From Dyella silvae (GTDB lineage Bacteria > Pseudomonadota > Gammaproteobacteria > Xanthomonadales > Rhodanobacteraceae): a DNA stretch of 64,000 nucleotides. Below are positions 1 to 64,000 of the stretch, piece after piece (the stretch's first letter is position 1; the number at the start of each line of letters is the position of its first letter). The DNA lies in NCBI RefSeq assembly GCF_026421305.1, contig NZ_JAPJBQ010000003.1, positions 372,001-436,000 on the forward strand, in the 5' to 3' direction. The position numbers were made by a program, and so were the translations under genes. Under the pieces are notes generated by a model. That model searched no databases. It worked only from the letters and a program-made list of their open reading frames with translations, and had not been told where the DNA came from.

Positions 1-277
1 TGAGGGGCATTTTCGCCGAGCGGGAGAGAGATGTCCCGCATCTTCGGCCCGCCATGTCGCAAATCCTGGGAATCGGAGGGCAGTCGTTGCGCCGGGAGGG
101 TGTTTGTTGCGTCGCGCAAGACCGGATGCCCATACTGTGCCCGGCATGGACACTCCCTTCGAATGGATGTCCAAACGTAACCTGGGGATCGCCTATGAAG
201 GTTGAATACCGCCGAATCGCTGTGCTGGCGAGCGGCTTGCTCGCAAACGGCGTACAGCCGGCCGAGGTGCCGCTCTG

Positions 278-1870
278 ATGGCCGCGACGACGCGGCAGCA
301 CTGGTTTTCTTCCGGCGATCTCAATGGATTTCTCGGCCTGGTCGTCGACAACCTGTCGATCATGGCCTTTCTGTCCACTGCGTTGATCGGCATCTTCGGC
401 TTTCCTGCCGACATCGTGTTTCTGCACATGTTCCCGGGCACGACCTTCGGCGTGCTGCTGGGTAATCTCGCCTATACCGCGATGGCACGCAGGCTGGCGA
501 GGCGGACAGGGCGTGACGATGTCACCGCCATGCCGCTCGGGCTGGATGCACCCACCAGCATCGGCATGGCCTTCCTGGTACTAGGCCCGGCGTTTCTCCA
601 CTTCAAGCAGAGCGGTCTGGACGAGCATGCCGCCGCCATCGCGACCTGGCAGCTGGGCATGGCCTCGCTGGTGATCATGGGGGTGCTCAAGCTGGTGCTG
701 TCGTTTTTTGGCAGTTTGGTGCAGCGGCATGTGCCGCGCGCTGGCCTGCTGGGCTCCATCGCGGGCATTGCCCTGGTGCTGATGGGTTTTCTGCCGCTGG
801 TGGAAATTCTCAAGCTGCCGGTGGTTGGCTTTGCCGGCCTGGGCGTGGTGCTCTACGCGCTCGTGGCGAAGGCACGCATGCCATTGGGTTTGCCGGGCGT
901 GCTGGTCGCCTTTGTAGTGGGGGCGTTGCTGTACTACGGGCTGGGGCCGATGGGGTGGCTGGGCAGCGGGTATCAGCCACCTGCGCCATGGCAATGGCGT
1001 TTCGCCTTGCCCTTGCCGACGCTGCAATGGATGCATGGCGTGCCGGCGGCCATGCCGTATCTGCCGCTGATCCTGCCGTTTGGCCTGCTGATGGTGGTGG
1101 GCGGCATCAATGTGACCGAAAGTGCCCGCGCCGCAGGCGACGACTACCGCACGCGCGACATTCTGCTGGTGGAAGCGTTAGCCACGCTCGTCGCGGGCTT
1201 CTGCGGCGGCGTCGCGCAAACCACGCCCTATATCGGCCAGCCTTCGTACAAAGCCATGGGCGCGCGCAGCGGCTACACCTTGTTGACCGGGTTGTTCGTG
1301 GGGCTCGGCGGCGTGTTCGGTTATCTCTCCAACCTGGTCGAGCTGGTGCCGCTTCCCGTGCTGGCGCCCATCCTGGTCTTTGTGGCCATCGGTATTACCG
1401 TGCAGGCGTTCGAGGCCACGCCGATGCGCTATGCGGCGGCGGTGGTCTTCAGTTTCTTTCCGGCGATTGCACGCATGGTGACGATCAAGCTGAGCGATCC
1501 CACCTATGTGTCGCCCGATCATTTCGCAGCGCTCTATAGCGACCGTGCGCATGGCTTTTCGGAGCTGGCCACCATCGCCGTGCTCGGTAACGGTTTCATC
1601 ATCACCTCGATGATCTGGGCGAGTTTTCTCGTGGCGCTTATCGATGGCCGGACGTGGCGCGCTGCCGGCATCCTGTTGCTTGGTGGGGCGCTCAGCCTGT
1701 TCGGCGTTATCCATTCGGTACAGCTCAGCGGCGGCATCTACCTGCCATGGCTGCTCGACGACGCTTCGCGCGAGATGGCTTGGCAGTTCACTGGTGCCTA
1801 CCTGGTACTCGCCCTGGTGCTGGCTGCCCTGGCAGTGACGGGATCACCCGCACGTGCTCGTACTGCGTAG
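278..1870 (+). CDS. NCS2-type nucleobase/xanthine permease-like membrane protein
   Basis: Predicted inner-membrane transporter of 530 residues, almost entirely hydrophobic helices with short loops, of the xanthine/uracil (NCS2, COG2252-like) type. An early MPLGLDAPT segment and a mid-protein GGINVTESARAAGDDY helix end look like the substrate-site regions of the AzgA-like branch. The later GGVAQTTPYIGQPSYKAMGAR stretch is also typical of that branch. Length fits the family (430-550). The ATG is preceded by GAGG at 264-267 with about 10 bases of spacing, which supports this start. It stands alone on the plus strand. The substrate cannot be read from sequence; purine or pyrimidine uptake is the family expectation only. 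Family placement is by motif memory. Confidence 0.75.
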   Translation: MAATTRQHWFSSGDLNGFLGLVVDNLSIMAFLSTALIGIFGFPADIVFLHMFPGTTFGVLLGNLAYTAMARRLARRTGRDDVTAMPLGLDAPTSIGMAFLVLGPAFLHFKQSGLDEHAAAIATWQLGMASLVIMGVLKLVLSFFGSLVQRHVPRAGLLGSIAGIALVLMGFLPLVEILKLPVVGFAGLGVVLYALVAKARMPLGLPGVLVAFVVGALLYYGLGPMGWLGSGYQPPAPWQWRFALPLPTLQWMHGVPAAMPYLPLILPFGLLMVVGGINVTESARAAGDDYRTRDILLVEALATLVAGFCGGVAQTTPYIGQPSYKAMGARSGYTLLTGLFVGLGGVFGYLSNLVELVPLPVLAPILVFVAIGITVQAFEATPMRYAAAVVFSFFPAIARMVTIKLSDPTYVSPDHFAALYSDRAHGFSELATIAVLGNGFIITSMIWASFLVALIDGRTWRAAGILLLGGALSLFGVIHSVQLSGGIYLPWLLDDASREMAWQFTGAYLVLALVLAALAVTGSPARARTA

Positions 1871-2047
1871 TGGTTCAAACTGAATGTGAGAGTCGTCGCA
1901 ACGACGGGCTGAGGCAAGACGGCCACAATGCGCACGCCTCGTCGCGATGATGTGCGGTGCTCGCCTAGGAAACGGGGCTGCCATCACGCGGCGGGGCGCT
2001 TGCTGGGCAAAGGCCCGCGCCGGCGAGTGGCTTCGCCGGCGGCCGGA

Positions 2048-2500
2048 TCAGCCGCGCCATTCCACCGTGGTGGGGGGCGGGAGGTTCGCCAGATCGGCCA
2101 GATTCATCGAACGCTCCGCACGTTCCAGTGCACTGCAGGCCGATTCCGCGGCGTAGCGCATCAGATAAGCCAGGTGAGCGCGATACTGCGTACCTATGCC
2201 ATGGACGCGGATCATGCCTGCGGCCTCGGCGAGACACTCCAGATCGGAATAGGCACGATCCAGCTCCGTGCTGCTCGAGCACGTGACGAAGGCATGCGCA
2301 TCCGCTGGGTCACGCGAGCGCAGGTTCACCACATCCTCGACCAGACGAGCCGCCTGGCGTGCGGCGAACACCAGCACGTCGGCCGTCGCATGCGACAGCT
2401 CACTATCGGAAACAGCGCGATCCGTCAGCTCGACCAGGCTACGCGTGACAACGAGCAACTGCGTCACGGGGCGTACCCCGCCTTCACCCTGAGTCATCAT
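2048..2500 (-). CDS. conserved-looking hypothetical protein, alpha-helical
   Basis: About 150 residues, mostly helical, with no signal peptide, membrane segment or motif that I recognise. An upstream ATG at 2536 is possible. The one at 2500 follows a strong GGAGGGGG ribosome binding site with 7 bases of spacing, so I chose it; the protein then begins MMTQGEGGVRPV. Composition (many Ala, Leu, Arg, acidic residues, few Trp) and the good ribosome site argue for a real gene rather than a shadow frame. It is a single gene converging on the upstream permease. Function unknown. Confidence 0.55.
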   Translation of the reverse strand: MMTQGEGGVRPVTQLLVVTRSLVELTDRAVSDSELSHATADVLVFAARQAARLVEDVVNLRSRDPADAHAFVTCSSSTELDRAYSDLECLAEAAGMIRVHGIGTQYRAHLAYLMRYAAESACSALERAERSMNLADLANLPPPTTVEWRG

Positions 2501-3533
2501 TCCGGCACCCCCTCCGGAGAAAAGTTGTCCGGCCATTGTCTACGGAGTCGTGGCAATTGTGTATCGGAAGAATGGCTAGGTCGGGAGAGCGGGGCGGCGA
2601 GGCGGCGGGTTCCCTTCCGGGGTGGCGCTGGCGATGAATCTTCAAGGCGGTCAGGTGCTTGGGTGCGCGGTAAGCAAGCCGGGCACCGCGCCGAGGGCCG
2701 ATGCGCCGCAGGGCGATCATCGGACGGGATCAAACATGGAACGGTTTTGACGCAAGGCCTGCGTGCCCCCTCGGGAGCAAAGCCTCATGCAGCTACGTGG
2801 GTCAGGCCTTTCAGGTAGGTGCAGATCAGTGCCGCGCGCTTCTTGTCCATATGACGCATGCGAGCCTTGAGCGTACCCATCAGCGCCTGCCGCACGAGCA
2901 CCCTTCGTGGATGCCGGGGATCAAGCCCGATTTTGATCACCGCTATGGCGTAGGTGCGGTGCACGGTATCCAAGTCGAGAAAGTTAACTATCCAGGTCAA
3001 CCCGGGCCTGACAAGGCCGCAGCTTCTTCGTATGCGTTGTTCGTCGCCACCTGAGTACGGCGACGTCGGGCGCCAGAAAGTAATTTCAGCCAGGCATCTA
3101 CGACCCAAGAAGTTTCTCAAAACCACTTCATTTAAGACGTTTCTGATGTCTTTGGTGTCAGGTAATTCCGAATATGCCTCCTGTGCAAAGGGACTGCATG
3201 GCGCACTTAAAGCCTTCTGGCTACGGCGCCTTTTGTGTACTGCCTGGACGGCCAAACACGCAACGAAGATCTATGAGTTCTATGAGTAGTGTCATGAGAA
3301 TGATCTGCTTGTCTGCGCAACGCCGAGCGGCGTTTGTCAGTCGTTTCGACATCTGCAACACGCCAAGCGCGACGCTGTCGTTGCAGAGAAGCTTTTCCGT
3401 CGCCAGATCGTCCCATCCGCCGTCTCGTTGGACTGCCCATTGATTTGGCCATCCATCGCCGCGCTGTAACGCCATTCACCCCTTTCGCTTAATCACATCA
3501 ATGCCGGGTCATCACCGGGCGTGGAGTACTGCT
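2501..3533. other. about 1 kb without a convincing gene
   Basis: No reading frame here has both a good start and recognisable content. A minus-strand frame at 2785-3255 (156 codons) is the longest. Its C-terminal part, rich in Arg/Lys with a run LKARMRHMDKKRAALIC, is protein-like, but its start is poor and I recognise no family. From about 2940 to 3500 the base composition becomes visibly more AT-rich than the surroundings. This may be decayed or acquired DNA in front of the adhesin gene. Confidence 0.5.
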
Positions 3534-3647
3534 ATGAACACCATCTACCGCATTATCTGGAATGCCGCTGCACGCCGTTGGGTGGTAGCGTCGGAGTTTG
3601 CCAAGGGACGTAAGAAAAGCGGACAGCTGCGCACGGCAGCGGCATGC
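3534..3647 (+). pseudogene. ESPR signal region of a trimeric autotransporter, cut off from its body
   Basis: An ATG at 3534, with GGAG at 3523-3526 and 7 bases of spacing, starts the classical extended signal peptide region: MNTIYRIIWNAAARRWVVAS followed by EFAKGRKKSGQLRTAA. This is the conserved N-terminus (PF13018) of YadA-like autotransporters. Instead of running through a hydrophobic core and an Ala-x-Ala cleavage site, the frame runs into the adhesin repeat DNA one base out of register and ends at 3848. The adhesin body (3598-6654) is in the next frame. This is therefore the orphaned 5' end of the same gene. Confidence 0.8.
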
Positions 3648-6600
3648 CTTGCTATGGGACACCGCCGCGGGCGCGTACAGCGCCACGCACGGCAGCACCA
3701 CCAACAACAAGATCGTCAACGTCGCCGATGGCACCAATGCCAACGATGCGGTGAACTTCAGCCAGTTGGACGCGATCAACACCAAGGGCGCCAAGTACTT
3801 CCACGCCAACTCCACCAAGGCCGACGCTACGCCTACCGGCACGGATAGCATCGCCATTGGCCCTGCGGCCAACGCCAGTGCCACGGAAAGCATGGCCCAA
3901 GGCCTGAACGCCAAGGCCACTGCAAATCAGGCGGTGGCTCTCGGTTCGGGCGCTTCGGCCACCACGGCGCTATCGGTGGCCATCGGCGCCAACGCCGTGG
4001 CCAGTGCCACCACGCTTGGCACGGCCGGTTACAACCCGGGCAAGGGTACCCTTGCTGCCCCCACGGCCTACGGCGAACTCTCCGTAGGCGATACCGGCAA
4101 AGAGCGTCGCATCACCAACGTGGCGGCCGGCCTCAACAACACCGACGCGGTGAACGTCAGCCAGTTGAAGTCTGCCGTGGCCGCCGGCACGCCGGATGCC
4201 TTGCTGTGGGACACCGCCGCGGGCGCGTACAGCGCCACGCACGGCAGCACCACCAACAACAAGATCGTCAACGTCGCCAATGGCACCAACGCCAACGATG
4301 CGGTGAACTTCAGCCAGCTGAGTGAAACCAACACCAACGTCACCAATCTGGACAACCGCGTGACAACGGTGGAAGACAATGTCACCAACCTCCAGGACGA
4401 CGTCACCAACCTCTATAACAAGGGCGCCAAGTATTTCCACGCCAACTCGACCGGCGCCGATTCGAAGGCGCAAGGTACGGATGCCGTGGCCATCGGCACG
4501 AACGCCGTGGCCACCAACGCCAACGACGTAGCACTGGGCGCGGATAGCGTCACCTCCGCCACCACGGCGGTATCGGGCGTGACCTTGGGTGGCAGCAGCT
4601 ACACCTTTGCCGGTGCCACGCCGTCGGCCGCATTGAGCGTGGGCGGGCGTCAGATCCAGAACGTGGCGGCTGGTCAACTCAGCGCCACCTCGACGGATGC
4701 CGTCAACGGCTCGCAGCTGTACGCCACCAATCAGGCCATTAACAGCATCGTCAGTGGCGGTACCAGCACCAAGTACTTCCACGCCAACTCGACGGGTACC
4801 GATTCCAAGGCCAACGGCCAGGATGCCGTGGCTGTCGGCGTCAATGCCGTCGCGGCTGACGCCAACGGCATCGCGATCGGCAATGGCGCCACCACCGTGC
4901 AGGCGGAGTGGGGCCTGATCGGCAACATCGCCATGGGTGCAGGTGCCTATAACCACGGTAACAACGCGGTGGTTATCGGCAACAAAGCGTCGTCGGGTGA
5001 CGAGACCACCTGGAACGAGTGGGGTGGCTCGGTCACGATCGGTAACGGTGCCGTGACTAAGAAGGGCGGCCAGCTGGCGCTAGGCGGCGCTTCTGCCGCC
5101 ACGGCTGCTGGCGCCATCGCCTTGGGCCTGAATGCCGTAGGCTCCGGGTGGTTCTCTACCGCTATCCAGACAGCGGCAGTGGCGTCCGGCGCCAACGCCG
5201 TGGCCATCGGCACAGGTGCCAATGCGGAAGGCTCCGACGCAATCGCCATCGGTGGCAACGGTAGCGAGAGCGATCCCTCGCTGACCGGTGCGAACGCGCA
5301 AGGTGCGCGCGCCGTGGCTCTGGGTTCCCTCGCCAAGGCGAGCGCCGACGATGCCGTAGCACTGGGTAGCAACTCAGTCGCCAGCCGCACCGGCATGAAT
5401 GGCGCCGCCGAATTGTTCAGCGGTACCACCGTGGCATCGACGATGGGTGCCATTTCGGTGGGCGACGCAGGCAAAGAACGCCAGATCACCAACGTGGCCG
5501 GTGGCACGCAGGACACCGACGCGGTGAACGTGCGTCAGCTCAATGCCGTGGCGCAGTCGTCGAGTGATCTGAGCGACCGTGCGGTGAAGTACGACCTCAA
5601 CGCCGACGGCACGCCGACCAGCGCTACCACCGCCGTCAGCAGCGCCACCGTGGGCGATATCACCTACGGCGGCTTCGCTGGCAGCAACCCGAATGGTGCG
5701 GTGAGCGTGGGTTCGGCGGGTAACGAGCGTCAGATCCAGAACGTGGCCGCCGGCCAGATCAGCGCTAACAGCACGGATGCGGTCAATGGTAGCCAGCTCT
5801 ATTCGGTGGCCACCGAGGTATCGAGCATCAGCAGTGCGGTGAACAACATTTCGGGTGGCATCAGCAATGTCACCAACCAGGTGAACCAGAACACCGCCGA
5901 CGTCACCAACATCAAGAACGGTTCGGACGGCATGTTCCAGGTGAGCAAGGATGCCAACACCAGCAAGCCGGTGTCGTCGGGCAAGAAGTCGACGGCCGGT
6001 GGTAACGGTGCGGTGGCTTCGGCTGATAGCAGCACGGCGATTGGCAACAGCGCGCAGGCGACTGCCAGCAACAGTGTGGCGATCGGCGCAGGTTCGGTGG
6101 CGGATCGGGCGAACTCGGTGTCGATGGGTACTGCGGGCGGTGAGCGTCAGATCACCAACGTGGCTGCGGGAACGCAGGCCACTGACGCGGTGAATGTCAG
6201 CCAGTTGCAGGCATCGCAGGCAGGCACGGTCCGTTACGACACCAACGCGGACGGCAGCGTGAACTCCAGCTCGCTGACGATGAACCAGGGTGGCCCGGCC
6301 ACAACGATTCATAACGTGGCGCCAGGTACGGCGGCGACCGATGCGGTCAACGTCAGCCAACTGCAGCAATCGCAGAACTGGGCGAAGAACTACACCGACG
6401 ACCAGGTCAACAAGATGGGCAAGAAGGCTTACTCCGGTTCGGCCGCGGCTATCGCAACGGCCAACCTGCCGCAGGCATACCAACCCAACCAGAGCAGCGC
6501 GGGCGTGGCGATTGGCAACTACCACGGCCAGAACGCCATCGCGGTGGGTGTATCGACCATTACGGAAAGCGGCCGCTACATCTTCAAGGCCAGCGCCACG

Positions 6601-6654
6601 GGTTCGCAGCAAGGAGGCGTGGGCGTGGGTGTGGGCGCCGGCATGGTCTGGTAA
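3598..6654 (+). CDS. trimeric autotransporter adhesin (YadA/Hia-like), body with disrupted 5' end
   Basis: About 1000 residues of typical trimeric autotransporter passenger. There are many head repeats of the AIGxxAxA type, several neck/HIM units of the form ITNVAAGxxxTDAVNVSQL, short coiled-coil stalk stretches around residues 235-270 and 745-775, and a C-terminal YadA anchor (last about 70 residues) ending GVGVGVGAGMVW. Such proteins trimerise, insert the anchor as a 12-strand beta barrel and display the passenger for adhesion or biofilm formation. The frame opens only at a TTG and has no signal sequence of its own; the ESPR lies upstream in another frame. As written, the product could not be exported, so the gene is a pseudogene, a phase variant or a sequencing/assembly artefact. 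The OmpA-like lipoprotein follows directly. Confidence 0.85.
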   Translation: MPRDVRKADSCARQRHALLWDTAAGAYSATHGSTTNNKIVNVADGTNANDAVNFSQLDAINTKGAKYFHANSTKADATPTGTDSIAIGPAANASATESMAQGLNAKATANQAVALGSGASATTALSVAIGANAVASATTLGTAGYNPGKGTLAAPTAYGELSVGDTGKERRITNVAAGLNNTDAVNVSQLKSAVAAGTPDALLWDTAAGAYSATHGSTTNNKIVNVANGTNANDAVNFSQLSETNTNVTNLDNRVTTVEDNVTNLQDDVTNLYNKGAKYFHANSTGADSKAQGTDAVAIGTNAVATNANDVALGADSVTSATTAVSGVTLGGSSYTFAGATPSAALSVGGRQIQNVAAGQLSATSTDAVNGSQLYATNQAINSIVSGGTSTKYFHANSTGTDSKANGQDAVAVGVNAVAADANGIAIGNGATTVQAEWGLIGNIAMGAGAYNHGNNAVVIGNKASSGDETTWNEWGGSVTIGNGAVTKKGGQLALGGASAATAAGAIALGLNAVGSGWFSTAIQTAAVASGANAVAIGTGANAEGSDAIAIGGNGSESDPSLTGANAQGARAVALGSLAKASADDAVALGSNSVASRTGMNGAAELFSGTTVASTMGAISVGDAGKERQITNVAGGTQDTDAVNVRQLNAVAQSSSDLSDRAVKYDLNADGTPTSATTAVSSATVGDITYGGFAGSNPNGAVSVGSAGNERQIQNVAAGQISANSTDAVNGSQLYSVATEVSSISSAVNNISGGISNVTNQVNQNTADVTNIKNGSDGMFQVSKDANTSKPVSSGKKSTAGGNGAVASADSSTAIGNSAQATASNSVAIGAGSVADRANSVSMGTAGGERQITNVAAGTQATDAVNVSQLQASQAGTVRYDTNADGSVNSSSLTMNQGGPATTIHNVAPGTAATDAVNVSQLQQSQNWAKNYTDDQVNKMGKKAYSGSAAAIATANLPQAYQPNQSSAGVAIGNYHGQNAIAVGVSTITESGRYIFKASATGSQQGGVGVGVGAGMVW
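3644..3765 (+). repeat. 122-bp direct repeat, copy 1 (adhesin 5' junction)
   Basis: This stretch is nearly identical to 4196-4317 (offset 552; three mismatches that I can count). It encodes the head/neck unit beginning ALLWDTAAGAYSATHGS. The ESPR-to-body junction falls exactly at its left edge. Confidence 0.85.
4196..4317 (+). repeat. 122-bp direct repeat, copy 2 (inside adhesin)
   Basis: Second copy of the repeat at 3644-3765, in frame within the adhesin body. High identity at DNA level between the two copies makes this locus prone to recombination and to assembly collapse. Confidence 0.85.
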
Positions 6655-6669
6655 GCGATGGTCGTGACT

Positions 6670-6692
6670 CCCTCCGCCTGCATGGCGGAGGG
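6670..6692 (+). promoter_or_regulatory. intergenic stem-loop between adhesin and lipoprotein genes
   Basis: CCCTCCGCC (6670-6678) pairs perfectly with GGCGGAGGG (6684-6692) around a 5-base loop. There is no T-run after it, so it is more likely an mRNA-stabilising or attenuating hairpin within a transcript than a full terminator. Confidence 0.5.
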
Positions 6693-6754
6693 ATCCCGGG
6701 CGCAGTTCACGTACTTGCCGGTCGAGCCGGCAACAAAATAAAGGTCACACGGTT

Positions 6755-7612
6755 GTGAGTATCTATATAAAACGCTTTAAGGCGGTGCCGCTGATGTTTG
6801 CAGTGGCATGCGTTCTATCTGCATGCGGCAACGTCAGCCGCAACGTCGCCAGGGATGGCCAATCGGCCGAATCGATGGTCTGGCCGAAGGTGACGGACAC
6901 CACCGCGATGCACAAGGGTGGCACGTTCCCGAACCGCGACAATCTCTTGCAGATCCACGCGGGCCTCGGCAAGCCGCAGCTAGCCGACCTGGTGGGCTTC
7001 CCTCATTTCAGCGAAGGCGTGTGGGGTGTGCGTGAGTGGAACTACGTGTTCAACTTCCGCGAGCCCACGGATAGCAACAAGGTCGTCACCTGCCAGTTCA
7101 AAATCTTGTTCGACGAGAACAAGATCGCGCAGAGCTTTTACTGGTCGCCCGAATCGTGCGCCCGTTTTCAGAAGCCCGAGCCGAAGCCAGAGGCCGCACC
7201 GGCCATGACGATCGATCGCTTCACGTTCGCCACCGACGCACTGTTCGCGTTTGATCGCTACTCACTCTCGGACATCGCCGGCGCGGGTCGCGCCCAGCTG
7301 GACGAACTGGTGCAGACGCTGCAGGAGCATCCCGCCCAAGCGCAGAGCATTCGTGTACTGGGTTACACCGATAGGCTGGGCAGTGATGCCTACAACCAAA
7401 CGCTGTCGCAAGAGCGCGCCGAGACGGCCAGGAGTTATTTGATCAGCCATGGCATCGACAGCGACCTGATTGCTGCGGAAGGTCTTGGCGCGGCTAACCC
7501 GGTGAAGGCATGCGCCGATGCCGAGAGCAGTCAACTGATCGCTTGCCTGTCGCCGAATCGTCGCGTGGAGATTCTGGTGACATCGACCAAGACCGTGCCG
7601 AGTGCTCATTGA
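6755..7612 (+). CDS. OmpA-family outer-membrane lipoprotein with BamE-like N-terminal domain
   Basis: 285 residues starting at GTG, with AAGG at 6741-6744 about 10 bases upstream. A lipoprotein signal ends in LSAC, so Cys24 should be lipidated. Residues about 60-135 resemble a SmpA/OmlA (BamE) fold: HAGLGKPQLADLVGFPHF, then WGVREWNYVFNF. Residues about 155-280 form an OmpA C-terminal peptidoglycan-binding domain with FAFDRYSL, VLGYTDRLGSDAYNQTLSQ, an ERAETARSYL helix and PNRRVEILV. It should tether the outer membrane to peptidoglycan. It lies about 100 bp downstream of the autotransporter on the same strand; similar pairs occur in other proteobacteria, so it may assist adhesin assembly (inference). 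Confidence 0.85.
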   Translation: MSIYIKRFKAVPLMFAVACVLSACGNVSRNVARDGQSAESMVWPKVTDTTAMHKGGTFPNRDNLLQIHAGLGKPQLADLVGFPHFSEGVWGVREWNYVFNFREPTDSNKVVTCQFKILFDENKIAQSFYWSPESCARFQKPEPKPEAAPAMTIDRFTFATDALFAFDRYSLSDIAGAGRAQLDELVQTLQEHPAQAQSIRVLGYTDRLGSDAYNQTLSQERAETARSYLISHGIDSDLIAAEGLGAANPVKACADAESSQLIACLSPNRRVEILVTSTKTVPSAH

Positions 7613-7742
7613 TCGGCACGAAAAACGGTTAGCGGAAGAGGCTTCTCCACTGCCGACTCATGGTTGAGATGGATGGGGGACGCGCGGCAAGGAAGCGAGC
7701 GACTTAGGGAAAAGTCTCGGACATGGACAGCGCGTTTCCTTT

Positions 7743-7771
7743 GGCCACCCGGTAGCGGGTGGCCTTTTTTT
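7743..7771 (+). terminator. Rho-independent terminator after the OmpA-like lipoprotein
   Basis: GGCCACCC (7743-7750) pairs with GGGTGGCC (7757-7764) around a 6-base loop and is followed by seven T (7765-7771). Confidence 0.85.
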
Positions 7772-7844
7772 CGCATGGGATCCGATCCGGCAACTGCCCC
7801 AGATCGCGTGTGAGATGGGTCATCGTTGCCATGCGTCCATAACG

Positions 7845-7870
7845 AAAAAGGCCACCCTTGTGAGGTGGCC
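7845..7870 (-). terminator. Rho-independent terminator of tRNA-Val
   Basis: Read on the minus strand, GGCCACC (7870-7864) pairs with GGTGGCC (7856-7850) and is followed by five T (7849-7845). It ends the tRNA transcript. Confidence 0.8.
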
Positions 7871-7887
7871 TAAATCTTTGATTCTTA

Positions 7888-7962
7888 TGGTGGGCGATGC
7901 AAGGATCGAACTTGCGACACCTGCCGTGTGAAGGCAGTGCTCTACCGCTGAGCTAATCGCCC
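7888..7962 (-). tRNA. tRNA-Val (anticodon CAC)
   Basis: A complete cloverleaf on the minus strand. The acceptor arms are GGGCGAT (7962-7956) and ATCGCCC (7898-7892), then discriminator A and an encoded CCA (7890-7888). The D-arm reads TAGCTCAGCGGTAGAGCA, the anticodon stem is CTGCC/GGCAG around the loop TTCACAC, and the T-loop reads TTCGATCC. Anticodon CAC reads the valine codon GTG. A separate promoter and terminator flank it. Confidence 0.95.
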
Positions 7963-7974
7963 GCCGAGCGCGCA

Positions 7975-8003
7975 AATATACGGGGTGTGGCCAAACAGGT
8001 CAA
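7975..8003 (-). promoter_or_regulatory. sigma70-type promoter of tRNA-Val
   Basis: On the minus strand TTGACC (8003-7998), then exactly 17 bases, then TATATT (7980-7975), ending 12 bases before the tRNA 5' end. Good match in sequence and spacing. Confidence 0.75.
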
Positions 8004-8092
8004 GTCTCCACCGGAAAAATAGGCCGGGGAAGGCAGTTGGCTGAAAGGTAGGTGCGTACAATGACCCGTTTTCCCGATATCGGCCCGGCACC

Positions 8093-8434
8093 ATGGACTT
8101 CCTGCAGCACGAACTCTCACACGTCCTCTCATCGCTGCGCAATTTCGAGCTCACACCCTGGAAGGCGGTTGGCTTTCTGGGCTCGGTCATGTTCACCAGC
8201 CGCTGGTTCGTGCAGGTGTACTACACGCGCAAACTTAAGCGGGTCGTGATGCCTTTGTCGTTCTGGTGGCTGTCCGTGATCGGTAGCGCTTTGCTGCTGT
8301 CGTACTTCATTTTCGGCAAGAACGACTCGGTGGGTATCCTGTCCAACTTCTTCCCGGCATTCGTCTCGATCTACAACCTCGTCGTGCACATGCGCGAGGT
8401 GAAGAGCCGCTCGCTCGTCGAGAGCGAGGTCTGA
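8093..8434 (+). CDS. LAB_N domain membrane protein (lipid A biosynthesis N-terminal domain)
   Basis: 113 residues with about three hydrophobic helices: KAVGFLGSVMFTSRWFVQVYY, then LSFWWLSVIGSALLLSYFIF, then a stretch around ILSNFFPAFVSIYNLVVH. The SRWFVQVYYTRK and PLSFWWLS signatures are those of the LAB_N family (PF07578), found alone or at the N-terminus of some lipid-A-disaccharide synthases. The exact function is unknown; a role in lipid or glycan metabolism at the inner membrane is assumed from the family. No clear ribosome site precedes the ATG. It converges on metH. Confidence 0.8.
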   Translation: MDFLQHELSHVLSSLRNFELTPWKAVGFLGSVMFTSRWFVQVYYTRKLKRVVMPLSFWWLSVIGSALLLSYFIFGKNDSVGILSNFFPAFVSIYNLVVHMREVKSRSLVESEV

Positions 8435-8445
8435 TTCCGTCGGCA

Positions 8446-8466
8446 GGGGCGCGCAGCACGCGCCCC
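8446..8466. terminator. stem-loop between convergent LAB_N and metH genes
   Basis: GGGGCGCG (8446-8453) and CGCGCCCC (8459-8466) form a perfect 8-bp stem with a 5-base loop, extended by CGGC/GCCG outside a mismatch. There is no T-run, so its termination strength is uncertain. It occupies nearly the whole 42-bp gap between stop codons. Confidence 0.45.
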
Positions 8467-8476
8467 AGCCGGAGCA

Positions 8477-11212
<2,736 letters not shown>

Positions 11213-11218
11213 TGAGAC

Positions 11219-12298
11219 TCAGGCGGCCTTGGCGTTGTCGGAGAGGAGTGCACGCGGCGCGCAATCGCGCACGGCGTCGGCAATGGCTTTGATATGGGCG
11301 GGTGTGGTGCCGCAGCAGCCGCCGACCATGTTCAGCAGGCCGTCGCGCGCAAAGCCGCCGATAACGGACGCCATCTGTTCGGGTGTTTCGTCGTATTCGC
11401 CAAACGCGTTAGGCAGGCCGGCGTTCGGGTGTGTGCTGACGAAACACGTCGCGGTATTGGCGAGCACCTGCACGTGCGGACGCAGGTCGGCCGCGCCCAG
11501 GGCGCAATTGAGGCCGACGGAAATGGGGCGGGCGTGCTTCACCGAGTAGTAGAACGCTTCGGCGGTCTGGCCCGACAGCGTGCGGCCGGAGCGATCGGTG
11601 ATCGTGCCGGAGATCATCACCGGCAAACGTGCGCCGCGCTGGTGGAACAGCTCGCTGAGCGCAAACAGGGCTGCCTTAGCGTTGAGCGTATCGAAAATGG
11701 TTTCGACCATGATGACGTCGGCACCGCCGTCGATCAGGCCGCTTGCGGATTCCGTGTAGTTGGCCGCCAGTTCTTCGAACGTCACGTTGCGGAAGCCGGG
11801 GTCATTCACGTCTGGCGACAGCGATGCCGTGCGGCTGGTGGGGCCGAGTACGCCGATAACGAAGCGCGGCCGGTCCGGCGTCTTCGCTTCCATCGCGTCG
11901 CAGGCGGCGCGGGCGATGCGCGCGCCTTCCCGGTTCAGCTCGTAGGCCAGGTGTTCCAGGTGGTAGTCGGCCTGGCTGATGCGCGTGGCATTGAAGGTAT
12001 TGGTTTCGACCAGATCCGCGCCGGCTTCGAGATAAGCCTCGTGCACGCCGCGGATGATGTCCGGGTTGGTGAGCGTGAGCAGGTCGTTGTTGCCCTTGAG
12101 GTCGCAACCGCCGGGATGATCGTGCGTGTGCGCGCTGTCATGACCGTGCACGAAGCGCTCGCCGCGGAAGGCGGTTTCGTCGAGCTGATGCTGCTGCAGC
12201 ATGGTGCCCATGGCGCCGTCGATGATGAGGATGCGCTCGCGAAGGCCTTTTTCCAGCAGGGCAACGCGTTCGGGATGGAGCCAGGGCAAGGTACTCAT
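11219..12298 (-). CDS. metH: methionine synthase, N-terminal homocysteine-binding half
   Basis: 359 residues matching the homocysteine S-methyltransferase barrel of MetH. It has [12 protein letters not shown] at the start, [41 protein letters not shown], and the zinc ligands in GLNCALG and GGCCGTTP. It activates homocysteine through zinc for methylation by the cobalamin half made from the next gene. Start ATG has GGAG 8 bases upstream. Compared with E. coli MetH there is a His-rich loop (five His within residues 51-61) before DLKGNN. Second gene of the operon, 17 bp after the regulator. Confidence 0.95.
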
Positions 12299-12315
12299 AA
12301 CGTCAACTCCAGACC

Positions 12316-13242
12316 TTAGGGCTTACGCGCGAGCAGGCTGATCACCTCGAAGTGAGGTGCCTTGCGCTCGCGGCTCAGGCGGGTACAGCTGAAGGCTTCC
12401 AGGCCCGCTTTCTTGGCGAAGCTGGTCAGCTCGTCGGCCGAGAACCCGAGATTCCGGTGATCAAACGGCTCCACCACGGCGCGGTGATCGTGCTTGCCGA
12501 GTGTGACGGCCAGCAGGCGGCCGCCGCTGCGGAGCAAGCTCGCCGCCTGCGCCACGGCTTTGGCCGGATGTTCGGCGTAAGTGAGGGCATGCAGCATGAG
12601 CACAAGGTCGAAGCGGCGGTCGCCCAGATCCAGCGCATGCATGTCGCCCTGACGCACTTCCACATGGGGAAATGCCTTGAGGCGCTGCGCGGCGGCTTCC
12701 ACCACGCGCTCGCTGCTGTCGACGCAGACGATGGAGCGGGCATGGGGCGCCAGCAGTTCGGCGGTGATGCCGTCGCCGGAAGCGATATCGAGCACGTCGC
12801 CGGTTTCCAGCAGCTGCAATAGCGAGCGCGCGAGCGTTTCCCAGGTGCGGCCGGGCGAATAGTGGCGCTCCATGTCACCGGCGACGGTATCGGCCCAGCC
12901 TTCTTCGCGGGCGCGCTCCGCCAGCACGCCCGGCAGACGGGCGGCATCTTCGCGGAGCAGGGCGTCGTCGATGCTTTCGCGCAGGGACTTCAGCAGCACC
13001 TGCAGGTATTCGTCGGTTTCGTTGTTGGCGCGATAGTAGGCGGACACACCGGCGCGGCGGTCGCGCACCAGCTCGGCTTCCTTGAGCTTGGCCAAGTGGG
13101 TGGACACGCGGGGCTGAGCCAAATGGAGTACGGAGGCCAGCTCGGCCACCGTCAGCTCTTCTCGCTCAAGGAGGGCCAGCAGTCGCACGCGCGTAGGGTC
13201 CGCCAGCAGGCGCAACACGCTGGAAGCGGTGGCCAGATCCAT
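12316..13242 (-). CDS. ArsR-family regulator fused to a SAM-dependent methyltransferase
   Basis: 308 residues. Residues about 1-90 form a winged-helix ArsR/SmtB DNA-binding domain ([13 protein letters not shown], then [20 protein letters not shown]). Residues about 140-250 form a class I methyltransferase domain with the SAM-binding motif VLDIASGDG and later [11 protein letters not shown]. First gene of a probable operon with the two metH halves, so it most likely senses SAM or S-adenosylhomocysteine and controls methionine recycling; the ArsR-type SahR regulator is the known precedent. I chose the second ATG (13242) because AAGG lies 6 bases upstream; the ATG at 13248 directly abuts that AAGG. 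A 14-bp palindrome lies just upstream. Confidence 0.85.
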
Positions 13243-13251
13243 GGGCATCCT

Positions 13252-13265
13252 TATATCGCGATATA
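13252..13265. promoter_or_regulatory. palindromic operator at the head of the regulator-metH operon
   Basis: A perfect palindrome, TATATCGCGATATA, inside a longer imperfect dyad with CATC/GATG ends (13246-13271). It touches the ribosome binding site of the ArsR-type gene, the position expected for autoregulation and control of metH. Confidence 0.7.
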
Positions 13266-13311
13266 GAGATGCATAAGGCTAGGCCCCGGAGGGCGATGCG
13301 TCAAGGAGCGA

Positions 13312-13398
13312 GGCGTGAGTGAAGAGGAGTGAGAAATGAGAGAAAAGCCGGCAAGTCAGACGCTTTCTCTCGTTTCTCACTCCTCTTCACTCACTCTT
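13312..13398. repeat. long inverted repeat of the GAGTGAGAAGTGAGAG family, copy 1
   Basis: A left arm GTGAGTGAAGAGGAGTGAGA plus following bases (about 13315-13346) and a right arm with TCTCACTCCTCTTCACTCAC (about 13374-13395) form a near-perfect hairpin of about 30 bp with a GC-rich centre. A second member lies at 29466-29553. It sits between the metH operon and the acyl-CoA dehydrogenase gene. Confidence 0.85.
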
Positions 13399-13480
13399 AG
13401 CCCTTGCTGCGCCTGCAGCAAGGGCTGACCGCGCTAGCACGCTAAAATAGCGGGCTTCCTCCTCCCCTTTGGAGCCGTTC

Positions 13481-14641
13481 ATGGATTTCCGTTTTACCGA
13501 AGACCAGCTGTCCATTCAGGCCATCGCCCGCGATTTCGCCCAGAAGCGCATCGTGCCGGTGGCGGCCGAACTGGATGAAAAGGGCGAGTTCCCGCTGGAC
13601 AACATCCGTGAGATGGGCCAGCTGGGCCTGATGGGCGTCGAGGTGCCGACCGAGTACGGCGGCGCGGGCATGGATCCGATTGCCTATGTGCTGGCAATGA
13701 TCGAGATCGCCGCAGCCGACGCTGCCACCGCCACCATCATGTCGGTGAACAACTCGCTGTTCTGCACCGGCATTCTCAAGCACGGCACGGAAGATCAGAA
13801 GCAGAAGTATGTGCGAGCCATCGCGCAGGGCGAAGCGATCGGCGCCTACGCGCTGACCGAGCCGCAGTCCGGCTCTGACGCGTCGGCCATGCATACCCGT
13901 GCAACCAAGAACGCCAATGGCGACTGGGTGATCAACGGCAAGAAGAGCTGGATCACGTCCGGCATGGTCGCGCGCTACATCATTCTGTTCGCCATCACCA
14001 CGCCGGGTATCGGTGCCAAGGGGGTGTCGGCCTTCATTATCGACACGCAGTTGCCAGGTTTTCATGCGGGCAAGAGCGAGCCCAAGCTGGGCATCCGAGC
14101 CTCGGCCACCTGCGAAATCGAATTCACCGATTACGTGTGCCCCAAGGAAAATCTGCTGGGCGCCGAAGGCAAGGGCTTCGCCATGGGCATGAGCTTGCTC
14201 GATGCGGGCCGCATCGGCATCGCCTCGCAGGCGGTCGGTATTGCACGTGCGGCGTACGAGGCTGCGGTGACGTGGTCGCGCGACCGCAAGGCGTTTGGCC
14301 ATCCGATCGGCACGTTCCAGATGACGCAGGCGAAGATCGCCGACATGAAGTGCAAGCTTGATGCGGCTATGTTGCTGACGCTGCGCGCTGCATGGGCCAA
14401 GGGCGAGGCCGATAAGCATGGCGGCCGCTTTGCCACCGAGGCATCCATGGCCAAGCTCACCGCGTCGGAGGCGGCGATGTGGATCGCCCATCAGGCGGTG
14501 CAGATCCATGGCGGCATGGGCTACTCCAAGGAAATGCCGTTGGAGCGTTATTTCCGCGATGCCAAGATCACCGAGATCTATGAAGGCACCAGCGAAATCC
14601 AGCGCATCGTGATCGCCCGCGCGGAAACCGGTCTGCGCTAA
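13481..14641 (+). CDS. acyl-CoA dehydrogenase (short/branched-chain type)
   Basis: 386 residues, full length for a soluble FAD acyl-CoA dehydrogenase. The order is the N-terminal helical domain (FRFTEDQLSIQAIARDFA), the signature YALTEPQSGSDAS with WITSG in the beta domain, and the C-terminal helical domain with IHGGMGYSKEMPLERYFRD and the catalytic glutamate in IYEGTSEIQ. It oxidises acyl-CoA to enoyl-CoA, passing electrons to ETF; the sequence resembles the butyryl/isobutyryl class. The ATG at 13481 has GGAG 6 bases upstream, better than the in-frame TTG at 13469. Monocistronic. Confidence 0.9.
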   Translation: MDFRFTEDQLSIQAIARDFAQKRIVPVAAELDEKGEFPLDNIREMGQLGLMGVEVPTEYGGAGMDPIAYVLAMIEIAAADAATATIMSVNNSLFCTGILKHGTEDQKQKYVRAIAQGEAIGAYALTEPQSGSDASAMHTRATKNANGDWVINGKKSWITSGMVARYIILFAITTPGIGAKGVSAFIIDTQLPGFHAGKSEPKLGIRASATCEIEFTDYVCPKENLLGAEGKGFAMGMSLLDAGRIGIASQAVGIARAAYEAAVTWSRDRKAFGHPIGTFQMTQAKIADMKCKLDAAMLLTLRAAWAKGEADKHGGRFATEASMAKLTASEAAMWIAHQAVQIHGGMGYSKEMPLERYFRDAKITEIYEGTSEIQRIVIARAETGLR

Positions 14642-15082
14642 GCGTCATCCAGAAAAGCCACCGGCCTGTGTCGGGGGCTTTTTTTGTGGCCTTGTTTCCA
14701 TGTGGGTCATCGGGCAGAGGTTGACCCTAAGGGATAAATCGCAAATACTTGCGGCCAACCAGGGAGTCAGGTCCCCTCCCGCCATGGACGGCGATCTCAT
14801 TCCATAACGGGCGCAGCCAGGTTCTCCAGGCGCGCAGCCCCTGAGCGATGAGGCTGAAAGATGCGCCCCGCTCAACACGTCGCAAGAAACCGAAGCCCCG
14901 TCTTGCGACCGGGGCGGTCAAGGTGCGTCGGGAACTGACCGGGCGGGGCCACCATGTGGTCATGCGGCCTGGGAACGAAACCGCGCCACGTCGGCCTTTC
15001 CTTATGCTCTGCGGGTTGTCACGGGCGCGGCACGATGGTTGCTACGACAGTGGAATTCCAAACCACGCGCCGCGAGCCGCCC
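14642..15082. other. 441-bp gap before the PAS-GGDEF gene
   Basis: A terminator-like imperfect hairpin with a T-run lies at about 14652-14682 (AGCCACCGGCC... GGGGGCTTTTTTT). The remaining 400 bp has no convincing reading frame. It contains GC-rich inverted segments around 14893-14945 (CCCCG/CGGGG, GACCGGGGCGG) and could be a long untranslated leader of the diguanylate cyclase. I do not recognise a c-di-GMP riboswitch in it. Confidence 0.4.
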
Positions 15083-16027
15083 ATGACAGAGGTCGTTGAG
15101 AAGCTGCACGAAGAGAGCATGGTCTACAAGACCCTGCTGGAATCCACCAAAGCCATCCCCTGGCGCATCCAGTGGGACAGCCTGTCGTTCTCCTACATTG
15201 GCCCGCAAATCGAAGAACTGCTCGGCTGGGCGCCCGAAAGCTGGGGGAGCGTGCAGGACTGGGCCGACCGCATTCATCCCGAGGACCGCGACTGGGCGGT
15301 GAATTTCTGCGTGGCGCAGTCCAAGGCCGGCGTCGACCACGAAGCCGATTACCGCGCGTTGTGCAAGGACGGCAATTACGTGTGGATTCGCGACGTGGTG
15401 CACGTGGTGCGCAAGGACGACGGCAGCGTGGATGCGTTGGTGGGTTTCATGTTCGACATCAGCGAGCGCAAGCGCACCGAGCAACGCCTGGTCGAGTTGC
15501 AGCGCGAACTGGAAGCGCTGTCATTCAAGGACGGACTCACCGGCATCGCCAATCGCCGCCGTTTCGATGCCGTATTTGAGGAAGAGTGGGACAACGCCCG
15601 TCGTAACGGGCGGCCGTTGTCGATGCTTATGCTCGATATCGACTACTTCAAGCAGTACAACGACCACTACGGCCACGTGCAGGGCGATTACTGCCTGAAG
15701 GTGGTTGCCAAGACGCTGGAGAAGGCCGTGCGTCGCCCGCACGATTTCCTTGCCCGCTTTGGCGGCGAAGAGTTTGTACTGGTCATGCCGGACACCGATG
15801 CGGGAACGGCTATGCAGATAGCCGAGCGTTGCCACGAGCTGATTCGCACCGAGTGGATTCCCCATGAGCGCTCCATGGCTGGTATGGCGCTCACGCTGAG
15901 CGTCGGTGCGGGCACCGTCGTGCCCATGGCGGGGGACGAACGGCAGGCGTTCCTGGAACTGGTCGATCGCCGGCTGTATTCGGCGAAGGTGCGCGGGCGA
16001 AATACGACGGTCAGCGGCGAGCATTGA
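15083..16027 (+). CDS. PAS-GGDEF diguanylate cyclase
   Basis: 314 residues, soluble. Residues about 20-135 form a PAS_3 sensory fold (YIGPQIEELLGW, IHPEDRDW, DGNYVWIRDVVHVVRKDDGS, MFDISERK). A short coiled linker follows, then a GGDEF domain (about 150-310) with KDGLTGIANRRRF, MLMLDIDYFKQYND and the active-site GGEEF. An RPHD inhibitory site lies five residues before it. It should make c-di-GMP in response to a cytoplasmic signal and be feedback-inhibited. The start is uncertain: an in-frame ATG at 15035 exists and neither has a strong ribosome site. Ends just before a bidirectional terminator. Confidence 0.9.
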   Translation: MTEVVEKLHEESMVYKTLLESTKAIPWRIQWDSLSFSYIGPQIEELLGWAPESWGSVQDWADRIHPEDRDWAVNFCVAQSKAGVDHEADYRALCKDGNYVWIRDVVHVVRKDDGSVDALVGFMFDISERKRTEQRLVELQRELEALSFKDGLTGIANRRRFDAVFEEEWDNARRNGRPLSMLMLDIDYFKQYNDHYGHVQGDYCLKVVAKTLEKAVRRPHDFLARFGGEEFVLVMPDTDAGTAMQIAERCHELIRTEWIPHERSMAGMALTLSVGAGTVVPMAGDERQAFLELVDRRLYSAKVRGRNTTVSGEH

Positions 16028-16082
16028 GTCGCGCACCCGTTATCACCGTATCGGCGCTGACGCAGGAAACACGCCGCGCAAC

Positions 16083-16119
<37 letters not shown>

Positions 16120-16138
16120 ACTGCAAGGATGGTTCGGA

Positions 16139-19100
16139 TCAGGCGCCGCGGCGCGGGTCCGAATCGAACGGCTGCATACCGGGCGAGCCACCCTCGGGGT
16201 TGCCGCCTTCGCCACCGTGAGCCTGACGGACTTTGTGCGACGCCTCGTCCAGCTTGTCGCCGAGCGCGCGACGCACCGTCACGTAGAACACCGGGATCAA
16301 CAGCAGACCCAGGAACGTGGCGAACATCATGCCGCCGATCACGCCCGTACCGATGGAGTGACGGGAGTTGGCACCGGCACCGGTGGAGATCGCCAGCGGG
16401 AACACGCCGAGCATGAAGGCGAACGAGGTCATCAGGATCGGGCGCAGTCGCTGGCGGGAAGCGGTAACGACCGCATCGAACAACGAATGGCCTTCCTGCT
16501 GCTGCTCGACCGCAAATTCCACGATCAGGATCGCGTTCTTCGCCGCCAGACCGATCACCGTGATCAGGCCGATCTTGAAGTACATGTCGTTCGGCAGGCC
16601 GCGCAGCATCGAGAACACGACCGTGCCCAACAGACCGAGCGGCACCACCAACAGCACGGCGACCGGAATCGACCAGCTTTCGTACAAGGCCGCAAGGCAC
16701 AGGAACACGATCACGATCGACAGCACCAGCAACAGCGTGGCCGAGTTGCCGGCCAGGATTTCCTGGTACGACTGACCGGTCCAGTCGGCGCCGAAGCCCT
16801 TCGGCAGGTCGTTCGCAACGATGCCTTGCAGCGCCGCCATGGCCTGACCGGTGGAATAACCCGGTGCTTCGCTACCCACGATTTCCACCGCCGCGTAACC
16901 GTTGTAGCGGGTGAGGGCAGGAGAGCCCGAATCCCACTTGGTCTGCACCACGCTGGAGAGCGGGATCATGTTGTACGGGTTGACCGTCGACGCGCTGTTC
17001 GACCCGTTCGGCAGACTGCTGGGCGAGTAGAGGTGGTTCAGCGCATCGGGGCCCATGCGATAAGGCTGATCGGCCTGCAGGTAGACACGCTTCACGCGGC
17101 CGCCGTAGACGAAGTCGTTGACGTACACCGGCGCCAGCGCGAGCTGGATAGCGGTGTAGACGTCGCCGACCGAAAGGCCCATCGACTGCGCCTGCACACG
17201 ATCCACCTTCAGGTCCCACTGCGGGGCATCGGCCAGCGAGTTGGGACGGACGCCGAACAGGCCGGGGGTGTCCTTGGCCTTGCCGACCACGGTGCCCATG
17301 GCCTGCATCAGCTCGCCGTGCGACTGACCGGCACGCGCCTGCAGGTACATGTCGATACCGCCGAACTGGCTGAGGCCGCGGATGGTGGGCAGGTTCACCA
17401 CGAAGATCTGCGCATCGCGAATGCCGTGCAACACGCCATTCGCTTTCAGAATCAGTTCGTCAGCGGTGATCGAGCGCTCCTTCCAGTCCTTCAGTTTGAT
17501 GAAGGCCATGCCCGTGCTTTCGCTGTTGCCGATGAAGCTGAAGCCGCTGATCTGGTACATGCCAACGATGTCATCGTTGAGCGGGCTCTGCTTCATGCGC
17601 TCGCGCATCTCGGCCATCACTTCCTGCGTGCGATGCAGGGTCGCGCCCGGCGGCAGGTTGACGATGGCCAGAGCAAAGCCCTGGTCTTCGCTCGGCACGA
17701 AGCTGGTTGGCAGCTTGGTGTAGAGGAAGCCGGCGAGGGCGGTCACCAGCGCGAACACCAGCATCCAGCGTGGCGCGTGACGTGCCGCACTGCCGATGTG
17801 GCCGCTATAGGTGTGCGTCACCCAGTCGAACATGCGGTTGAAGCCGCGATACAGCGGGTTCTTCTTGTGTTCGTGGGTTGGCTTGAGGATGGTCGCGCAC
17901 AGTGCCGGCGTGAAGGACAGTGCGAGGAATGCCGAGAAGCCCATCGACACCGCGATGGTCAGCGCGAACTGTTTGTAGATCACGCCCGACGCACCCGGCT
18001 GCAAGGCCGAAGGCACGAACACCGCCGCCAGCACCACCGTGATGGCCACCACGGCGCCGGTGATCTGGCCCATCGCTTTGCGCGTGGCCTCCTTCGGCGA
18101 CAGGTTTTCCTCGGTCATGATGCGTTCGACGTTCTCGATCACCACGATCGCGTCGTCCACCACGATACCGATGGCCAGCACCATGCCGAACAAGGTCAGC
18201 TGGTTAACGGTGAAGCCCAGGGCCACGAGGCCGATGAAGGTGCCAAGCAGCGCGACCGGAATCACCAGCGTCGGGATGATGGTGGCACGGAAGTTCTGCA
18301 GGAAGATCAGCATCACCAGGAAGACCAGGATGATGGCCTCCACCAGCGTGTGCACCACTTCCTCGATCGAGATCTTCACGAACGGCGTGGTGTCGTACGG
18401 AGCAAACCAGGTGACGCCCTCGGGGAAGTCCTTGGACAGCTCATTCATCTTGGCCTTGACGGCGTCGGCTACGTCCAGCGCGTTGGCGCCGGGCAGCAGC
18501 TGCACACCGAGACCACCCACCTGCTGACCGTTCCAGGTCGAAGACAGGCCGTAGCTCTGCGGGCCGAAGCTCACGCGTGCCACGTCACTCAGCTTCACCA
18601 CCGTGCCGTCGCCGTTGGCGCGCAAGATGATGTTGCCGAACTGTTCCGGCGTGGAGAAGCGGCCTTCCGCAGAAACGGTGGCGGTGAAACCCTGATCGCG
18701 CGGCGAGGGGTCGGCGCCAAGGGAGCCGGCGGCGAACTGCACGTTCTGCTGGGCCACCGACGTCAGCACGCCGCTGGCGGAGAGCCCGTAACCCTGCAGC
18801 TTGTCCGGATTCAGCCAGATACGCACGGCGTATTCGGAACCGACCAGGAAGGTGCTGCCCACGCCCGGAATACGACCGACCTGATCCGACACCTGCGAAG
18901 CGATGATGTCAGCCAGGCGATTGCCGTCGATGGCGGGGTTGGTCGACACCAGCGACACGAACATCAGGAAGTCCGGATTGTTCTTCGCCACCACCACACC
19001 CTGCTGGGTCACGGCGGTAGGCAGTCGCGGCTGGGCCAGCTGCACCTTGTTCTGCACCTGCACCTGCGCGATGTCTGCGTTGGTGCCGGTTTCGAACGTC

Positions 19101-19375
19101 AGGGTGATTGACGCCGTGCCGTTGGAATTGGACGACGAGCTGAAGTACAGCAGGTGGTCGATGCCGGTGAGCTGCTGCTCGATCACCTGGGTGACGTTTT
19201 TCTCCACGGTATCGGCGTTGGCGCCGGGGTAGGTCGCCGACACCACCACCTGAGGCGGCGCGATGTTGGGGTACGACTCAATACCCATGTTGAGCACCGC
19301 AATGGTGCCAACCAGGGTGATGAGAATGGCGACCACCCAGGCAAAAATGGGGCGGTCAATAAAGAAACTCGGCAT
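16139..19375 (-). CDS. RND multidrug efflux pump, inner-membrane transporter (AcrB/MexB-like)
   Basis: 1078 residues of the HAE1 family. It starts MPSFFIDRPIFAWVVAILI, with 12 membrane helices in the usual 1+5+1+5 pattern around two large periplasmic loops. The proton-relay Asp pair is in GIVVDDAIVVIEN. The C-terminal GTGVIGGMMFATFLGLLLIPVFYV matches AcrB. It exports diverse hydrophobic drugs by proton antiport, docking with the adaptor encoded 14 bp upstream and an outer-membrane channel not encoded here. A hydrophilic tail of about 30 residues extends beyond the usual end. Confidence 0.93.
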   Translation of the reverse strand: MPSFFIDRPIFAWVVAILITLVGTIAVLNMGIESYPNIAPPQVVVSATYPGANADTVEKNVTQVIEQQLTGIDHLLYFSSSSNSNGTASITLTFETGTNADIAQVQVQNKVQLAQPRLPTAVTQQGVVVAKNNPDFLMFVSLVSTNPAIDGNRLADIIASQVSDQVGRIPGVGSTFLVGSEYAVRIWLNPDKLQGYGLSASGVLTSVAQQNVQFAAGSLGADPSPRDQGFTATVSAEGRFSTPEQFGNIILRANGDGTVVKLSDVARVSFGPQSYGLSSTWNGQQVGGLGVQLLPGANALDVADAVKAKMNELSKDFPEGVTWFAPYDTTPFVKISIEEVVHTLVEAIILVFLVMLIFLQNFRATIIPTLVIPVALLGTFIGLVALGFTVNQLTLFGMVLAIGIVVDDAIVVIENVERIMTEENLSPKEATRKAMGQITGAVVAITVVLAAVFVPSALQPGASGVIYKQFALTIAVSMGFSAFLALSFTPALCATILKPTHEHKKNPLYRGFNRMFDWVTHTYSGHIGSAARHAPRWMLVFALVTALAGFLYTKLPTSFVPSEDQGFALAIVNLPPGATLHRTQEVMAEMRERMKQSPLNDDIVGMYQISGFSFIGNSESTGMAFIKLKDWKERSITADELILKANGVLHGIRDAQIFVVNLPTIRGLSQFGGIDMYLQARAGQSHGELMQAMGTVVGKAKDTPGLFGVRPNSLADAPQWDLKVDRVQAQSMGLSVGDVYTAIQLALAPVYVNDFVYGGRVKRVYLQADQPYRMGPDALNHLYSPSSLPNGSNSASTVNPYNMIPLSSVVQTKWDSGSPALTRYNGYAAVEIVGSEAPGYSTGQAMAALQGIVANDLPKGFGADWTGQSYQEILAGNSATLLLVLSIVIVFLCLAALYESWSIPVAVLLVVPLGLLGTVVFSMLRGLPNDMYFKIGLITVIGLAAKNAILIVEFAVEQQQEGHSLFDAVVTASRQRLRPILMTSFAFMLGVFPLAISTGAGANSRHSIGTGVIGGMMFATFLGLLLIPVFYVTVRRALGDKLDEASHKVRQAHGGEGGNPEGGSPGMQPFDSDPRRGA

Positions 19376-19389
19376 GTTGGTCGACTCCC

Positions 19390-20607
19390 TTACTTCGCGC
19401 CAGCTGCGGACTTGGCGTTACCCGCTGCTGGTTTTCCCTGGTCGCCCTGCTTCTGGTCCGGCTGCCACGGCGCCGCCTTGGCGGGCTTGCCCGGCTGCAC
19501 GGTCTGGAGACCCGAGACGATGACCTGGTCGCCGGCGGTGAGGCCGTCGGTGACAACCCAGTTGCCGGAATTGAAGTTGTCGGCGGTGACACCCTTGCGG
19601 GCGACGTTGCCGTCCTGGCCGACCACCAGCGCGAATGCGCCGGAGACATCGCGCGAGATGCCCTGCTGCGGAATCAGGAACACGTTGTGACGCTCGCCCA
19701 GGTTGGCGGTGAGGGTGACGTAGGTACCCGGCAGCAAGCGGTGTGCCGGGTTCGGCAGCAGCGCACGCAGATTCACCGCACCCGTGGTCGGGTCGACGGT
19801 GGCGCCGGAGAAGTCCAGCTTGCCACCCTGGTCATACTTGCTGCCGTCGGGCAGGGTGATCTTTACCGTGGTCTGGTCCTGCTCCGACAGCGAAACGCTG
19901 CCCGCCGACTGCGCGCTGCGCAGGCGATCGAGGTCGGCGGAGCTGACGGTGAAGTTCACATACAGCGGATCGAGCTGATCAACGGTGGTCAGCAGGGTCG
20001 AGTTGGAGCCGGTATCGGCATTGCTCGCACCAACGATGGCACCCTCGGTGACCTGCTGCTGGCCGGCGCGACCGGCGATGGGCGCCACCACGCGGGTATA
20101 GCCAAGGTTGATCCGCGCGCTTTCCACCGCGGCCTGCGCCTGCTTGACGGCGGCGGCGCTGGAGCGTTCGTTGGCCTCGGCCGCGTCAAGATCGGACTGC
20201 GACACGTAGTTCTGAGGGCGCAACTGACGGAAGCGCTCGGCGGTCTTGTGATAATTCACATAGGTGGCCTGCGCCGATGCCAGGTTGGCCTGGCTGGAGT
20301 TGACCGCGGCCTGGTACACGGCCGGATCGATCTCAAACAGCACCTGGCCCTGCTTGACGTCCGTACCTTCCTGGTACACACGCTTGACCAGCACGCCAGA
20401 TACGCGGGCGCGAACATCGGCGCTGCGGAAGGCAGAGACGCGGCCCACCAGGTCCTTGGTCAGGGGCACGCTCTGGGCCTGCGCCTTGACCACGCCGACT
20501 TCCGGCGGCGGCATTTGCGGTGGACCTTGTTCCTTGCCTTTGCCACAGGCGGCCAGGGAGAGCAGGCCAAGGCACAACAGTGGCGTGCGCAATGACGTGG
20601 ACTTCAT
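19390..20607 (-). CDS. RND efflux periplasmic adaptor lipoprotein (AcrA/MexA-like)
   Basis: 405 residues with a lipoprotein signal (lipobox LAAC, Cys21). The order is barrel-sandwich half-motif (VRARVSGVLVKRVYQEGTDV), helical hairpin (about 105-175), second lipoyl half (YTRVVAPIAGRAGQQQVTEG), then beta-barrel and membrane-proximal domains. It bridges the transporter encoded next to an outer-membrane channel. First gene of a two-gene operon. A promoter with an overlapping operator-like dyad lies at 20782-20810; no regulator gene is adjacent. Confidence 0.93.
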   Translation of the reverse strand: MKSTSLRTPLLCLGLLSLAACGKGKEQGPPQMPPPEVGVVKAQAQSVPLTKDLVGRVSAFRSADVRARVSGVLVKRVYQEGTDVKQGQVLFEIDPAVYQAAVNSSQANLASAQATYVNYHKTAERFRQLRPQNYVSQSDLDAAEANERSSAAAVKQAQAAVESARINLGYTRVVAPIAGRAGQQQVTEGAIVGASNADTGSNSTLLTTVDQLDPLYVNFTVSSADLDRLRSAQSAGSVSLSEQDQTTVKITLPDGSKYDQGGKLDFSGATVDPTTGAVNLRALLPNPAHRLLPGTYVTLTANLGERHNVFLIPQQGISRDVSGAFALVVGQDGNVARKGVTADNFNSGNWVVTDGLTAGDQVIVSGLQTVQPGKPAKAAPWQPDQKQGDQGKPAAGNAKSAAGAK

Positions 20608-21436
20608 GGGGACTCCATTTCTTATAAGTGGTCAGGGATGCAGGGTGCCGGCGCCATTGGCGGCGACGACGAAAAGGCTTGTTGCAAGCGCACGACAACC
20701 CCGCAGCCCGGTTCCCCTGGGGAAGGGTTGGGGCGTGGCAGGGCTTGGTAGCCAACGCTTGTACGCTGCAATCAAGCTTGGACTATACCGTACAGTTTAA
20801 AATTTGTAGAGCCATCCCTCCAGCCCGGGGGACGGTGCGGCAGGTTCCTGGGCGTACATCGAGGGCCTTCCATGCGGTGGCTGTGCTCCGTCATAGATCC
20901 GTGAGTAACAGATTTTGGCCCAACTCCGTGAAGGTAGGGTGTCGGGGCCGGGGGAACCGCGATTTGTATGCGGATCTTGCCAGCGGGCTTTGCTCCGGTC
21001 CTGTGCCGATGGTTCGGGTTGCATGACGGCTTGGGGTGAGAGCAAGTCCCCGGACCAGGATGTGCGGCAAGCCTTCGGTTGGAGCCGACGGCAACGCCAT
21101 GATGGTTTTTCACTTGTTGCGCTGCAACGCCTTATCGGCATGGCGCCCATCACATACGCAAAGGTATTGCCGTGCAGCTGATGTGCAGGGCGCAACGGTG
21201 GGTTGAAGGCAACATACGAGCGCTGCAAGTTTTTTGCGCTCGTGCGCTTGCTTGCATGGCGTCAGTGCTGCAGGCGTCAGCGGTATGAAAAACGGCGTGA
21301 ATAATTTGCTGCACGGGCGTCATGGCCTGCCGCAAGCTGAAGTCGTGTCATGAGACAGGTGGATATGCCCACACGTGAGGCGTATCCTTTTAAAGCTTTT
21401 TTAGCCTCATTCCGTCTCCCCAAAACAGTAGATGCC
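20608..21436. other. intergenic region between acrA-like and glutamate dehydrogenase genes
   Basis: Contains the pump promoter (20782-20810). A perfect 8-bp hairpin ACGAGCGC/GCGCTCGT lies at 21216-21243 with a 12-base loop. From about 21350 a more AT-rich stretch follows that is probably the leader of the glutamate dehydrogenase gene. Reading frames in between are short, lack ribosome sites and look like chance. Confidence 0.5.
20782..20810 (-). promoter_or_regulatory. promoter and operator-like dyad of the AcrAB-like operon
   Basis: On the minus strand TCTACA (20810-20805), 17 bases, then TATAGT (20787-20782). Overlapping the -10 is the dyad ACTATACCGTACAGT (20782-20796), symmetric apart from one position around a central C. 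This is the form and place of a TetR-type operator for a drug-pump repressor encoded elsewhere. Confidence 0.55.
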
Positions 21437-24400
21437 ATGAACGCGATTCGTGCGGCTAGCAACAGCTCATTCCCCACTGTTGTTTTCGAAGAACTGAAGC
21501 AAAGCGGATTTCCTACCGAGCGCCTTGATGAGGCGCAATTTTTTATCAGCGCTTTCTTCGCGCGCATCTCCGAAGGCGATCTGGAACTGCACACCGTGGC
21601 CGAGTGGGCCGCGTTGCTCGGCGACCTGCTGAGTTTCATGCAGCAGCGTCAACCGGGCCGTGCCTCGGTGCGTGTGGTGAACCCGACCACGGGTCATGGC
21701 GGCCGCAGCTACATCCAGGTCGTGACCGACGACATGCCGTTCCTGGTCGATACCGTCACCATGATCGCGGCCGAAAAGCTGCAGATCCACGGCGTGATCC
21801 ATCCGGTCATCAATGTGACGCGCGATGCTTCCGGCAAGCTGCTCAAGCTGGGCGCTGAAGATGCGCCGCCCGAGTCGGTGATGCATTTCGAAGTGGATCG
21901 CATGGCGGGCGAGGCCGAGCAGGCCGCCCTCAAGGCGAAGCTGGAAAGCGCACTGGAAGACGTGCGCGTTGCCGTCAATGACTGGACGAAGATGCGCGAC
22001 AAGGCGCTGGCCATCGCCGCCGACCTGCCGACGCGCCAGCTGCCGCTCGATGCCGCTTCGGTCAAGGAAGCCTCGGAGTTCCTGCGCTGGCTCGCCGACG
22101 ACAACTTCACCTTCCTGGGTTATCGCGAATACGAAGTGACCGAGACGGATGGCGAGGAAGTGCTCCGCGCCAATGAAGCCTCCGGCATGGGTGTCCTGCA
22201 CAAGAGCGAGCGCTCGCTGGCGCCGCGTTCGCTGCGCTCGCTGGTGGCGCACGACCTGCCGCAGTCCGGCTCGACCGATGCCATCATCCTGACCAAGACC
22301 AATGCGCGCTCGCATGCGCATCGTTCGGGCTATATGGATTACGTGGGCGTGCTCAAGTTCGACGCCAACGGCAAGCCGGTGGCCGAGCAGCGCTTCCTGG
22401 GTCTGTTCACTTCGAGCGCCTTGCTGGCGCTTCCGCAGGACGTTCCGCTCATCCGTCAGAAGTACGAGTACGTGATGAACCAGTCCGGCCTGAAGCGCGA
22501 TTCGCATTCGGGCAAGTCGCTGCGTCACATTCTCGAAACGCTTCCGCGTGACGAGCTGTTCCAGAGCAGCGACGAAGAGCTCTACACCAACGCCATGGGC
22601 ACGCTCGAGCTGCGTCAGCGCGCACGCACGCGTCTTTTTGTGCGCCGCGACCGTTACGGGCGCTTTGTGACCTGCCTGGTCTACGTGCCGCGCGAACGCT
22701 TCAACACCACGGTGCGCGAGCGCATTGAGGCATTGTTGAGCAACAGCATGCGCGGTGAGCACGTTGACTCGTCGGTGCTGATGGCCGAAGCCGCGCTGGT
22801 GCGCCTGTACGTGGTGGTGCGCCCGAAGATCGGCGACCACGCGCAGTACAACGTCGCCGAACTCGAGAAGGGCGTCGCCACCATCGTGCGCAACTGGCAG
22901 GACGACCTGCGCGATGCGCTCGTTGCCAAGCTGGGCGATCACGAAGGCGTGGTGCTGGCCAACCGCTACGGCAAGGCCATGCCGGCCGGTTATATGGAAG
23001 ACGTCACCGCCTCGGCGGCTGCCGAGGATGTGCACCAGCTGTCGCTGCTGAAGGGCGATGACGCGGTGCGCATGTCGTTCTATCACCCGGCGGCTCGGCC
23101 GGAAGAGCTGCGCTTCAAGATCTACCGCAGCGGCGGCGACATCGCGCTTTTCGAAGTGCTGCCGCAGCTGGAAAACCTCGGCCTGCGCGTGCTCACCGAG
23201 CACCTGTACGACATCAACGTCGATGGCGGCACGCTGTACATCCAGGACTTCGAAGTGCAGGCCACGGGTAACCTCGCCTTCACCGTGGAGCAGGTGGGCA
23301 CGCTGTTCGAGGATGCCTTTGAGCAGATCTGGCGCGGCAACGCCGAGAGCGACGGCTTCAACCGCCTCGTGCTCAGCGCCAAGCTGAGCTGGCGCCAGAT
23401 CGCCATGCTGCGCGGTTACTGCAAGTACCTGCTGCAGACGGGCGTGGCGTTCTCGCAGAGCTACATGGAAGACGCGTTCAACCGCTATCCGGCCATTGCT
23501 GGCCTGCTGGTGGAATTGTTCCTGGCCAAGTTCGATCCGCGCCGCGAAAAGCTGTCGGCCGATGAGCTGAGCAAGGCCGGCAACGCCCTTCGCGGCGAAA
23601 TGCAGGCGCTGATTCCGGAATCCATCCGCAATGCACATCCGGCCCTCATCGACGGCCTGGTGGGTGCGCTGTCCAAGCCGCGCGCCGAGCAGATCACGGT
23701 GGTGGAAGAGGCCATCGGCACGCTGCTGGAAACCGTCTCCAGCCTGGACGACGATCGCATCCTGCGCAGCTTCGTGACGCTGATCCGTTCCACGCTGCGC
23801 ACCAGCTTCTTCCAGCAGTGGGAAGGCGCCTACCGCAACTACATCAGCTACAAGTTCGACTCGCATCGCGTGCCGGATCTGCCGAAGCCGGTGCCGTACC
23901 GCGAAATCTTCGTCAGTGCGCCGCGCGTGGAAGGTATCCACCTGCGCTTCGGCTCGGTGGCGCGTGGCGGCCTGCGTTGGTCCGATCGCCGCGAAGACTT
24001 CCGCACGGAAGTGCTGGGCCTGGTGAAGGCGCAGATGGTGAAGAACACCGTGATCGTGCCGGTGGGCTCGAAGGGCGGCTTCTTCGTCAAGCGTCCGCCG
24101 GTGAATGGCGATCGCGACGCGCAGCTGGCCGAAGGCATTGCCTGCTACCGCATGTTCATCAGCGGCCTGCTGGACATCACCGACAACCTCGTCGAGGGCA
24201 AGGTGGTGCCGCCGCATGACGTGGTGCGTCACGACAACGACGATCCGTACCTGGTGGTGGCGGCCGACAAGGGCACCGCGACCTTCTCCGATATCGCCAA
24301 CGCCATTTCGATCGAGCACGGCTTCTGGTTGGGCGACGCGTTCGCTTCCGGTGGTTCGAACGGCTATGACCACAAGGGCATGGGCATCACGGCCAAGGGT

Positions 24401-26371
24401 GCATGGGAGTCGGTCAAGCGCCACTTCCGCGCGCTGGGCCGTGACAGCCAGACCCAGGACTTCACCTGCGTGGGCATCGGTGACATGTCCGGCGACGTGT
24501 TCGGCAACGGCATGCTGTTGTCCAAGCACATCCGCCTGGTCGCCGCGTTTGACCATCGCCACATCTTCCTTGATCCGAATCCGGATGCGGCCCGCACGTT
24601 CGTCGAGCGCGAGCGCATGTTCAAGGTGCCGCGTTCCAGCTGGGACGACTACGACAAGTCGCTGATTTCCGCCGGTGGCGGCGTGTATCCGCGCTCGCTG
24701 AAGTCGATTCCGGTGTCGCCGGAAATGCGCGCGGTGCTGGGCCTCAAGCCCGAAGTGACGCAGCTCGCGCCGAACGACCTGCTCAGTGCCATCCTCAAGG
24801 CACCGGTGGATCTGTTGTGGAACGGCGGCATCGGCACCTACGTGAAGGCCAGCAGCGAAACGCACGCCGACGTGGGCGATCGCGCCAACAACGGTCTGCG
24901 CATCAACGGTGGCGAGCTGCGTGCCAAGGTGGTGGGCGAGGGCGGCAATCTGGGCTTCACCCAGAAGGGCCGCATCGAAGCCGCTCAGCACGGCGTGCTG
25001 CTCAACACCGACTTCATCGACAACTCCGCCGGTGTGGACACCTCCGACCATGAGGTGAACATCAAGATTCTGCTCGGCGACGCCGTGCAGCGCGGCGAGC
25101 TGACGCTGGAGCAGCGCAACACCCTGCTGGCCAGCATGACCGACGAAGTCGGCCAGCTGGTGCTGTGGGACAACTACCGCCAGAACCAGGCCATTACGCT
25201 GATGGAGCACCAGTCGGTGCATCGCATTGGCTCGATGGCGCACTTCATCCGCATGTTGGAAACGGAAGGCCTGCTCGACCGTCAGGTGGAAAACCTGCCG
25301 AGCGAGTCGGAGCTGACCGAGCGCAAGACGCGCGGCATCGGCATGACGCGTCCGGAACTCTCCGTGCTGCTGTCGTACGACAAGATCAAGTTGTACCAGC
25401 AGCTGCTCGATTCGGACGTGCCGGAAGATGCGTACCTGTCGAAGGAGCTGGTGCGCTACTTCCCCGAGCCGCTGCACGACAAGTACGCCGATCACATGCA
25501 GCGTCATCGCCTGAAGCGCGAAATCATCGCCACGGCCGTGACCAACTCCACCATCAACCGCATGGGCGCCACCTTCATGATGCGCATGCAGGAAGATACC
25601 GGACAGGGCCCGGCGGCCATCGCCAAGGCATTCACCGCCGCACGCGAGATCATGGGCGCGCGCGAGCTGTGGGCCGAGATCGAAGCGCTGGACAGCAAGG
25701 TGGCTGAGAACACCCAGATCGACGCCATCCTGCAGATCTGGTCGCTGCTGCGTCACATGACCCGCTGGCTGCTCAATCGTCCGGGCGGCACGCTCGACAT
25801 CAATGCCAACGTCGATCGTTACCAGGCGGGTGTCAGTGAGCTGCGTGCGGCGTTGCCGGGTGCGCTCACCGAAACCGGCAAGGCGGATTTCGCCACCAGC
25901 CACGAGAAGTGGGAAGGCCTGGGCGTTTCGTCGGAGCTGGCGCTGCGTCTGGCCCGCATCCCCGAACTGCGTGCCATGCTCGACATCGTCGAAGTGGCGC
26001 AGCAGAGCGGGCAGCCGATCACCAAGGTGGCCAGCGTGTTCTACGAACTGGGCGAGTCGCTCGACCTTGAATGGCTGCGCAGCCAGATCGAAGCACTGCC
26101 GGTCGAAGGCGCATGGCACGCACAGGCACGTGGTTCGCTGCTGGACGAGCTCAACCACCAGCATCGCGCGCTTGCCTTGCAGGTGCTCTCGCTGACGGGC
26201 GCATCGAAGGATGTCTCGCCGGTGCAGGCATGGCTGCAGCGTGACGACGCCACGCTGAAGTACACGCGCAACATGCTGGCGGAAATCCTCACCCAGAACG
26301 CCGATTACCCGATTGCCTCGGTCGCGGTTCGTCGCCTGGCCCAGCTGGCGCAGGTGCCGGTGAACCAGTAA
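21437..26371 (+). CDS. gdhB: NAD-specific glutamate dehydrogenase, large GDH-180 type
   Basis: About 1644 residues, the size of the 180-kDa NAD-GDH class. The long N-terminal region (to about residue 700) carries ACT-like regulatory segments. The catalytic domain (about 750-1250) has LRFGSVARGGLRWSDRREDFRTEV split across its glycine-rich loop, QMVKNTVIVPVGSKGGF with the catalytic Lys, and VGIGDMSGDVFGNG for NAD binding. It deaminates glutamate to 2-oxoglutarate for amino acid catabolism. The frame is open from an ATG at 21350 and another at 21365. I prefer ATG 21437 because the preceding codons read like a leader, though none has a strong ribosome site. Single gene with its own terminator. 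Confidence 0.92.
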   Translation: MNAIRAASNSSFPTVVFEELKQSGFPTERLDEAQFFISAFFARISEGDLELHTVAEWAALLGDLLSFMQQRQPGRASVRVVNPTTGHGGRSYIQVVTDDMPFLVDTVTMIAAEKLQIHGVIHPVINVTRDASGKLLKLGAEDAPPESVMHFEVDRMAGEAEQAALKAKLESALEDVRVAVNDWTKMRDKALAIAADLPTRQLPLDAASVKEASEFLRWLADDNFTFLGYREYEVTETDGEEVLRANEASGMGVLHKSERSLAPRSLRSLVAHDLPQSGSTDAIILTKTNARSHAHRSGYMDYVGVLKFDANGKPVAEQRFLGLFTSSALLALPQDVPLIRQKYEYVMNQSGLKRDSHSGKSLRHILETLPRDELFQSSDEELYTNAMGTLELRQRARTRLFVRRDRYGRFVTCLVYVPRERFNTTVRERIEALLSNSMRGEHVDSSVLMAEAALVRLYVVVRPKIGDHAQYNVAELEKGVATIVRNWQDDLRDALVAKLGDHEGVVLANRYGKAMPAGYMEDVTASAAAEDVHQLSLLKGDDAVRMSFYHPAARPEELRFKIYRSGGDIALFEVLPQLENLGLRVLTEHLYDINVDGGTLYIQDFEVQATGNLAFTVEQVGTLFEDAFEQIWRGNAESDGFNRLVLSAKLSWRQIAMLRGYCKYLLQTGVAFSQSYMEDAFNRYPAIAGLLVELFLAKFDPRREKLSADELSKAGNALRGEMQALIPESIRNAHPALIDGLVGALSKPRAEQITVVEEAIGTLLETVSSLDDDRILRSFVTLIRSTLRTSFFQQWEGAYRNYISYKFDSHRVPDLPKPVPYREIFVSAPRVEGIHLRFGSVARGGLRWSDRREDFRTEVLGLVKAQMVKNTVIVPVGSKGGFFVKRPPVNGDRDAQLAEGIACYRMFISGLLDITDNLVEGKVVPPHDVVRHDNDDPYLVVAADKGTATFSDIANAISIEHGFWLGDAFASGGSNGYDHKGMGITAKGAWESVKRHFRALGRDSQTQDFTCVGIGDMSGDVFGNGMLLSKHIRLVAAFDHRHIFLDPNPDAARTFVERERMFKVPRSSWDDYDKSLISAGGGVYPRSLKSIPVSPEMRAVLGLKPEVTQLAPNDLLSAILKAPVDLLWNGGIGTYVKASSETHADVGDRANNGLRINGGELRAKVVGEGGNLGFTQKGRIEAAQHGVLLNTDFIDNSAGVDTSDHEVNIKILLGDAVQRGELTLEQRNTLLASMTDEVGQLVLWDNYRQNQAITLMEHQSVHRIGSMAHFIRMLETEGLLDRQVENLPSESELTERKTRGIGMTRPELSVLLSYDKIKLYQQLLDSDVPEDAYLSKELVRYFPEPLHDKYADHMQRHRLKREIIATAVTNSTINRMGATFMMRMQEDTGQGPAAIAKAFTAAREIMGARELWAEIEALDSKVAENTQIDAILQIWSLLRHMTRWLLNRPGGTLDINANVDRYQAGVSELRAALPGALTETGKADFATSHEKWEGLGVSSELALRLARIPELRAMLDIVEVAQQSGQPITKVASVFYELGESLDLEWLRSQIEALPVEGAWHAQARGSLLDELNHQHRALALQVLSLTGASKDVSPVQAWLQRDDATLKYTRNMLAEILTQNADYPIASVAVRRLAQLAQVPVNQ

Positions 26372-26394
26372 TCCACTTCGTTCGCCATGAAACG

Positions 26395-26427
26395 AAAAAG
26401 GGCGGTGCATGGCACCGCCCTTTTTTT
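26395..26427. terminator. bidirectional terminator between gdh and M3 peptidase genes
   Basis: GGGCGGTGC (26400-26408) pairs with GCACCGCCC (26412-26420) around ATG, with AAAAA before and TTTTTTT after. It lies between convergent genes. Confidence 0.9.
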
Positions 26428-26444
26428 ATGTGATTCCAACCGAC

Positions 26445-28469
26445 TCAGGGGGCGATGCCCATCTCCTGATAGAACGCGTCATAGCTGGTGGCGCGGCCAA
26501 GAAACCGTTGCAGCAACACATCCGGCTCTTCCGTGCCACCGGGCTCGAGGATGTCCTTGCGATAGCGCATGCCTACTTCGGCGGTGTCCGCGCCTTTCTT
26601 GCTGAAGGCGGAGTACATGTCCTGCGCGTAGACCTTTGACCATACATAGCCGTAGTAGCCAGCGTCATAACCTTCCATGAAATGGACAAAGCTGGCTTCG
26701 GGGATGGTGCTTTCCACGGCCGGGAGCGGCGTCAGCTCGCGCCAGGTGGTGTGCCAGAGTTTGGTTGGGTCAACTTTCGGGCCGCTCTGGTGAAGACGCA
26801 TGTCGTAGGTAGCGAAAAACACGTCGAACAGGTGGTCTGAGCTTTCGGTAGCGTGCTTGCTCGCGATCAACTTGTTGATCAGGTCGTCCGGCAAGGGCTC
26901 TCCAGTACCTACGTGGCTCGACACGCTCTTGAGCACCGCTGGCTGCCACATCCAGTTTTCCAGCATCTGTGACGGCGCCTCCACGAAGTCCTGGCGTACA
27001 TTGCTGCCGTACAGTGTTTCGTACGGTGCCGTAGACAGTGTCATGTGCATGATGTGACCAAACTCGTGGAAGAACGTGATCACGTCATTGTGATTCAGCA
27101 GCGAAGGTTTGCCCGGTTCGCTTGCCGGCCAGTTGCCAACAATGGTCGCGACGGGCTTTTGCATCGTGCCATCGGCTAATCGACGGCCCGAGCGCAATGG
27201 CATGCTGGCGAAATGCCCGTACTTGCCTGCCCTTGGATACAAATCCATGTAGAACCAGCCGAGCAGCTCTCCGCTGGCCGCATCTCTGATCGCGTATTCC
27301 GTAATGCCGGGCGCCCATGCTTTGACGTTTGGCACTTCTTCGAAGCGCACGCCTAGCGTCTTCTGATAGATGTCCAGCATCGCCGGCACGACCTTGTCGA
27401 AAGGGAAGTACTGGCGGACCAGTTCCATGTCGATGTCGTAGCGCTCCTTCTTGAACTTTTGCTTGTAATGTCCGTAATCCCAGATTTCGAACGGGGTGCT
27501 TTCGCCGTCCCGTTGCTTGAGCGCGCGTAGCATGGCCACTTCCTGGGTTGACTTGGGAAGCAGCTTTTCGTTGAGCTGTGCCAGGAAGCGGTTCACATGC
27601 TCTGGCGTCTTCGCCATCTTGGCGTCCAGCTGGTAGGCAGCCCATGATGGGAACCCCAGCAAATGCGCGAGCTGGTCCCTGATGGCCACGGCGTCGGCGA
27701 GCCGCTGTACATTCGGTTGGCCACCTCTGCTGTCGTAGACCAGCCAGTACCGCTTGCGCGCAACACCCGATGATTCATTGCGCATAAACGTCACGACGGT
27801 GCTTTCGTCGACGGGCACGGTATAACCGCGCTCATTTGGCTTGAGCGTGGCGACGAAATCCTTGGGGAGCGATGCGGCTTCTTCCTTGCTGATATCGACC
27901 GTGCGGTGTTCTTCGGCAAGCGTGCGGCCAAAGTCGATCTGCAACTTGTTGAGCTGATCGAACAATGCCGTGACCTTGGCGCGCGTGGCAGGGTCGAGTC
28001 CAGCGCCTGAGCGCCGCCCTTGTTCGAGATATCGGTTCACCAATTGCCGGTCAGCTTGCGTTTTGGTTTGTTTCTGCGCCGATTTTGCCAACGCATAGAT
28101 CGCCGGGTCTGCACCGATCTTCACGTTGAAGGCTGCTACGTCTTGCTGGCAACGGGTGGAGGCGTCACGCACGCTCTTGTCTGTGGCGATTTCACCTTGA
28201 TTGGCCTGCACGATCAGGGCGTCGTTCAGATCAGCCATGGCGTTCTCTACAGCGCCGATGCCGCTTGCAAACGTCGCTTCGTTCAGCGGTTGCGCGTCGA
28301 TCGCATCAATGCGGGATTGTGTGCGCGCCAGTGCAGCTGCACACCCCTGGCGAATCTGGTCACTGGAGAGGTTCCAGGCAATGCCCGAGTCGGGCGGCGA
28401 TGCGCCTGGAACTGCGTACGCGGGGTAGACGAGAGCAAGCATAAGCACTGCAACGGAGTAGTGACGCAT
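26445..28469 (-). CDS. exported M3-family zinc metallopeptidase (oligopeptidase/dipeptidyl carboxypeptidase-like)
   Basis: 674 residues with an N-terminal signal peptide (MRHYSVAVLMLALVYPAYA), so probably periplasmic. The long helical N-terminal part leads to the catalytic M3 domain with FFHEFGHIMHM; HEFGH is at 468-472 (zinc His468 and His472, catalytic Glu469). Further downstream EAPSQMLENWMWQP gives the third zinc ligand Glu, and a Tyr-rich YDAGYYGYVWSKVYAQDM supplies substrate-binding tyrosines. It should cut short peptides. Length matches Dcp/OpdA relatives. Monocistronic, converging on gdh. Confidence 0.9.
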   Translation of the reverse strand: MRHYSVAVLMLALVYPAYAVPGASPPDSGIAWNLSSDQIRQGCAAALARTQSRIDAIDAQPLNEATFASGIGAVENAMADLNDALIVQANQGEIATDKSVRDASTRCQQDVAAFNVKIGADPAIYALAKSAQKQTKTQADRQLVNRYLEQGRRSGAGLDPATRAKVTALFDQLNKLQIDFGRTLAEEHRTVDISKEEAASLPKDFVATLKPNERGYTVPVDESTVVTFMRNESSGVARKRYWLVYDSRGGQPNVQRLADAVAIRDQLAHLLGFPSWAAYQLDAKMAKTPEHVNRFLAQLNEKLLPKSTQEVAMLRALKQRDGESTPFEIWDYGHYKQKFKKERYDIDMELVRQYFPFDKVVPAMLDIYQKTLGVRFEEVPNVKAWAPGITEYAIRDAASGELLGWFYMDLYPRAGKYGHFASMPLRSGRRLADGTMQKPVATIVGNWPASEPGKPSLLNHNDVITFFHEFGHIMHMTLSTAPYETLYGSNVRQDFVEAPSQMLENWMWQPAVLKSVSSHVGTGEPLPDDLINKLIASKHATESSDHLFDVFFATYDMRLHQSGPKVDPTKLWHTTWRELTPLPAVESTIPEASFVHFMEGYDAGYYGYVWSKVYAQDMYSAFSKKGADTAEVGMRYRKDILEPGGTEEPDVLLQRFLGRATSYDAFYQEMGIAP

Positions 28470-28695
28470 TGCCGTCTATCCTTTTGCTGGGCAGGTGCGC
28501 CCCCGGTCACGTTCATGGGACTGACGTAGGCCTGGCGCATCAAACGGCACGCTATCCAAGCGCGTTAACCGGGGAAATCAGACGGAACGGCTATGACTCG
28601 CCAGCCGTCAGTCGCGACGATAGGCTGACTGGCCTAGCCTCGGGCGAGGGCTGCTATGCTCAGAGAACCTCCCGGCCGGCCGATGACCACGACCC

Positions 28696-29457
28696 ATGCG
28701 CTTCGCCTTCGTCGCCAGCGAGACCAATGTTGCCCAGCAAGCCCGGCGCAAGTTCATCGATCGCTACGGCGACGTGCCGCCCGAGCAGGCCGATGTGATC
28801 GTTGCCCTGGGTGGCGATGGCTTCATGCTTCGTACTCTGCATGCGTACCGGGCCCTGCCGGCGCCGGTGTACGGCATGAAGCTGGGCCGGGTCGGCTTTC
28901 TGATGAACAAGCACCGGTTGGATGGTCTGGGCGATCGCATCGCGCGCGCCCACGCCGCCGTGCTGTATCCACTGGAGATGCGCACCGTCGATGCGGCGGG
29001 TGAGGTGCATCACGCGCTGGCCTTCAATGAAGTGTCACTGCTGCGCCAGAGCAATCAGGCGGCGCATCTCGAAGTGAAACTCAACGAGATCGTGAAACTG
29101 ACCACGCTGGTATGCGATGGCATCCTGGTATCCACGCCGGCAGGGTCAACCGCATACAACCTGTCCGCACACGGGCCGATTCTTCCACTGGATGCCAACG
29201 TGCTCGCGCTGACGCCCATCAGTCCGTTCCGGCCGCGTCGCTGGCGTGGCGCCATTCTTCCGCATCGCACCTTGGTGACCTTGCGGGTACTGGATCCCGG
29301 CAAGCGTCCGGTCAGCGCCACGGCCGACTACCACGAAGTGCGCGATATCCGCGAAGTGGAAATCCGCCAGTCTGCGGGGCAGGGTGTGCGGCTGTTGTTT
29401 GATCCGGAGCACAATCTGGAGCAACGCATATTGGATGAGCAGTTCGCGCAGGACTGA
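28696..29457 (+). CDS. nadK: NAD kinase
   Basis: 253 residues. The catalytic GGDG is at about 39-42 ([12 protein letters not shown]). The NE motif is at 111-112 (AFNEVS), and the substrate loop TPAGSTAY is at 147-154 followed by NLSAHGPI. It phosphorylates NAD to NADP with ATP in the cytoplasm. The short N-terminus before GGDG and the overall size fit the compact NAD kinases of Xanthomonas relatives. No obvious ribosome site precedes the ATG. A repeat element follows the stop. Confidence 0.93.
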
Positions 29458-29465
29458 GAGCCAGG

Positions 29466-29553
29466 AGTGAAGAGAGAGAAGTGAGAAGTGAGAGAAGAGC
29501 GCGGGCTGGCAGAGTTTTCTCTCACTTCTCACTCCTCTTAACTCACTTCTCGC
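29466..29553. repeat. long inverted repeat of the GAGTGAGAAGTGAGAG family, copy 2
   Basis: The left arm contains GAAGTGAGAAGTGAGAGAAG (about 29480-29500) and the right arm TCTCTCACTTCTCACTCC (about 29518-29536), giving a hairpin of about 25-30 bp. Sequence is clearly related to 13312-13398. It fills the gap between the NAD kinase and 5'-nucleotidase genes. Confidence 0.85.
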
Positions 29554-29574
29554 CTTTTGCGCTAGATTGACGTT

Positions 29575-30504
29575 ATGAACCGCCCAGCCAGCGCCATCCA
29601 CGATCCTTCCGCCGCTGCCGACAACCGGCTGGTGGTAGCCATTTCTTCGCGCGCCTTGTTTGATCTGGGCGACAGCCACGAGCTGTTCGAGCGCGAGGGG
29701 CTGGATGCCTATCGCTCGTTTCAGATCGAGCATGAGAACGAGATTCTCAAGCCGGGCGTGGCATTTCCCCTGGTGCAGAAACTGCTCGACCTCAACAAGC
29801 TGGCGGGCGACAAACCGCCGGTTGAGGTGATTCTGCTGTCGCGCAATTCGGGCGATACGGGGCTGCGCATCTTCAACGCGATTCAGCATTACGGACTGGA
29901 GATCAGCCGCGCGGCATTCACCAGCGGCGCACCTACCTCGGACTACATCGGGCCGTTCAAGGCGGATCTGTTCCTTTCCGCCAACGCTGAAGATGTAGGG
30001 CGCGCACTGGCCGCCGGCGTGGCGGCGGCCACGATCCTGCCGTCGACTGCGCCACCGCGTGCTACCGAGCAGCTGCGTATCGCCTTCGACGGCGACGCGG
30101 TGATCTTCGGTGACGAAGGCGAGCGCGTGTCGCGTGAAGAAGGGCTGGAGGCATTCCACCAGAGCGAGCGCGAGCTTGCCGAAGAGCCGTTGTCGGTGGG
30201 GCCGTTCCGCGGCTTTCTTTCCGCCTTGCATCGGTTGCAGGCGGCGTTTCCCGCCGAAGATTCACCTATCCGCACTGCGCTGGTAACAGCGCGTTCGGCG
30301 CCGGCGCACAAGCGCGTGATTCTTACGCTGCGCCGTTGGGGTGTGCGCATCGACGAGGCGCTGTTCCTGGGCGGGCGCGATAAGGGGCCCTTCCTTGATG
30401 CCTTCGGTGCAGACATCTTTTTCGACGACTCACCGGCCAATGTCGAGTCGGCGCGCAAGCACGTGGCAACGGGCCATGTGCCGCATGGCGTGAGCAATCG
30501 CTAA
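29575..30504 (+). CDS. cytosolic 5'-nucleotidase family protein
   Basis: 309 residues resembling the PF06189 5'-nucleotidase family. Features are LVVAISSRALFDL near residues 19-31 (the HAD-like Asp position is replaced by Ser in the first motif), SFQIEHENEILKPGVAFPLV, VILLSRNSGDTGLRIFNAI, LRIAFDGDAVIFGDEGE at mid-protein and a final DIFFDDSPANVESA. It would dephosphorylate nucleoside monophosphates. No signal peptide. It follows the NAD kinase gene after a repeat element, so co-transcription is uncertain. Confidence 0.85.
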   Translation: MNRPASAIHDPSAAADNRLVVAISSRALFDLGDSHELFEREGLDAYRSFQIEHENEILKPGVAFPLVQKLLDLNKLAGDKPPVEVILLSRNSGDTGLRIFNAIQHYGLEISRAAFTSGAPTSDYIGPFKADLFLSANAEDVGRALAAGVAAATILPSTAPPRATEQLRIAFDGDAVIFGDEGERVSREEGLEAFHQSERELAEEPLSVGPFRGFLSALHRLQAAFPAEDSPIRTALVTARSAPAHKRVILTLRRWGVRIDEALFLGGRDKGPFLDAFGADIFFDDSPANVESARKHVATGHVPHGVSNR

Positions 30505-30519
30505 CTCGCTTTGTTCTTC

Positions 30520-30548
30520 TGTGGGAGCGCACTCTGTGCGCTCCCACA
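30520..30548. terminator. perfect 13-bp hairpin after the nucleotidase gene
   Basis: TGTGGGAGCGCAC (30520-30532) and GTGCGCTCCCACA (30536-30548) pair perfectly with a 3-base loop. The sequence is of the GTGGGAGCGC type dispersed in many gammaproteobacteria, so it may be a repeat element acting as a terminator between two convergent genes. Confidence 0.65.
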
Positions 30549-30555
30549 CATATTT

Positions 30556-31434
30556 TCAGGGGACGGAGTGGCCTTTGCTCGAGGTCCAGATCGCGTACCA
30601 GTCTTCCACATCGAGCTTGACGTCCAATGCAGCGACCGCGTCGCGCAGGCCTTCGATGCGGCCGGTGCCGGTAATAGGGTGGGGGCGCGAGGGATGACGC
30701 AGCACCCAGGCGAACGCCAGTGTGGTGAGGCTGATCCCGTAGCGTTCTGCGATAGCGGTCATTTCGGCGCGCACGCGTTGCGCCTGTTCATCGTCAGACG
30801 TAAACAGACGGCCGCCACCTAGCGGTGACCAGATCATGGGGCGGGCGCTGAGCTGCTGTGCTTGATCCAGCGTACCGTCGTCCAATGCATCCATCTGCAG
30901 CGGTGACAGTTCCAGCTGATTGGTGAGCAGTGCGTGGTGTTGGTGCAATAGCGCGAACTGGCTGGCGCTGTGATTGGACACGCCCCAGTACGCCACTTTG
31001 CCTTCGCGGGTCAAGGTGGTGAAGGTATCTGCGAGCTCAGCCGCATCCATCAGATAGTCGGGGCGATGGATCAGTACCAGGTCAAGCTGGTCGGTATGCA
31101 GGTTGCGCAGCGATTGTTCCACCTGCGCCCGCACGTAGCCGGCCGAGCTGTCGTAATAGTTGACGCGATACGGCATTTTTTCGGAGCGAAGGCGGATGCC
31201 GCACTTGGTGATCAGCTGCATGTGCTGGCGCAGCGCCGGGGCCGCTTTCAGCGCCTCGCCAAACTGACCCTCGGCCTGATAGTTGCCGTAGATGTCCGCA
31301 TGGTCGAACGATGTGATGCCGAGTTCCAGCGCCTGCTCGATCCAGCGCACGCGCTCCGCCACGCTCAGACGCCAGTCGGTGATGCGCCAGAGTCCGGCGA
31401 CGATGGGGGAGAGCGCAAACGTAGTGGACGACAT
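30556..31434 (-). CDS. aldo/keto reductase, YdhF-like
   Basis: About 292 residues from ATG 31434 (MSSTTFALSPIVAGLWRITD). A longer frame to 31506 adds 24 residues without family character. It follows E. coli YdhF closely in memory: FDHADIYGNYQ (catalytic Asp and Tyr), LITKCGI (Lys), LDLVLIHRPD (His), GVSNHSASQFALL, and a C-terminal NADPH-binding PITGTGRIEGLRDAV. An NADPH-dependent carbonyl reductase of unknown natural substrate, cytoplasmic. It ends near a hairpin shared with the nucleotidase gene. Confidence 0.88.
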   Translation of the reverse strand: MSSTTFALSPIVAGLWRITDWRLSVAERVRWIEQALELGITSFDHADIYGNYQAEGQFGEALKAAPALRQHMQLITKCGIRLRSEKMPYRVNYYDSSAGYVRAQVEQSLRNLHTDQLDLVLIHRPDYLMDAAELADTFTTLTREGKVAYWGVSNHSASQFALLHQHHALLTNQLELSPLQMDALDDGTLDQAQQLSARPMIWSPLGGGRLFTSDDEQAQRVRAEMTAIAERYGISLTTLAFAWVLRHPSRPHPITGTGRIEGLRDAVAALDVKLDVEDWYAIWTSSKGHSVP

Positions 31435-31502
31435 GACAAGACCGGGCACAAAGGAGGCTGGCAGTGTGCCAAGCGGCGCTGGTCGGCGCCAGCGTGTCAG
31501 CG

Positions 31503-32966
31503 TCACGGCGTCTGCGGTGGTGGCGTCGCCGGTTTTGAATTACTCAGCTGATCCGCGGACCAGCCGCCACCCAGGTCGCCGATAAGCGATACGGTATCGA
31601 GCAGGCGTTGCTGTTGGACGTTCAGCGCGCTCTCTTCGGTGCTCAGCTGCGTGACCTGCGCCGAGGCTGCCGTGGTGTAGTCGACGGTGCCTGCCTTGTA
31701 TTCGTTGAAGGCGATATCGGCGCCGCGAGTGGCATCGCGCACGGCCGAGTCCAGCACCTCGGCCTGCTGGGCCAGGATGCGCAGATTGGAGAGATCGTCC
31801 TCCACGTTCTTGAGCGCGTTGAGTACGGTGCCGCGATAGTTGGCGACGGCGGCTTCGTAGTTGGCTTTCGCTGCAGTTACCTGGCCATGCCGGGCGCCGG
31901 CATCGAACACGGTTTCGCTCACATCGGCACCCAAAGACCACACGTGGTTGGCGATATGCAGCAAACCCGCCAATGGCGATTGCGAGAATCCATCCGCCGC
32001 GTTGAGCGACACCGTTGGGTAGTAGGCAGCGACGGCAACGCCAATCGCGGCGTTCTCCGCCGCCATCTGACGTTCCGCCACGGCAATGTCAGGCCGCCGC
32101 TGCAGCAGGGTGGAAGGCACGCCCGCAGGCACCGTCGGCATGGTGGGCAGCGACGTGCTGTGAGGAATGTCGATTTCCTCCGGATTCTTGCCCACCAGCA
32201 CCGCGATGGCGTGCACGTATTGCGCGCGGGCAACGCCCAATGCGATGAGGCTGGATTGCGCATTCTCCAACTGGGTACGTGCCGTGATCACATCCGAGGG
32301 TGGTACCGTACCGGCCGCGCCCTGATTGGCCACGACGCGCAGGTATTCCTGATACGCCTGCACGGTTTTCTGCAGCAGATCGACATTGGCGTCGGTCACG
32401 CGCAGTTCGATCACGGCGGTGGCCAGCGTCGTCTGCTCCGACAGCGTGGCGTTGGCCAGCGTCGCTTCGCTGGCCTGCGCGCTGGCCTTGCTCTCTTCGA
32501 CCGTGCGGCGCACCTTGCCCCACAGGTCCGGAGCCCAGCTCACATTGCCCTCCAGTGACCCTGAGGTACTCACCGGGCGAAGATGTTCCACGCCGCTGCC
32601 CGCGTTGCCGGCGGCACTGCGCTGTTTGCTGGCCGCACCCGTAAGACCGATGGTCGGAAACAGGCTGCTGCGCGCCACTTGTACTTCGGCCAGTGCCGCC
32701 TGGTAGTTGGCGTAGTCCTGGCGCACGGTCTGGTTGGATACGGACACCATCGGTTCCAGCTGATCGAGCAATGGATCGTTGAACACCGTCCACCAGTCGC
32801 CCTTGGGTGCTTCCGCTGCCGGGGCTGCTGCGGTCCAGCCGGGCAGCTCCTTGTATTGAACGGGTGCGCTGACCTCGGGCCGATGGTAATCCGGGCCTAC
32901 CATGCAGCCGCCCAACCACATCGCGACTGAAATGGCCAACCACTTGATGGGCGTGTGGGTGTTCAT
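31503..32966 (-). CDS. outer-membrane efflux channel lipoprotein (NodT/OprM family)
   Basis: About 487 residues from ATG 32966, which has GGAGG 7 bases upstream. The lipobox is in AMWLGGC; after lipidated Cys comes the conserved MVGPDYHRPE. It has two repeated outer-membrane-efflux halves with long coiled-coil helices (DWWTVFNDPLLDQLE early; RRPDIAVAERQMAAENAAIGVA in the second half). It forms the trimeric TolC-like exit duct for the RND pumps encoded upstream. ATG overlaps the stop of the preceding gene as ATGA, indicating translational coupling. Last gene of the four-gene operon. Confidence 0.93.
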   Translation of the reverse strand: MNTHTPIKWLAISVAMWLGGCMVGPDYHRPEVSAPVQYKELPGWTAAAPAAEAPKGDWWTVFNDPLLDQLEPMVSVSNQTVRQDYANYQAALAEVQVARSSLFPTIGLTGAASKQRSAAGNAGSGVEHLRPVSTSGSLEGNVSWAPDLWGKVRRTVEESKASAQASEATLANATLSEQTTLATAVIELRVTDANVDLLQKTVQAYQEYLRVVANQGAAGTVPPSDVITARTQLENAQSSLIALGVARAQYVHAIAVLVGKNPEEIDIPHSTSLPTMPTVPAGVPSTLLQRRPDIAVAERQMAAENAAIGVAVAAYYPTVSLNAADGFSQSPLAGLLHIANHVWSLGADVSETVFDAGARHGQVTAAKANYEAAVANYRGTVLNALKNVEDDLSNLRILAQQAEVLDSAVRDATRGADIAFNEYKAGTVDYTTAASAQVTQLSTEESALNVQQQRLLDTVSLIGDLGGGWSADQLSNSKPATPPPQTP

Positions 32967-35900
32967 GCGCCTGCCTCCGACCGGTTCCACGGCATGCTCT
33001 GCGACCAGCGGGAGAGCCTGACGCCGAGGCGGTCGAGATAGAGATAAATCACGGGTGTGGTGTACAGCGTGAAGACCTGACTCAGGATCAGGCCGCCCAT
33101 GACCGTGATGCCCAACGGTTGCCGCAACGAGGCACCCTGTCCAAAACCCACCGCCAGAGGCACCGCGCCCAGCACGGCCGCTGCCGTGGTCATCATGATC
33201 GGCCGCAGGCGCAGGATGGCCGCTTCATGGATGGCGTCTTGTGGCGCCATGCCTTCATCACGCCGCAAGTGAATGGCGACGTCGATCATCATGATCGCGT
33301 TCTTCTTGACGATGCCGATCAGCAGAATGATGCCGATCAACGCGATCACCGAGAACGGCGTATTGAAAATCAACAGGGCGAGTGTGGCGCCAATGCCCGC
33401 CGATGGCAGCGTCGAAAGAATGGTGATGGGATGCACGGTGTGCTCGTAAAGCATGCCGAGCACGATATAGACAGCCGCGAGCGCCGCCAGTATCAGCAAG
33501 GGCATGGTCGACATAGACTGTGCGTAGACCTGCGCCGCGCCCGCTGTCGTACCGTGAATGGACGCAGGCATGCCCAGTTCCTGCGCTGCCTGATTGATAG
33601 CCGCCAGCGCATCGCTCAGCGAACCACCGGGTGGCAGGTTGAAGGAAATGGTGCCGGCTACCAATCCGCCCTGATGGCTGACCTGAGTGGCGGTGTGGTT
33701 GCTGATATACGTCGCCAGCGCCGGGAACGGCACCATGGTTTCTGCCGCTGTGCTGTCGGCGCTGCCGCTCGAGCTTCCACCTCTCGCGTTGGAAATGGCA
33801 TTGGTGAGCTGGTTGGCTTCGGCGTCGGCATTGAGCGCGTTGGTGTTGGATGCCACACCTTCCGCCGACGTAACCGCGGCCACCGCGGTAACGCCTTTGA
33901 CGAGGGCTTTCGACATCTGTGTCTGCTGCGTTCCCGTGGCGTTGCCTGCGGCGGTACTGAAGCGGATCCGCTCGAGCATTTGCGGGTATTGCCAGTAACG
34001 GGGCGCCACTTCCATTACCACGTAGTACTGATTGAGCGCGTTGTAAACCGTGGAGACCGTGCGCTGCCCGAACGCATCGTAGAGCACGCTGTCGATCTGG
34101 TTGGGTGCAAAACCGTAGCGTGCAGCCGTGGGGCGATTGATATGGACGTAGATCTGCAGGCCGTTCTGTTGCAGGTCGGAGTTCACATCGGTCAGCTTGT
34201 CGTGATACTTGGCCAGGTCGGCGACCAGCCTTGGCACCCAGGTGAACAGGGCGTTGGCATCGTCGCTGGTCAAGGTGTACTGGTATTCCGAGGCCGACTG
34301 ACGGCCGCCGATATGCAGATCCTGCGCAGCCTGCAGAAAAAGCTTGGCGCCGGATACCGCATTGAGCTGCGGGCGCAGCCGGTCGACCACCTGCGCCGCC
34401 GACAGCTTTCGCTGTGCCAGCGGCTTCAGTTCGATATAGACATTGGCTGTGTTGAGCGCGCGGCCTCCCGTGAAACCGGCCACGGATGCCACGGCCGGAT
34501 CGTTCTTAACGATCGCCTGCAACTGGGCCAGCTTCTTCTCCATCGCCTGAAACGAGATGCTCTGGTCGGCAATGATCTGTCCGAGCAGGATGCCGTTGTC
34601 CTGTTCGGGGAAGAAGGTGGAAGGCACCAGCTTGACGAGGAACACGTTGAGCACGATCAGGCTGATCAGCGTCAGACCGACCAGCAGCGCGTGATCGAGC
34701 ACGGCGGTAAGCGAACGTGAGTAGGCATTCCTGAAGCGATCGAACTGATGTTCGTACCAAAGTGCCCAGCGCGCTTTGGAGTGCAGGGTCTCGCGGCGCA
34801 ACACATACGCCGCCATGGTGGGTGTGACCGTCAGCGAGATGACCAGTGACAGCAGTATCGCCACCGACAGCGTCACGGCAAATTCGTGGAACAACAGGCC
34901 GATGATGCCTGGCATCAACAAGATCGGAAGAAAGACCGCGATCAGCGACAGGCTCATGGAAATGACGGTGAAGCTGACTTCTGCGCTGCCGACCATCGCC
35001 GCCTCGCGCACATCCATGCCGGTTTCGACATGGCGCACGATGTTCTCGAGCACTACCACCGCGTCGTCCACGACAAAGCCGGTGCCGATGGTCAGAGCCA
35101 TCAGCGACAGGTTGTCGATGCTGTAGCCCATGAGATACATCGGTCCGAAGGTGCCGATGATCGACAGCGGCAACGCTACGGCTGGCACAAGAATCGCCCG
35201 TGGCGATTGCAGAAAGATGTACACCACGCCAATCACCAGCAATACGGCCAGGACCAACGTGCGCTCGGTGTCGTTGACGGCGGCATTGACTGATTGCGAG
35301 CGATCAACGGAGATGCCGATGTGGACATTGCGCGGCAGGGTCGATTCGATGCCGGGCAGGCTCTTGCGAATCTGTGCCACGGTATTGACGATGTTGCTGC
35401 CGGGCATGGGAAACACGATCACCAGCACGGCATCCTGGCCGTTGTAGAGGCCGGCGTTGCGGATGTTTTCGGCCGAGTCCTGCACGTCCGCCACGTCGCG
35501 CAGCAACACGGGTGAGCCATTGCGGTAAGCGATGACGAGGTCGCGGTAGGGGGCTGCCTTGTTGATCTGGTCGTTGGAAAGTACTTCGTAACGCCGGCCG
35601 TTCTCGTCGATATGGCCCTTTGCGCTGTTCGCGTTGGCAGCACTGATGGCCGCGCGTACGTCTTCCAGGCCGATGCCGTAGCTGTTGAGCTGGTCTGGCT
35701 CCAGTTCCACGCGCACGGACGGCAGCGCGCTGCCGCCCAGGGTGATCTGGCCGACGCCGTTTACCTGGGACAGCTGTTGCTGGATTACCGAATCGGCCGA
35801 GTCGTAGAGCTGGGCACGCGTCAGCGTATGCGATGTCAGCGCCAGCACCATGATCGGCGAATCCGCCGGGTTGTACTCGCGGTAGGTCGGGTTGTTGCGC

Positions 35901-36268
35901 AAGGTGGTCGGCAGATCGGCGCGCGCGGCCTGAATCGCGGCCTGTACGTCGCGTGCAGCGCCGTTGATATCCCGGTTCAGGCCGAACTGCACGACGATGC
36001 TCGAGGTGCCTACCGAGCTCTGCGAGGTCAGTTCGGTGACATCGGCAATGGTGCCTAGACGCCGTTCCAGCGGTGCGGCCACGGTCGACGCCATGATGTC
36101 GGGGCTGGCGCCCGCCAGGTTGGCCTGCACCACGATCACCGGGAAGGTGATGTTGGGCAGCGGCGCAACGGGCAGATGGAAGTACGCCAGCAGGCCCGAC
36201 AACAGGATGGCAACGGCCAACAACGTGGTCGCCACCGGTCGCCGTATGAAGAGGCCGGGAATGTTCAT
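32963..36268 (-). CDS. RND efflux transporter, MdtC/MuxC-like
   Basis: 1101 residues of the RND family beginning MNIPGLFIRRPVATTLLAVA, with GTGFVVDDAVVVLENIVRH in TM4. The C-terminal GITVMGGLILSQVFTLYTTPVIYLYLDR matches MdtC. It is the second of two different transporters that work as a heteromultimer in MdtBC/MuxBC pumps. It carries a low-complexity Ala/Ser/Gly/Asn-rich insertion of about 75 residues (about 770-843) in the second periplasmic loop, which makes it longer than E. coli MdtC (1025). Start overlaps the stop of the preceding transporter gene as ATGA. Confidence 0.93.
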   Translation of the reverse strand: MNIPGLFIRRPVATTLLAVAILLSGLLAYFHLPVAPLPNITFPVIVVQANLAGASPDIMASTVAAPLERRLGTIADVTELTSQSSVGTSSIVVQFGLNRDINGAARDVQAAIQAARADLPTTLRNNPTYREYNPADSPIMVLALTSHTLTRAQLYDSADSVIQQQLSQVNGVGQITLGGSALPSVRVELEPDQLNSYGIGLEDVRAAISAANANSAKGHIDENGRRYEVLSNDQINKAAPYRDLVIAYRNGSPVLLRDVADVQDSAENIRNAGLYNGQDAVLVIVFPMPGSNIVNTVAQIRKSLPGIESTLPRNVHIGISVDRSQSVNAAVNDTERTLVLAVLLVIGVVYIFLQSPRAILVPAVALPLSIIGTFGPMYLMGYSIDNLSLMALTIGTGFVVDDAVVVLENIVRHVETGMDVREAAMVGSAEVSFTVISMSLSLIAVFLPILLMPGIIGLLFHEFAVTLSVAILLSLVISLTVTPTMAAYVLRRETLHSKARWALWYEHQFDRFRNAYSRSLTAVLDHALLVGLTLISLIVLNVFLVKLVPSTFFPEQDNGILLGQIIADQSISFQAMEKKLAQLQAIVKNDPAVASVAGFTGGRALNTANVYIELKPLAQRKLSAAQVVDRLRPQLNAVSGAKLFLQAAQDLHIGGRQSASEYQYTLTSDDANALFTWVPRLVADLAKYHDKLTDVNSDLQQNGLQIYVHINRPTAARYGFAPNQIDSVLYDAFGQRTVSTVYNALNQYYVVMEVAPRYWQYPQMLERIRFSTAAGNATGTQQTQMSKALVKGVTAVAAVTSAEGVASNTNALNADAEANQLTNAISNARGGSSSGSADSTAAETMVPFPALATYISNHTATQVSHQGGLVAGTISFNLPPGGSLSDALAAINQAAQELGMPASIHGTTAGAAQVYAQSMSTMPLLILAALAAVYIVLGMLYEHTVHPITILSTLPSAGIGATLALLIFNTPFSVIALIGIILLIGIVKKNAIMMIDVAIHLRRDEGMAPQDAIHEAAILRLRPIMMTTAAAVLGAVPLAVGFGQGASLRQPLGITVMGGLILSQVFTLYTTPVIYLYLDRLGVRLSRWSQSMPWNRSEAGA

Positions 36269-39200
36269 GGCGTGCTCTCGCTCGCCTGGGCGGCGGACTT
36301 GCCCTGGAAGCGCTGCGCCAGGCGGTCAAAGAACAGATAGATCACCGGCGTAGTGAACAGCGTAAGGACCTGGCTCAGCGCGAGCCCGCCGATGATGGCC
36401 AGACCCAGCGGGCGCCGCAGTTCGGAACCGGTACCGCTGCCCAGCAGCATCGGCAGGGCGCCCAGCATGGCGGCCAGCGTCGTCATCAGGATCGGACGAA
36501 AGCGCAGCAGCGAGGCTTCAAAGATCGCCTCAGCCGGTGGTTTGCCGTGCTGGCGTTCGGCCTCCAGCGCGAAGTCCACGATCATGATCGCGTTCTTCTT
36601 GACGATGCCGATCAACAGCACGATGCCGATGATGCCGATTACATCCAGGTCGCTGCCGGCGATCATCAGTGCGAGCAGGGCGCCAATGCCGGCCGAAGGC
36701 AGCGTGGAAAGTATCGTCACCGGATGGATGAAGCTCTCATACAGCACGCCCAGCACAATGTAGACGGCGACCAGGGCTGCGATCAGCAAGTACACCTCGC
36801 TGGAAAGCGAATCCTGGAACGCCTGTGCCGCACCCTGGAAGGACGACGTCATCGACGAGGGCAGGCGCATCGCCTGTTCCACCTGGTTGATTTCGCTCAC
36901 CGCCTTGCTCAGTGAGGCGTCCTTGGCGAGGTTGAAGGAAATGGTGACCGCGGGGAATTGCGCGAGGTGGCTGATCACCAGAGGTGACTTCGTTATCCGG
37001 AGGGCAGCGATGCCTTTCAGCGGTACCTGGCCCGTGCTGCTGGTCTGGCTGGGCAGATAAAGATCGCCCAACGACTCCACCGTGGGCAGGCTCTCCGGCT
37101 TGGCGACCAGAATCACCCGGTACTGGCTGGCCTGTTCGAAGATCGTCGACACGATGCGCTGCCCCAGCGTGTCGTACAGCGCATTGTCGATGGTGGCGGC
37201 AGTGATGCCATAGCGCGCGGCGAGCTGGCGGTTGACCTCGATATTCACGCTGAAACCATCGTTGTTGAGGTCGCTGGTGACATCGGTGATCGAGGTGATG
37301 TTCTTCATGCGTGTTATCAGCTCAGGCACGTACTGCTGAAAGGCCTGCTGATTCGGTCCGCGTAATACGAACTGATACTGGTTGGGCGATACGCGGGTAT
37401 CGAGGGTCAGGTCCTGTTCGGGCTGCAAGTAGAGCTTGATGCCGGGAACGTTGGCCACTTCGCCCTGCAGGCGTCTGGCGATCTCGGCAGCGGTCAGCGA
37501 GCGTTCGTCGCGCGGCTTGAGGTTGATCAGGAAGCGGCCGTTGTTGAGCGTGGTGTTGGTCCCGTCGATGCCGACATAGGAGGTGAGGTTGATGACATCC
37601 GGATCTTTGAGAATCGCCTCCACCAGCGCCACCTGCCGACTTTCCATGGCGGTGTACGACACCGAGTTGTCCGCCACGCTGATGCCCTGCAGCACGCCAA
37701 CGTCCTGTACGGGAAACAAGCCCTTGGGGATGATCACGTAAAGAATGATGGTGAGCGCCAGCGTTGCGACGAAGACGAGCAGGGTGGCTGTCTGCCGGGC
37801 CATCACGAACGTCAGGCCGCGCTTGTAGGCATCCAGGATCTGATTGAACACACGCTCGCTGATGCGCTCGAACCGGCTCGGATGACGATCGGCCTGCGCA
37901 CGCAGCAGCCGCGCACAGAGCATCGGCACCAACGTCAACGACACCACGGCGGACAACACAATCGTTACGGCCAGCGTTACCGCGAACTCGCTGAAGAGGC
38001 GTCCGATCACGCCGCCCATGAACAGCAGCGGGATCAGTACGGCAATCAGCGACACCGTCAGCGAGAGAATGGTGAAGCCGATCTGGCCTGAACCTTCCAG
38101 TGCTGCTTCCAGCGGCGTCCGGCCTTCCTCCAGATAGCGCACGATGTTTTCGATCATCACGATCGAGTCGTCGACGACAAAGCCGGTGGCGATGATCAGC
38201 GCCATCAGCGAGAGGTTGTCGATCGAATAGTTGAGCTCGTACATCAAGGCCAGCGTGCCGATCAGCGAGACCGGCACGGAGATGCTGGGAATCACGGTAG
38301 CCGGCAGGTTGCGTAGAAACACGAAGATCACCAGCACCACCAGCACTACGGCGAGCACCAGTTCGAAAGCGGCGTCGGAGACGGAGGAGCGGATCACGCC
38401 GGTGCTGTCCGACACCACCTGCACATTCATGCCGGCCGGCAGCGTGGATTCCAGCTGCGGCAGCACTTTCATGATCTGGTTGACCGTGGCGATGACGTTG
38501 GCGCCTGGCTGGCGCTGCACGTTGAGCACGATGGCTTGCGTCTTGTTGTACCAGGCACCTTGCTCGGTGTTTTGCGCCGACTCGGTGACACGGGCCACAT
38601 CGTGCAGAAACACCGGTGCGCCGTTCTGATACGAGATCACCGTGTCGAGATAGTCCTGCGGGTCCTGGATCTGGTCGTTGCCGTTGATGGTGTAGTTCAG
38701 CTCCGGACCGTCGAAATTGCCCTTGGGCTGGCTGACATTGACGTTGGCGATCAACGAGCGCAGATCGTCGATGTTGAGGCCGTAACCGGCGAGCTTCTTC
38801 GGGTCGGCCTCGACCCGGATAGCGGGCACGTTGCCACCGGCAGGCGTCACCAGTCCCACGCCCGGCACCTGCGAAATCTTTGCCCCGAGACGGTTGTTGG
38901 CGATGTCCTGCAGTTGCGGCAACGACATCGAGACCGAGGTGACGGCGAGAGTGAGGATCGGCTGGTCGGCCGGGTTGACCTTGGCGTACGTCGGCGGCGC
39001 GGGCAAGCCCGAAGGCAGCAGGCTGTTGGCAGCGTTGATGGCCTCCTGCACGTTCTGTTCGGCCACGTCGAGGTTGAGCGACAGGTCAAACTGCAGGGTG
39101 ATGATCGACGCACCCGCCGAGCTGTTGGAAGTCATCTGTTGCAGACCGGGAATCTGCCCTAGCTGCACTTCCAGCGGCGCCGTAACGGTGGTGGCCATCA

Positions 39201-39372
39201 CCGTGGGGCTGGCGCCGGGGTAAAAGGTCTGCACCTGGATGGTCGGGTAGTCGACATTGGGAAGCGACGACACCGGCAGAAAACGCATCGCGACGAGGCC
39301 CACGAGCACCAGGGCGATCATCAGCAGCGAGGTGGCTACCGGCCTGAGTACGAACAGGCGCGACATGTTCAT
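36265..39372 (-). CDS. RND efflux transporter, MdtB/MuxB-like
   Basis: 1035 residues. It starts MNMSRLFVLRPVATSLLMIA, has 12 helices with the proton-relay motif ATGFVVDDSIVMIENIVRY, and ends with LGLAIIGGLALSQVLTLFTTPVIYLFFDR. It pairs with the next-encoded RND protein as the MdtB-MdtC type heteromeric pump. Reading frame is intact, of normal length for MdtB (1040) and without the insertion seen in its partner. Lies 19 bp after the adaptor gene and overlaps the next gene by 4 bp. Confidence 0.93.
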   Translation of the reverse strand: MNMSRLFVLRPVATSLLMIALVLVGLVAMRFLPVSSLPNVDYPTIQVQTFYPGASPTVMATTVTAPLEVQLGQIPGLQQMTSNSSAGASIITLQFDLSLNLDVAEQNVQEAINAANSLLPSGLPAPPTYAKVNPADQPILTLAVTSVSMSLPQLQDIANNRLGAKISQVPGVGLVTPAGGNVPAIRVEADPKKLAGYGLNIDDLRSLIANVNVSQPKGNFDGPELNYTINGNDQIQDPQDYLDTVISYQNGAPVFLHDVARVTESAQNTEQGAWYNKTQAIVLNVQRQPGANVIATVNQIMKVLPQLESTLPAGMNVQVVSDSTGVIRSSVSDAAFELVLAVVLVVLVIFVFLRNLPATVIPSISVPVSLIGTLALMYELNYSIDNLSLMALIIATGFVVDDSIVMIENIVRYLEEGRTPLEAALEGSGQIGFTILSLTVSLIAVLIPLLFMGGVIGRLFSEFAVTLAVTIVLSAVVSLTLVPMLCARLLRAQADRHPSRFERISERVFNQILDAYKRGLTFVMARQTATLLVFVATLALTIILYVIIPKGLFPVQDVGVLQGISVADNSVSYTAMESRQVALVEAILKDPDVINLTSYVGIDGTNTTLNNGRFLINLKPRDERSLTAAEIARRLQGEVANVPGIKLYLQPEQDLTLDTRVSPNQYQFVLRGPNQQAFQQYVPELITRMKNITSITDVTSDLNNDGFSVNIEVNRQLAARYGITAATIDNALYDTLGQRIVSTIFEQASQYRVILVAKPESLPTVESLGDLYLPSQTSSTGQVPLKGIAALRITKSPLVISHLAQFPAVTISFNLAKDASLSKAVSEINQVEQAMRLPSSMTSSFQGAAQAFQDSLSSEVYLLIAALVAVYIVLGVLYESFIHPVTILSTLPSAGIGALLALMIAGSDLDVIGIIGIVLLIGIVKKNAIMIVDFALEAERQHGKPPAEAIFEASLLRFRPILMTTLAAMLGALPMLLGSGTGSELRRPLGLAIIGGLALSQVLTLFTTPVIYLFFDRLAQRFQGKSAAQASESTP

Positions 39373-39391
39373 GGGATCGCGCGCCCGTTAC

Positions 39392-40621
39392 TCACGACGA
39401 AGCGACGGCGTGCGTTCGCTTGCCGTCCTGGCCCGGAGGATGTGGCGCGGGTGTGTGCCCGGTGGCACCGGCTTTGGCAGTGGCGATCTTGATCTTTGCG
39501 CCGTCGCTCAGGCGATCCATGCCATCGGTGACTACCTGCTGGCCTGCGGCGAGCCCGGTCAGGATCACCGTGAATTTGCCGTCGCTGGGTCCCGGTGTCA
39601 CCTTGTGTACCGACACGGTCTGGTCTGCATTGACCAGGTAGACGTAGTCGCCCGGTGCGCCGCTCAGCACGGCCGGCGTGGGAACCAGCACGGCGTTCTG
39701 CAACGTGTCGACCAACAGGCGCACGTTGACGAATTCGTTGGGAAACAACACCTCGTCGTCATTGGGGAAGGTGGCGCGCAATGTCACCGTACCGGTGTTG
39801 GTCGCCATCTGGTTGCTGAGCGCGTACAGCGTGCCGGTAGCGAGTTGCTTGCTGTTATCGCTGTTGTAGACCGTCACGGCCAGCTTCGCCCCCGTGTTGA
39901 CGCGCTGAAGCACTTTGCTCAGCGCGTTCTGCGGCACGGTGAACTGCACCGTGGTGGGCTTGATGGTCGTTATCGTCACGATGCCCGGCGACGTCGACTG
40001 CGTCACGTAGTTGCCGGGATCCACCAGGCGCAGACCTACGCGCCCGGCGACAGGTGCCGTGATGTGGCAGTAGATGAGATCGAGATCGAATTGCGCGATG
40101 GAAGCGAGATCCGCTTTTGTCGCGGCTTCCAGTTGCTGCACGGTGAACTTCTGGTCGAAGTACGTCTGCTCGGCAATCGAGTTTTGCTGGTGCAGTTGCG
40201 TATAGCGAGCAAGGTCGGAGCGGGCCAGCGACAGGCTCGCCTCGTCCTTGGCAAGCTGCGCCTGTGCCTGTTGCTTGCTGATCTCGAACTGGCGCGGGTC
40301 GATCTGCGCGAGGAACTGGCCTTTCTCCACGTCCTGCCCTTCCTGATACCCCACCGCCACGAGATAGCCGCTCAGCTGCGGCAATACATTGACGGTGGCG
40401 ACGGGTGTCACGGTACCCAGCGCGCTCAGGATTTCGGGCATCGGACCCAGCGTGGCAGTGGCAGCGCTCACCACTTGCGGCGGCGCGCCGGTTTTGGTCT
40501 TGCCCCCGCTCAGGATATGGATGGCCATCAGCACGATGAGTGCGATGGCAACGAGCAGGGCGATCATCAGCCCGCGTCGTTTATGGAACGGCCCAACCGC
40601 TTTAAGGGTGTCGGCACTCAT
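39392..40621 (-). CDS. RND efflux periplasmic adaptor, MdtA/MuxA-like
   Basis: 409 residues, anchored by an N-terminal helix (GLMIALLVAIALIVLMAIHI) rather than a lipobox. The order is lipoyl half LPQLSGYLVAVGYQEGQDV, helical hairpin (about 110-165), ITAPVAGRVGLRLVDPGNYV, then beta-barrel and membrane-proximal domains (VNVRLLVDTLQNAVLVPTPAV). It fits the MdtA branch, which serves two RND proteins. Strong GGAGG just upstream of ATG. First gene of the operon adaptor - MdtB-like - MdtC-like - OM channel. Confidence 0.92.
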   Translation of the reverse strand: MSADTLKAVGPFHKRRGLMIALLVAIALIVLMAIHILSGGKTKTGAPPQVVSAATATLGPMPEILSALGTVTPVATVNVLPQLSGYLVAVGYQEGQDVEKGQFLAQIDPRQFEISKQQAQAQLAKDEASLSLARSDLARYTQLHQQNSIAEQTYFDQKFTVQQLEAATKADLASIAQFDLDLIYCHITAPVAGRVGLRLVDPGNYVTQSTSPGIVTITTIKPTTVQFTVPQNALSKVLQRVNTGAKLAVTVYNSDNSKQLATGTLYALSNQMATNTGTVTLRATFPNDDEVLFPNEFVNVRLLVDTLQNAVLVPTPAVLSGAPGDYVYLVNADQTVSVHKVTPGPSDGKFTVILTGLAAGQQVVTDGMDRLSDGAKIKIATAKAGATGHTPAPHPPGQDGKRTHAVASS

Positions 40622-40807
40622 GCACCACCTCCCAGCGATTCACTGCGCAGCCCGCAAGACCTGCCGAACTACTTTTAACGATTTGTTGTCGTCAAGGTTG
40701 ACCCAAAAGCACTGTGCAGACTGATCGCACAATGCTCGTCACGGATCGGTGAGCGCCAACGGGCGCCTTGGACGAACGCAGCAACTGGGAAGAAGAGACG
40801 CCGGTGC

Positions 40808-41683
40808 CTACACCATGCGCGCGCGCTTCCACCAGCCGGTGACTTGCTCCTCGCGCACCAGCGTGAACAGACCCGAACCGAGAATCAGCGCAATGCCGAT
40901 CAGCATCGGCCAGTCCAGATGGTCGCCGAACAGCCAGTAGCCGAAACCGATGGCCCACAGCATCTGGCTGTACTGGGTAGGTGCCACCCGATTGGCCGGT
41001 GCGTGATGGGTGGCAAGCATCAGCAGGACGCCGGCAAGGCCGGCCAGCAATCCGTAACCGGTCAACAGGTACCACTGGTGAAGGTCGGGCCATACGAAGT
41101 TCGGCAGCATCAACACGCCGCCACTCACCAGCGGCCCGATGACACCGGCGCCATACAGGCTGATGCGTTTTTCATGAGGCCCCGCCATGCGCAGCGCGAC
41201 CACCGACACCGCACCCGAGAGGCCGCATGTCATCGCAGCCAGATGCCCAACACCCAGCACTCGGAAGCCCGGGCGCAGCACCACCAGCACGCCGACGAAA
41301 CCGATGATCACGGCAGTCCAGCGGCGCCAGCCCACGTGCTCCTTGAGAAACAGCACGGAAAGCACGGTGACGAAGATCGGCAGCAGAAAGATCAGCGCGA
41401 ACGCCTCGGCCATCGGCAAGGCAGTAAACGCGATCACGGCGGAGATGTTGCAGATGGCACCGGTGATGGCCCGAATCCACCAGAGGCTTGGCTTGCGCGC
41501 GCGAAACACATCCAGATAGCTGTCGCCGGGATGCCGGATAAAGGGCAGAGCACTGAGCATCAGTACGGCGCCGAAGAACACGGCCTCATAGGCGGGCAGC
41601 GTGCCGTGCAGCGATTTCACAAACGCATCGCTGATCGCATAGGCGGCGTAGCAGGCAAAGCCGAGTAGGACACCTTTGAACAT
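40808..41683 (-). CDS. EamA/DMT-superfamily permease
   Basis: 291 residues with about ten hydrophobic helices in two five-helix EamA repeats. The first begins LLGFACYAAYAISDAFVKSL and contains FTALPMAEAFALIFLLPIFV, with FLKEHVGWRRWTAVIIGFVGV at its end. The second half carries ATHHAPANRVAPTQYSQMLW and LFGDHLDWPMLIGIALILGSG. These are typical drug/metabolite transporter features. The substrate is not predictable; some related proteins export amino acids or carry SAM. It is separate from the efflux operon. Confidence 0.85.
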   Translation of the reverse strand: MFKGVLLGFACYAAYAISDAFVKSLHGTLPAYEAVFFGAVLMLSALPFIRHPGDSYLDVFRARKPSLWWIRAITGAICNISAVIAFTALPMAEAFALIFLLPIFVTVLSVLFLKEHVGWRRWTAVIIGFVGVLVVLRPGFRVLGVGHLAAMTCGLSGAVSVVALRMAGPHEKRISLYGAGVIGPLVSGGVLMLPNFVWPDLHQWYLLTGYGLLAGLAGVLLMLATHHAPANRVAPTQYSQMLWAIGFGYWLFGDHLDWPMLIGIALILGSGLFTLVREEQVTGWWKRARMV

Positions 41684-42051
41684 GAGTCATCCGTGCAAGA
41701 CGCTGTAGCTGCCCGTTGCCCCTGCACGACCCGTCAAAGGGCGGGTACCGGAACCCAGCGTCTTTCGGGGGAGCAGCGCGCGCGTCTGGCTTACGCTGGG
41801 ATGACGGGAGTGGGAGCGCATGGTCCCACAGCCCGCACCGGCCGCCTACCCTGAGCAGGGCAGTCCGATCCATACGCAGGCGTTTCAGAAGCGGAGCGGA
41901 AGAAACTGGCCGCCGGGAGTCCGCGTAATCAAGTACTTGCGTGGCCGGTCTCGCGCGTTCCTGAGGCGATGAAAACTGCTGCACTCTGGCATGACGGGGG
42001 CCGGAAAGGGCCGCTAGAATGGAGGTTTGCCCCAGTCACGGAACCTCACTG
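41684..42051. other. 368-bp gap with a degraded palindromic repeat
   Basis: Between divergent genes. At about 41746-41812 GGTACCGGAACCCAGCG and CGCTGGGATGACGGG form the outer parts of a decayed copy of the element at 43251-43330. A GTGGGAGCGC-type half-hairpin follows at about 41810-41827. I see no reading frame worth calling and no clear promoter. Confidence 0.5.
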
Positions 42052-43221
42052 ATGTCCGCTCGCCTGAATCCCCTCGATCTTTACGATGTCCGCTCGATGC
42101 TCACCGACGAAGAGCGCATGGTGCAGGACACCGTCGGCCGCTTTGTCGACGAGAAAGTGTTGCCGATCATTGGGGATTGCTTTGATCAGGGCCGCTTCCC
42201 GAAGGAACTGGTTCCCGAAGTGGCGAGCCTTGGCCTGCTGGGTGCCACCATTCCCGAGAAGTACGGCTGCGCCGGCATGAACGGCGTGAGCTACGGCCTG
42301 ATCTGCCAGGAGCTGGAGCGTGGCGATTCGGGCCTGCGCAGCTTCGCCTCGGTGCAGAGCTCGCTGTGCATGTACCCCATTTACGCCTACGGCACGGAAG
42401 AGCAGAAGATGCACTACCTGCCGAAGATGGCGGCAGGCGAAATCATCGGTTGCTTCGGCCTCACGGAACCGCACGGCGGCTCTGATCCGGCCAACATGAA
42501 GACCCACGCCAAGAAAGACGGCGGTGACTGGGTCATCAACGGCGCCAAGATGTGGATCACCAACGGCAACCTCGCGCACATCGCCATTGTGTGGGCGCAG
42601 ACGGACGAAGGCATCCAGGGCTTCATCGTGCCGACCAACACGCCGGGCTTCACCGCGCAGGAAGTGCACAAGAAGATGAGCCTGCGTGCGTCGGTGACCT
42701 CCGCGCTGTTCTTCGACAACGTGCGCGTGCCGGAGGCCAACCGCCTGCCGAACGTGAAGGGTCTCAAGGGTCCGCTGGGCTGCCTCACGCAGGCGCGCTA
42801 CGGCATCACCTGGGGCCCGATCGGCGCCGCGCAGGCGTGCCTGAAGGAAGTGCTCGACTACACCCAGGAGCGCATTCTGTTTGGTCGCCCGCTGGCGTCC
42901 AATCAGGCTGTCCAGCTCAAGATGGCCGAGATGGCCCGCCGCATCACCATGGCGCAGTTGCTGTCGCTGCAGCTCGGCCGCCTGAAGGATGCCGGCACCA
43001 TGCAGCCGACGCAGGTGTCGCTGGCCAAGTGGAACAACTGCCGCATGGCCATCGATATCGCGCGCGAGTGCCGCGACATCCTCGGCGGCGCGGGCATCAC
43101 AACCGAACACGTGGCCATTCGCCATGCGCTGAACCTGGAATCGGTCATCACCTATGAAGGTACCGAGACGGTGCACCAGCTGGTGGTGGGGCGTGAGCTG
43201 ACGGGTATCAACGCGTTCTGA
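42052..43221 (+). CDS. gcdH: glutaryl-CoA dehydrogenase-like acyl-CoA dehydrogenase
   Basis: About 389 residues. The FAD acyl-CoA dehydrogenase fold reads FVDEKVLPIIGDCFDQGRFP, CFGLTEPHGGSDPANM, MWITNGN, ARYGITWGPIGAA and DILGGAGITTEH, with the catalytic Glu in ITYEGTETVHQL. The LRSFASVQSSL segment carries the Arg that binds the glutaryl carboxylate in GcdH. Expected to convert glutaryl-CoA to crotonyl-CoA in lysine/tryptophan breakdown. The ATG at 42052 (MSARLNPLDLYDV) is preferred to 42019 because conserved sequence begins here. Monocistronic, followed by a repeat element. Confidence 0.88.
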   Translation: MSARLNPLDLYDVRSMLTDEERMVQDTVGRFVDEKVLPIIGDCFDQGRFPKELVPEVASLGLLGATIPEKYGCAGMNGVSYGLICQELERGDSGLRSFASVQSSLCMYPIYAYGTEEQKMHYLPKMAAGEIIGCFGLTEPHGGSDPANMKTHAKKDGGDWVINGAKMWITNGNLAHIAIVWAQTDEGIQGFIVPTNTPGFTAQEVHKKMSLRASVTSALFFDNVRVPEANRLPNVKGLKGPLGCLTQARYGITWGPIGAAQACLKEVLDYTQERILFGRPLASNQAVQLKMAEMARRITMAQLLSLQLGRLKDAGTMQPTQVSLAKWNNCRMAIDIARECRDILGGAGITTEHVAIRHALNLESVITYEGTETVHQLVVGRELTGINAF

Positions 43222-43250
43222 GGATTGGTTTGGCTGACGCCTCACACGTT

Positions 43251-43330
43251 CGTCATTCCGGCGCAGGCCGGAATCCAGCGCCTTGTTGCTGGGCTAAGCC
43301 ACTGGATCCCGGCCTGCGCCGGGATGACGG
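43251..43330. repeat. palindromic repeat (VIPAQAGIQ type), copy 2
   Basis: The left arm GTCATTCCGGCGCAGGCCGG continues to ATCCAG (43251-43278). It is almost exactly complementary to the right arm CTGGATCCCGGCCTGCGCCG through GATGACGG (43302-43330). Frames across it read VIPAQAGIQ and WIPACAGM, a well-known dispersed element. Confidence 0.9.
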
Positions 43331-43368
43331 TGAGGGGGACAAGCCATGAAGCAAGGGCATGCCATCAC

Positions 43369-43911
43369 ATGAGCTGGCAAAACATCCGCATCGAAACCGA
43401 TCGTCTGATCCTGCGCCCGCCGCAAGGCGAAGATTTCGATGCCTGGGCAGCCAACATGGCCGATGAGGAATCGGCGCGCTTCATCGGCGGCCTGCAGCCT
43501 CGCCCGGTGGCATGGCGAGGTTTTCTCACCATGGTCGGCGCGTGGGCCATTCAGGGCTTCGGCATGTTCTCAGTGATCGAGAAAAGCAGCGGCCGCTGGA
43601 TCGGCCGCATGGGGCCGTGGTGTCCCGACGGTTGGCCGGGCAGGGAAGTAGGCTGGGGGTTGGCACGTCATGCCTGGGGCAAGGGTTACGCGCAGGAGGG
43701 CGCCATGGCCTGCATGGATTTCGCGTTCGACCAATTGGGCTGGGACGACGTGATTCATTGCATCGACCGGGCCAACACGCCCTCGCAGGCATTGGCGCAG
43801 CGCCTTGGTTCACGCAATCGCGGTCCGGGTCAGCTACCCACGCCGTTTGAAGACTTCCCTATCGACATCTGGGGCCAGACTCGCGATGAGTGGCGGCATC
43901 GACGCGCATGA
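43369..43911 (+). CDS. GNAT-family N-acetyltransferase (RimJ/RimL-like)
   Basis: 180 residues from ATG 43369 (MSWQNIRIETDRLILRPPQG). Codons further upstream come from the repeat element and are not gene. It shows the GNAT order: N-terminal ETDRLILRP strand, an acceptor region with GMFSVIEKSSGRWIGRMGPW, and acetyl-CoA loop GWGLARHAWGKGYAQEGAMA, then CIDRANTPSQALAQRLG. It resembles acetyltransferases of the RimJ/RimL type, acting on protein N-termini or small molecules; substrate unknown. Its TGA overlaps the start of the next gene (ATGA), so the two are translationally coupled. Confidence 0.85.
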   Translation: MSWQNIRIETDRLILRPPQGEDFDAWAANMADEESARFIGGLQPRPVAWRGFLTMVGAWAIQGFGMFSVIEKSSGRWIGRMGPWCPDGWPGREVGWGLARHAWGKGYAQEGAMACMDFAFDQLGWDDVIHCIDRANTPSQALAQRLGSRNRGPGQLPTPFEDFPIDIWGQTRDEWRHRRA

Positions 43912-44402
43912 GTCACGTCACACCTGCGTTGTACACCACGCTCGCCGAGATCGTGCCCGAGTTGCATGTGCATTGTGTCGACCCGTGGTGCCTGATCGGC
44001 AGCGCCGCTGCATTGCTGGCAGGCGCCAACGTGAATGTCGCTGATGTCGATGTGCTGGTGTCGCGTGACGATGCCGAGCGCCTGATGACACTGTGGTCAG
44101 CGCAGCGCGAACATGTCTATGAACCCGCCGGTGCAGAACGTTTCCGCTCCCATTTCGCACGCTTCCGTTTTCCTGGCATGCCGGTGGAAGTGATGGGCGG
44201 GCTGGAGCTTAACCAGGGCGATGGGTGGAAGCCGGTGCAAGCGGGGCGGTTGACGCTCGTCGGCTTGAACGGGCTTGCTGTACCTGTGCCTTCGGTGGAT
44301 GACCAGATTCGCATACTTGAAAGTTTTGGGCGTGAGAAGGATCGACAGCGTGCCTCCATGCTGCGAGCCCTCACTTCCTCTCCCCTCCGGGGAGAGGACT
44401 GA
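43908..44402 (+). CDS. predicted nucleotidyltransferase-like protein
   Basis: 164 residues from the ATG that overlaps the GNAT stop. The N-terminal part reads like a small nucleotidyltransferase fold: GS at 31-32 (WCLIGSAAALLAG) and DVD at 46-48 (NVADVDVLVS), then VEVMGGLELNQG. The spacing fits minimal or antibiotic nucleotidyltransferase-like domains, though no substrate can be assigned. The last residues SSPLRGED and the stop come from a palindromic repeat, so the natural C-terminus was probably different. Coupled to the GNAT gene; the pair may modify one target (inference). Confidence 0.6.
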   Translation: MSHVTPALYTTLAEIVPELHVHCVDPWCLIGSAAALLAGANVNVADVDVLVSRDDAERLMTLWSAQREHVYEPAGAERFRSHFARFRFPGMPVEVMGGLELNQGDGWKPVQAGRLTLVGLNGLAVPVPSVDDQIRILESFGREKDRQRASMLRALTSSPLRGED

Positions 44403-44415
44403 GGTGAGGGGCGGG
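44370..44415. repeat. palindromic repeat (GERAGVRG type), inverted copy
   Basis: Core CTCTCCCCTCCGGGGAGAG. Its reverse complement aligns with 44470-44516 and with the copy inside metH (9126-9170). It overlaps the 3' end of the nucleotidyltransferase-like gene. Confidence 0.85.
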
Positions 44416-44469
44416 TGCTCGCGATGAAGGAGCTACGAAGCAGGCTTCGATGGGAGCTTGCCGCAAGAT

Positions 44470-44516
44470 TGACCCCTCACCCCAACCCTCTCCCCGAAGG
44501 GGAGAGGGAGCAAAAG
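44470..44516. repeat. palindromic repeat (GERAGVRG type), direct copy
   Basis: Reads TGACCCCTCACCCCAACCCT, then TCTCCCCGAAGGGGAGAGGG. It matches the metH copy in nearly every base. Together with 44370-44415 it forms an inverted pair separated by about 54 bp, the layout of a REPIN-like doublet. Confidence 0.85.
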
Positions 44517-44616
44517 CGTTTTCTGAACCTCACGCTATTCCGTACTGGCGCGTGTGCCATCCCCGATTCAATAATCCCCTGATTGCCGCCTCGCGGCCGT
44601 TCGTTGACGAGACATC

Positions 44617-46884
44617 ATGACCGCTATTCCGTATTCCCTCACGGCACGCCACAAGGGTTTCAACCGCGCCGAGATCGTCGATCAGAACTTCACTGAGTTC
44701 GTACAGCTGTGGCAGGGCGATGTACACCAGCCGCGTGGTGACCATGCACCGGTGCTGCCGGGTAGCGCGCTCAACGCGCAGGGTTTCCGCGAGCTGCTGG
44801 AATCGCAGTTGATCAGCCGACATCTGGATCTGATGGCGCGCGTACTGCGCGTGCAGAACAAGGTGTTCTACACCATCGGCTCCAGTGGCCACGAAGGCAA
44901 CGCGATGGTGGCGCGCCTTACGCGTCACACCGATCCGGCCTTCCTGCATTACCGTTCCGGCGGCTTCATGGCCGAGCGCTTCCGCAAGTTGCCGGGCATG
45001 GATCCCGTGATGGATTCGGCGCTGTCGTTCGCTGCCAGCATGGAAGACCCCGCCTCCGGCGGCCGTCACAAGGTGTGGGGCAGCAAGCCGCTCTGGGTGT
45101 TGCCGCAGACATCCACTATCGCATCGCATCTGCCGAAGGCGCTGGGCACTGCCGTTGCCATCGAGCAGGCCCGCCGCATCGGCCACAAGCTGCCGATTCC
45201 TGAAGACAGCATCGCCGTTTGCTCGTTCGGCGACGCGTCGTCCAATCACGCCACGGCGCAGACGGCTTTCAACGCTGCCGGGTGGACGGCCTATCAGAAG
45301 CTGCCCGCGCCCGTGCTCTACGTGTGCGAGGACAACGGCATCGGCATCTCGGTGAAGACGCCGAACGGCTGGGTGGCCAACAACTTCCGCCATCGCGCCG
45401 ATCTCGATTACTTCTACGCCGACGGCCTCGACCTCGCCGATGGCTACGCGCAGGTGCAAGAGGCGGTGGAACACTGCCGCACCACGCGCCGTCCGACCTT
45501 TCTGCATCTGCGTACAACGCGTGTGATGGGTCACGCCGGCACCGATTTCGAAATCGAGTGGCGTAGCGTTGAGGAACTCTTTGCCGTGGAAGCGAGCGAT
45601 CCGCTGCTGCGTTCGGCAGAAATCGCGCTTTCCTCGGGCCTCTACACCAAGGAATCGCTGCTCGCGTTGTACGAGGTCACGCGCAAGCGCTGCTTTGAAG
45701 CGGCGGAAGACGCGGACCGTCGTCCGCGCCTGACCACGTTGGAGCAGGTGATGAAGCCGCTGGCGCCGTACACGCCGGCCGCCGTGAAGGCCGAAGCTGA
45801 GCGCACGGATTACCAGGATCGCCGCCTCGCAGCGTTCGGCAGCGAGGAGAAGCTGCCCGAGAAGCAGCCGCCGCGCCATCTGGCCATCCAGATCGGACAG
45901 GCGCTGCACGACATCATGGCCAAGTACCCCGAGTCGTTGCTGTTTGGCGAGGACGTGGCCATGAAGGGCGGCGTGTATACCGTTACCAAGGGCCTGCACA
46001 AAACGTTCAAGGGCAGCCGCGTGTTCAACACGCTGCTGGACGAAACCATCATCCTCGGTCTGGCGCAGGGTTACGCCAACATGGGCATGCTGCCCTTACC
46101 GGAAATCCAGTACCTGGCGTACTTCCACAACGCCTGCGACCAGATTCGCGGTGAAGCGGCGTCGTTGCAGTTCTTCTCCAACGACCAGTACCGCAACCCC
46201 ATGGTGATGCGCGTGGCCAGCCTGGGCTACCAGAAGGGTTTCGGTGGCCATTTCCACAATGACAACTCGATCTCGGCGTTGCGCGACATTCCGGGCCTGG
46301 TCGTGGGCTGCCCCAGCCGCGGTGACGACGCAGCCACCATGCTGCGCACCATGACGGCGCTGGCCAAGGTTGACGGGCGCGTGTGCGCGTACCTGGAGCC
46401 CATCGCGCTGTACATGACCAAGGATCTGTACGACGCGGGCGACGGCCAGTGGCAGTTCGAGTATCCCGCGCCGGGTCAGGCCATGACGCTGGGCGAGGGG
46501 CGCATCTACAACGAAAGCGCCAACGACCTGGTGGTGTTCACCTTCGGCAACGGTGTGCCGATGTCGCTGCGCGCGGCGCGTACCATTGAATCCGAACTCG
46601 GCTGGAAGGTGCGCGTGGTGGATCTGCGCTGGCTGGCGCCTCTCAACAATGCCTTCATCGCCGAACAGGCAAAGTCGGCCAAGCGCATCATCGTGCTGGA
46701 CGAAGGCCGGCGTAGCGCAGGCGTAGGCGAAGGCGTCATCACGGCCATCGTCGAAGGCGGCAGTGGCGCTACACCGCTGCAGCGCGTGGTAGGTGCGGAT
46801 ACCTACACGCCGCTCGCCGGCGCAGCGCTGCTGGTGTTGCCGGGCGAGGCCGATGTCGTCGCCGCGGCGCGCAAGCTGGTCTGA
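44617..46884 (+). CDS. fused E1 alpha-beta thiamine-dependent 2-oxoacid dehydrogenase
   Basis: 755 residues joining both E1 subunits in one chain. Residues about 1-390 form the alpha part, with the thiamine diphosphate region CSFGDASSNHATAQTAFNAA and VLYVCEDNGIGISV. Residues about 420-755 form the beta part, with QIGQALHDIMAKYPESLLFGE, FNTLLDETIILGLAQGYA, FGNGVPMSLRAA and the transketolase C-domain WKVRVVDLRWLAPL. It would decarboxylate branched-chain 2-oxoacids and load the E2 lipoyl group; the substrate class is inferred. The usual GDG of the cofactor motif is GDA here. No E2 or E3 gene is adjacent. The ATG is about 100 bp after a repeat pair. Confidence 0.88.
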   Translation: MTAIPYSLTARHKGFNRAEIVDQNFTEFVQLWQGDVHQPRGDHAPVLPGSALNAQGFRELLESQLISRHLDLMARVLRVQNKVFYTIGSSGHEGNAMVARLTRHTDPAFLHYRSGGFMAERFRKLPGMDPVMDSALSFAASMEDPASGGRHKVWGSKPLWVLPQTSTIASHLPKALGTAVAIEQARRIGHKLPIPEDSIAVCSFGDASSNHATAQTAFNAAGWTAYQKLPAPVLYVCEDNGIGISVKTPNGWVANNFRHRADLDYFYADGLDLADGYAQVQEAVEHCRTTRRPTFLHLRTTRVMGHAGTDFEIEWRSVEELFAVEASDPLLRSAEIALSSGLYTKESLLALYEVTRKRCFEAAEDADRRPRLTTLEQVMKPLAPYTPAAVKAEAERTDYQDRRLAAFGSEEKLPEKQPPRHLAIQIGQALHDIMAKYPESLLFGEDVAMKGGVYTVTKGLHKTFKGSRVFNTLLDETIILGLAQGYANMGMLPLPEIQYLAYFHNACDQIRGEAASLQFFSNDQYRNPMVMRVASLGYQKGFGGHFHNDNSISALRDIPGLVVGCPSRGDDAATMLRTMTALAKVDGRVCAYLEPIALYMTKDLYDAGDGQWQFEYPAPGQAMTLGEGRIYNESANDLVVFTFGNGVPMSLRAARTIESELGWKVRVVDLRWLAPLNNAFIAEQAKSAKRIIVLDEGRRSAGVGEGVITAIVEGGSGATPLQRVVGADTYTPLAGAALLVLPGEADVVAAARKLV

Positions 46885-46975
46885 TCGCAAGAGCATGACG
46901 CGCTGGGTGGTCCAGCGCGTCATGCTTCTTCACCGCGAGTCGGCACGGGCGCAGCCGTTATGGAAGGAGAGGCCC

Positions 46976-47497
46976 ATGTCGTACCGCTTCATCGCAGCCC
47001 TCGGCTTATGGCTTGCTTGCACCGCGTGCTCCCAGAAGCAGGGGCAGGCCGAGGCACCGGCACCGGCTCAATCGGCGCCGCCTGCTGCTCCCGCCTTGGC
47101 CATCAGCGACATCACTCCTGGCGGCATTACCTACTTCAGCGAGCTGCTGCAGCATCAGGATTTCGCCAGCGCGTTCGAAGCGTTGTCCAACGCCGACCAG
47201 CTGCCTCCCTGGACCCATCAGGGCGGCACCTCCACGCCTGCCCAGCAGGTGCAGATAGAAGGGCGCACCCAGCTGCTCGCCGTGGCCTGCAAACCGCATG
47301 ACTGCCCCATGGAACGCATCCTGGTCTTGTACGACGTGAACACGCACGCCATGTCCGGTTTGTTTGCGCGCCGCAAGGCGGGAGTCGCCAGTGATGTCGA
47401 CAGCAATGATCCCGCCAATGACGATCTGATCTGGCTGGGCGCGCCGGATGAGGCGGCGAAGGCGTTGCTGCAGAAAAAACTGTATTCGCCCAACTGA
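46976..47497 (+). CDS. Ivy-family lysozyme inhibitor, probable lipoprotein
   Basis: 173 residues from ATG 46976 with an excellent AGGAGAGG site. Upstream in-frame codons (to 46793) overlap the previous gene and are not gene. N-terminal export signal with GLWLACTAC (Cys15 or Cys18 could be lipidated; neither is a perfect lipobox). A Pro/Ala linker follows to about 40, then the Ivy domain: LPPWTHQGGTSTPAQQV and the signature loop CKPHDC at 105-110, which in E. coli Ivy plugs the lysozyme active site. VLYDVNTHAMSGLF follows. It should protect peptidoglycan from lysozymes in the periplasm. Single gene. Confidence 0.85.
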   Translation: MSYRFIAALGLWLACTACSQKQGQAEAPAPAQSAPPAAPALAISDITPGGITYFSELLQHQDFASAFEALSNADQLPPWTHQGGTSTPAQQVQIEGRTQLLAVACKPHDCPMERILVLYDVNTHAMSGLFARRKAGVASDVDSNDPANDDLIWLGAPDEAAKALLQKKLYSPN

Positions 47498-47520
47498 GTC
47501 TGGGCGCTCCTGCAACGGCG

Positions 47521-48312
47521 TTACGGTTTCGCCGGGATGCGCAACCGCCACCACTCCGCGCCACCCATGCACAACACCAGCCACACCAGTCCGCTGGCAT
47601 AGCCCGCCATCACGTCACTGAAGTAGTGCACCTGCAGCACGATGCGGCTGAGTCCGATCACCGTCACCATGGCCACGGCGCAGGCAATCACCAGACGGTG
47701 CCAGCGATGCGGAAGCACGCTCAGCAGCACATAGGCGAACATCCCGTAGAACACCATGGCGCCGAAGGCGTGGCCGCTTGGAAAGCTCCAGCTGTGTTCG
47801 ACGATGAAGCCATGGTTGTGCAGCGGGCGAGGCCGCTGAAACACCGCCTTCAGGCCGCTGTTGATCGGCACGATGCCGACCATGGCCACCGTCCAGCAGG
47901 TCGCCAGCCGGAGCTGGCGGCGCCACAGCAGTACCGCCAGCACCACCGCAGTAGCCGTTGCCACCGAGCCCAGGTCGCCGAGATGCGAAACCGCCGCCAC
48001 GACGCGTAGCACGGCCGGCTGCATGCGTTCGCGCAGATCCTCGGCCAGCGCGGCGTCGAAGCCGGGAAGCCACACCGTGGCTTCCGCCTTCAAGGCAATG
48101 GCGATGGCGGCGAACAGCAGTGACATGGCGATCAGCAGCATCAGCACGGTCAGCCCGCGGAGCACCCTGGGTTCGTATCCGGCTGCGATGGCGGCGTTGC
48201 GCTGACGGCGGTTCCAGAGCCAGGCGGCGTCTCCCGTAAGCACGGCCAGTATGAGCAGGCTGGCCCACACCATCAATGCGTGCCCGGCGATCCAATCGAC
48301 CATGTCGTTCAT
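47521..48312 (-). CDS. PAP2-family membrane phosphatase
   Basis: 263 residues, about six membrane helices. The phosphatase motifs are all present in order: KAVFQRPRP (KX6RP), SFPSGHAFG (PSGH) and SRIVLQVHYFSDVMAG (SRX5HX3D). The active site should face the periplasm, dephosphorylating undecaprenyl pyrophosphate or phosphatidylglycerol phosphate-type lipids; the exact substrate cannot be told. A DedA-like N-terminal domain is absent. It converges on the Ivy gene; 23 bp separate the stops. Confidence 0.9.
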   Translation of the reverse strand: MNDMVDWIAGHALMVWASLLILAVLTGDAAWLWNRRQRNAAIAAGYEPRVLRGLTVLMLLIAMSLLFAAIAIALKAEATVWLPGFDAALAEDLRERMQPAVLRVVAAVSHLGDLGSVATATAVVLAVLLWRRQLRLATCWTVAMVGIVPINSGLKAVFQRPRPLHNHGFIVEHSWSFPSGHAFGAMVFYGMFAYVLLSVLPHRWHRLVIACAVAMVTVIGLSRIVLQVHYFSDVMAGYASGLVWLVLCMGGAEWWRLRIPAKP

Positions 48313-48709
48313 CCAAACTCCTCAAAGCTGATCGCGCATCATCCCTATTGACGCGGGCGGCGTCGAGGGCGGCGAAGAGCCCGCTCAAAGTGCGCATTTA
48401 GAGACGGCAAACGGTGTCCTGATGGCGCGCCAGTACCCTCACCGTCATCCCAGCGAAAGCTGGGATCCAGTGCCTTCAAAACGCGCGGGACAATGAAAGT
48501 CGCTGGATGACCAGCCTTCGGCTGTTGTGAAGCGCTTCCAGCTTTCGCTGGGATGACGGTGAGGAACGAGGAGTGTGGCAAAGAAATGGTAAGCACGAGC
48601 CTGTCGACCAGGCAGATAGGCGCACGCTCTTGCTCCCATGACATGCAGCGCTGGTTTCAGCCCGCATTTGCCGCGATAGTGGGCGTCTTTGCCGATCCGG
48701 AGCCGATGG
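48313..48709. other. 397-bp divergent gap holding a palindromic repeat
   Basis: Most of the gap is the repeat at 48437-48564. The bases between it and the serine hydrolase gene (48565-48709) contain no recognisable gene. GGAG before the hydrolase start lies at its right end. Confidence 0.5.
48437..48564. repeat. palindromic repeat (VIPAQAGIQ type), copy 3, long spacer
   Basis: The left arm CCTCACCGTCATCCCAGCGA continues to GGGATCCAG (48437-48470) and pairs with the right arm CTTCCAGCTTTCGCTGGGAT through GACGGTGAGG (48535-48564). The centre also has an internal CGCTGGATGACC...GCGCTTCCAG dyad. Related to 43251-43330. Confidence 0.85.
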
Positions 48710-50359
48710 ATGTCCCTGCGAGTACTGTCCCCGCGCGTGGTGGGTTGCTGCGCCTTGCTGATGCTTTCGGCGCCGGTATGGGCGCAGACGACGGCCCCTG
48801 CCGCATCTGCAGTGACCAGCAACGCTCAGCCGGCGCTGCCCGAACAGTTGCAGGATTTCGGCGCCTACGTGGACAGCGTTCGCAAGCAGTTCGATGTGCC
48901 GGGTATCGCCGTGGCCATCGTCAAGGACGGGCAGGTCGTGTTGGAGCAAGGCTCCGGCGTCCGCGAGCTGGGCAAGCCGGCAGCGGTGGATGCGCATACG
49001 CTGTTTGCCATCGCCTCCAACACCAAGGCGTTCACGGCGGCTTCGCTGCAGATGCTGGCGGAGGAGGGCAAGGTCAACATGGATGGCCGGGTCATCGACT
49101 ATCTGCCCTGGTTCCAGATGTCCGACCCGTACGTCACGCGCGAAATGCGCGTTCGCGATTTGCTGGCGCATCGCAGTGGCCTGGGGTTGGGCGCGGGCGA
49201 TTTGCTGTACTTTCCGCCGACGGGCTATTCCACCAAGGAAGTAGTGCAGCGCCTGCGCTATGTGCCGCTGGCGACGAGCTTCCGCAGCACCTATGCCTAC
49301 GACAACATTCTGTTTGCGGTCGCCACGCTGGTGATCGAGCAGGTATCCGGTCAGAGCTACGCTGATTTCATTCGCACCCGCATCTTCAAGCCGGTGGGCA
49401 TGAACGAGTCGCTTGTCGACATGACCGCGCTGAAACCGAGCATGGACGTGGCAACCGGGCATGCCAAATTCAACTTCACCGAACTGAAGCCGGTGCCGCC
49501 GATGGCCTGGTCGAACAACTCTGGCGCAGGCGGCATCTATGCCAGCGTGCACGACATGGCCAGGTGGATGAATGTGCAACTGGCCGGCGGCAAACTTCCT
49601 GACGGCACGGCGCTGTTCTCCGAAGACAGCCAGAAACAGATGTGGTCGATGCTGACGCCGATAAAGATCTCCGAACCGTCAGTGCTGGAACTGAAGGAAA
49701 CCCGGCCCAACTTCTCGGGCTATGGTGAAGGCTGGTCACTGGCCGACTATCAAGGGCATCGGGTGGTGTCGCACACGGGCGGCTGGCCCGGCATGGTGTC
49801 GCGCGTTGCCCTGCTGCCGGAGCTGAAGCTGGGCGTGGTGGTGTTGACCAACCAGGAGTCGGGTGCCGCCTTCAATGCCGTGACCTTTCGCGTGCTGGAT
49901 GCGTATCTGGGCCGGGACAAGAAGGACTGGGTTGCTGCTTACGCTGCGAACGTCAAAAAGTCCGAAGCCAACGCCGACGACAGCTGGAAGCATCACGAGG
50001 CCGCGCGCGACAAACACAGCAAGCCGTCGCTGCCGCTGGCCGAATACGCGGGTACGTTCCGTGATCCGTGGTATGGCGACATTGTGGTAAGCCAGCAGGG
50101 CGGCAAACTGCGTCTGGTGTTCTCCAAGACCGCGCAACTGGCGGGCACCATGGAGCCTTGGCAGCACGATACGTTCATCGTGCGCTGGGATGATCGCTCG
50201 CTCAACGCTGATGCCTTCGTCAGCTATGCGCTGGATGCCGACGGCAAGGTGCGCGAAGTGCGCATGCAACCTGTGTCACCGCTTACCGACTTCAGTTTCG
50301 ATTTCCAGGATCTGCGGTTGTCTCCGGTGAAAAGCAGCAAGCGTTCCGCTGCAAACTGA
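48710..50359 (+). CDS. exported serine hydrolase, class C beta-lactamase-like
   Basis: 549 residues from ATG 48710 with GGAG 7 bases upstream; an in-frame TTG at 48689 is less likely. Signal peptide ends near APVWAQ. The beta-lactamase/transpeptidase-like domain has the nucleophile tetrad SNTK (103-106), YDN (197-199, in STYAYDN) and HTGG as third motif, with AHRSGLGLGAGDLL between. A C-terminal lipocalin-like DUF3471 domain (about 430-540) begins LPLAEYAGTFRDPWYGDI. Such proteins are esterases or D-amino peptidases rather than true beta-lactamases; substrate unknown. Single gene. Confidence 0.88.
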   Translation: MSLRVLSPRVVGCCALLMLSAPVWAQTTAPAASAVTSNAQPALPEQLQDFGAYVDSVRKQFDVPGIAVAIVKDGQVVLEQGSGVRELGKPAAVDAHTLFAIASNTKAFTAASLQMLAEEGKVNMDGRVIDYLPWFQMSDPYVTREMRVRDLLAHRSGLGLGAGDLLYFPPTGYSTKEVVQRLRYVPLATSFRSTYAYDNILFAVATLVIEQVSGQSYADFIRTRIFKPVGMNESLVDMTALKPSMDVATGHAKFNFTELKPVPPMAWSNNSGAGGIYASVHDMARWMNVQLAGGKLPDGTALFSEDSQKQMWSMLTPIKISEPSVLELKETRPNFSGYGEGWSLADYQGHRVVSHTGGWPGMVSRVALLPELKLGVVVLTNQESGAAFNAVTFRVLDAYLGRDKKDWVAAYAANVKKSEANADDSWKHHEAARDKHSKPSLPLAEYAGTFRDPWYGDIVVSQQGGKLRLVFSKTAQLAGTMEPWQHDTFIVRWDDRSLNADAFVSYALDADGKVREVRMQPVSPLTDFSFDFQDLRLSPVKSSKRSAAN

Positions 50360-50529
50360 CGACACCATGGGCCGAGCGATGTGGCACGCGTGCGTTGCGG
50401 ATGACTTGCGGCAGGGGGCGGCAGGCTGACCGGCACCTATAGTGAAGCTGCGTGCTTCCCCACACGCACTTCGCATGGCAGCGAAGATGTGCCTGTACGC
50501 GCGGCGCCACTCCGCGCAGAGAGAAAGTC

Positions 50530-51816
50530 ATGGAACGTGTTGCGGGTCTGTTGATCGCGTTGTCTGCTCTGGTGCCGGCGATGGCACACGCCAGCTGCGA
50601 GTACGGTGTCTACGGCATCGAAGGGCATGAGGTGGTGGTGGTTTCCAATCCCACCGGTTCGCGCGCCGATGCCCCCGCGCGCTACACGTTTCTCGACGGA
50701 CGACGTGGCGACATCAACGCCGCAGAAGGTCCGGTGCGTTGCGAAAACGGCATCGTCAGCGTCAAGGCGGCCGATGGACGTTTTGCGTCCTGGCCGAAAC
50801 GGCCGTTGAAGGAAACGCCCACGCATTTCACCAGTCACGGCACGTCGCTGGCCGGTGTGCTGATCGAACCGGAAAACGCCAAGGGCAAGCCGCCGCTGGT
50901 GGTGTTTGTACATGGCGCGGAGAAAACGCCCGGCATCGGTGGCTATTACAGCTACGTGCTGGCCGCCGAAGGGCTCTCGGTGTTTGCCTACGACAAGCGG
51001 GGCACAGGTGCTTCCGAAGGCAGCTATACGCAGAATTTCGAGCTGCTTGGCGATGACGCTGCCGCCGCACTCAACGAGGCGCGCCGGCTCGCCGCCGGGC
51101 ATTACAGCCGCGCGGGTTTCTTTGGTGGCAGCCAGGGTGGTTGGGTCGCGCCATTGGCGGCCAAGCTGGCCAAGGCAGATTTCGTCACGGTCGGCTTTGG
51201 CCTGGTACTGACGCCATTGGAGGAGGATCAGGAGCAGGTGACCGACGAAATGAAGGAGAAGAACTACGACCCAGCCGCGCTGGCCAAGGCCCGCGAAGTG
51301 ACCGACGCCACCGGTGCCCTGATGGCATCGCATTTCACCAGTGGTTACGAGCGGCTGGCGCAAGTGAAGCAGCGTTATGCCGGCGAGCCGTGGTTGTCCA
51401 AGATCGAAGGCGAATTCACCGGCGATATCCTGGCCGACAAAGAGCAGGATCTGCGGCGCACCGGCGCACCGCGTCTGGATAACCTCAACATCATCTGGAA
51501 TTACGACGCGCAGGCGGTCATCCGCTCGTTGAACGTGCCGCAGTTGTGGGTGCTTGCGGGCGACGACCGCGAGGCGCCGAATGAGCTCACCCGCGCGCGG
51601 CTTGCATCCTTCATCCGCGAAGGGCGGCCGATCGATCTGTATGTGTTTCCGCATACGGACCACGGCATCTACGAATTCGTGCAAAACGCGGACGGCACCC
51701 GTCGCTACACCCGCATCGCGGATGGCTACTTCCGTCTGCTGGCTGACTGGATAAAGCAGGACGCCACGCACGCACCCTATGGCAGCAGCGCGCGTACGCA
51801 AGCGCCTTCGCACTGA
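50530..51816 (+). CDS. exported alpha/beta hydrolase
   Basis: 428 residues from ATG 50530 (MERVAGLLIALSALVPAMAHA is the signal peptide). The 26 codons upstream lack family character. After an N-terminal beta region (to about 110) comes the alpha/beta hydrolase fold: VFVHGAEKTPG as oxyanion loop, FAYDKRGTGASEG, nucleophile Ser201 in GGSQGG, acidic residue in LAGDDREAPNE, and His378 in PHTDHGIYEF. Probably a periplasmic esterase or peptidase of the COG1073 type; substrate unknown. It lies 170 bp after the serine hydrolase gene on the same strand and may share its transcript. Confidence 0.85.
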   Translation: MERVAGLLIALSALVPAMAHASCEYGVYGIEGHEVVVVSNPTGSRADAPARYTFLDGRRGDINAAEGPVRCENGIVSVKAADGRFASWPKRPLKETPTHFTSHGTSLAGVLIEPENAKGKPPLVVFVHGAEKTPGIGGYYSYVLAAEGLSVFAYDKRGTGASEGSYTQNFELLGDDAAAALNEARRLAAGHYSRAGFFGGSQGGWVAPLAAKLAKADFVTVGFGLVLTPLEEDQEQVTDEMKEKNYDPAALAKAREVTDATGALMASHFTSGYERLAQVKQRYAGEPWLSKIEGEFTGDILADKEQDLRRTGAPRLDNLNIIWNYDAQAVIRSLNVPQLWVLAGDDREAPNELTRARLASFIREGRPIDLYVFPHTDHGIYEFVQNADGTRRYTRIADGYFRLLADWIKQDATHAPYGSSARTQAPSH

Positions 51817-52002
51817 CGCCACGCTGACGCCGGAGCGCCAATCCCAACGGCGCTTCAACGCATGAACTTGCGTTCGAATGATCGGTGGTTTTTGCGAACG
51901 GATTCACTCATCGTGCATCGTTGCGAATCACATCATGGCGCCGCCTAGGGGGAGGCGCGCCAAGTCGGTGCGCCGCTAAGGCGTTTCCGATGGAGAGACT
52001 GC

Positions 52003-52461
52003 ATGAAGAGTTCACTGTTCGCACTGGCGCTCGGCGCCCTGGTGGCGTGCACCGCCGCCACGGCTGCGCCGCTTCAGTACGACCAAGACCACGACCGGTA
52101 CGAGCATGATCGTGACCATGACGGTGATCATGATCGTGGCCGCGACCATGATCACGACCGCGATCATGACCACGACCGCGACCACGACCGTCGCGACTAC
52201 GATCGCGACCATGATCGCCGCGATTACGATCACCACGGCTACGTGATCGTCCATGATCGCGGTGAACACGAAGGCTGGTATCGCCGCGGTGGCTACATTC
52301 CCGAGGAATACCGTGATCGCCGCTACGTAGTGGAAGACTGGCGCGAGTACCGCCTCGAGCCGCCGCCGCGCGACTACCAGTGGGTGCGCAGCGACAACGG
52401 CCAGTTCCTGCTGGTGGCAGTGGCCTCCGGCATCATCGCCAACATTGTGATCAACCCCTGA
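52003..52461 (+). CDS. RcnB-like periplasmic protein with Asp/His-rich repeats
   Basis: 152 residues, start supported by GGAG 8 bases upstream. Signal peptide ends near TAATAA. Residues about 25-80 are a simple repeat of DRDHD/HDRDHDR units built from repeating gaccatgatcgc-like codons. The C-terminal part matches RcnB (PF11776): HEGWYRRGGYIPEEYRDRRYV, WREYRLEPPPRDYQWVRSDN and LLVAVASGIIANIV. RcnB-type proteins affect nickel/cobalt homeostasis in the periplasm; the Asp/His tract could bind metal. No RcnA/RcnR genes adjacent. Confidence 0.85.
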   Translation: MKSSLFALALGALVACTAATAAPLQYDQDHDRYEHDRDHDGDHDRGRDHDHDRDHDHDRDHDRRDYDRDHDRRDYDHHGYVIVHDRGEHEGWYRRGGYIPEEYRDRRYVVEDWREYRLEPPPRDYQWVRSDNGQFLLVAVASGIIANIVINP

Positions 52462-52747
52462 TGCGGGTGCCGCATCGCCGGCGTTGCGATGCGGCTGACC
52501 GTTTGGGCGTTGCGGCGCTCCGCATGAAGTTGCGGCGTGCCATCACGGCGCCTAAACGCCCGTCAGGGCAGCGTGATCAAGTAGTCACGTGCTTGGCGCA
52601 TAGTGAAAGCGACAGGCGTCAAAGCGCTTGAACGACATCAGGCAAGCTTGGCCCGGCCATTCATGACTGATGTCGCGGGAAGGGAGGCACGCCTCATACC
52701 GGGCGGGTTTCCCATGGGCAGACGAGTTCGCACGGGAGGGATCGAAG

Positions 52748-53242
52748 ATGAAATCGTACGGTTTGATTGCAGTCTTGCTCGCAGGTCTTCTGGCAGGTCC
52801 GGCGGTTTACGCACAGCAGGCGTCCGCGCCTGCCGGCTCCACGGGACAATGCAAGGACGGCACCTATACCGACAACGCGACCAAGAAGGGTGCGTGCTCG
52901 GGACATAAGGGTGTGAAGGAGTGGTACAGCGCTGCCACCACCGGCGGTGCAGCCGCTGCGCCCGCGCCGGCCGCTGCTGCGGCACCGGCAGCAGCGCCTG
53001 CGGCCAGCGAGACGTCCAAGGCCGCCGCGCCAGCCAAGAGCAGCAAGTCGAGCTCGGAGCCGCCGGCTACGGCTGCACCGGGCGGTGGCCCGGGTCTGGT
53101 GTGGGTGAACGACAGCAGCAAGGTCTATCACTGTCCGGGCGACAAGTGGTACGGCAAGACCAAGGCGGGCTCGTACATGAGCGAAGCCGACGCCAAAAAC
53201 AAGGGTTATCACGCTGACCATGGCAAGGCTTGCACCAAGTAA
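52748..53242 (+). CDS. exported DUF3761-type protein with C-terminal Cys/His module
   Basis: 164 residues from ATG 52748 with GGAGGG 7 bases upstream. Signal peptide ends near AVYAQ. Residues about 32-60 (GQCKDGTYTDNATKKGACSG then HKGVKEWY) are the DUF3761 signature. A long Ala/Pro/Ser linker follows, then a C-terminal module (about 118-164) with VWVNDSSKVYHCPGDKWYGK and CTK end, resembling a small Ada-like or Cys/His metal-binding fold. Function unknown; probably periplasmic. It is followed by a terminator and the first copy of the duplicated segment around the toxin-antitoxin module. Confidence 0.75.
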   Translation: MKSYGLIAVLLAGLLAGPAVYAQQASAPAGSTGQCKDGTYTDNATKKGACSGHKGVKEWYSAATTGGAAAAPAPAAAAAPAAAPAASETSKAAAPAKSSKSSSEPPATAAPGGGPGLVWVNDSSKVYHCPGDKWYGKTKAGSYMSEADAKNKGYHADHGKACTK

Positions 53243-53330
53243 GCCCTGCAGGCGCGTTGTGTTTGCAGAAAGGGCCGGCGCATGCCGGCCCTTCTTTTCA
53301 TGGGTGTGAGGCGTTAGTCGAACGGCTGGT
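53227..53330 (+). repeat. about 100-bp direct duplication flanking the toxin-antitoxin module, left copy
   Basis: Contains the 3' end of the DUF3761 gene (GGCTTGCACCAA), its terminator and a decayed remnant of the ABC permease 3' end (GGCGTTAGTCGA). It aligns with 54182-54286 over its whole length at roughly 80-85 % identity by eye, with the central 32 bp (TTGCAGAAAGGGCCGGCGCA and on) identical. Confidence 0.85.
53272..53298 (+). terminator. Rho-independent terminator after the DUF3761 gene
   Basis: GGGCCGGC (53272-53279) pairs with GCCGGCCC (53284-53291) around GCAT, followed by TTCTTTT. The same hairpin occurs at 54227-54252. Confidence 0.85.
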
Positions 53331-53405
53331 TCAGGATACGCTGGCGTTGGCGGCGTGGTAGGCAGTGGGGTGGCGTAATCACATGAAATCAGCGCTGTGA
53401 AATGA

Positions 53406-53434
53406 TTGTGCTTGTGTATCCAGTTGGATACAAT
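53406..53434 (+). promoter_or_regulatory. promoter and operator of the toxin-antitoxin module
   Basis: TTGTGC (53406-53411), 17 bases, TACAAT (53429-53434). The palindrome TGTATCCAGTTGGATACA (53415-53432; 8-bp arms, 2-bp centre) covers the spacer and the -10, as expected for autorepression by the antitoxin. The predicted start of transcription falls on or next to the toxin ATG. Confidence 0.65.
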
Positions 53435-53440
53435 TGAAGC

Positions 53441-53728
53441 ATGGGCACGATCATTCAGTCCGATGTATTTGCTAAGTGGCTAATGGGTCTGAAGGATCAG
53501 ACCGCAAAAGCGAAGGTGATTGTGCGAGTCAAACGCTTGGCTGCTGGCAATCTAGGTGATGCAAAACACTTTGAGGGCATCACTGAGCTTCGTATCGACT
53601 ACGGTCCTGGCTACCGAATCTATGTCGCCAAGAAGGGTGACAAGCTGTACCTGCTGCTCTGTGGCGGTGACAAGTCTAGCCAGAAGAAAGATATAGAGAA
53701 GGCAAAGAAAATACTGGCGGCAACATAG
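53441..53728 (+). CDS. RelE/HigB-type toxin (addiction module killer protein)
   Basis: 95 residues, highly basic. The pattern FAKWLMGLKDQTAKAKVIVRV, RLAAGNLGDAKHFEGITELR, IDYGPGYRIYVAKKGDKLYL and LLCGGDKSSQKKDIEKAKKI is the HigB-like killer family (TIGR02683), a RelE-fold ribosome-dependent mRNA interferase. Toxin-first order is usual for this family. No ribosome binding site is visible, and the promoter position suggests a leaderless message. It is 57 bp upstream of the antitoxin gene. Base composition is more AT-rich than its neighbours, consistent with transfer. Confidence 0.9.
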   Translation: MGTIIQSDVFAKWLMGLKDQTAKAKVIVRVKRLAAGNLGDAKHFEGITELRIDYGPGYRIYVAKKGDKLYLLLCGGDKSSQKKDIEKAKKILAAT

Positions 53729-53785
53729 CCGTCAGCGAACTCAGGTAGTGCCAGAAAGATCAGAATGATAGAGAAAGGTGACACC

Positions 53786-54172
53786 ATGAACGTGACGTTC
53801 ACAACGTTTGACGCTGCTGAGTATCTCGATAGCGATGAGGCCATTGCGGCTTATCTAAACGAGGTCATTGAGAGCGGCGATCCGGACCTGCTCCTTTCGG
53901 CATTGTCGGATATTGCACGTGCGCGCGGGATGGCGAAGGTCGCCGAAGATAGTGGGCTGGGGCGTGAGAGTCTCTACAAGGCGTTGCGTCCTGGGGCTAA
54001 GCCTGGGTTTGTCACCGTGTCAAAAATCATGGAAGCGCTAGGTGTCCGCATGAAGGTGAAGGTCAAAGTGCCGACCAAAAAGGCGAAGTCCGACTCATCT
54101 GGCAAAAAAATCCTGTCACGCAAGGCTTCCGCCAAATCAGCTCCTGCAGCGAAGCGCCGTAGCGCCGCTTGA
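53786..54172 (+). CDS. HigA-type antitoxin with long basic tail
   Basis: 128 residues from ATG 53786, with AAAGG about 7 bases upstream; an in-frame ATG at 53765 lacks a site. The N-terminal FTTFDAAEYLDSDEAIAAYL and then LSALSDIARARGMAKVAEDS and GLGRESLYKAL match the addiction module antidote family (TIGR02684), a helix-turn-helix protein that binds the toxin and represses the operon. After the HTH, the final 40 residues are a Lys/Ala/Ser-rich histone-like tail (KVKVPTKKAKSDSSGKKI and AKSAPAAKRRSAA), longer than usual for the family of about 100 residues. Confidence 0.88.
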   Translation: MNVTFTTFDAAEYLDSDEAIAAYLNEVIESGDPDLLLSALSDIARARGMAKVAEDSGLGRESLYKALRPGAKPGFVTVSKIMEALGVRMKVKVKVPTKKAKSDSSGKKILSRKASAKSAPAAKRRSAA

Positions 54173-54181
54173 CGTTGTTTC

Positions 54182-54286
54182 GGCTTGCACCAATGGAGCC
54201 TTGCGGGCACATCGTGATTGCAGAAAGGGCCGGCGCATGCCGGCCCTTTTTTCGTGCGCGTGCGGCGTTAGTCGAGCCGCTTGTGG
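54182..54286 (+). repeat. about 100-bp direct duplication flanking the toxin-antitoxin module, right copy
   Basis: Begins with a remnant of the DUF3761 3' end (GGCTTGCACCAA), then the terminator hairpin, then the genuine 3' end of the ABC permease gene on the minus strand (stop at 54268). Matches 53227-53330. Confidence 0.85.
54227..54252. terminator. terminator between antitoxin and ABC permease genes
   Basis: GGGCCGGC/GCCGGCCC hairpin with GCAT loop followed by six T on the plus strand. Second copy of the hairpin at 53272-53298. Confidence 0.85.
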
Positions 54287-55359
54287 AACAGTCGTATCGA
54301 TAGCGTCAGCATGACGGCAATGAAGGCAAGCAACGCCAGGCTGTCGGGCCACAGATCGCTGAGGTCGGCGCCGCGCAGCATGATGCCGCGGATCAGGCGG
54401 ATGAAGTGGGTGAGTGGCAACAGCTCGGCAATCCACTGCGCGGGAGTCGGCATGCCCGCGAAGGGAAACATGAAGCCGGACAGCAGGATCGATGGCAGGA
54501 ACACGAAGAAAGTCATCTGCATCGCCTGGAACTGCGATTTGGCGCGCGTGGAAATCAGCAGGCCCAGCGAGAGGTTGGCGAGCACCAGCAAACTGGCCGC
54601 CATATAGACGTCCCAAAGGCTGCCGCGTAATGGCACCTGAAATAGCCAGGCACCCAGCAACAACACCAGGGTGGTCTGGATCAGGCCGATGCCTGCATAA
54701 GGCAGCACCTTGCCGATCATCAGCTCGGTGCGACTCACCGGTGTGGTGATCAGAAGCTCCATGTTGCCGCGCTCGGTTTCGCGCACGATGGCTACGGCGG
54801 TGAACAGCACCATGGTCATGGTGAGGATCACGCCGATCAGGCCGGGCACGATGTTCACCGCGGAGCGTCGCTCCGGGTTGTAGAAACTGACCACGCTGAT
54901 CGGTGTTTCCGTCGTGGCGTGGAAGTCGTCTGGCTGATTGAGCGGGTACTGCGCCAGTTGCCCGGCGGCGGACTGCACCACGTTGTCGCTGCCGTCCACC
55001 ATCACCTGTATGGCCTCGCGACCGTCGAGCTTGCGCCGCTCGAAGTCGGGCGGTACTGCAATGCCCACGCTGATGCGGCCTTGCCGCAGCAGATCGATAA
55101 GCTGTTGCGGCGTCTGTGCGGTGGCGTGCTGCTCGATCACCTCGCTGGCAAGCAGATCCTGGACCGCCGCGCGCGAGCCCGCGGTCTGCGACTGGTCCGC
55201 CACGGCGGCCGGCAGGTAGCGCAGGTTGAGGTTGATCGCGTAACCGAACAGGATCAGCTGCAGCACCGGCATGCCCATGATCATGGCCAGCGTTACGCGG
55301 TCCCGCCGCAGCTGGCGGAGCTCCTTGATCATGATGGCCCAGAGGCGGCGAAGGTTCAC
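54268..55359 (-). CDS. ABC-2 type export permease
   Basis: 363 residues of the YhhJ/YbhS/YbhR type. The N-terminal helix is after MIKELRQLRRDRVTLAMIMG. A large periplasmic domain spans about 45-170. Five helices follow with the ABC-2 signature VRETERGNMELLITTPVSRTELMIGKVLPY. It pairs with the ATPase encoded just upstream (4-bp overlap) and the HlyD-type adaptor to form an exporter of drugs or other hydrophobic compounds; E. coli YbhFSR and its CecR regulator are the model. Only one permease gene is present here, so it would act as a homodimer. Confidence 0.9.
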   Translation of the reverse strand: MNLRRLWAIMIKELRQLRRDRVTLAMIMGMPVLQLILFGYAINLNLRYLPAAVADQSQTAGSRAAVQDLLASEVIEQHATAQTPQQLIDLLRQGRISVGIAVPPDFERRKLDGREAIQVMVDGSDNVVQSAAGQLAQYPLNQPDDFHATTETPISVVSFYNPERRSAVNIVPGLIGVILTMTMVLFTAVAIVRETERGNMELLITTPVSRTELMIGKVLPYAGIGLIQTTLVLLLGAWLFQVPLRGSLWDVYMAASLLVLANLSLGLLISTRAKSQFQAMQMTFFVFLPSILLSGFMFPFAGMPTPAQWIAELLPLTHFIRLIRGIMLRGADLSDLWPDSLALLAFIAVMLTLSIRLFHKRLD

Positions 55360-56300
55360 GCGGCTTGCTCCTCGCGCTGCTGCTGCTGATGCGTCGCCAC
55401 CACAAAGACGTCTTCAAGGCTGGGCGAGACAGCTTCGGTGTCGCCTTCCAGTCCCGCTGACGCGAGTCGGCTACGCAACGTGTCGACCGTGGCGCGGTTG
55501 TCGCGCATCAGTACCCGAAGTTCATTGCCGATCTGCGCCACACTCAGCACGCCAGGCGCGTCGGCAAGCGCGTCGCGCGCCGCGCGCGGGGAGTTGGCGC
55601 GGACGAGAAACGTGCGTCCCTCGAGCTCTCCGGTCAATTCCTTGGGCGTGCCGTCGGCCACCAGATTGCCGCGGTCGAGAATGGCCAGCCGGTGGCAACG
55701 TTCCGCCTCGTCCATGTAGTGCGTGGAGACGAGGATGGTGGTGCCGGTGTCGGCAAGCTCGAACAGCTTTTCCCAGAAGTCGCGGCGCGATTCCGGGTCG
55801 ACCGCACTGGTGGGCTCGTCGAGCAACAACAGTTCGGGATCGTGCACGGTGGCGCCGGCCAGGGCGAGGCGTTGCTTCTGTCCGCCGCTCAGCGTGCCGG
55901 CCAATTGTTCCTGGCGATCGTCAAGGTGGTAGCGCTTAAGCAGTTCGGCAACGCGCGATTTTTCCCTCTGCCGGGAAAGGCCTTGCACGGTGGCCAGAAA
56001 CTCCAGGTTCTGCCGTACCGACAGGTCGTCGAACAGCGAGAACTTCTGCGTCATGTAACCGATGCGCCGCTTGAGCTGCTCGGCCTGCTGAGGAATGTGC
56101 AAGCCGAGTACTTCGATGTCGCCCTCGGTGGGTGTCAGCAGGCCGCACAGCATGCGAATGGTGGTGGACTTGCCTGAGCCATTCGGGCCCAGAAAGCCGT
56201 ACACGCAGGCGCGGGGCACGTCCAGGGTCACCGCATTGACGGCAACCAGCGTGCCGAAGCGTTTGGTGAGTCCGCGCGCGTGGATGGCCGTGTCAGTCAT
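55356..56300 (-). CDS. ABC transporter ATP-binding protein
   Basis: 314 residues from ATG 56300 (MTDTAIHARGLTKRFGTLV). All nucleotide-binding motifs are present: Walker A GPNGSGKST, Q-loop MTQKFSLFDDL, signature LSGGQKQRLALAG, Walker B LLLLDEPTSAVD and H-loop STHYMDEAERC. A C-terminal domain (about 235-310) is typical of export ATPases such as YbhF halves. It drives the ABC-2 permease encoded next. Start codon lies within the end of the adaptor gene (8-bp overlap); no independent ribosome site, so translation is probably coupled. Confidence 0.93.
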   Translation of the reverse strand: MTDTAIHARGLTKRFGTLVAVNAVTLDVPRACVYGFLGPNGSGKSTTIRMLCGLLTPTEGDIEVLGLHIPQQAEQLKRRIGYMTQKFSLFDDLSVRQNLEFLATVQGLSRQREKSRVAELLKRYHLDDRQEQLAGTLSGGQKQRLALAGATVHDPELLLLDEPTSAVDPESRRDFWEKLFELADTGTTILVSTHYMDEAERCHRLAILDRGNLVADGTPKELTGELEGRTFLVRANSPRAARDALADAPGVLSVAQIGNELRVLMRDNRATVDTLRSRLASAGLEGDTEAVSPSLEDVFVVATHQQQQREEQAA

Positions 56301-57264
56301 GTGCGGCCAGGCCGGTGAAGACGGCGGAGAGGGGGAAGCCTTGTGGCATGTCCTTGGCATCCGGCCCCAGTGCGATCTCGGCCAGATAGCTCAGGCGCGT
56401 GGCGTCATCGCCGCTTAGCGCGAAGTACGGCGTAAACGTCGGCTCGCTGCGGATCATGCGTACCTTGCCATGGAACACATGTTTGCCATCTTCAAGCGTC
56501 ACCACGGCGGCATCGCCGACTTTCACCGAAGGACGTATCGCGGCAGGCACGTAAACGCGTGCATAAGGCGCGTCGCTGGCGAGCAAGATCACCAGCGGCG
56601 TACCGGGTTGCGCCTGGTCGCCGAGTTTGTAGGGAAGGCTGTCCACACGCACATCGCGTGGCGTGGTGAGGTCCAGCTTTTCCAGATCCACCGCGCGCGA
56701 CGAAGCGGTAGCCGCTGCCGCCGCGACGGCTGCCCGCGCCTGCGCGATGTCTTCGGCACGCGAGCCGTTGAGCAGTTGGTCGAGCAGGGCGCGATCGGCG
56801 GCTACCGTTGCATCGGCGTTACCAGCCGATGCCTTGGCGCGATCAAGGTCGGCCGCGGAAACGAATTGCTTCATGGCGAGTGCGGACAGGCGCTGATAGA
56901 AGGCGTTGGCATCGCGTGCCTGGGCCTGTGCGCCGACCAGGTTGGCGCGCGCCTGGCGAATCTGCTCCTCGCGCGGGCCGTTGATCAGTTCCTGCAAGGC
57001 CTGTTGCTGCTGCCGCAGATCGGCCTGGGCGGCGTCCAGTGCCGCACGGGTACGCGTGGTCTCCAGCTGCATAATGCGTTTGCCGGAGGGTACGTACTCA
57101 CCTTCGCGCACGTCGATTTGCACGATGTGTTCGGCAGCGGGCGCGGGCAGGGTGATGCGGTCGAACTCCAGCGTGCCCAGCACATGGGGTGGCTCACGAT
57201 GGCAACCCGCCAAGATCAGGGTAGCCAGCACAGCAAATAGCAGCGGACGGCGCTTAGCGTTCAT
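56293..57264 (-). CDS. HlyD-family periplasmic adaptor lipoprotein (YbhG/YhiI-like)
   Basis: 323 residues with signal peptide and lipobox LAGC (Cys21). The order is lipoyl half (EHIVQIDVREGEYVPSGKRI), an extended coiled-coil hairpin (about 65-195, repeated Ala/Gln/Arg heptads), second lipoyl half (PRDVRVDSLPYKLGDQAQPG) and beta-barrel (ARVYVPAAIRPSVKVGDAAV). It links the ABC exporter to an outer-membrane channel encoded elsewhere. Overlaps the TetR gene end by 11 bp and the ATPase gene start by 8 bp: tight operon. Confidence 0.9.
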   Translation of the reverse strand: MNAKRRPLLFAVLATLILAGCHREPPHVLGTLEFDRITLPAPAAEHIVQIDVREGEYVPSGKRIMQLETTRTRAALDAAQADLRQQQQALQELINGPREEQIRQARANLVGAQAQARDANAFYQRLSALAMKQFVSAADLDRAKASAGNADATVAADRALLDQLLNGSRAEDIAQARAAVAAAAATASSRAVDLEKLDLTTPRDVRVDSLPYKLGDQAQPGTPLVILLASDAPYARVYVPAAIRPSVKVGDAAVVTLEDGKHVFHGKVRMIRSEPTFTPYFALSGDDATRLSYLAEIALGPDAKDMPQGFPLSAVFTGLAAHD

Positions 57265-57931
57265 GCTTCCCTTCGATGCCTTGTGTCAGCAAAGCCAACG
57301 CATGATTGGCCATAGCGCCGGTGCTCAAATCCGCCTGAAAGACCTGGCGCCAGATCGGCGCGCCAGCTGCCGGGAAAAGCGTGAGCCCGATCAGCGACAC
57401 CACCAGCAGCCGTGGGTCGAGATCGGGATTGAGCTGGCCTCGCTTCTGCGCCTCGGCAAAGCGAGCCGCCAGCATCTGCGGCACGATGGGCCCGATACGG
57501 CTGAACAACAACTCACGAAGTGCGCCGCCCTCGCTCAGTACCTCGCGAACCCACAAGGTGGGGAGCCACGGATGGGTATCGACGAGTCCAAGCACGCCAT
57601 GCACGAAAGTGCTCACCAGCGCGTGCACGTCGTCGCCTGCGTCGGCGATGTGTTGGCGCAACGTGGCAATGGCCGGCATCAGGCGTTCCTCAAATACCGC
57701 ATCACGCAAGGCCAGCTTGGTGCCGAAGTAATAGTTGAGCAAAGCCGGCGTGACGCCTGCCTGGGTGGCGATGCCGCGCAGGGAGGTGCCTGCAATGCCG
57801 TCGCGCACAAAGCAGGCCAGGGCGGCGTCGATGAGGCGCGGGCGCAAATCGGGGCTGTCGTTTCCGGGACGGCCCGGAGCGCGGCGGCCCGGGTTGCGAT
57901 CGCGTGGTGCGCTGGGTTTGGCGGGGGTCAT
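57254..57931 (-). CDS. TetR/AcrR-family repressor of the ABC export operon (CecR-like)
   Basis: 225 residues. The N-terminal helix-turn-helix (about 30-75) has IDAALACFVRDGIAGTSLRG and AGVTPALLNYYFGTKLALRD. The remainder is a ligand-binding helical domain of the CecR/DUF1956 type (LMPAIATLRQHIADAG, PWLPTLWVREVLSEGGALRE). It is the first gene of the operon it should control, autorepressing through the inverted repeat at 57931-57966. The ATG has no ribosome site; a -10-like GATAAT ends 8 bases before it, so the mRNA is probably leaderless. Confidence 0.9.
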   Translation of the reverse strand: MTPAKPSAPRDRNPGRRAPGRPGNDSPDLRPRLIDAALACFVRDGIAGTSLRGIATQAGVTPALLNYYFGTKLALRDAVFEERLMPAIATLRQHIADAGDDVHALVSTFVHGVLGLVDTHPWLPTLWVREVLSEGGALRELLFSRIGPIVPQMLAARFAEAQKRGQLNPDLDPRLLVVSLIGLTLFPAAGAPIWRQVFQADLSTGAMANHALALLTQGIEGKHER

Positions 57932-57966
57932 TGCATTAAATTATCTCTACGTATAATTTAATGCAA
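57931..57966. promoter_or_regulatory. perfect inverted-repeat operator over the TetR gene promoter
   Basis: TTGCATTAAATTAT (57931-57944) and ATAATTTAATGCAA (57953-57966) are exact inverse complements with an 8-bp centre. The arms are strikingly AT-rich in GC-rich surroundings. The element abuts the TetR start codon and contains a -10-like hexamer, so repressor binding would block transcription of the whole operon. Confidence 0.85.
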
Positions 57967-58047
57967 GTGACTGGCCGCAAAGGTTCGCCGCAAAGAACGA
58001 AGCCGGCATGAACCGGCTTCGGGGGCTACTGAAAGGCGTGTCCGGGC

Positions 58048-59973
58048 TTAGCTGTTGGGAACCACAGGCAGGCTGATGAAGCTCGTGGTGCCCGGCGTAT
58101 GCCACACGCGTTGCGTCGCCTTCTGATAGTCCGCGGGCTTGGCGTCGAAGATGTTCGGTACGAAGGTCTGCGGATTGCGGTCGTACAACGGGAACAGGCT
58201 CGACTGCACCTGCACCATGATGCGATGGCCGGGCAGGAAGACATGGTTGGTCGTTGGCAGGCCAAAGCTGTAGAGCAGCGGCTGATCCGCCGTCAGTGCC
58301 TGCGGATGTTCAAAGCTGGTGCGGTAGCGCCCGCGGAAGATGTCCAGCGATACGGCCAGCTCATAGCCGCTCATGGTCGGGTTGGAGGGCACCACGTCCG
58401 GGTACACGTCGATCAGCTTGACCACCCAGTCGCTGTCGGTGCCGCTGGTGGAGGCATACAGGTTCACCTGCGGCGCGCCACCGATATGTACCGGTTGGGT
58501 CAGCGGATCAGTGACGTAGGTGAGGACGTCTGGACGGCCATCCGCGAAGCGCTGGTCATTCACCAGCCAGCGCGTCCAGGCATCGTGATCGGCGAAATGC
58601 ACCGGGCGCGGCTGGTAGGGCACCGGCTTGGCCGGGTCGGAGACGTACTCGTCGTACTTGGCATCCTCTGCGCCCGGTGCCTGGAAAGAGAGTGCGCCAT
58701 GCGCGCCCAGATACAGCGCCCTGGACTTGCTCGCACAACCCTTATCGCAACTGAGCGGCCACGATTTGAAGCGGTCCCAGCGATTTTCGCCGGTGTTGTA
58801 GATCAGCACCGGCGGCGTGTTGGCCTTGGGGGCGCCCGCCACCAGATACTGGTCGAAGAAGGGCTTGAGCACGTCGCGCCGGAATTGTAGTGACGTGTCG
58901 CCGTCCCACTGCAGCGGGCCCAGCGAGGTGCCGTCGTAGTTCACCTGGCTGTGGCGCCACGGCCCCATCACCAGGAAGTTCTTGTCGTTGCCCTTGTCCT
59001 TCGGCTCGGTCGCGGCGTAGCTGTGGATGGCGCCCCACATGTCTTCCTGATCCCACAAGCCCTGCAGCCACATGGTGGGCACGGTAAGCGGCTGCCCGGC
59101 CATGATCTTGTCCAACGCCTGGTTTTGCCAGAACGCGTCGTAAGCCGGGTGTTCGTGCAGCTTGCGCCAGAAGGCAAGTTGTTCGAAGCCGTTGGCACGC
59201 GCGTAGTCACCGGCGGAACCGGCGCGAAGGAAGTTGTCGTAGTCGTCGTAGCCGATGCGCGGCACGCTGTTGCCTTTGCCCTTCTGCGCGGTCTGGCCGT
59301 AGATGTAGTCGAAATTGGTCTGGCGATAGGCGCCGTAGTGGAACCAGTCGTCGCCCATCCAGCCGTCCACCATCGGGCTTTCCGGCGCGGCCACCTTCAA
59401 CGCCGGGTGCGGATGGATCAGCGCCATCACTACCGTGAAGCCCTCGTAGGAGGAGCCGAGCATGCCGACGCGGCCGTTCGATTCAGGCAGATTCTTCACC
59501 AGCCAGTCGATGGTGTCGTAGGCATCGGTGGAGTGATCCACTTCGCTGCTGTTGAGCGGGCCGCGCAGCGGGCGCGTCATCACGTACTCGCCCTCGGAGC
59601 CGTATTTGCCACGCACGTCCTGGAACACGCGGATGTAGCCGCTGTGTACGAACACTTCATCACCCTGAGGCAACGTGGCATTCATGTGCGGCGAGGTGAA
59701 GCGCTCGGTGCGGCCGCTGGCGTCGTAGGGCGTGCGGGTAAGCAGGATGGGGGCGTTATGTGCGCCCTTGGGTATCACGATCACCGTATGCAGCTTCACG
59801 CCATCACGCATCGGGATCATCACTTCGCGCTTCACGTAGTCGTACGCGGCGGTCGACGGCGCGAACGTGGCCTGCGGAATATCCGGTGTCAGCGGCGCGG
59901 TCTGCGCCTGGGCAAGGGACGCGAAGAACGCAGTGATGGTGGCGGCGGCGAGCAGGGTACGGCGGATACGCAT
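58048..59973 (-). CDS. alpha-amino acid ester hydrolase (CocE/NonD, S15-like)
   Basis: 641 residues from ATG 59973, which has GGAGG 4 bases upstream; the longer frame to 60174 adds non-coding sequence. Signal peptide ends near AQAQ. The catalytic domain has nucleophile Ser175 in GSSYEGFTV, then APESPMVDGWMGDDWFHYGA, which matches Xanthomonas-type alpha-amino acid ester hydrolases. A helical cap and a C-terminal jelly-roll domain follow (PVHIGGAPQVNLYASTSGTD, GHRIMVQVQSS). Known enzymes cleave or make beta-lactam side-chain amides and esters with a free alpha-amino group. Periplasmic or secreted. Monocistronic. Confidence 0.9.
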   Translation of the reverse strand: MRIRRTLLAAATITAFFASLAQAQTAPLTPDIPQATFAPSTAAYDYVKREVMIPMRDGVKLHTVIVIPKGAHNAPILLTRTPYDASGRTERFTSPHMNATLPQGDEVFVHSGYIRVFQDVRGKYGSEGEYVMTRPLRGPLNSSEVDHSTDAYDTIDWLVKNLPESNGRVGMLGSSYEGFTVVMALIHPHPALKVAAPESPMVDGWMGDDWFHYGAYRQTNFDYIYGQTAQKGKGNSVPRIGYDDYDNFLRAGSAGDYARANGFEQLAFWRKLHEHPAYDAFWQNQALDKIMAGQPLTVPTMWLQGLWDQEDMWGAIHSYAATEPKDKGNDKNFLVMGPWRHSQVNYDGTSLGPLQWDGDTSLQFRRDVLKPFFDQYLVAGAPKANTPPVLIYNTGENRWDRFKSWPLSCDKGCASKSRALYLGAHGALSFQAPGAEDAKYDEYVSDPAKPVPYQPRPVHFADHDAWTRWLVNDQRFADGRPDVLTYVTDPLTQPVHIGGAPQVNLYASTSGTDSDWVVKLIDVYPDVVPSNPTMSGYELAVSLDIFRGRYRTSFEHPQALTADQPLLYSFGLPTTNHVFLPGHRIMVQVQSSLFPLYDRNPQTFVPNIFDAKPADYQKATQRVWHTPGTTSFISLPVVPNS

Positions 59974-60201
59974 GAATCCTCCAGGCGGAACGGCGGTGCG
60001 ATAGCCGTCCAAATCGAATCGGTGAGGTGGCGAAAAGGCGCCGTCATCGACTTTAAGGGAGCCGCACCCGGGCTCCCACCATGACTTCCTGCCTATACGC
60101 CTTATGCCCGCCCCGATGGCGGCGCCAGGAATGCGCAAGAATGGAGACGCGACAGCGGTGGAACGCCTCGACACTGGCTACGGTTCCCAGGAAGCCACGC
60201 C

Positions 60202-61089
60202 ATGAAAGTCCATACCCGTCAGGACTATATGCAGCGCATCGACCGCGTCGTCGCCCTGCTGCAGGTGGCGGTGGAGCAGGGTGGGGAGCTGCCGGAGCTG
60301 GCGCAACTGGCCGCCGCCGCGCATCTGTCACCTTTCCATTTTCATCGCATCTATCGCGCCCTGGCCGGCGAAACCCTGGGGCAGACCGTGGCGCGTCTGC
60401 GCCTGCTGCGCGCACTGCACTTGCTGGCGGAACCGGAGAGCCGCGTGACCGAAGCCGCGCTGGCGGTGGGCTACGAAACGTCACAGGCTTTTGCGCGCGC
60501 GTTCCGGCAGGCCTTCGGCACCACACCCAGCGACATGCGAGGACAGCGCGAGCGTCTGGGCGAAGCGATCGAGCGTTTGCGTCAGCCGCCTGCCGAACGC
60601 GATGCCAGGGCGGCGGTGCTGAAGGTGGAGGTGGTGTCGGTCGAGCCGTTTCGCGTGGTGGCTAGGCGTTATGTCGGGGATCCGCGGAATCTGGATCAGG
60701 TGTATGCGGGCCTGTTCGAATGGGCGGCCGAACGATCGCTGCTGGACCGTCTGGACGGCATCTACGGCGTGCCTCATGACGATCCACGCGACGTGCCGCC
60801 GGAGCAATGTCTGTTCGACTGCGGGCTGGCTTTCTCCGGGACGGAGGTGCGTGCCGATGGCGATCTTCAGCCATTGCAGCTCGGTGGCGGCAGCTGGGCC
60901 CGGTGCCGCCATGTGGGCTCCTACGATGACCTGTACGACGTTACGGATCGGCTGATTGCCGGCTGGTTGCCGGGCAGCGGCTATGTGCTGCGCGATGAGT
61001 TGCCGTTCCGGCATTTCCTGGACGATCCCGAGGAAACACCGGAGGCCGTGTTGCGCGCGGACATCTACCTCCCCGTGGCGCCTTGTTGA
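60202..61089 (+). CDS. AraC-family regulator with GyrI-like effector domain
   Basis: 295 residues. The N-terminal double helix-turn-helix of AraC type (about 8-110) has LAAAAHLSPFHFHRIYRALAG and VTEAALAVGYETSQAFARAF then FRQAFGTTPSDMRG. The C-terminal GyrI-like domain (about 135-295) has VVSVEPFRVVARRYVG, LFDCGLAFSG, WARCRHVGSYDDLYDVTDRL and a final RADIYLPV. This Rob/SoxS-relative arrangement binds small hydrophobic effectors and activates stress or efflux genes. Divergent from the ester hydrolase gene; 228 bp between starts. Target unknown. Confidence 0.9.
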   Translation: MKVHTRQDYMQRIDRVVALLQVAVEQGGELPELAQLAAAAHLSPFHFHRIYRALAGETLGQTVARLRLLRALHLLAEPESRVTEAALAVGYETSQAFARAFRQAFGTTPSDMRGQRERLGEAIERLRQPPAERDARAAVLKVEVVSVEPFRVVARRYVGDPRNLDQVYAGLFEWAAERSLLDRLDGIYGVPHDDPRDVPPEQCLFDCGLAFSGTEVRADGDLQPLQLGGGSWARCRHVGSYDDLYDVTDRLIAGWLPGSGYVLRDELPFRHFLDDPEETPEAVLRADIYLPVAPC

Positions 61090-61101
61090 GGCTATAGCGC
61101 C

Positions 61102-61536
61102 TCAGCCATCGTGCCCGGCCCACGGGTCGTAACTTCCGAACGACCACAGATGGCCTTCCGGGTCACGGCAACTGTAGCCGGCGCCGCCGTAGTCCTTTTC
61201 GGCGTACTCGTCGACGATGACGGCACCCGCCGCTTTAGCCTGGTCGTAGTGCGCCTTGCAATCCTTCACCACGACATACGGGCATTGCGTTTCGCTACCG
61301 CCGATCTGGTCAGGCTGCTGCATGCGCTTGCCGAATGCGTTGTCGCGTACCGAGCCGAGCATCAGCATGCCGTTGCCGTAGACCAGTTGAGCGTGTGCCA
61401 CGCCGCCCTGATCATCGTCGTATACGGCGTGCTTGCTGAAGCCGAACGCTTTGCACAGCCATTCGATGGCTGCGTGCGCATCGCGGTAACGCAGGCCGGG
61501 AATGATGGTGCTGCCGGCTTTCGTGGCGGGACTCAT
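61102..61536 (-). CDS. VOC/glyoxalase-like protein (PhnB-type)
   Basis: 144 residues in the vicinal oxygen chelate fold. It begins IIPGLRYRDAHAAIEWLCKA and continues FGFSKHAVYDDDQG, AHAQLVYGNGMLMLGS, VVVKDCKAHYDQAKAAGA and YGGAGYSCRDPEGHLWSFGS. This resembles PhnB-like or bleomycin-resistance-like VOC proteins, soluble, of unknown substrate. It lies 12 bp from the convergent AraC-type gene. A metal-dependent role is likely but not provable. Confidence 0.85.
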   Translation of the reverse strand: MSPATKAGSTIIPGLRYRDAHAAIEWLCKAFGFSKHAVYDDDQGGVAHAQLVYGNGMLMLGSVRDNAFGKRMQQPDQIGGSETQCPYVVVKDCKAHYDQAKAAGAVIVDEYAEKDYGGAGYSCRDPEGHLWSFGSYDPWAGHDG

Positions 61537-61620
61537 GGGCTTTGCTCCGTCAGTTGGGACGGGCCACAGCCTAGCCCGATGGATGCGGGTGTCTTGTCGA
61601 TTTTCTGAGTCCGGCGAGCG

Positions 61621-63363
61621 TCAGCCGCCCTTGTCACCGTCAACGGCGCGCGGCCAGGCGCGCCGCACCGGGGTTTCCAGTTTCTCGTCGAGGCGGGCGC
61701 GGTTGCGGCCGGCCAGCTTGGCCCGGTACATGGCAAGGTCCGAGCGCTCGACCAGTGAATCCACCGTGTCCTCGAGCGCTCGCATGGCTATGCCAATGCT
61801 GATGGTCAGCAACAGCCCTTCGTTGTTCACCGGGATATCCAGCCGATGCACACGGCGGCACAGTCGCGTCGCCACTTGCATGGCCTGATTCTTCTCCACG
61901 CCGTAAAGCATGGCGACAAATTCTTCGCCGCCGTAGCGGCCGAGCAGGTCATGCGGACGTAACTCGTTGCGAAGCGCGCCAGACACGGCCACCAGTGCGC
62001 GATCGCCAGCCGCATGTCCCTGACGGTCGTTGAGGATCTTGAAGTGATCCAGGTCGAGAAACAGCAGCGCAATCGGTTGCGTACCGCCGCTGGCAAGCAC
62101 CTTGCCCACTGCCTCGGACCAGGCCCGGCGGTTCAGGACACTGGTGAGTGCATCGTGGTCGGCAAGTCCCTGCACCAGATCACGATCGCGGCGCATGCTC
62201 AGTGCGCGGTCGGCCAGGCCCAGTGACAGCACGATGGCTTCAAACGCGCCGGCGGCAAGGCATGCATCGCTGAGCCAGGTGACATCGGGCAGCGTGCCGT
62301 TCACCTGACTGCTGGAGAGCGCCGTCAGTGCGAGCAGTGGCGTCCAGCCTGCCAGGAAGAAGCCGGCAGGCCTGGAACCGCGTATCGCCGCTGCCACCGC
62401 CGCCCCCAGCAACAGCAAGGTGCCAAACACCAGCAACGGACCAATCAACACCTGCGCGGTCTGTTGCAGCACGGAAATCTGGCAATTGCGCAGCAGCACC
62501 ACCAGCAGCATGCCGACCGCCAGTGCAATCGTGGGTGCATGCAGCGACGGTGCGTAGCGCGGCAATTCGCAGAAGTGAGCGACGAACATCGCTGCGAACG
62601 CCAGCGACATCGCCATGGCGGATGCACTGAGCAGCGTGGCGGACCCGGCCAGCCAGCGCATCTCCAGCGGATGAAACACGTAGCCGGTCTGAATACCCAG
62701 TATCAATGCATAGCAAAGTACATAGCCGGCATACCAGGCAAAGGTACTGTCGCGCAGCAGTATCGCCAGACACAGCGCCATCAACGACATCGCCACCATG
62801 GTGGCGAAACAGGCGCTGGCAAAGGCAAGCCATTGCGCATCGGACTGCAGGTATTCATGCCATGTCTGCAGTTGGAAGCTGACGGGAGACGCACGCTCCG
62901 GAACCGGCTCGAAGCGAAGAAGCACGGGCGTAGAGGCGGGCGTGTCGGCGGTGATGCGATAGGCCAGGCGACCGTGGCCGTGAGCATTGGCACTGAAGTC
63001 ATCCAGCGAGAGGGTGATGGGCGTACCGTCCGCACGGAACATGCTCACCGCGGTCAGCGGGGGCGGATAGATCACCAGCACTCGCTCTTCGCTCACCCGC
63101 GGAGGCTGCGGTTGCAGCACCACCCACGTGCCCGTGCCCTGCGTAGAGAAACGCTGCAGCAGATTCGGATCAAAGGTGGTGAGTTCGCCGCGGCGATAGG
63201 CATCCAACACAAACTGCGGCGTGTCGCCGGGTTGCGCTTCGCGCACGGCGCCGGTGAGGGGTGTGCTGGCATGCGCCGAAAGGACGAGCAACACCATGGC
63301 AAGGATGCCAAGCACCCATCGCCAATGGCTCCACGCCGCTGTCGAAGCGACTCGCCCGCTCAT
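61621..63363 (-). CDS. membrane diguanylate cyclase (7TMR-DISM sensor and GGDEF)
   Basis: 580 residues. A signal/anchor is at 12-33. The periplasmic 7TMR-DISM extracellular domain (about 40-165) has TPLTGAVREAQPGDT and WVVLQPQPPR. Seven membrane helices (about 175-385) follow. The cytoplasmic GGDEF domain (about 410-570) has DHDALTSVLNRRAW, LLFLDLDHFKILND, RYGGEEFVAML with GGEEF active site, and the RPHD inhibitory site five residues before. It makes c-di-GMP in response to an outside ligand, probably a carbohydrate. No partner gene adjacent; the same GGEEF layout is found in the PAS-GGDEF protein of this window. Confidence 0.92.
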   Translation of the reverse strand: MSGRVASTAAWSHWRWVLGILAMVLLVLSAHASTPLTGAVREAQPGDTPQFVLDAYRRGELTTFDPNLLQRFSTQGTGTWVVLQPQPPRVSEERVLVIYPPPLTAVSMFRADGTPITLSLDDFSANAHGHGRLAYRITADTPASTPVLLRFEPVPERASPVSFQLQTWHEYLQSDAQWLAFASACFATMVAMSLMALCLAILLRDSTFAWYAGYVLCYALILGIQTGYVFHPLEMRWLAGSATLLSASAMAMSLAFAAMFVAHFCELPRYAPSLHAPTIALAVGMLLVVLLRNCQISVLQQTAQVLIGPLLVFGTLLLLGAAVAAAIRGSRPAGFFLAGWTPLLALTALSSSQVNGTLPDVTWLSDACLAAGAFEAIVLSLGLADRALSMRRDRDLVQGLADHDALTSVLNRRAWSEAVGKVLASGGTQPIALLFLDLDHFKILNDRQGHAAGDRALVAVSGALRNELRPHDLLGRYGGEEFVAMLYGVEKNQAMQVATRLCRRVHRLDIPVNNEGLLLTISIGIAMRALEDTVDSLVERSDLAMYRAKLAGRNRARLDEKLETPVRRAWPRAVDGDKGG

Positions 63364-63674
63364 GCATTGATCCCCTGTTACGACACACCTCGTTCCCGCA
63401 GGTAGTGCATCTTTCCAAGGCTGTTCCGGTTATCCCTGTGGAGAAAACCCCGCGGTACCGGTGGCGCGGAGAGGGCCTCATCCTTGTGCGTGCAGGGCGC
63501 TCGTTCTGCGCCGGCCCCTCTGACATCAAAGCGATATGGATGGCTCTACAACAGCATGCCACAAGCGCGAGCGCTGCGTAGGCGCGTCCTCACGCGGGTT
63601 TAACGATTATCGCTGCCATGCTGTATGTCTTAAGGCATATATCCCGTATCCCCACCCCCAGGAGAGCACGTGTA
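63364..63674. other. 311-bp divergent gap before the FMN reductase gene
   Basis: No gene seen. A near-palindrome TATGTCTTAAGGCATA (63624-63639, one mismatch) lies about 35 bases before the reductase start, and AGGAG (63661-63665) is its ribosome site. The left part holds the promoter region of the GGDEF gene, without a clear hexamer pair. Confidence 0.5.
63624..63639. promoter_or_regulatory. near-palindrome upstream of the FMN reductase gene
   Basis: TATGTCTTAAGGCATA differs from a perfect 16-bp palindrome at one pair. It lies in an AT-rich stretch about 35 bases before the start codon, a plausible operator or promoter overlap. Confidence 0.35.
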
Positions 63675-64000
63675 TGAGCAAGATTCGTGTGGCCGTACTG
63701 ATTGGCAGCCTGCGCAAGGATTCCTTCAACCGCCAGCTGGCGCACGCCGTGGAGCAACTGGCGCCCGCCGATTTCAGCTTCGAACACCTTCGCATCGATA
63801 ACCTGCCGTTGTACGACCAGGACTTCGACGGGGATTACCCCGATGAATGCAAACGCCTCAAACAGGAAGTGGCTGCCGCCGATGCGCTGCTGTTCGTGAC
63901 GCCTGAATACAACCGCTCCATGCCCGGTGTGCTGAAGAACGCGATCGACATCGCTTCGCGCCCTTGGGGCACCAATTCCTTTGCGGGCAAGCCGGGCGCA
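63675..64000 (+). CDS. NAD(P)H-dependent FMN reductase (ChrR/YieF-like), 5' part
   Basis: The first about 108 residues of a flavodoxin-like reductase that runs off the window. Start ATG 63675 has AGGAG (63661-63665) about 9 bases upstream. The FMN-binding phosphate loop is GSLRKDSFNRQLA at 11-23, and the flavin site TPEYNRSMPGVLKNAID is at about 77-93. Such enzymes reduce quinones, chromate or azo compounds using NADPH, in the cytoplasm. Downstream context unknown. Confidence 0.9.

Follow-up and report, generated by a model that had tools for sequence, protein, structure and literature searches.

A toxin-antitoxin module flanked by two direct copies of a convergent terminator junction in Dyella silvae

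How do small addiction modules enter chromosomes without an integrase or a transposase? This is an open question, and a locus in Dyella silvae bears on it by permitting a clean before-and-after comparison across the genus; a survey of modules of the same family adds loci that are readable at higher identity. Coordinates given here are positions in the window, that is, the whole 64,000-nucleotide stretch of Dyella silvae DNA that was analyzed, except where they accompany the name of another locus such as L036. The original prediction, made from the sequence of this window, was that the convergent junction between a DUF3761 gene and an ABC permease gene is present twice, that a toxin-antitoxin module lies between the copies, and that the arrangement reflects insertion with duplication of the target junction. 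Two observations were named as speaking against it: relatives with two junction copies and no module, and copies that fail to align outside a shared hairpin.

Both neighbors of the module are intact. On the left is a DUF3761 gene (PF12587) on the forward strand (52748-53242), and on the right an ABC-2 permease gene (PF12698) on the reverse strand (54268-55359). The DUF3761 protein also displays a carboxy-terminal 'sunset' domain that scores just at the family cut-off (27 bits). A permease that is 71% identical is found in a record titled Bacillus subtilis (L155, JAHREJ010000019.1), apparently from an assembly that is mislabelled or contaminated.

The junction of these two genes occurs twice, with both copies on the forward strand in the same (direct) orientation and a start-to-start spacing of 955. 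The left copy (53227-53330, 104 nt) contains the last 16 nt of the DUF3761 gene, the terminator region and a decayed 17-nt permease gene end, in which the stop codon is retained and similarity stops approximately 14 nt into the gene; the right copy (54182-54284, 103 nt) contains a decayed 16-nt DUF3761 end from which the stop codon is gone, the terminator region and the true permease gene end. The anticipated pattern of one true and one decayed end per copy is thus present, with the refinement that the gene-derived part of each copy comprises only about 16 nt from DUF3761 and about 17 nt from the permease, the remainder being intergenic terminator region.

Of 103 aligned positions, the two copies agree at 87 and differ at 16, and there is one 1-nt indel in addition. 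Their local score is 120, and none of 1000 dinucleotide shuffles scores above 31. The mismatches are distributed unevenly: none of the 25 hairpin positions differs, while 9 of 42 differ to the left of the hairpin and 7 of 36 to the right (16/78 outside it in total). The resulting divergence, 15.5% overall and 20.5% outside the hairpin, agrees with the 15-20% originally estimated. The copies do align outside the hairpin: with the hairpin excised, the scores are 39 on the left and 37 on the right, the corresponding shuffle maxima are 33 and 28, and none of 2000 shuffles does as well on either side. When a 119-nt junction query was compared to the rest of the genome, the longest extra match was 32 nt and fell on the hairpin and its T run; away from the hairpin there were matches of 14 nt and none above, on which ground a dispersed repeat was rejected.

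The hairpin, AAAGGGCCGGC..GCCGGCCCTT, is terminator-like and has the same sequence at 53269-53293 in the left copy and at 54224-54248 in the right. It folds on both strands, with energies from -22.4 to -29.7 kcal/mol, and is predicted to act as a terminator; the right hairpin is a candidate terminator that could serve both the antitoxin gene on the forward strand and the permease gene on the reverse strand. Since the hairpins are identical in copies that otherwise diverge, it is suggested that both have been kept by selection or by gene conversion. A simple hairpin scan reported the left hairpin and not the right one, probably owing to its rule, under which some of the T run is treated as stem. 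There were no Rfam matches at gathering thresholds across 52500-55000.

Between the copies lies an inserted stretch of 851 bp (53331-54181, forward strand), which has a GC content of 52.4% compared to 62.7% for the window. As predicted, it holds a toxin-antitoxin pair, both genes being on the forward strand: a RelE/ParE-like toxin gene (53441-53728; TIGR02683, upstrm_HI1419; PF05973), followed by an antitoxin gene (53765-54172; TIGR02684, dnstrm_HI1420; PF21716), whose stop codon is 9 bp ahead of the right copy. The GC content is 49% in the toxin gene and 55% in the antitoxin gene, in a window of 63%. Just upstream of the toxin gene is a perfect palindrome, GTATCCAGTTGGATAC (53416-53431), which is probably the operator of the module. 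The label 'HigBA-type' that was first given to the pair is better replaced by the HI1419/HI1420 families, as both proteins score above the curated cut-offs (toxin, 121.3 bits against 62.85; antitoxin, 113.4 bits against 53.7) and the order, toxin first and antitoxin downstream, is that of HI1419/HI1420 pairs. Nothing out of the ordinary was noticed in the genes themselves; what is unusual is their place and their duplicated edges. No solved structure matched the sequence of either toxin or antitoxin.

The 3' end of the antitoxin gene (54120-54149) resembles the end of the DUF3761 gene (53223-53251) over 30 nt, a likeness reached by 0 of 3000 shuffles under one scoring, by 4 of 3000 under another and by 0 of 2490 other window segments. 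It is not read as a third junction copy because the antitoxin tail, which is Lys/Ala-rich and carboxy-terminal, is shared with the homolog in genome G012; the likeness could be due to chance or could be a trace of pairing at the joint.

The state before insertion can be seen in the relatives. The comparison set comprised 20 Dyella genomes, own included, and the 19 relatives are other species, not strains. Both flanking genes are near each other in 13 of the 19. Eleven of these have the genes meeting at one terminator junction without a module, with 58 to 318 bp between the last coding residues and a single GC-rich terminator-like hairpin in each (L033, L037 and L039 have other hairpins too). 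The best half-versus-half direct repeat within these 11 junctions scores at most 21, compared to 120 for the Dyella silvae copies, and none of the 11 has two copies. The module is seen at this junction in none of the 19 relatives, and four of them (G012, G015, G016 and G018) have more distant toxin-antitoxin pairs at other places. Among the genomes compared, the module and the second junction copy are found at this place in Dyella silvae only, and the one-copy junctions of its relatives imply that the module was added to a one-copy junction. With all 11 relatives in the one-copy state and the copies aligning outside the hairpin, insertion with duplication of the target junction stands as the best reading.

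The remaining relatives show what else can happen at this site. In two of the 19, a peptidase-like frame (L036, 4529-7258, in G010; L038, 4607-7411, in G014; M16 type, named from translation alone) lies between the flanking genes, with the DUF3761 terminator on one side. No junction duplication was seen around it in either genome; insertion at the junction is therefore possible without duplication. REP-like inverted repeats are found at the same junction in L033 (G007) and L039 (G015), so the site accepts different insertions. The other six relatives are uninformative: the permease gene was not found around DUF3761, and one contig is only 5 kb.

Comparison of the junctions gives some indication of when the doubling took place. 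Compared with each other, the intergenic parts of the copies reach a score of 48; compared with the seven shortest among the 11 relative junctions, they reach 30 at most. The copies thus resemble each other more than they resemble these junctions, and they would share an ancestor younger than the split from the seven relatives, or else one of them would have come from an unsampled sister. At four-fold sites, the permease gene has diverged by 0.34-0.44 from its counterparts in the 13 relatives that have it nearby, in every case more than the copies have diverged outside the hairpin (0.205). The site classes compared are different and give a rough order only; by this measure the doubling is probably later than the splits from these 13 relatives. 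Measured against the seven relatives, the intergenic parts of both copies lie at much the same distance, and on this measure neither copy is clearly native.

Of 398 genomes from the order, 9 have DNA matches to the insert, Dyella silvae itself being one of them, and the best non-self matches are 78% over 263 bases and 70% over 640. Alignments to homologous modules begin at 53413-53415, where the palindrome lies, in G094, G423, G118 and G432, which are the four of the eight other matching genomes with matches reaching that far left, and no match extends to the right beyond 54057. At its outer edges, over 82 bp on the left and 124 bp on the right, the insert has no DNA match in homologous modules (E up to 1e-10). 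The DNA shared with these modules runs from the presumed operator to the antitoxin core only, without conserved ends of the element type. A donor carrying the module plus the junction was not found among the 398 genomes. The toxin matches 780 plasmid records, 2 of them at 60-80% identity, and 16 phage records, 1 of them at 60-80%, with the rest lower; a plasmid or phage origin was rejected, as nearly all of these matches are below 60% identity.

Some standard elements can be set aside. Integron attC sites have the core motifs GTTRRRY and RYYYAAC, and neither motif occurs in either copy on either strand; an integron cassette was rejected for want of these core sites in the repeats. Terminal inverted repeats were likewise not found, the best match between the 60-nt ends of the insert being 7 nt, and an insertion sequence or transposon was rejected on this basis.

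The route that we prefer and consider most likely, with moderate confidence, is homology-anchored additive recombination. The ancestor had a single convergent junction, consisting of the DUF3761 gene, a terminator and the ABC permease gene, and the module joined this site along with a second junction copy. On the incoming DNA, the module would have been next to a junction that came from the same lineage or from a close relative of it. On one side, the incoming junction would have paired with the resident junction; on the other side, the DNA would have been joined without real homology, as in homology-facilitated illegitimate recombination. Because such anchored joining is additive, the resident junction would have been retained rather than replaced. 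Each side still has its true gene end and a predicted terminator, so neither neighbor is broken and the module lies between two such terminators, an arrangement that would allow the insertion to persist. Such a route would need no enzyme of its own. The absence of a donor with module plus junction among the genomes of the order counts against it, as does the peptidase-like gene that sits at the junction in two relatives without a duplication. The copies are too diverged for the joint to be read at base level.

A rather unlikely alternative is that the copies are attL and attR of a larger integrative element, which would have entered at a gene end through a tyrosine or serine recombinase and since been deleted except for the toxin-antitoxin pair. 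Integrative elements commonly occupy the 3' ends of genes, which they restore, and a module of the same family (L179, 1034-2226, in G127) lies between two tRNA-Ser copies, where the duplication of about 195 bp comprises almost the whole tRNA gene and downstream sequence. In G397, the place of the first tRNA is followed, about 5.35 kb downstream, by a stretch that is 95% identical to the L179 antitoxin gene plus second tRNA copy, a spacing expected of a longer island at a tRNA site; L179 is probably an ordinary island. The Dyella silvae locus resembles such islands at tRNA genes and gene 3' ends in that a gene end is restored on one side and a fragment is left on the other. It differs from them in that no integrase or island was seen and each copy holds both ends of a convergent pair. 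No recombinase is present among ten genes scanned at 48.7-57.9 kb (the inserted pair, the two neighbors and six further genes), although one may have been deleted, and the sole tRNA of the window is 45 kb from the insert. An integrase-bearing island is found at the junction in none of the 13 relatives with both genes nearby, and the unmatched outer parts of the insert, 82 bp and 124 bp, also argue against remnants of element ends.

Distinctly unlikely is a break with a long stagger of about 100 nt, filled in on both sides during capture of the module, which would make the repeats a true target-site duplication. The locus has features that such a break would leave, namely one direct copy on each side, nothing lost and a palindromic terminator in the middle of the copy, and long variable target duplications have been described for restriction-modification systems (see below). 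However, we know of no enzyme for this route at the Dyella silvae locus, a stagger of about 100 nt is unusual, and with copies so diverged the outcome is indistinguishable from that of homology-anchored joining.

A single crossover of a small circle carrying the module plus the junction predicts exactly what is seen, a 955-bp unit flanked by the repeated junction, but it is very improbable: no such circle was seen, and with the toxin as query the plasmid records that reach 60-80% identity are the two already mentioned. The least probable history is that the junction was first tandemly duplicated and the module was inserted between the copies later; tandem duplications are common, but this one would require two events, and its intermediate, two copies without a module, is the state that none of the 11 relatives displays.

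The original prediction also held that no standard mobile element is known to give a 100-bp target duplication. A precedent does exist in restriction-modification systems, which are reported to insert with target duplications that are long, vary in length and are 'in the order of 100 bp' (PMC3874152; also PMC3031569 and PMC1643837); in the portions of these papers that we draw on, the pattern is credited to Nobusato et al. 2000 and Furuta et al. 2010. A review, in the part used here, describes restriction-modification systems as sharing addiction and apparent mobility with toxin-antitoxin systems (PMC2654758). In the available text of a Helicobacter pylori study, an inserted element is surrounded by a duplication of 1577 bp, and the explanation given is that one joint arose by homologous and the other by non-homologous recombination (PMC4615327). 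The same kind of recombination model has been proposed for effector-immunity pairs in Vibrio cholerae, in a paper whose accessible text also gives homology-facilitated illegitimate recombination as orders of magnitude rarer than ordinary homologous recombination (PMC5361080), a point against homology-anchored joining in Dyella silvae. In that system, as far as this text goes, a toxin-immunity pair is likewise added beside a conserved anchor and older sequence is left behind; the remnants there are whole immunity genes in the effector cluster, whereas in Dyella silvae a short terminator junction is doubled (PMC5361080).

By analogy, the Dyella silvae locus is best described as a case with a new passenger that works like restriction-modification 'insertion with long target duplication', and not as a new kind of element. 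In both cases a small addiction module without a transposase is flanked by a direct, variable target duplication on the order of 100 bp, and related genomes have a one-copy empty site (here 11 of 11, in other species). The differences are that the passenger is a type II toxin-antitoxin pair (TIGR02683/TIGR02684) and that the copies are old (15.5% different). Furthermore, toxins of the RelE/ParE-like class are thought to act on RNA, so the module would have no obvious counterpart to the cutting of DNA by a restriction enzyme. According to the part of the text on which we rely, such cutting is one of two links from restriction to rearrangement (PMC3031569). We found no report of long flank duplication around toxin-antitoxin modules among the top-ranked papers of an open-access collection, as represented mostly by titles, the openings of abstracts and some passages.

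Similar duplications were looked for around other toxin-antitoxin modules, by comparing the left and right 1000-bp flanks of HI1419/HI1420-family modules from the order with each other. The loci comprised 70 of 90 matches, 61 of 74 further matches and 5 found by DNA (L051-L055), 136 in all, those omitted being mostly low-scoring or at contig ends; L238 (no pair), three duplicates and L234 (short flank) were dropped, leaving 131 modules. Direct flank repeats scoring at least 58 are present at 10 of the 131 modules and in 1 of 3000 cross-locus flank pairs; this cut-off was chosen after seeing the list and just admits L382, and at 60 the count is 9/131. One of the ten, L366, is REP-like by eye and was not counted as a case, which leaves nine, own included. 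The repeat is 104 bp long in Dyella silvae and ranges from 41 to 617 bp in the eight other counted cases.

Gene-end pieces are repeated beside at least three other modules: the end of a DUF885 gene in L378 (158 bp, 92%), that of a type II/IV secretion ATPase gene in L292 (41 bp), and, in L382, a piece from within a coproporphyrinogen III oxidase gene, close to its end (49 bp, at the cut-off). The nine also include L179, the tRNA-Ser site described above. In L198, the repeat is part of a frame of unknown family. In L232 there are two intact-looking paralogous frames, which is a flank duplication and not a gene-end fragment. In L211 (1100-4171, G124), the module lies between two 150-bp repeats of 96% identity, in a vicinity that contains cytidylate-kinase-like pieces (from translation), HicAB-like frames and multi-copy sequence.

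Several controls put these counts in proportion. When placed at random, 8 of 1248 score 60 or more; these come from 4 loci, and of the one inspected from each, three are REP-like and one is paralogous by eye. Shifted placements at the same loci give 4 of 241, from L228 and L211. In controls placed at gene boundaries, repeats are found at 4/27 HicA toxin loci, 0/29 GNAT loci, which are the control without toxin-antitoxin genes, and 2/25 PIN toxin loci, after 3, 1 and 5 loci, respectively, were dropped as short; by eye, one HicA positive is REP-like and one is attC-like. A cruder placement gave 3/27, 0/30 and 0/26 for HicA, GNAT and PIN, and only 2/49 for the HI1419/HI1420 family. Enrichment of the 131 modules over other genes is not significant (9/131 versus GNAT plus PIN, p = 0.51; 10/131 versus GNAT, p = 0.21). 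Flank duplication recurs in the family; given the non-significant differences from the controls, we claim this recurrence and not specificity. In the HicA locus L328 (G137), an 87-bp flanking repeat starts with CTAAC, ends with GTTAGG and resembles integron attC sites.

It is conceivable, if doubtful, that a general process spreads the whole class of toxin-antitoxin modules in the form of bare gene pairs and leaves behind duplications of the neighboring gene end that are long and vary in length, as with restriction-modification systems; the Dyella silvae junction and the DUF885, secretion ATPase and coproporphyrinogen oxidase cases would then be its products. If so, insertion at essential or conserved genes would be self-repairing. 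Also, if the mark is common to toxin-antitoxin and restriction-modification modules, a single recombination route, testable by transformation, would explain both.

Another of the nine, and like L211 and L378 a recent case, is L354 (G423, 1271-3707 of the reversed locus), where the module lies between 617-bp direct repeats of 97% identity. Each repeat contains an intact frame, which makes this a flank duplication and not a gene-end fragment. In so recent a case the joints could be read.
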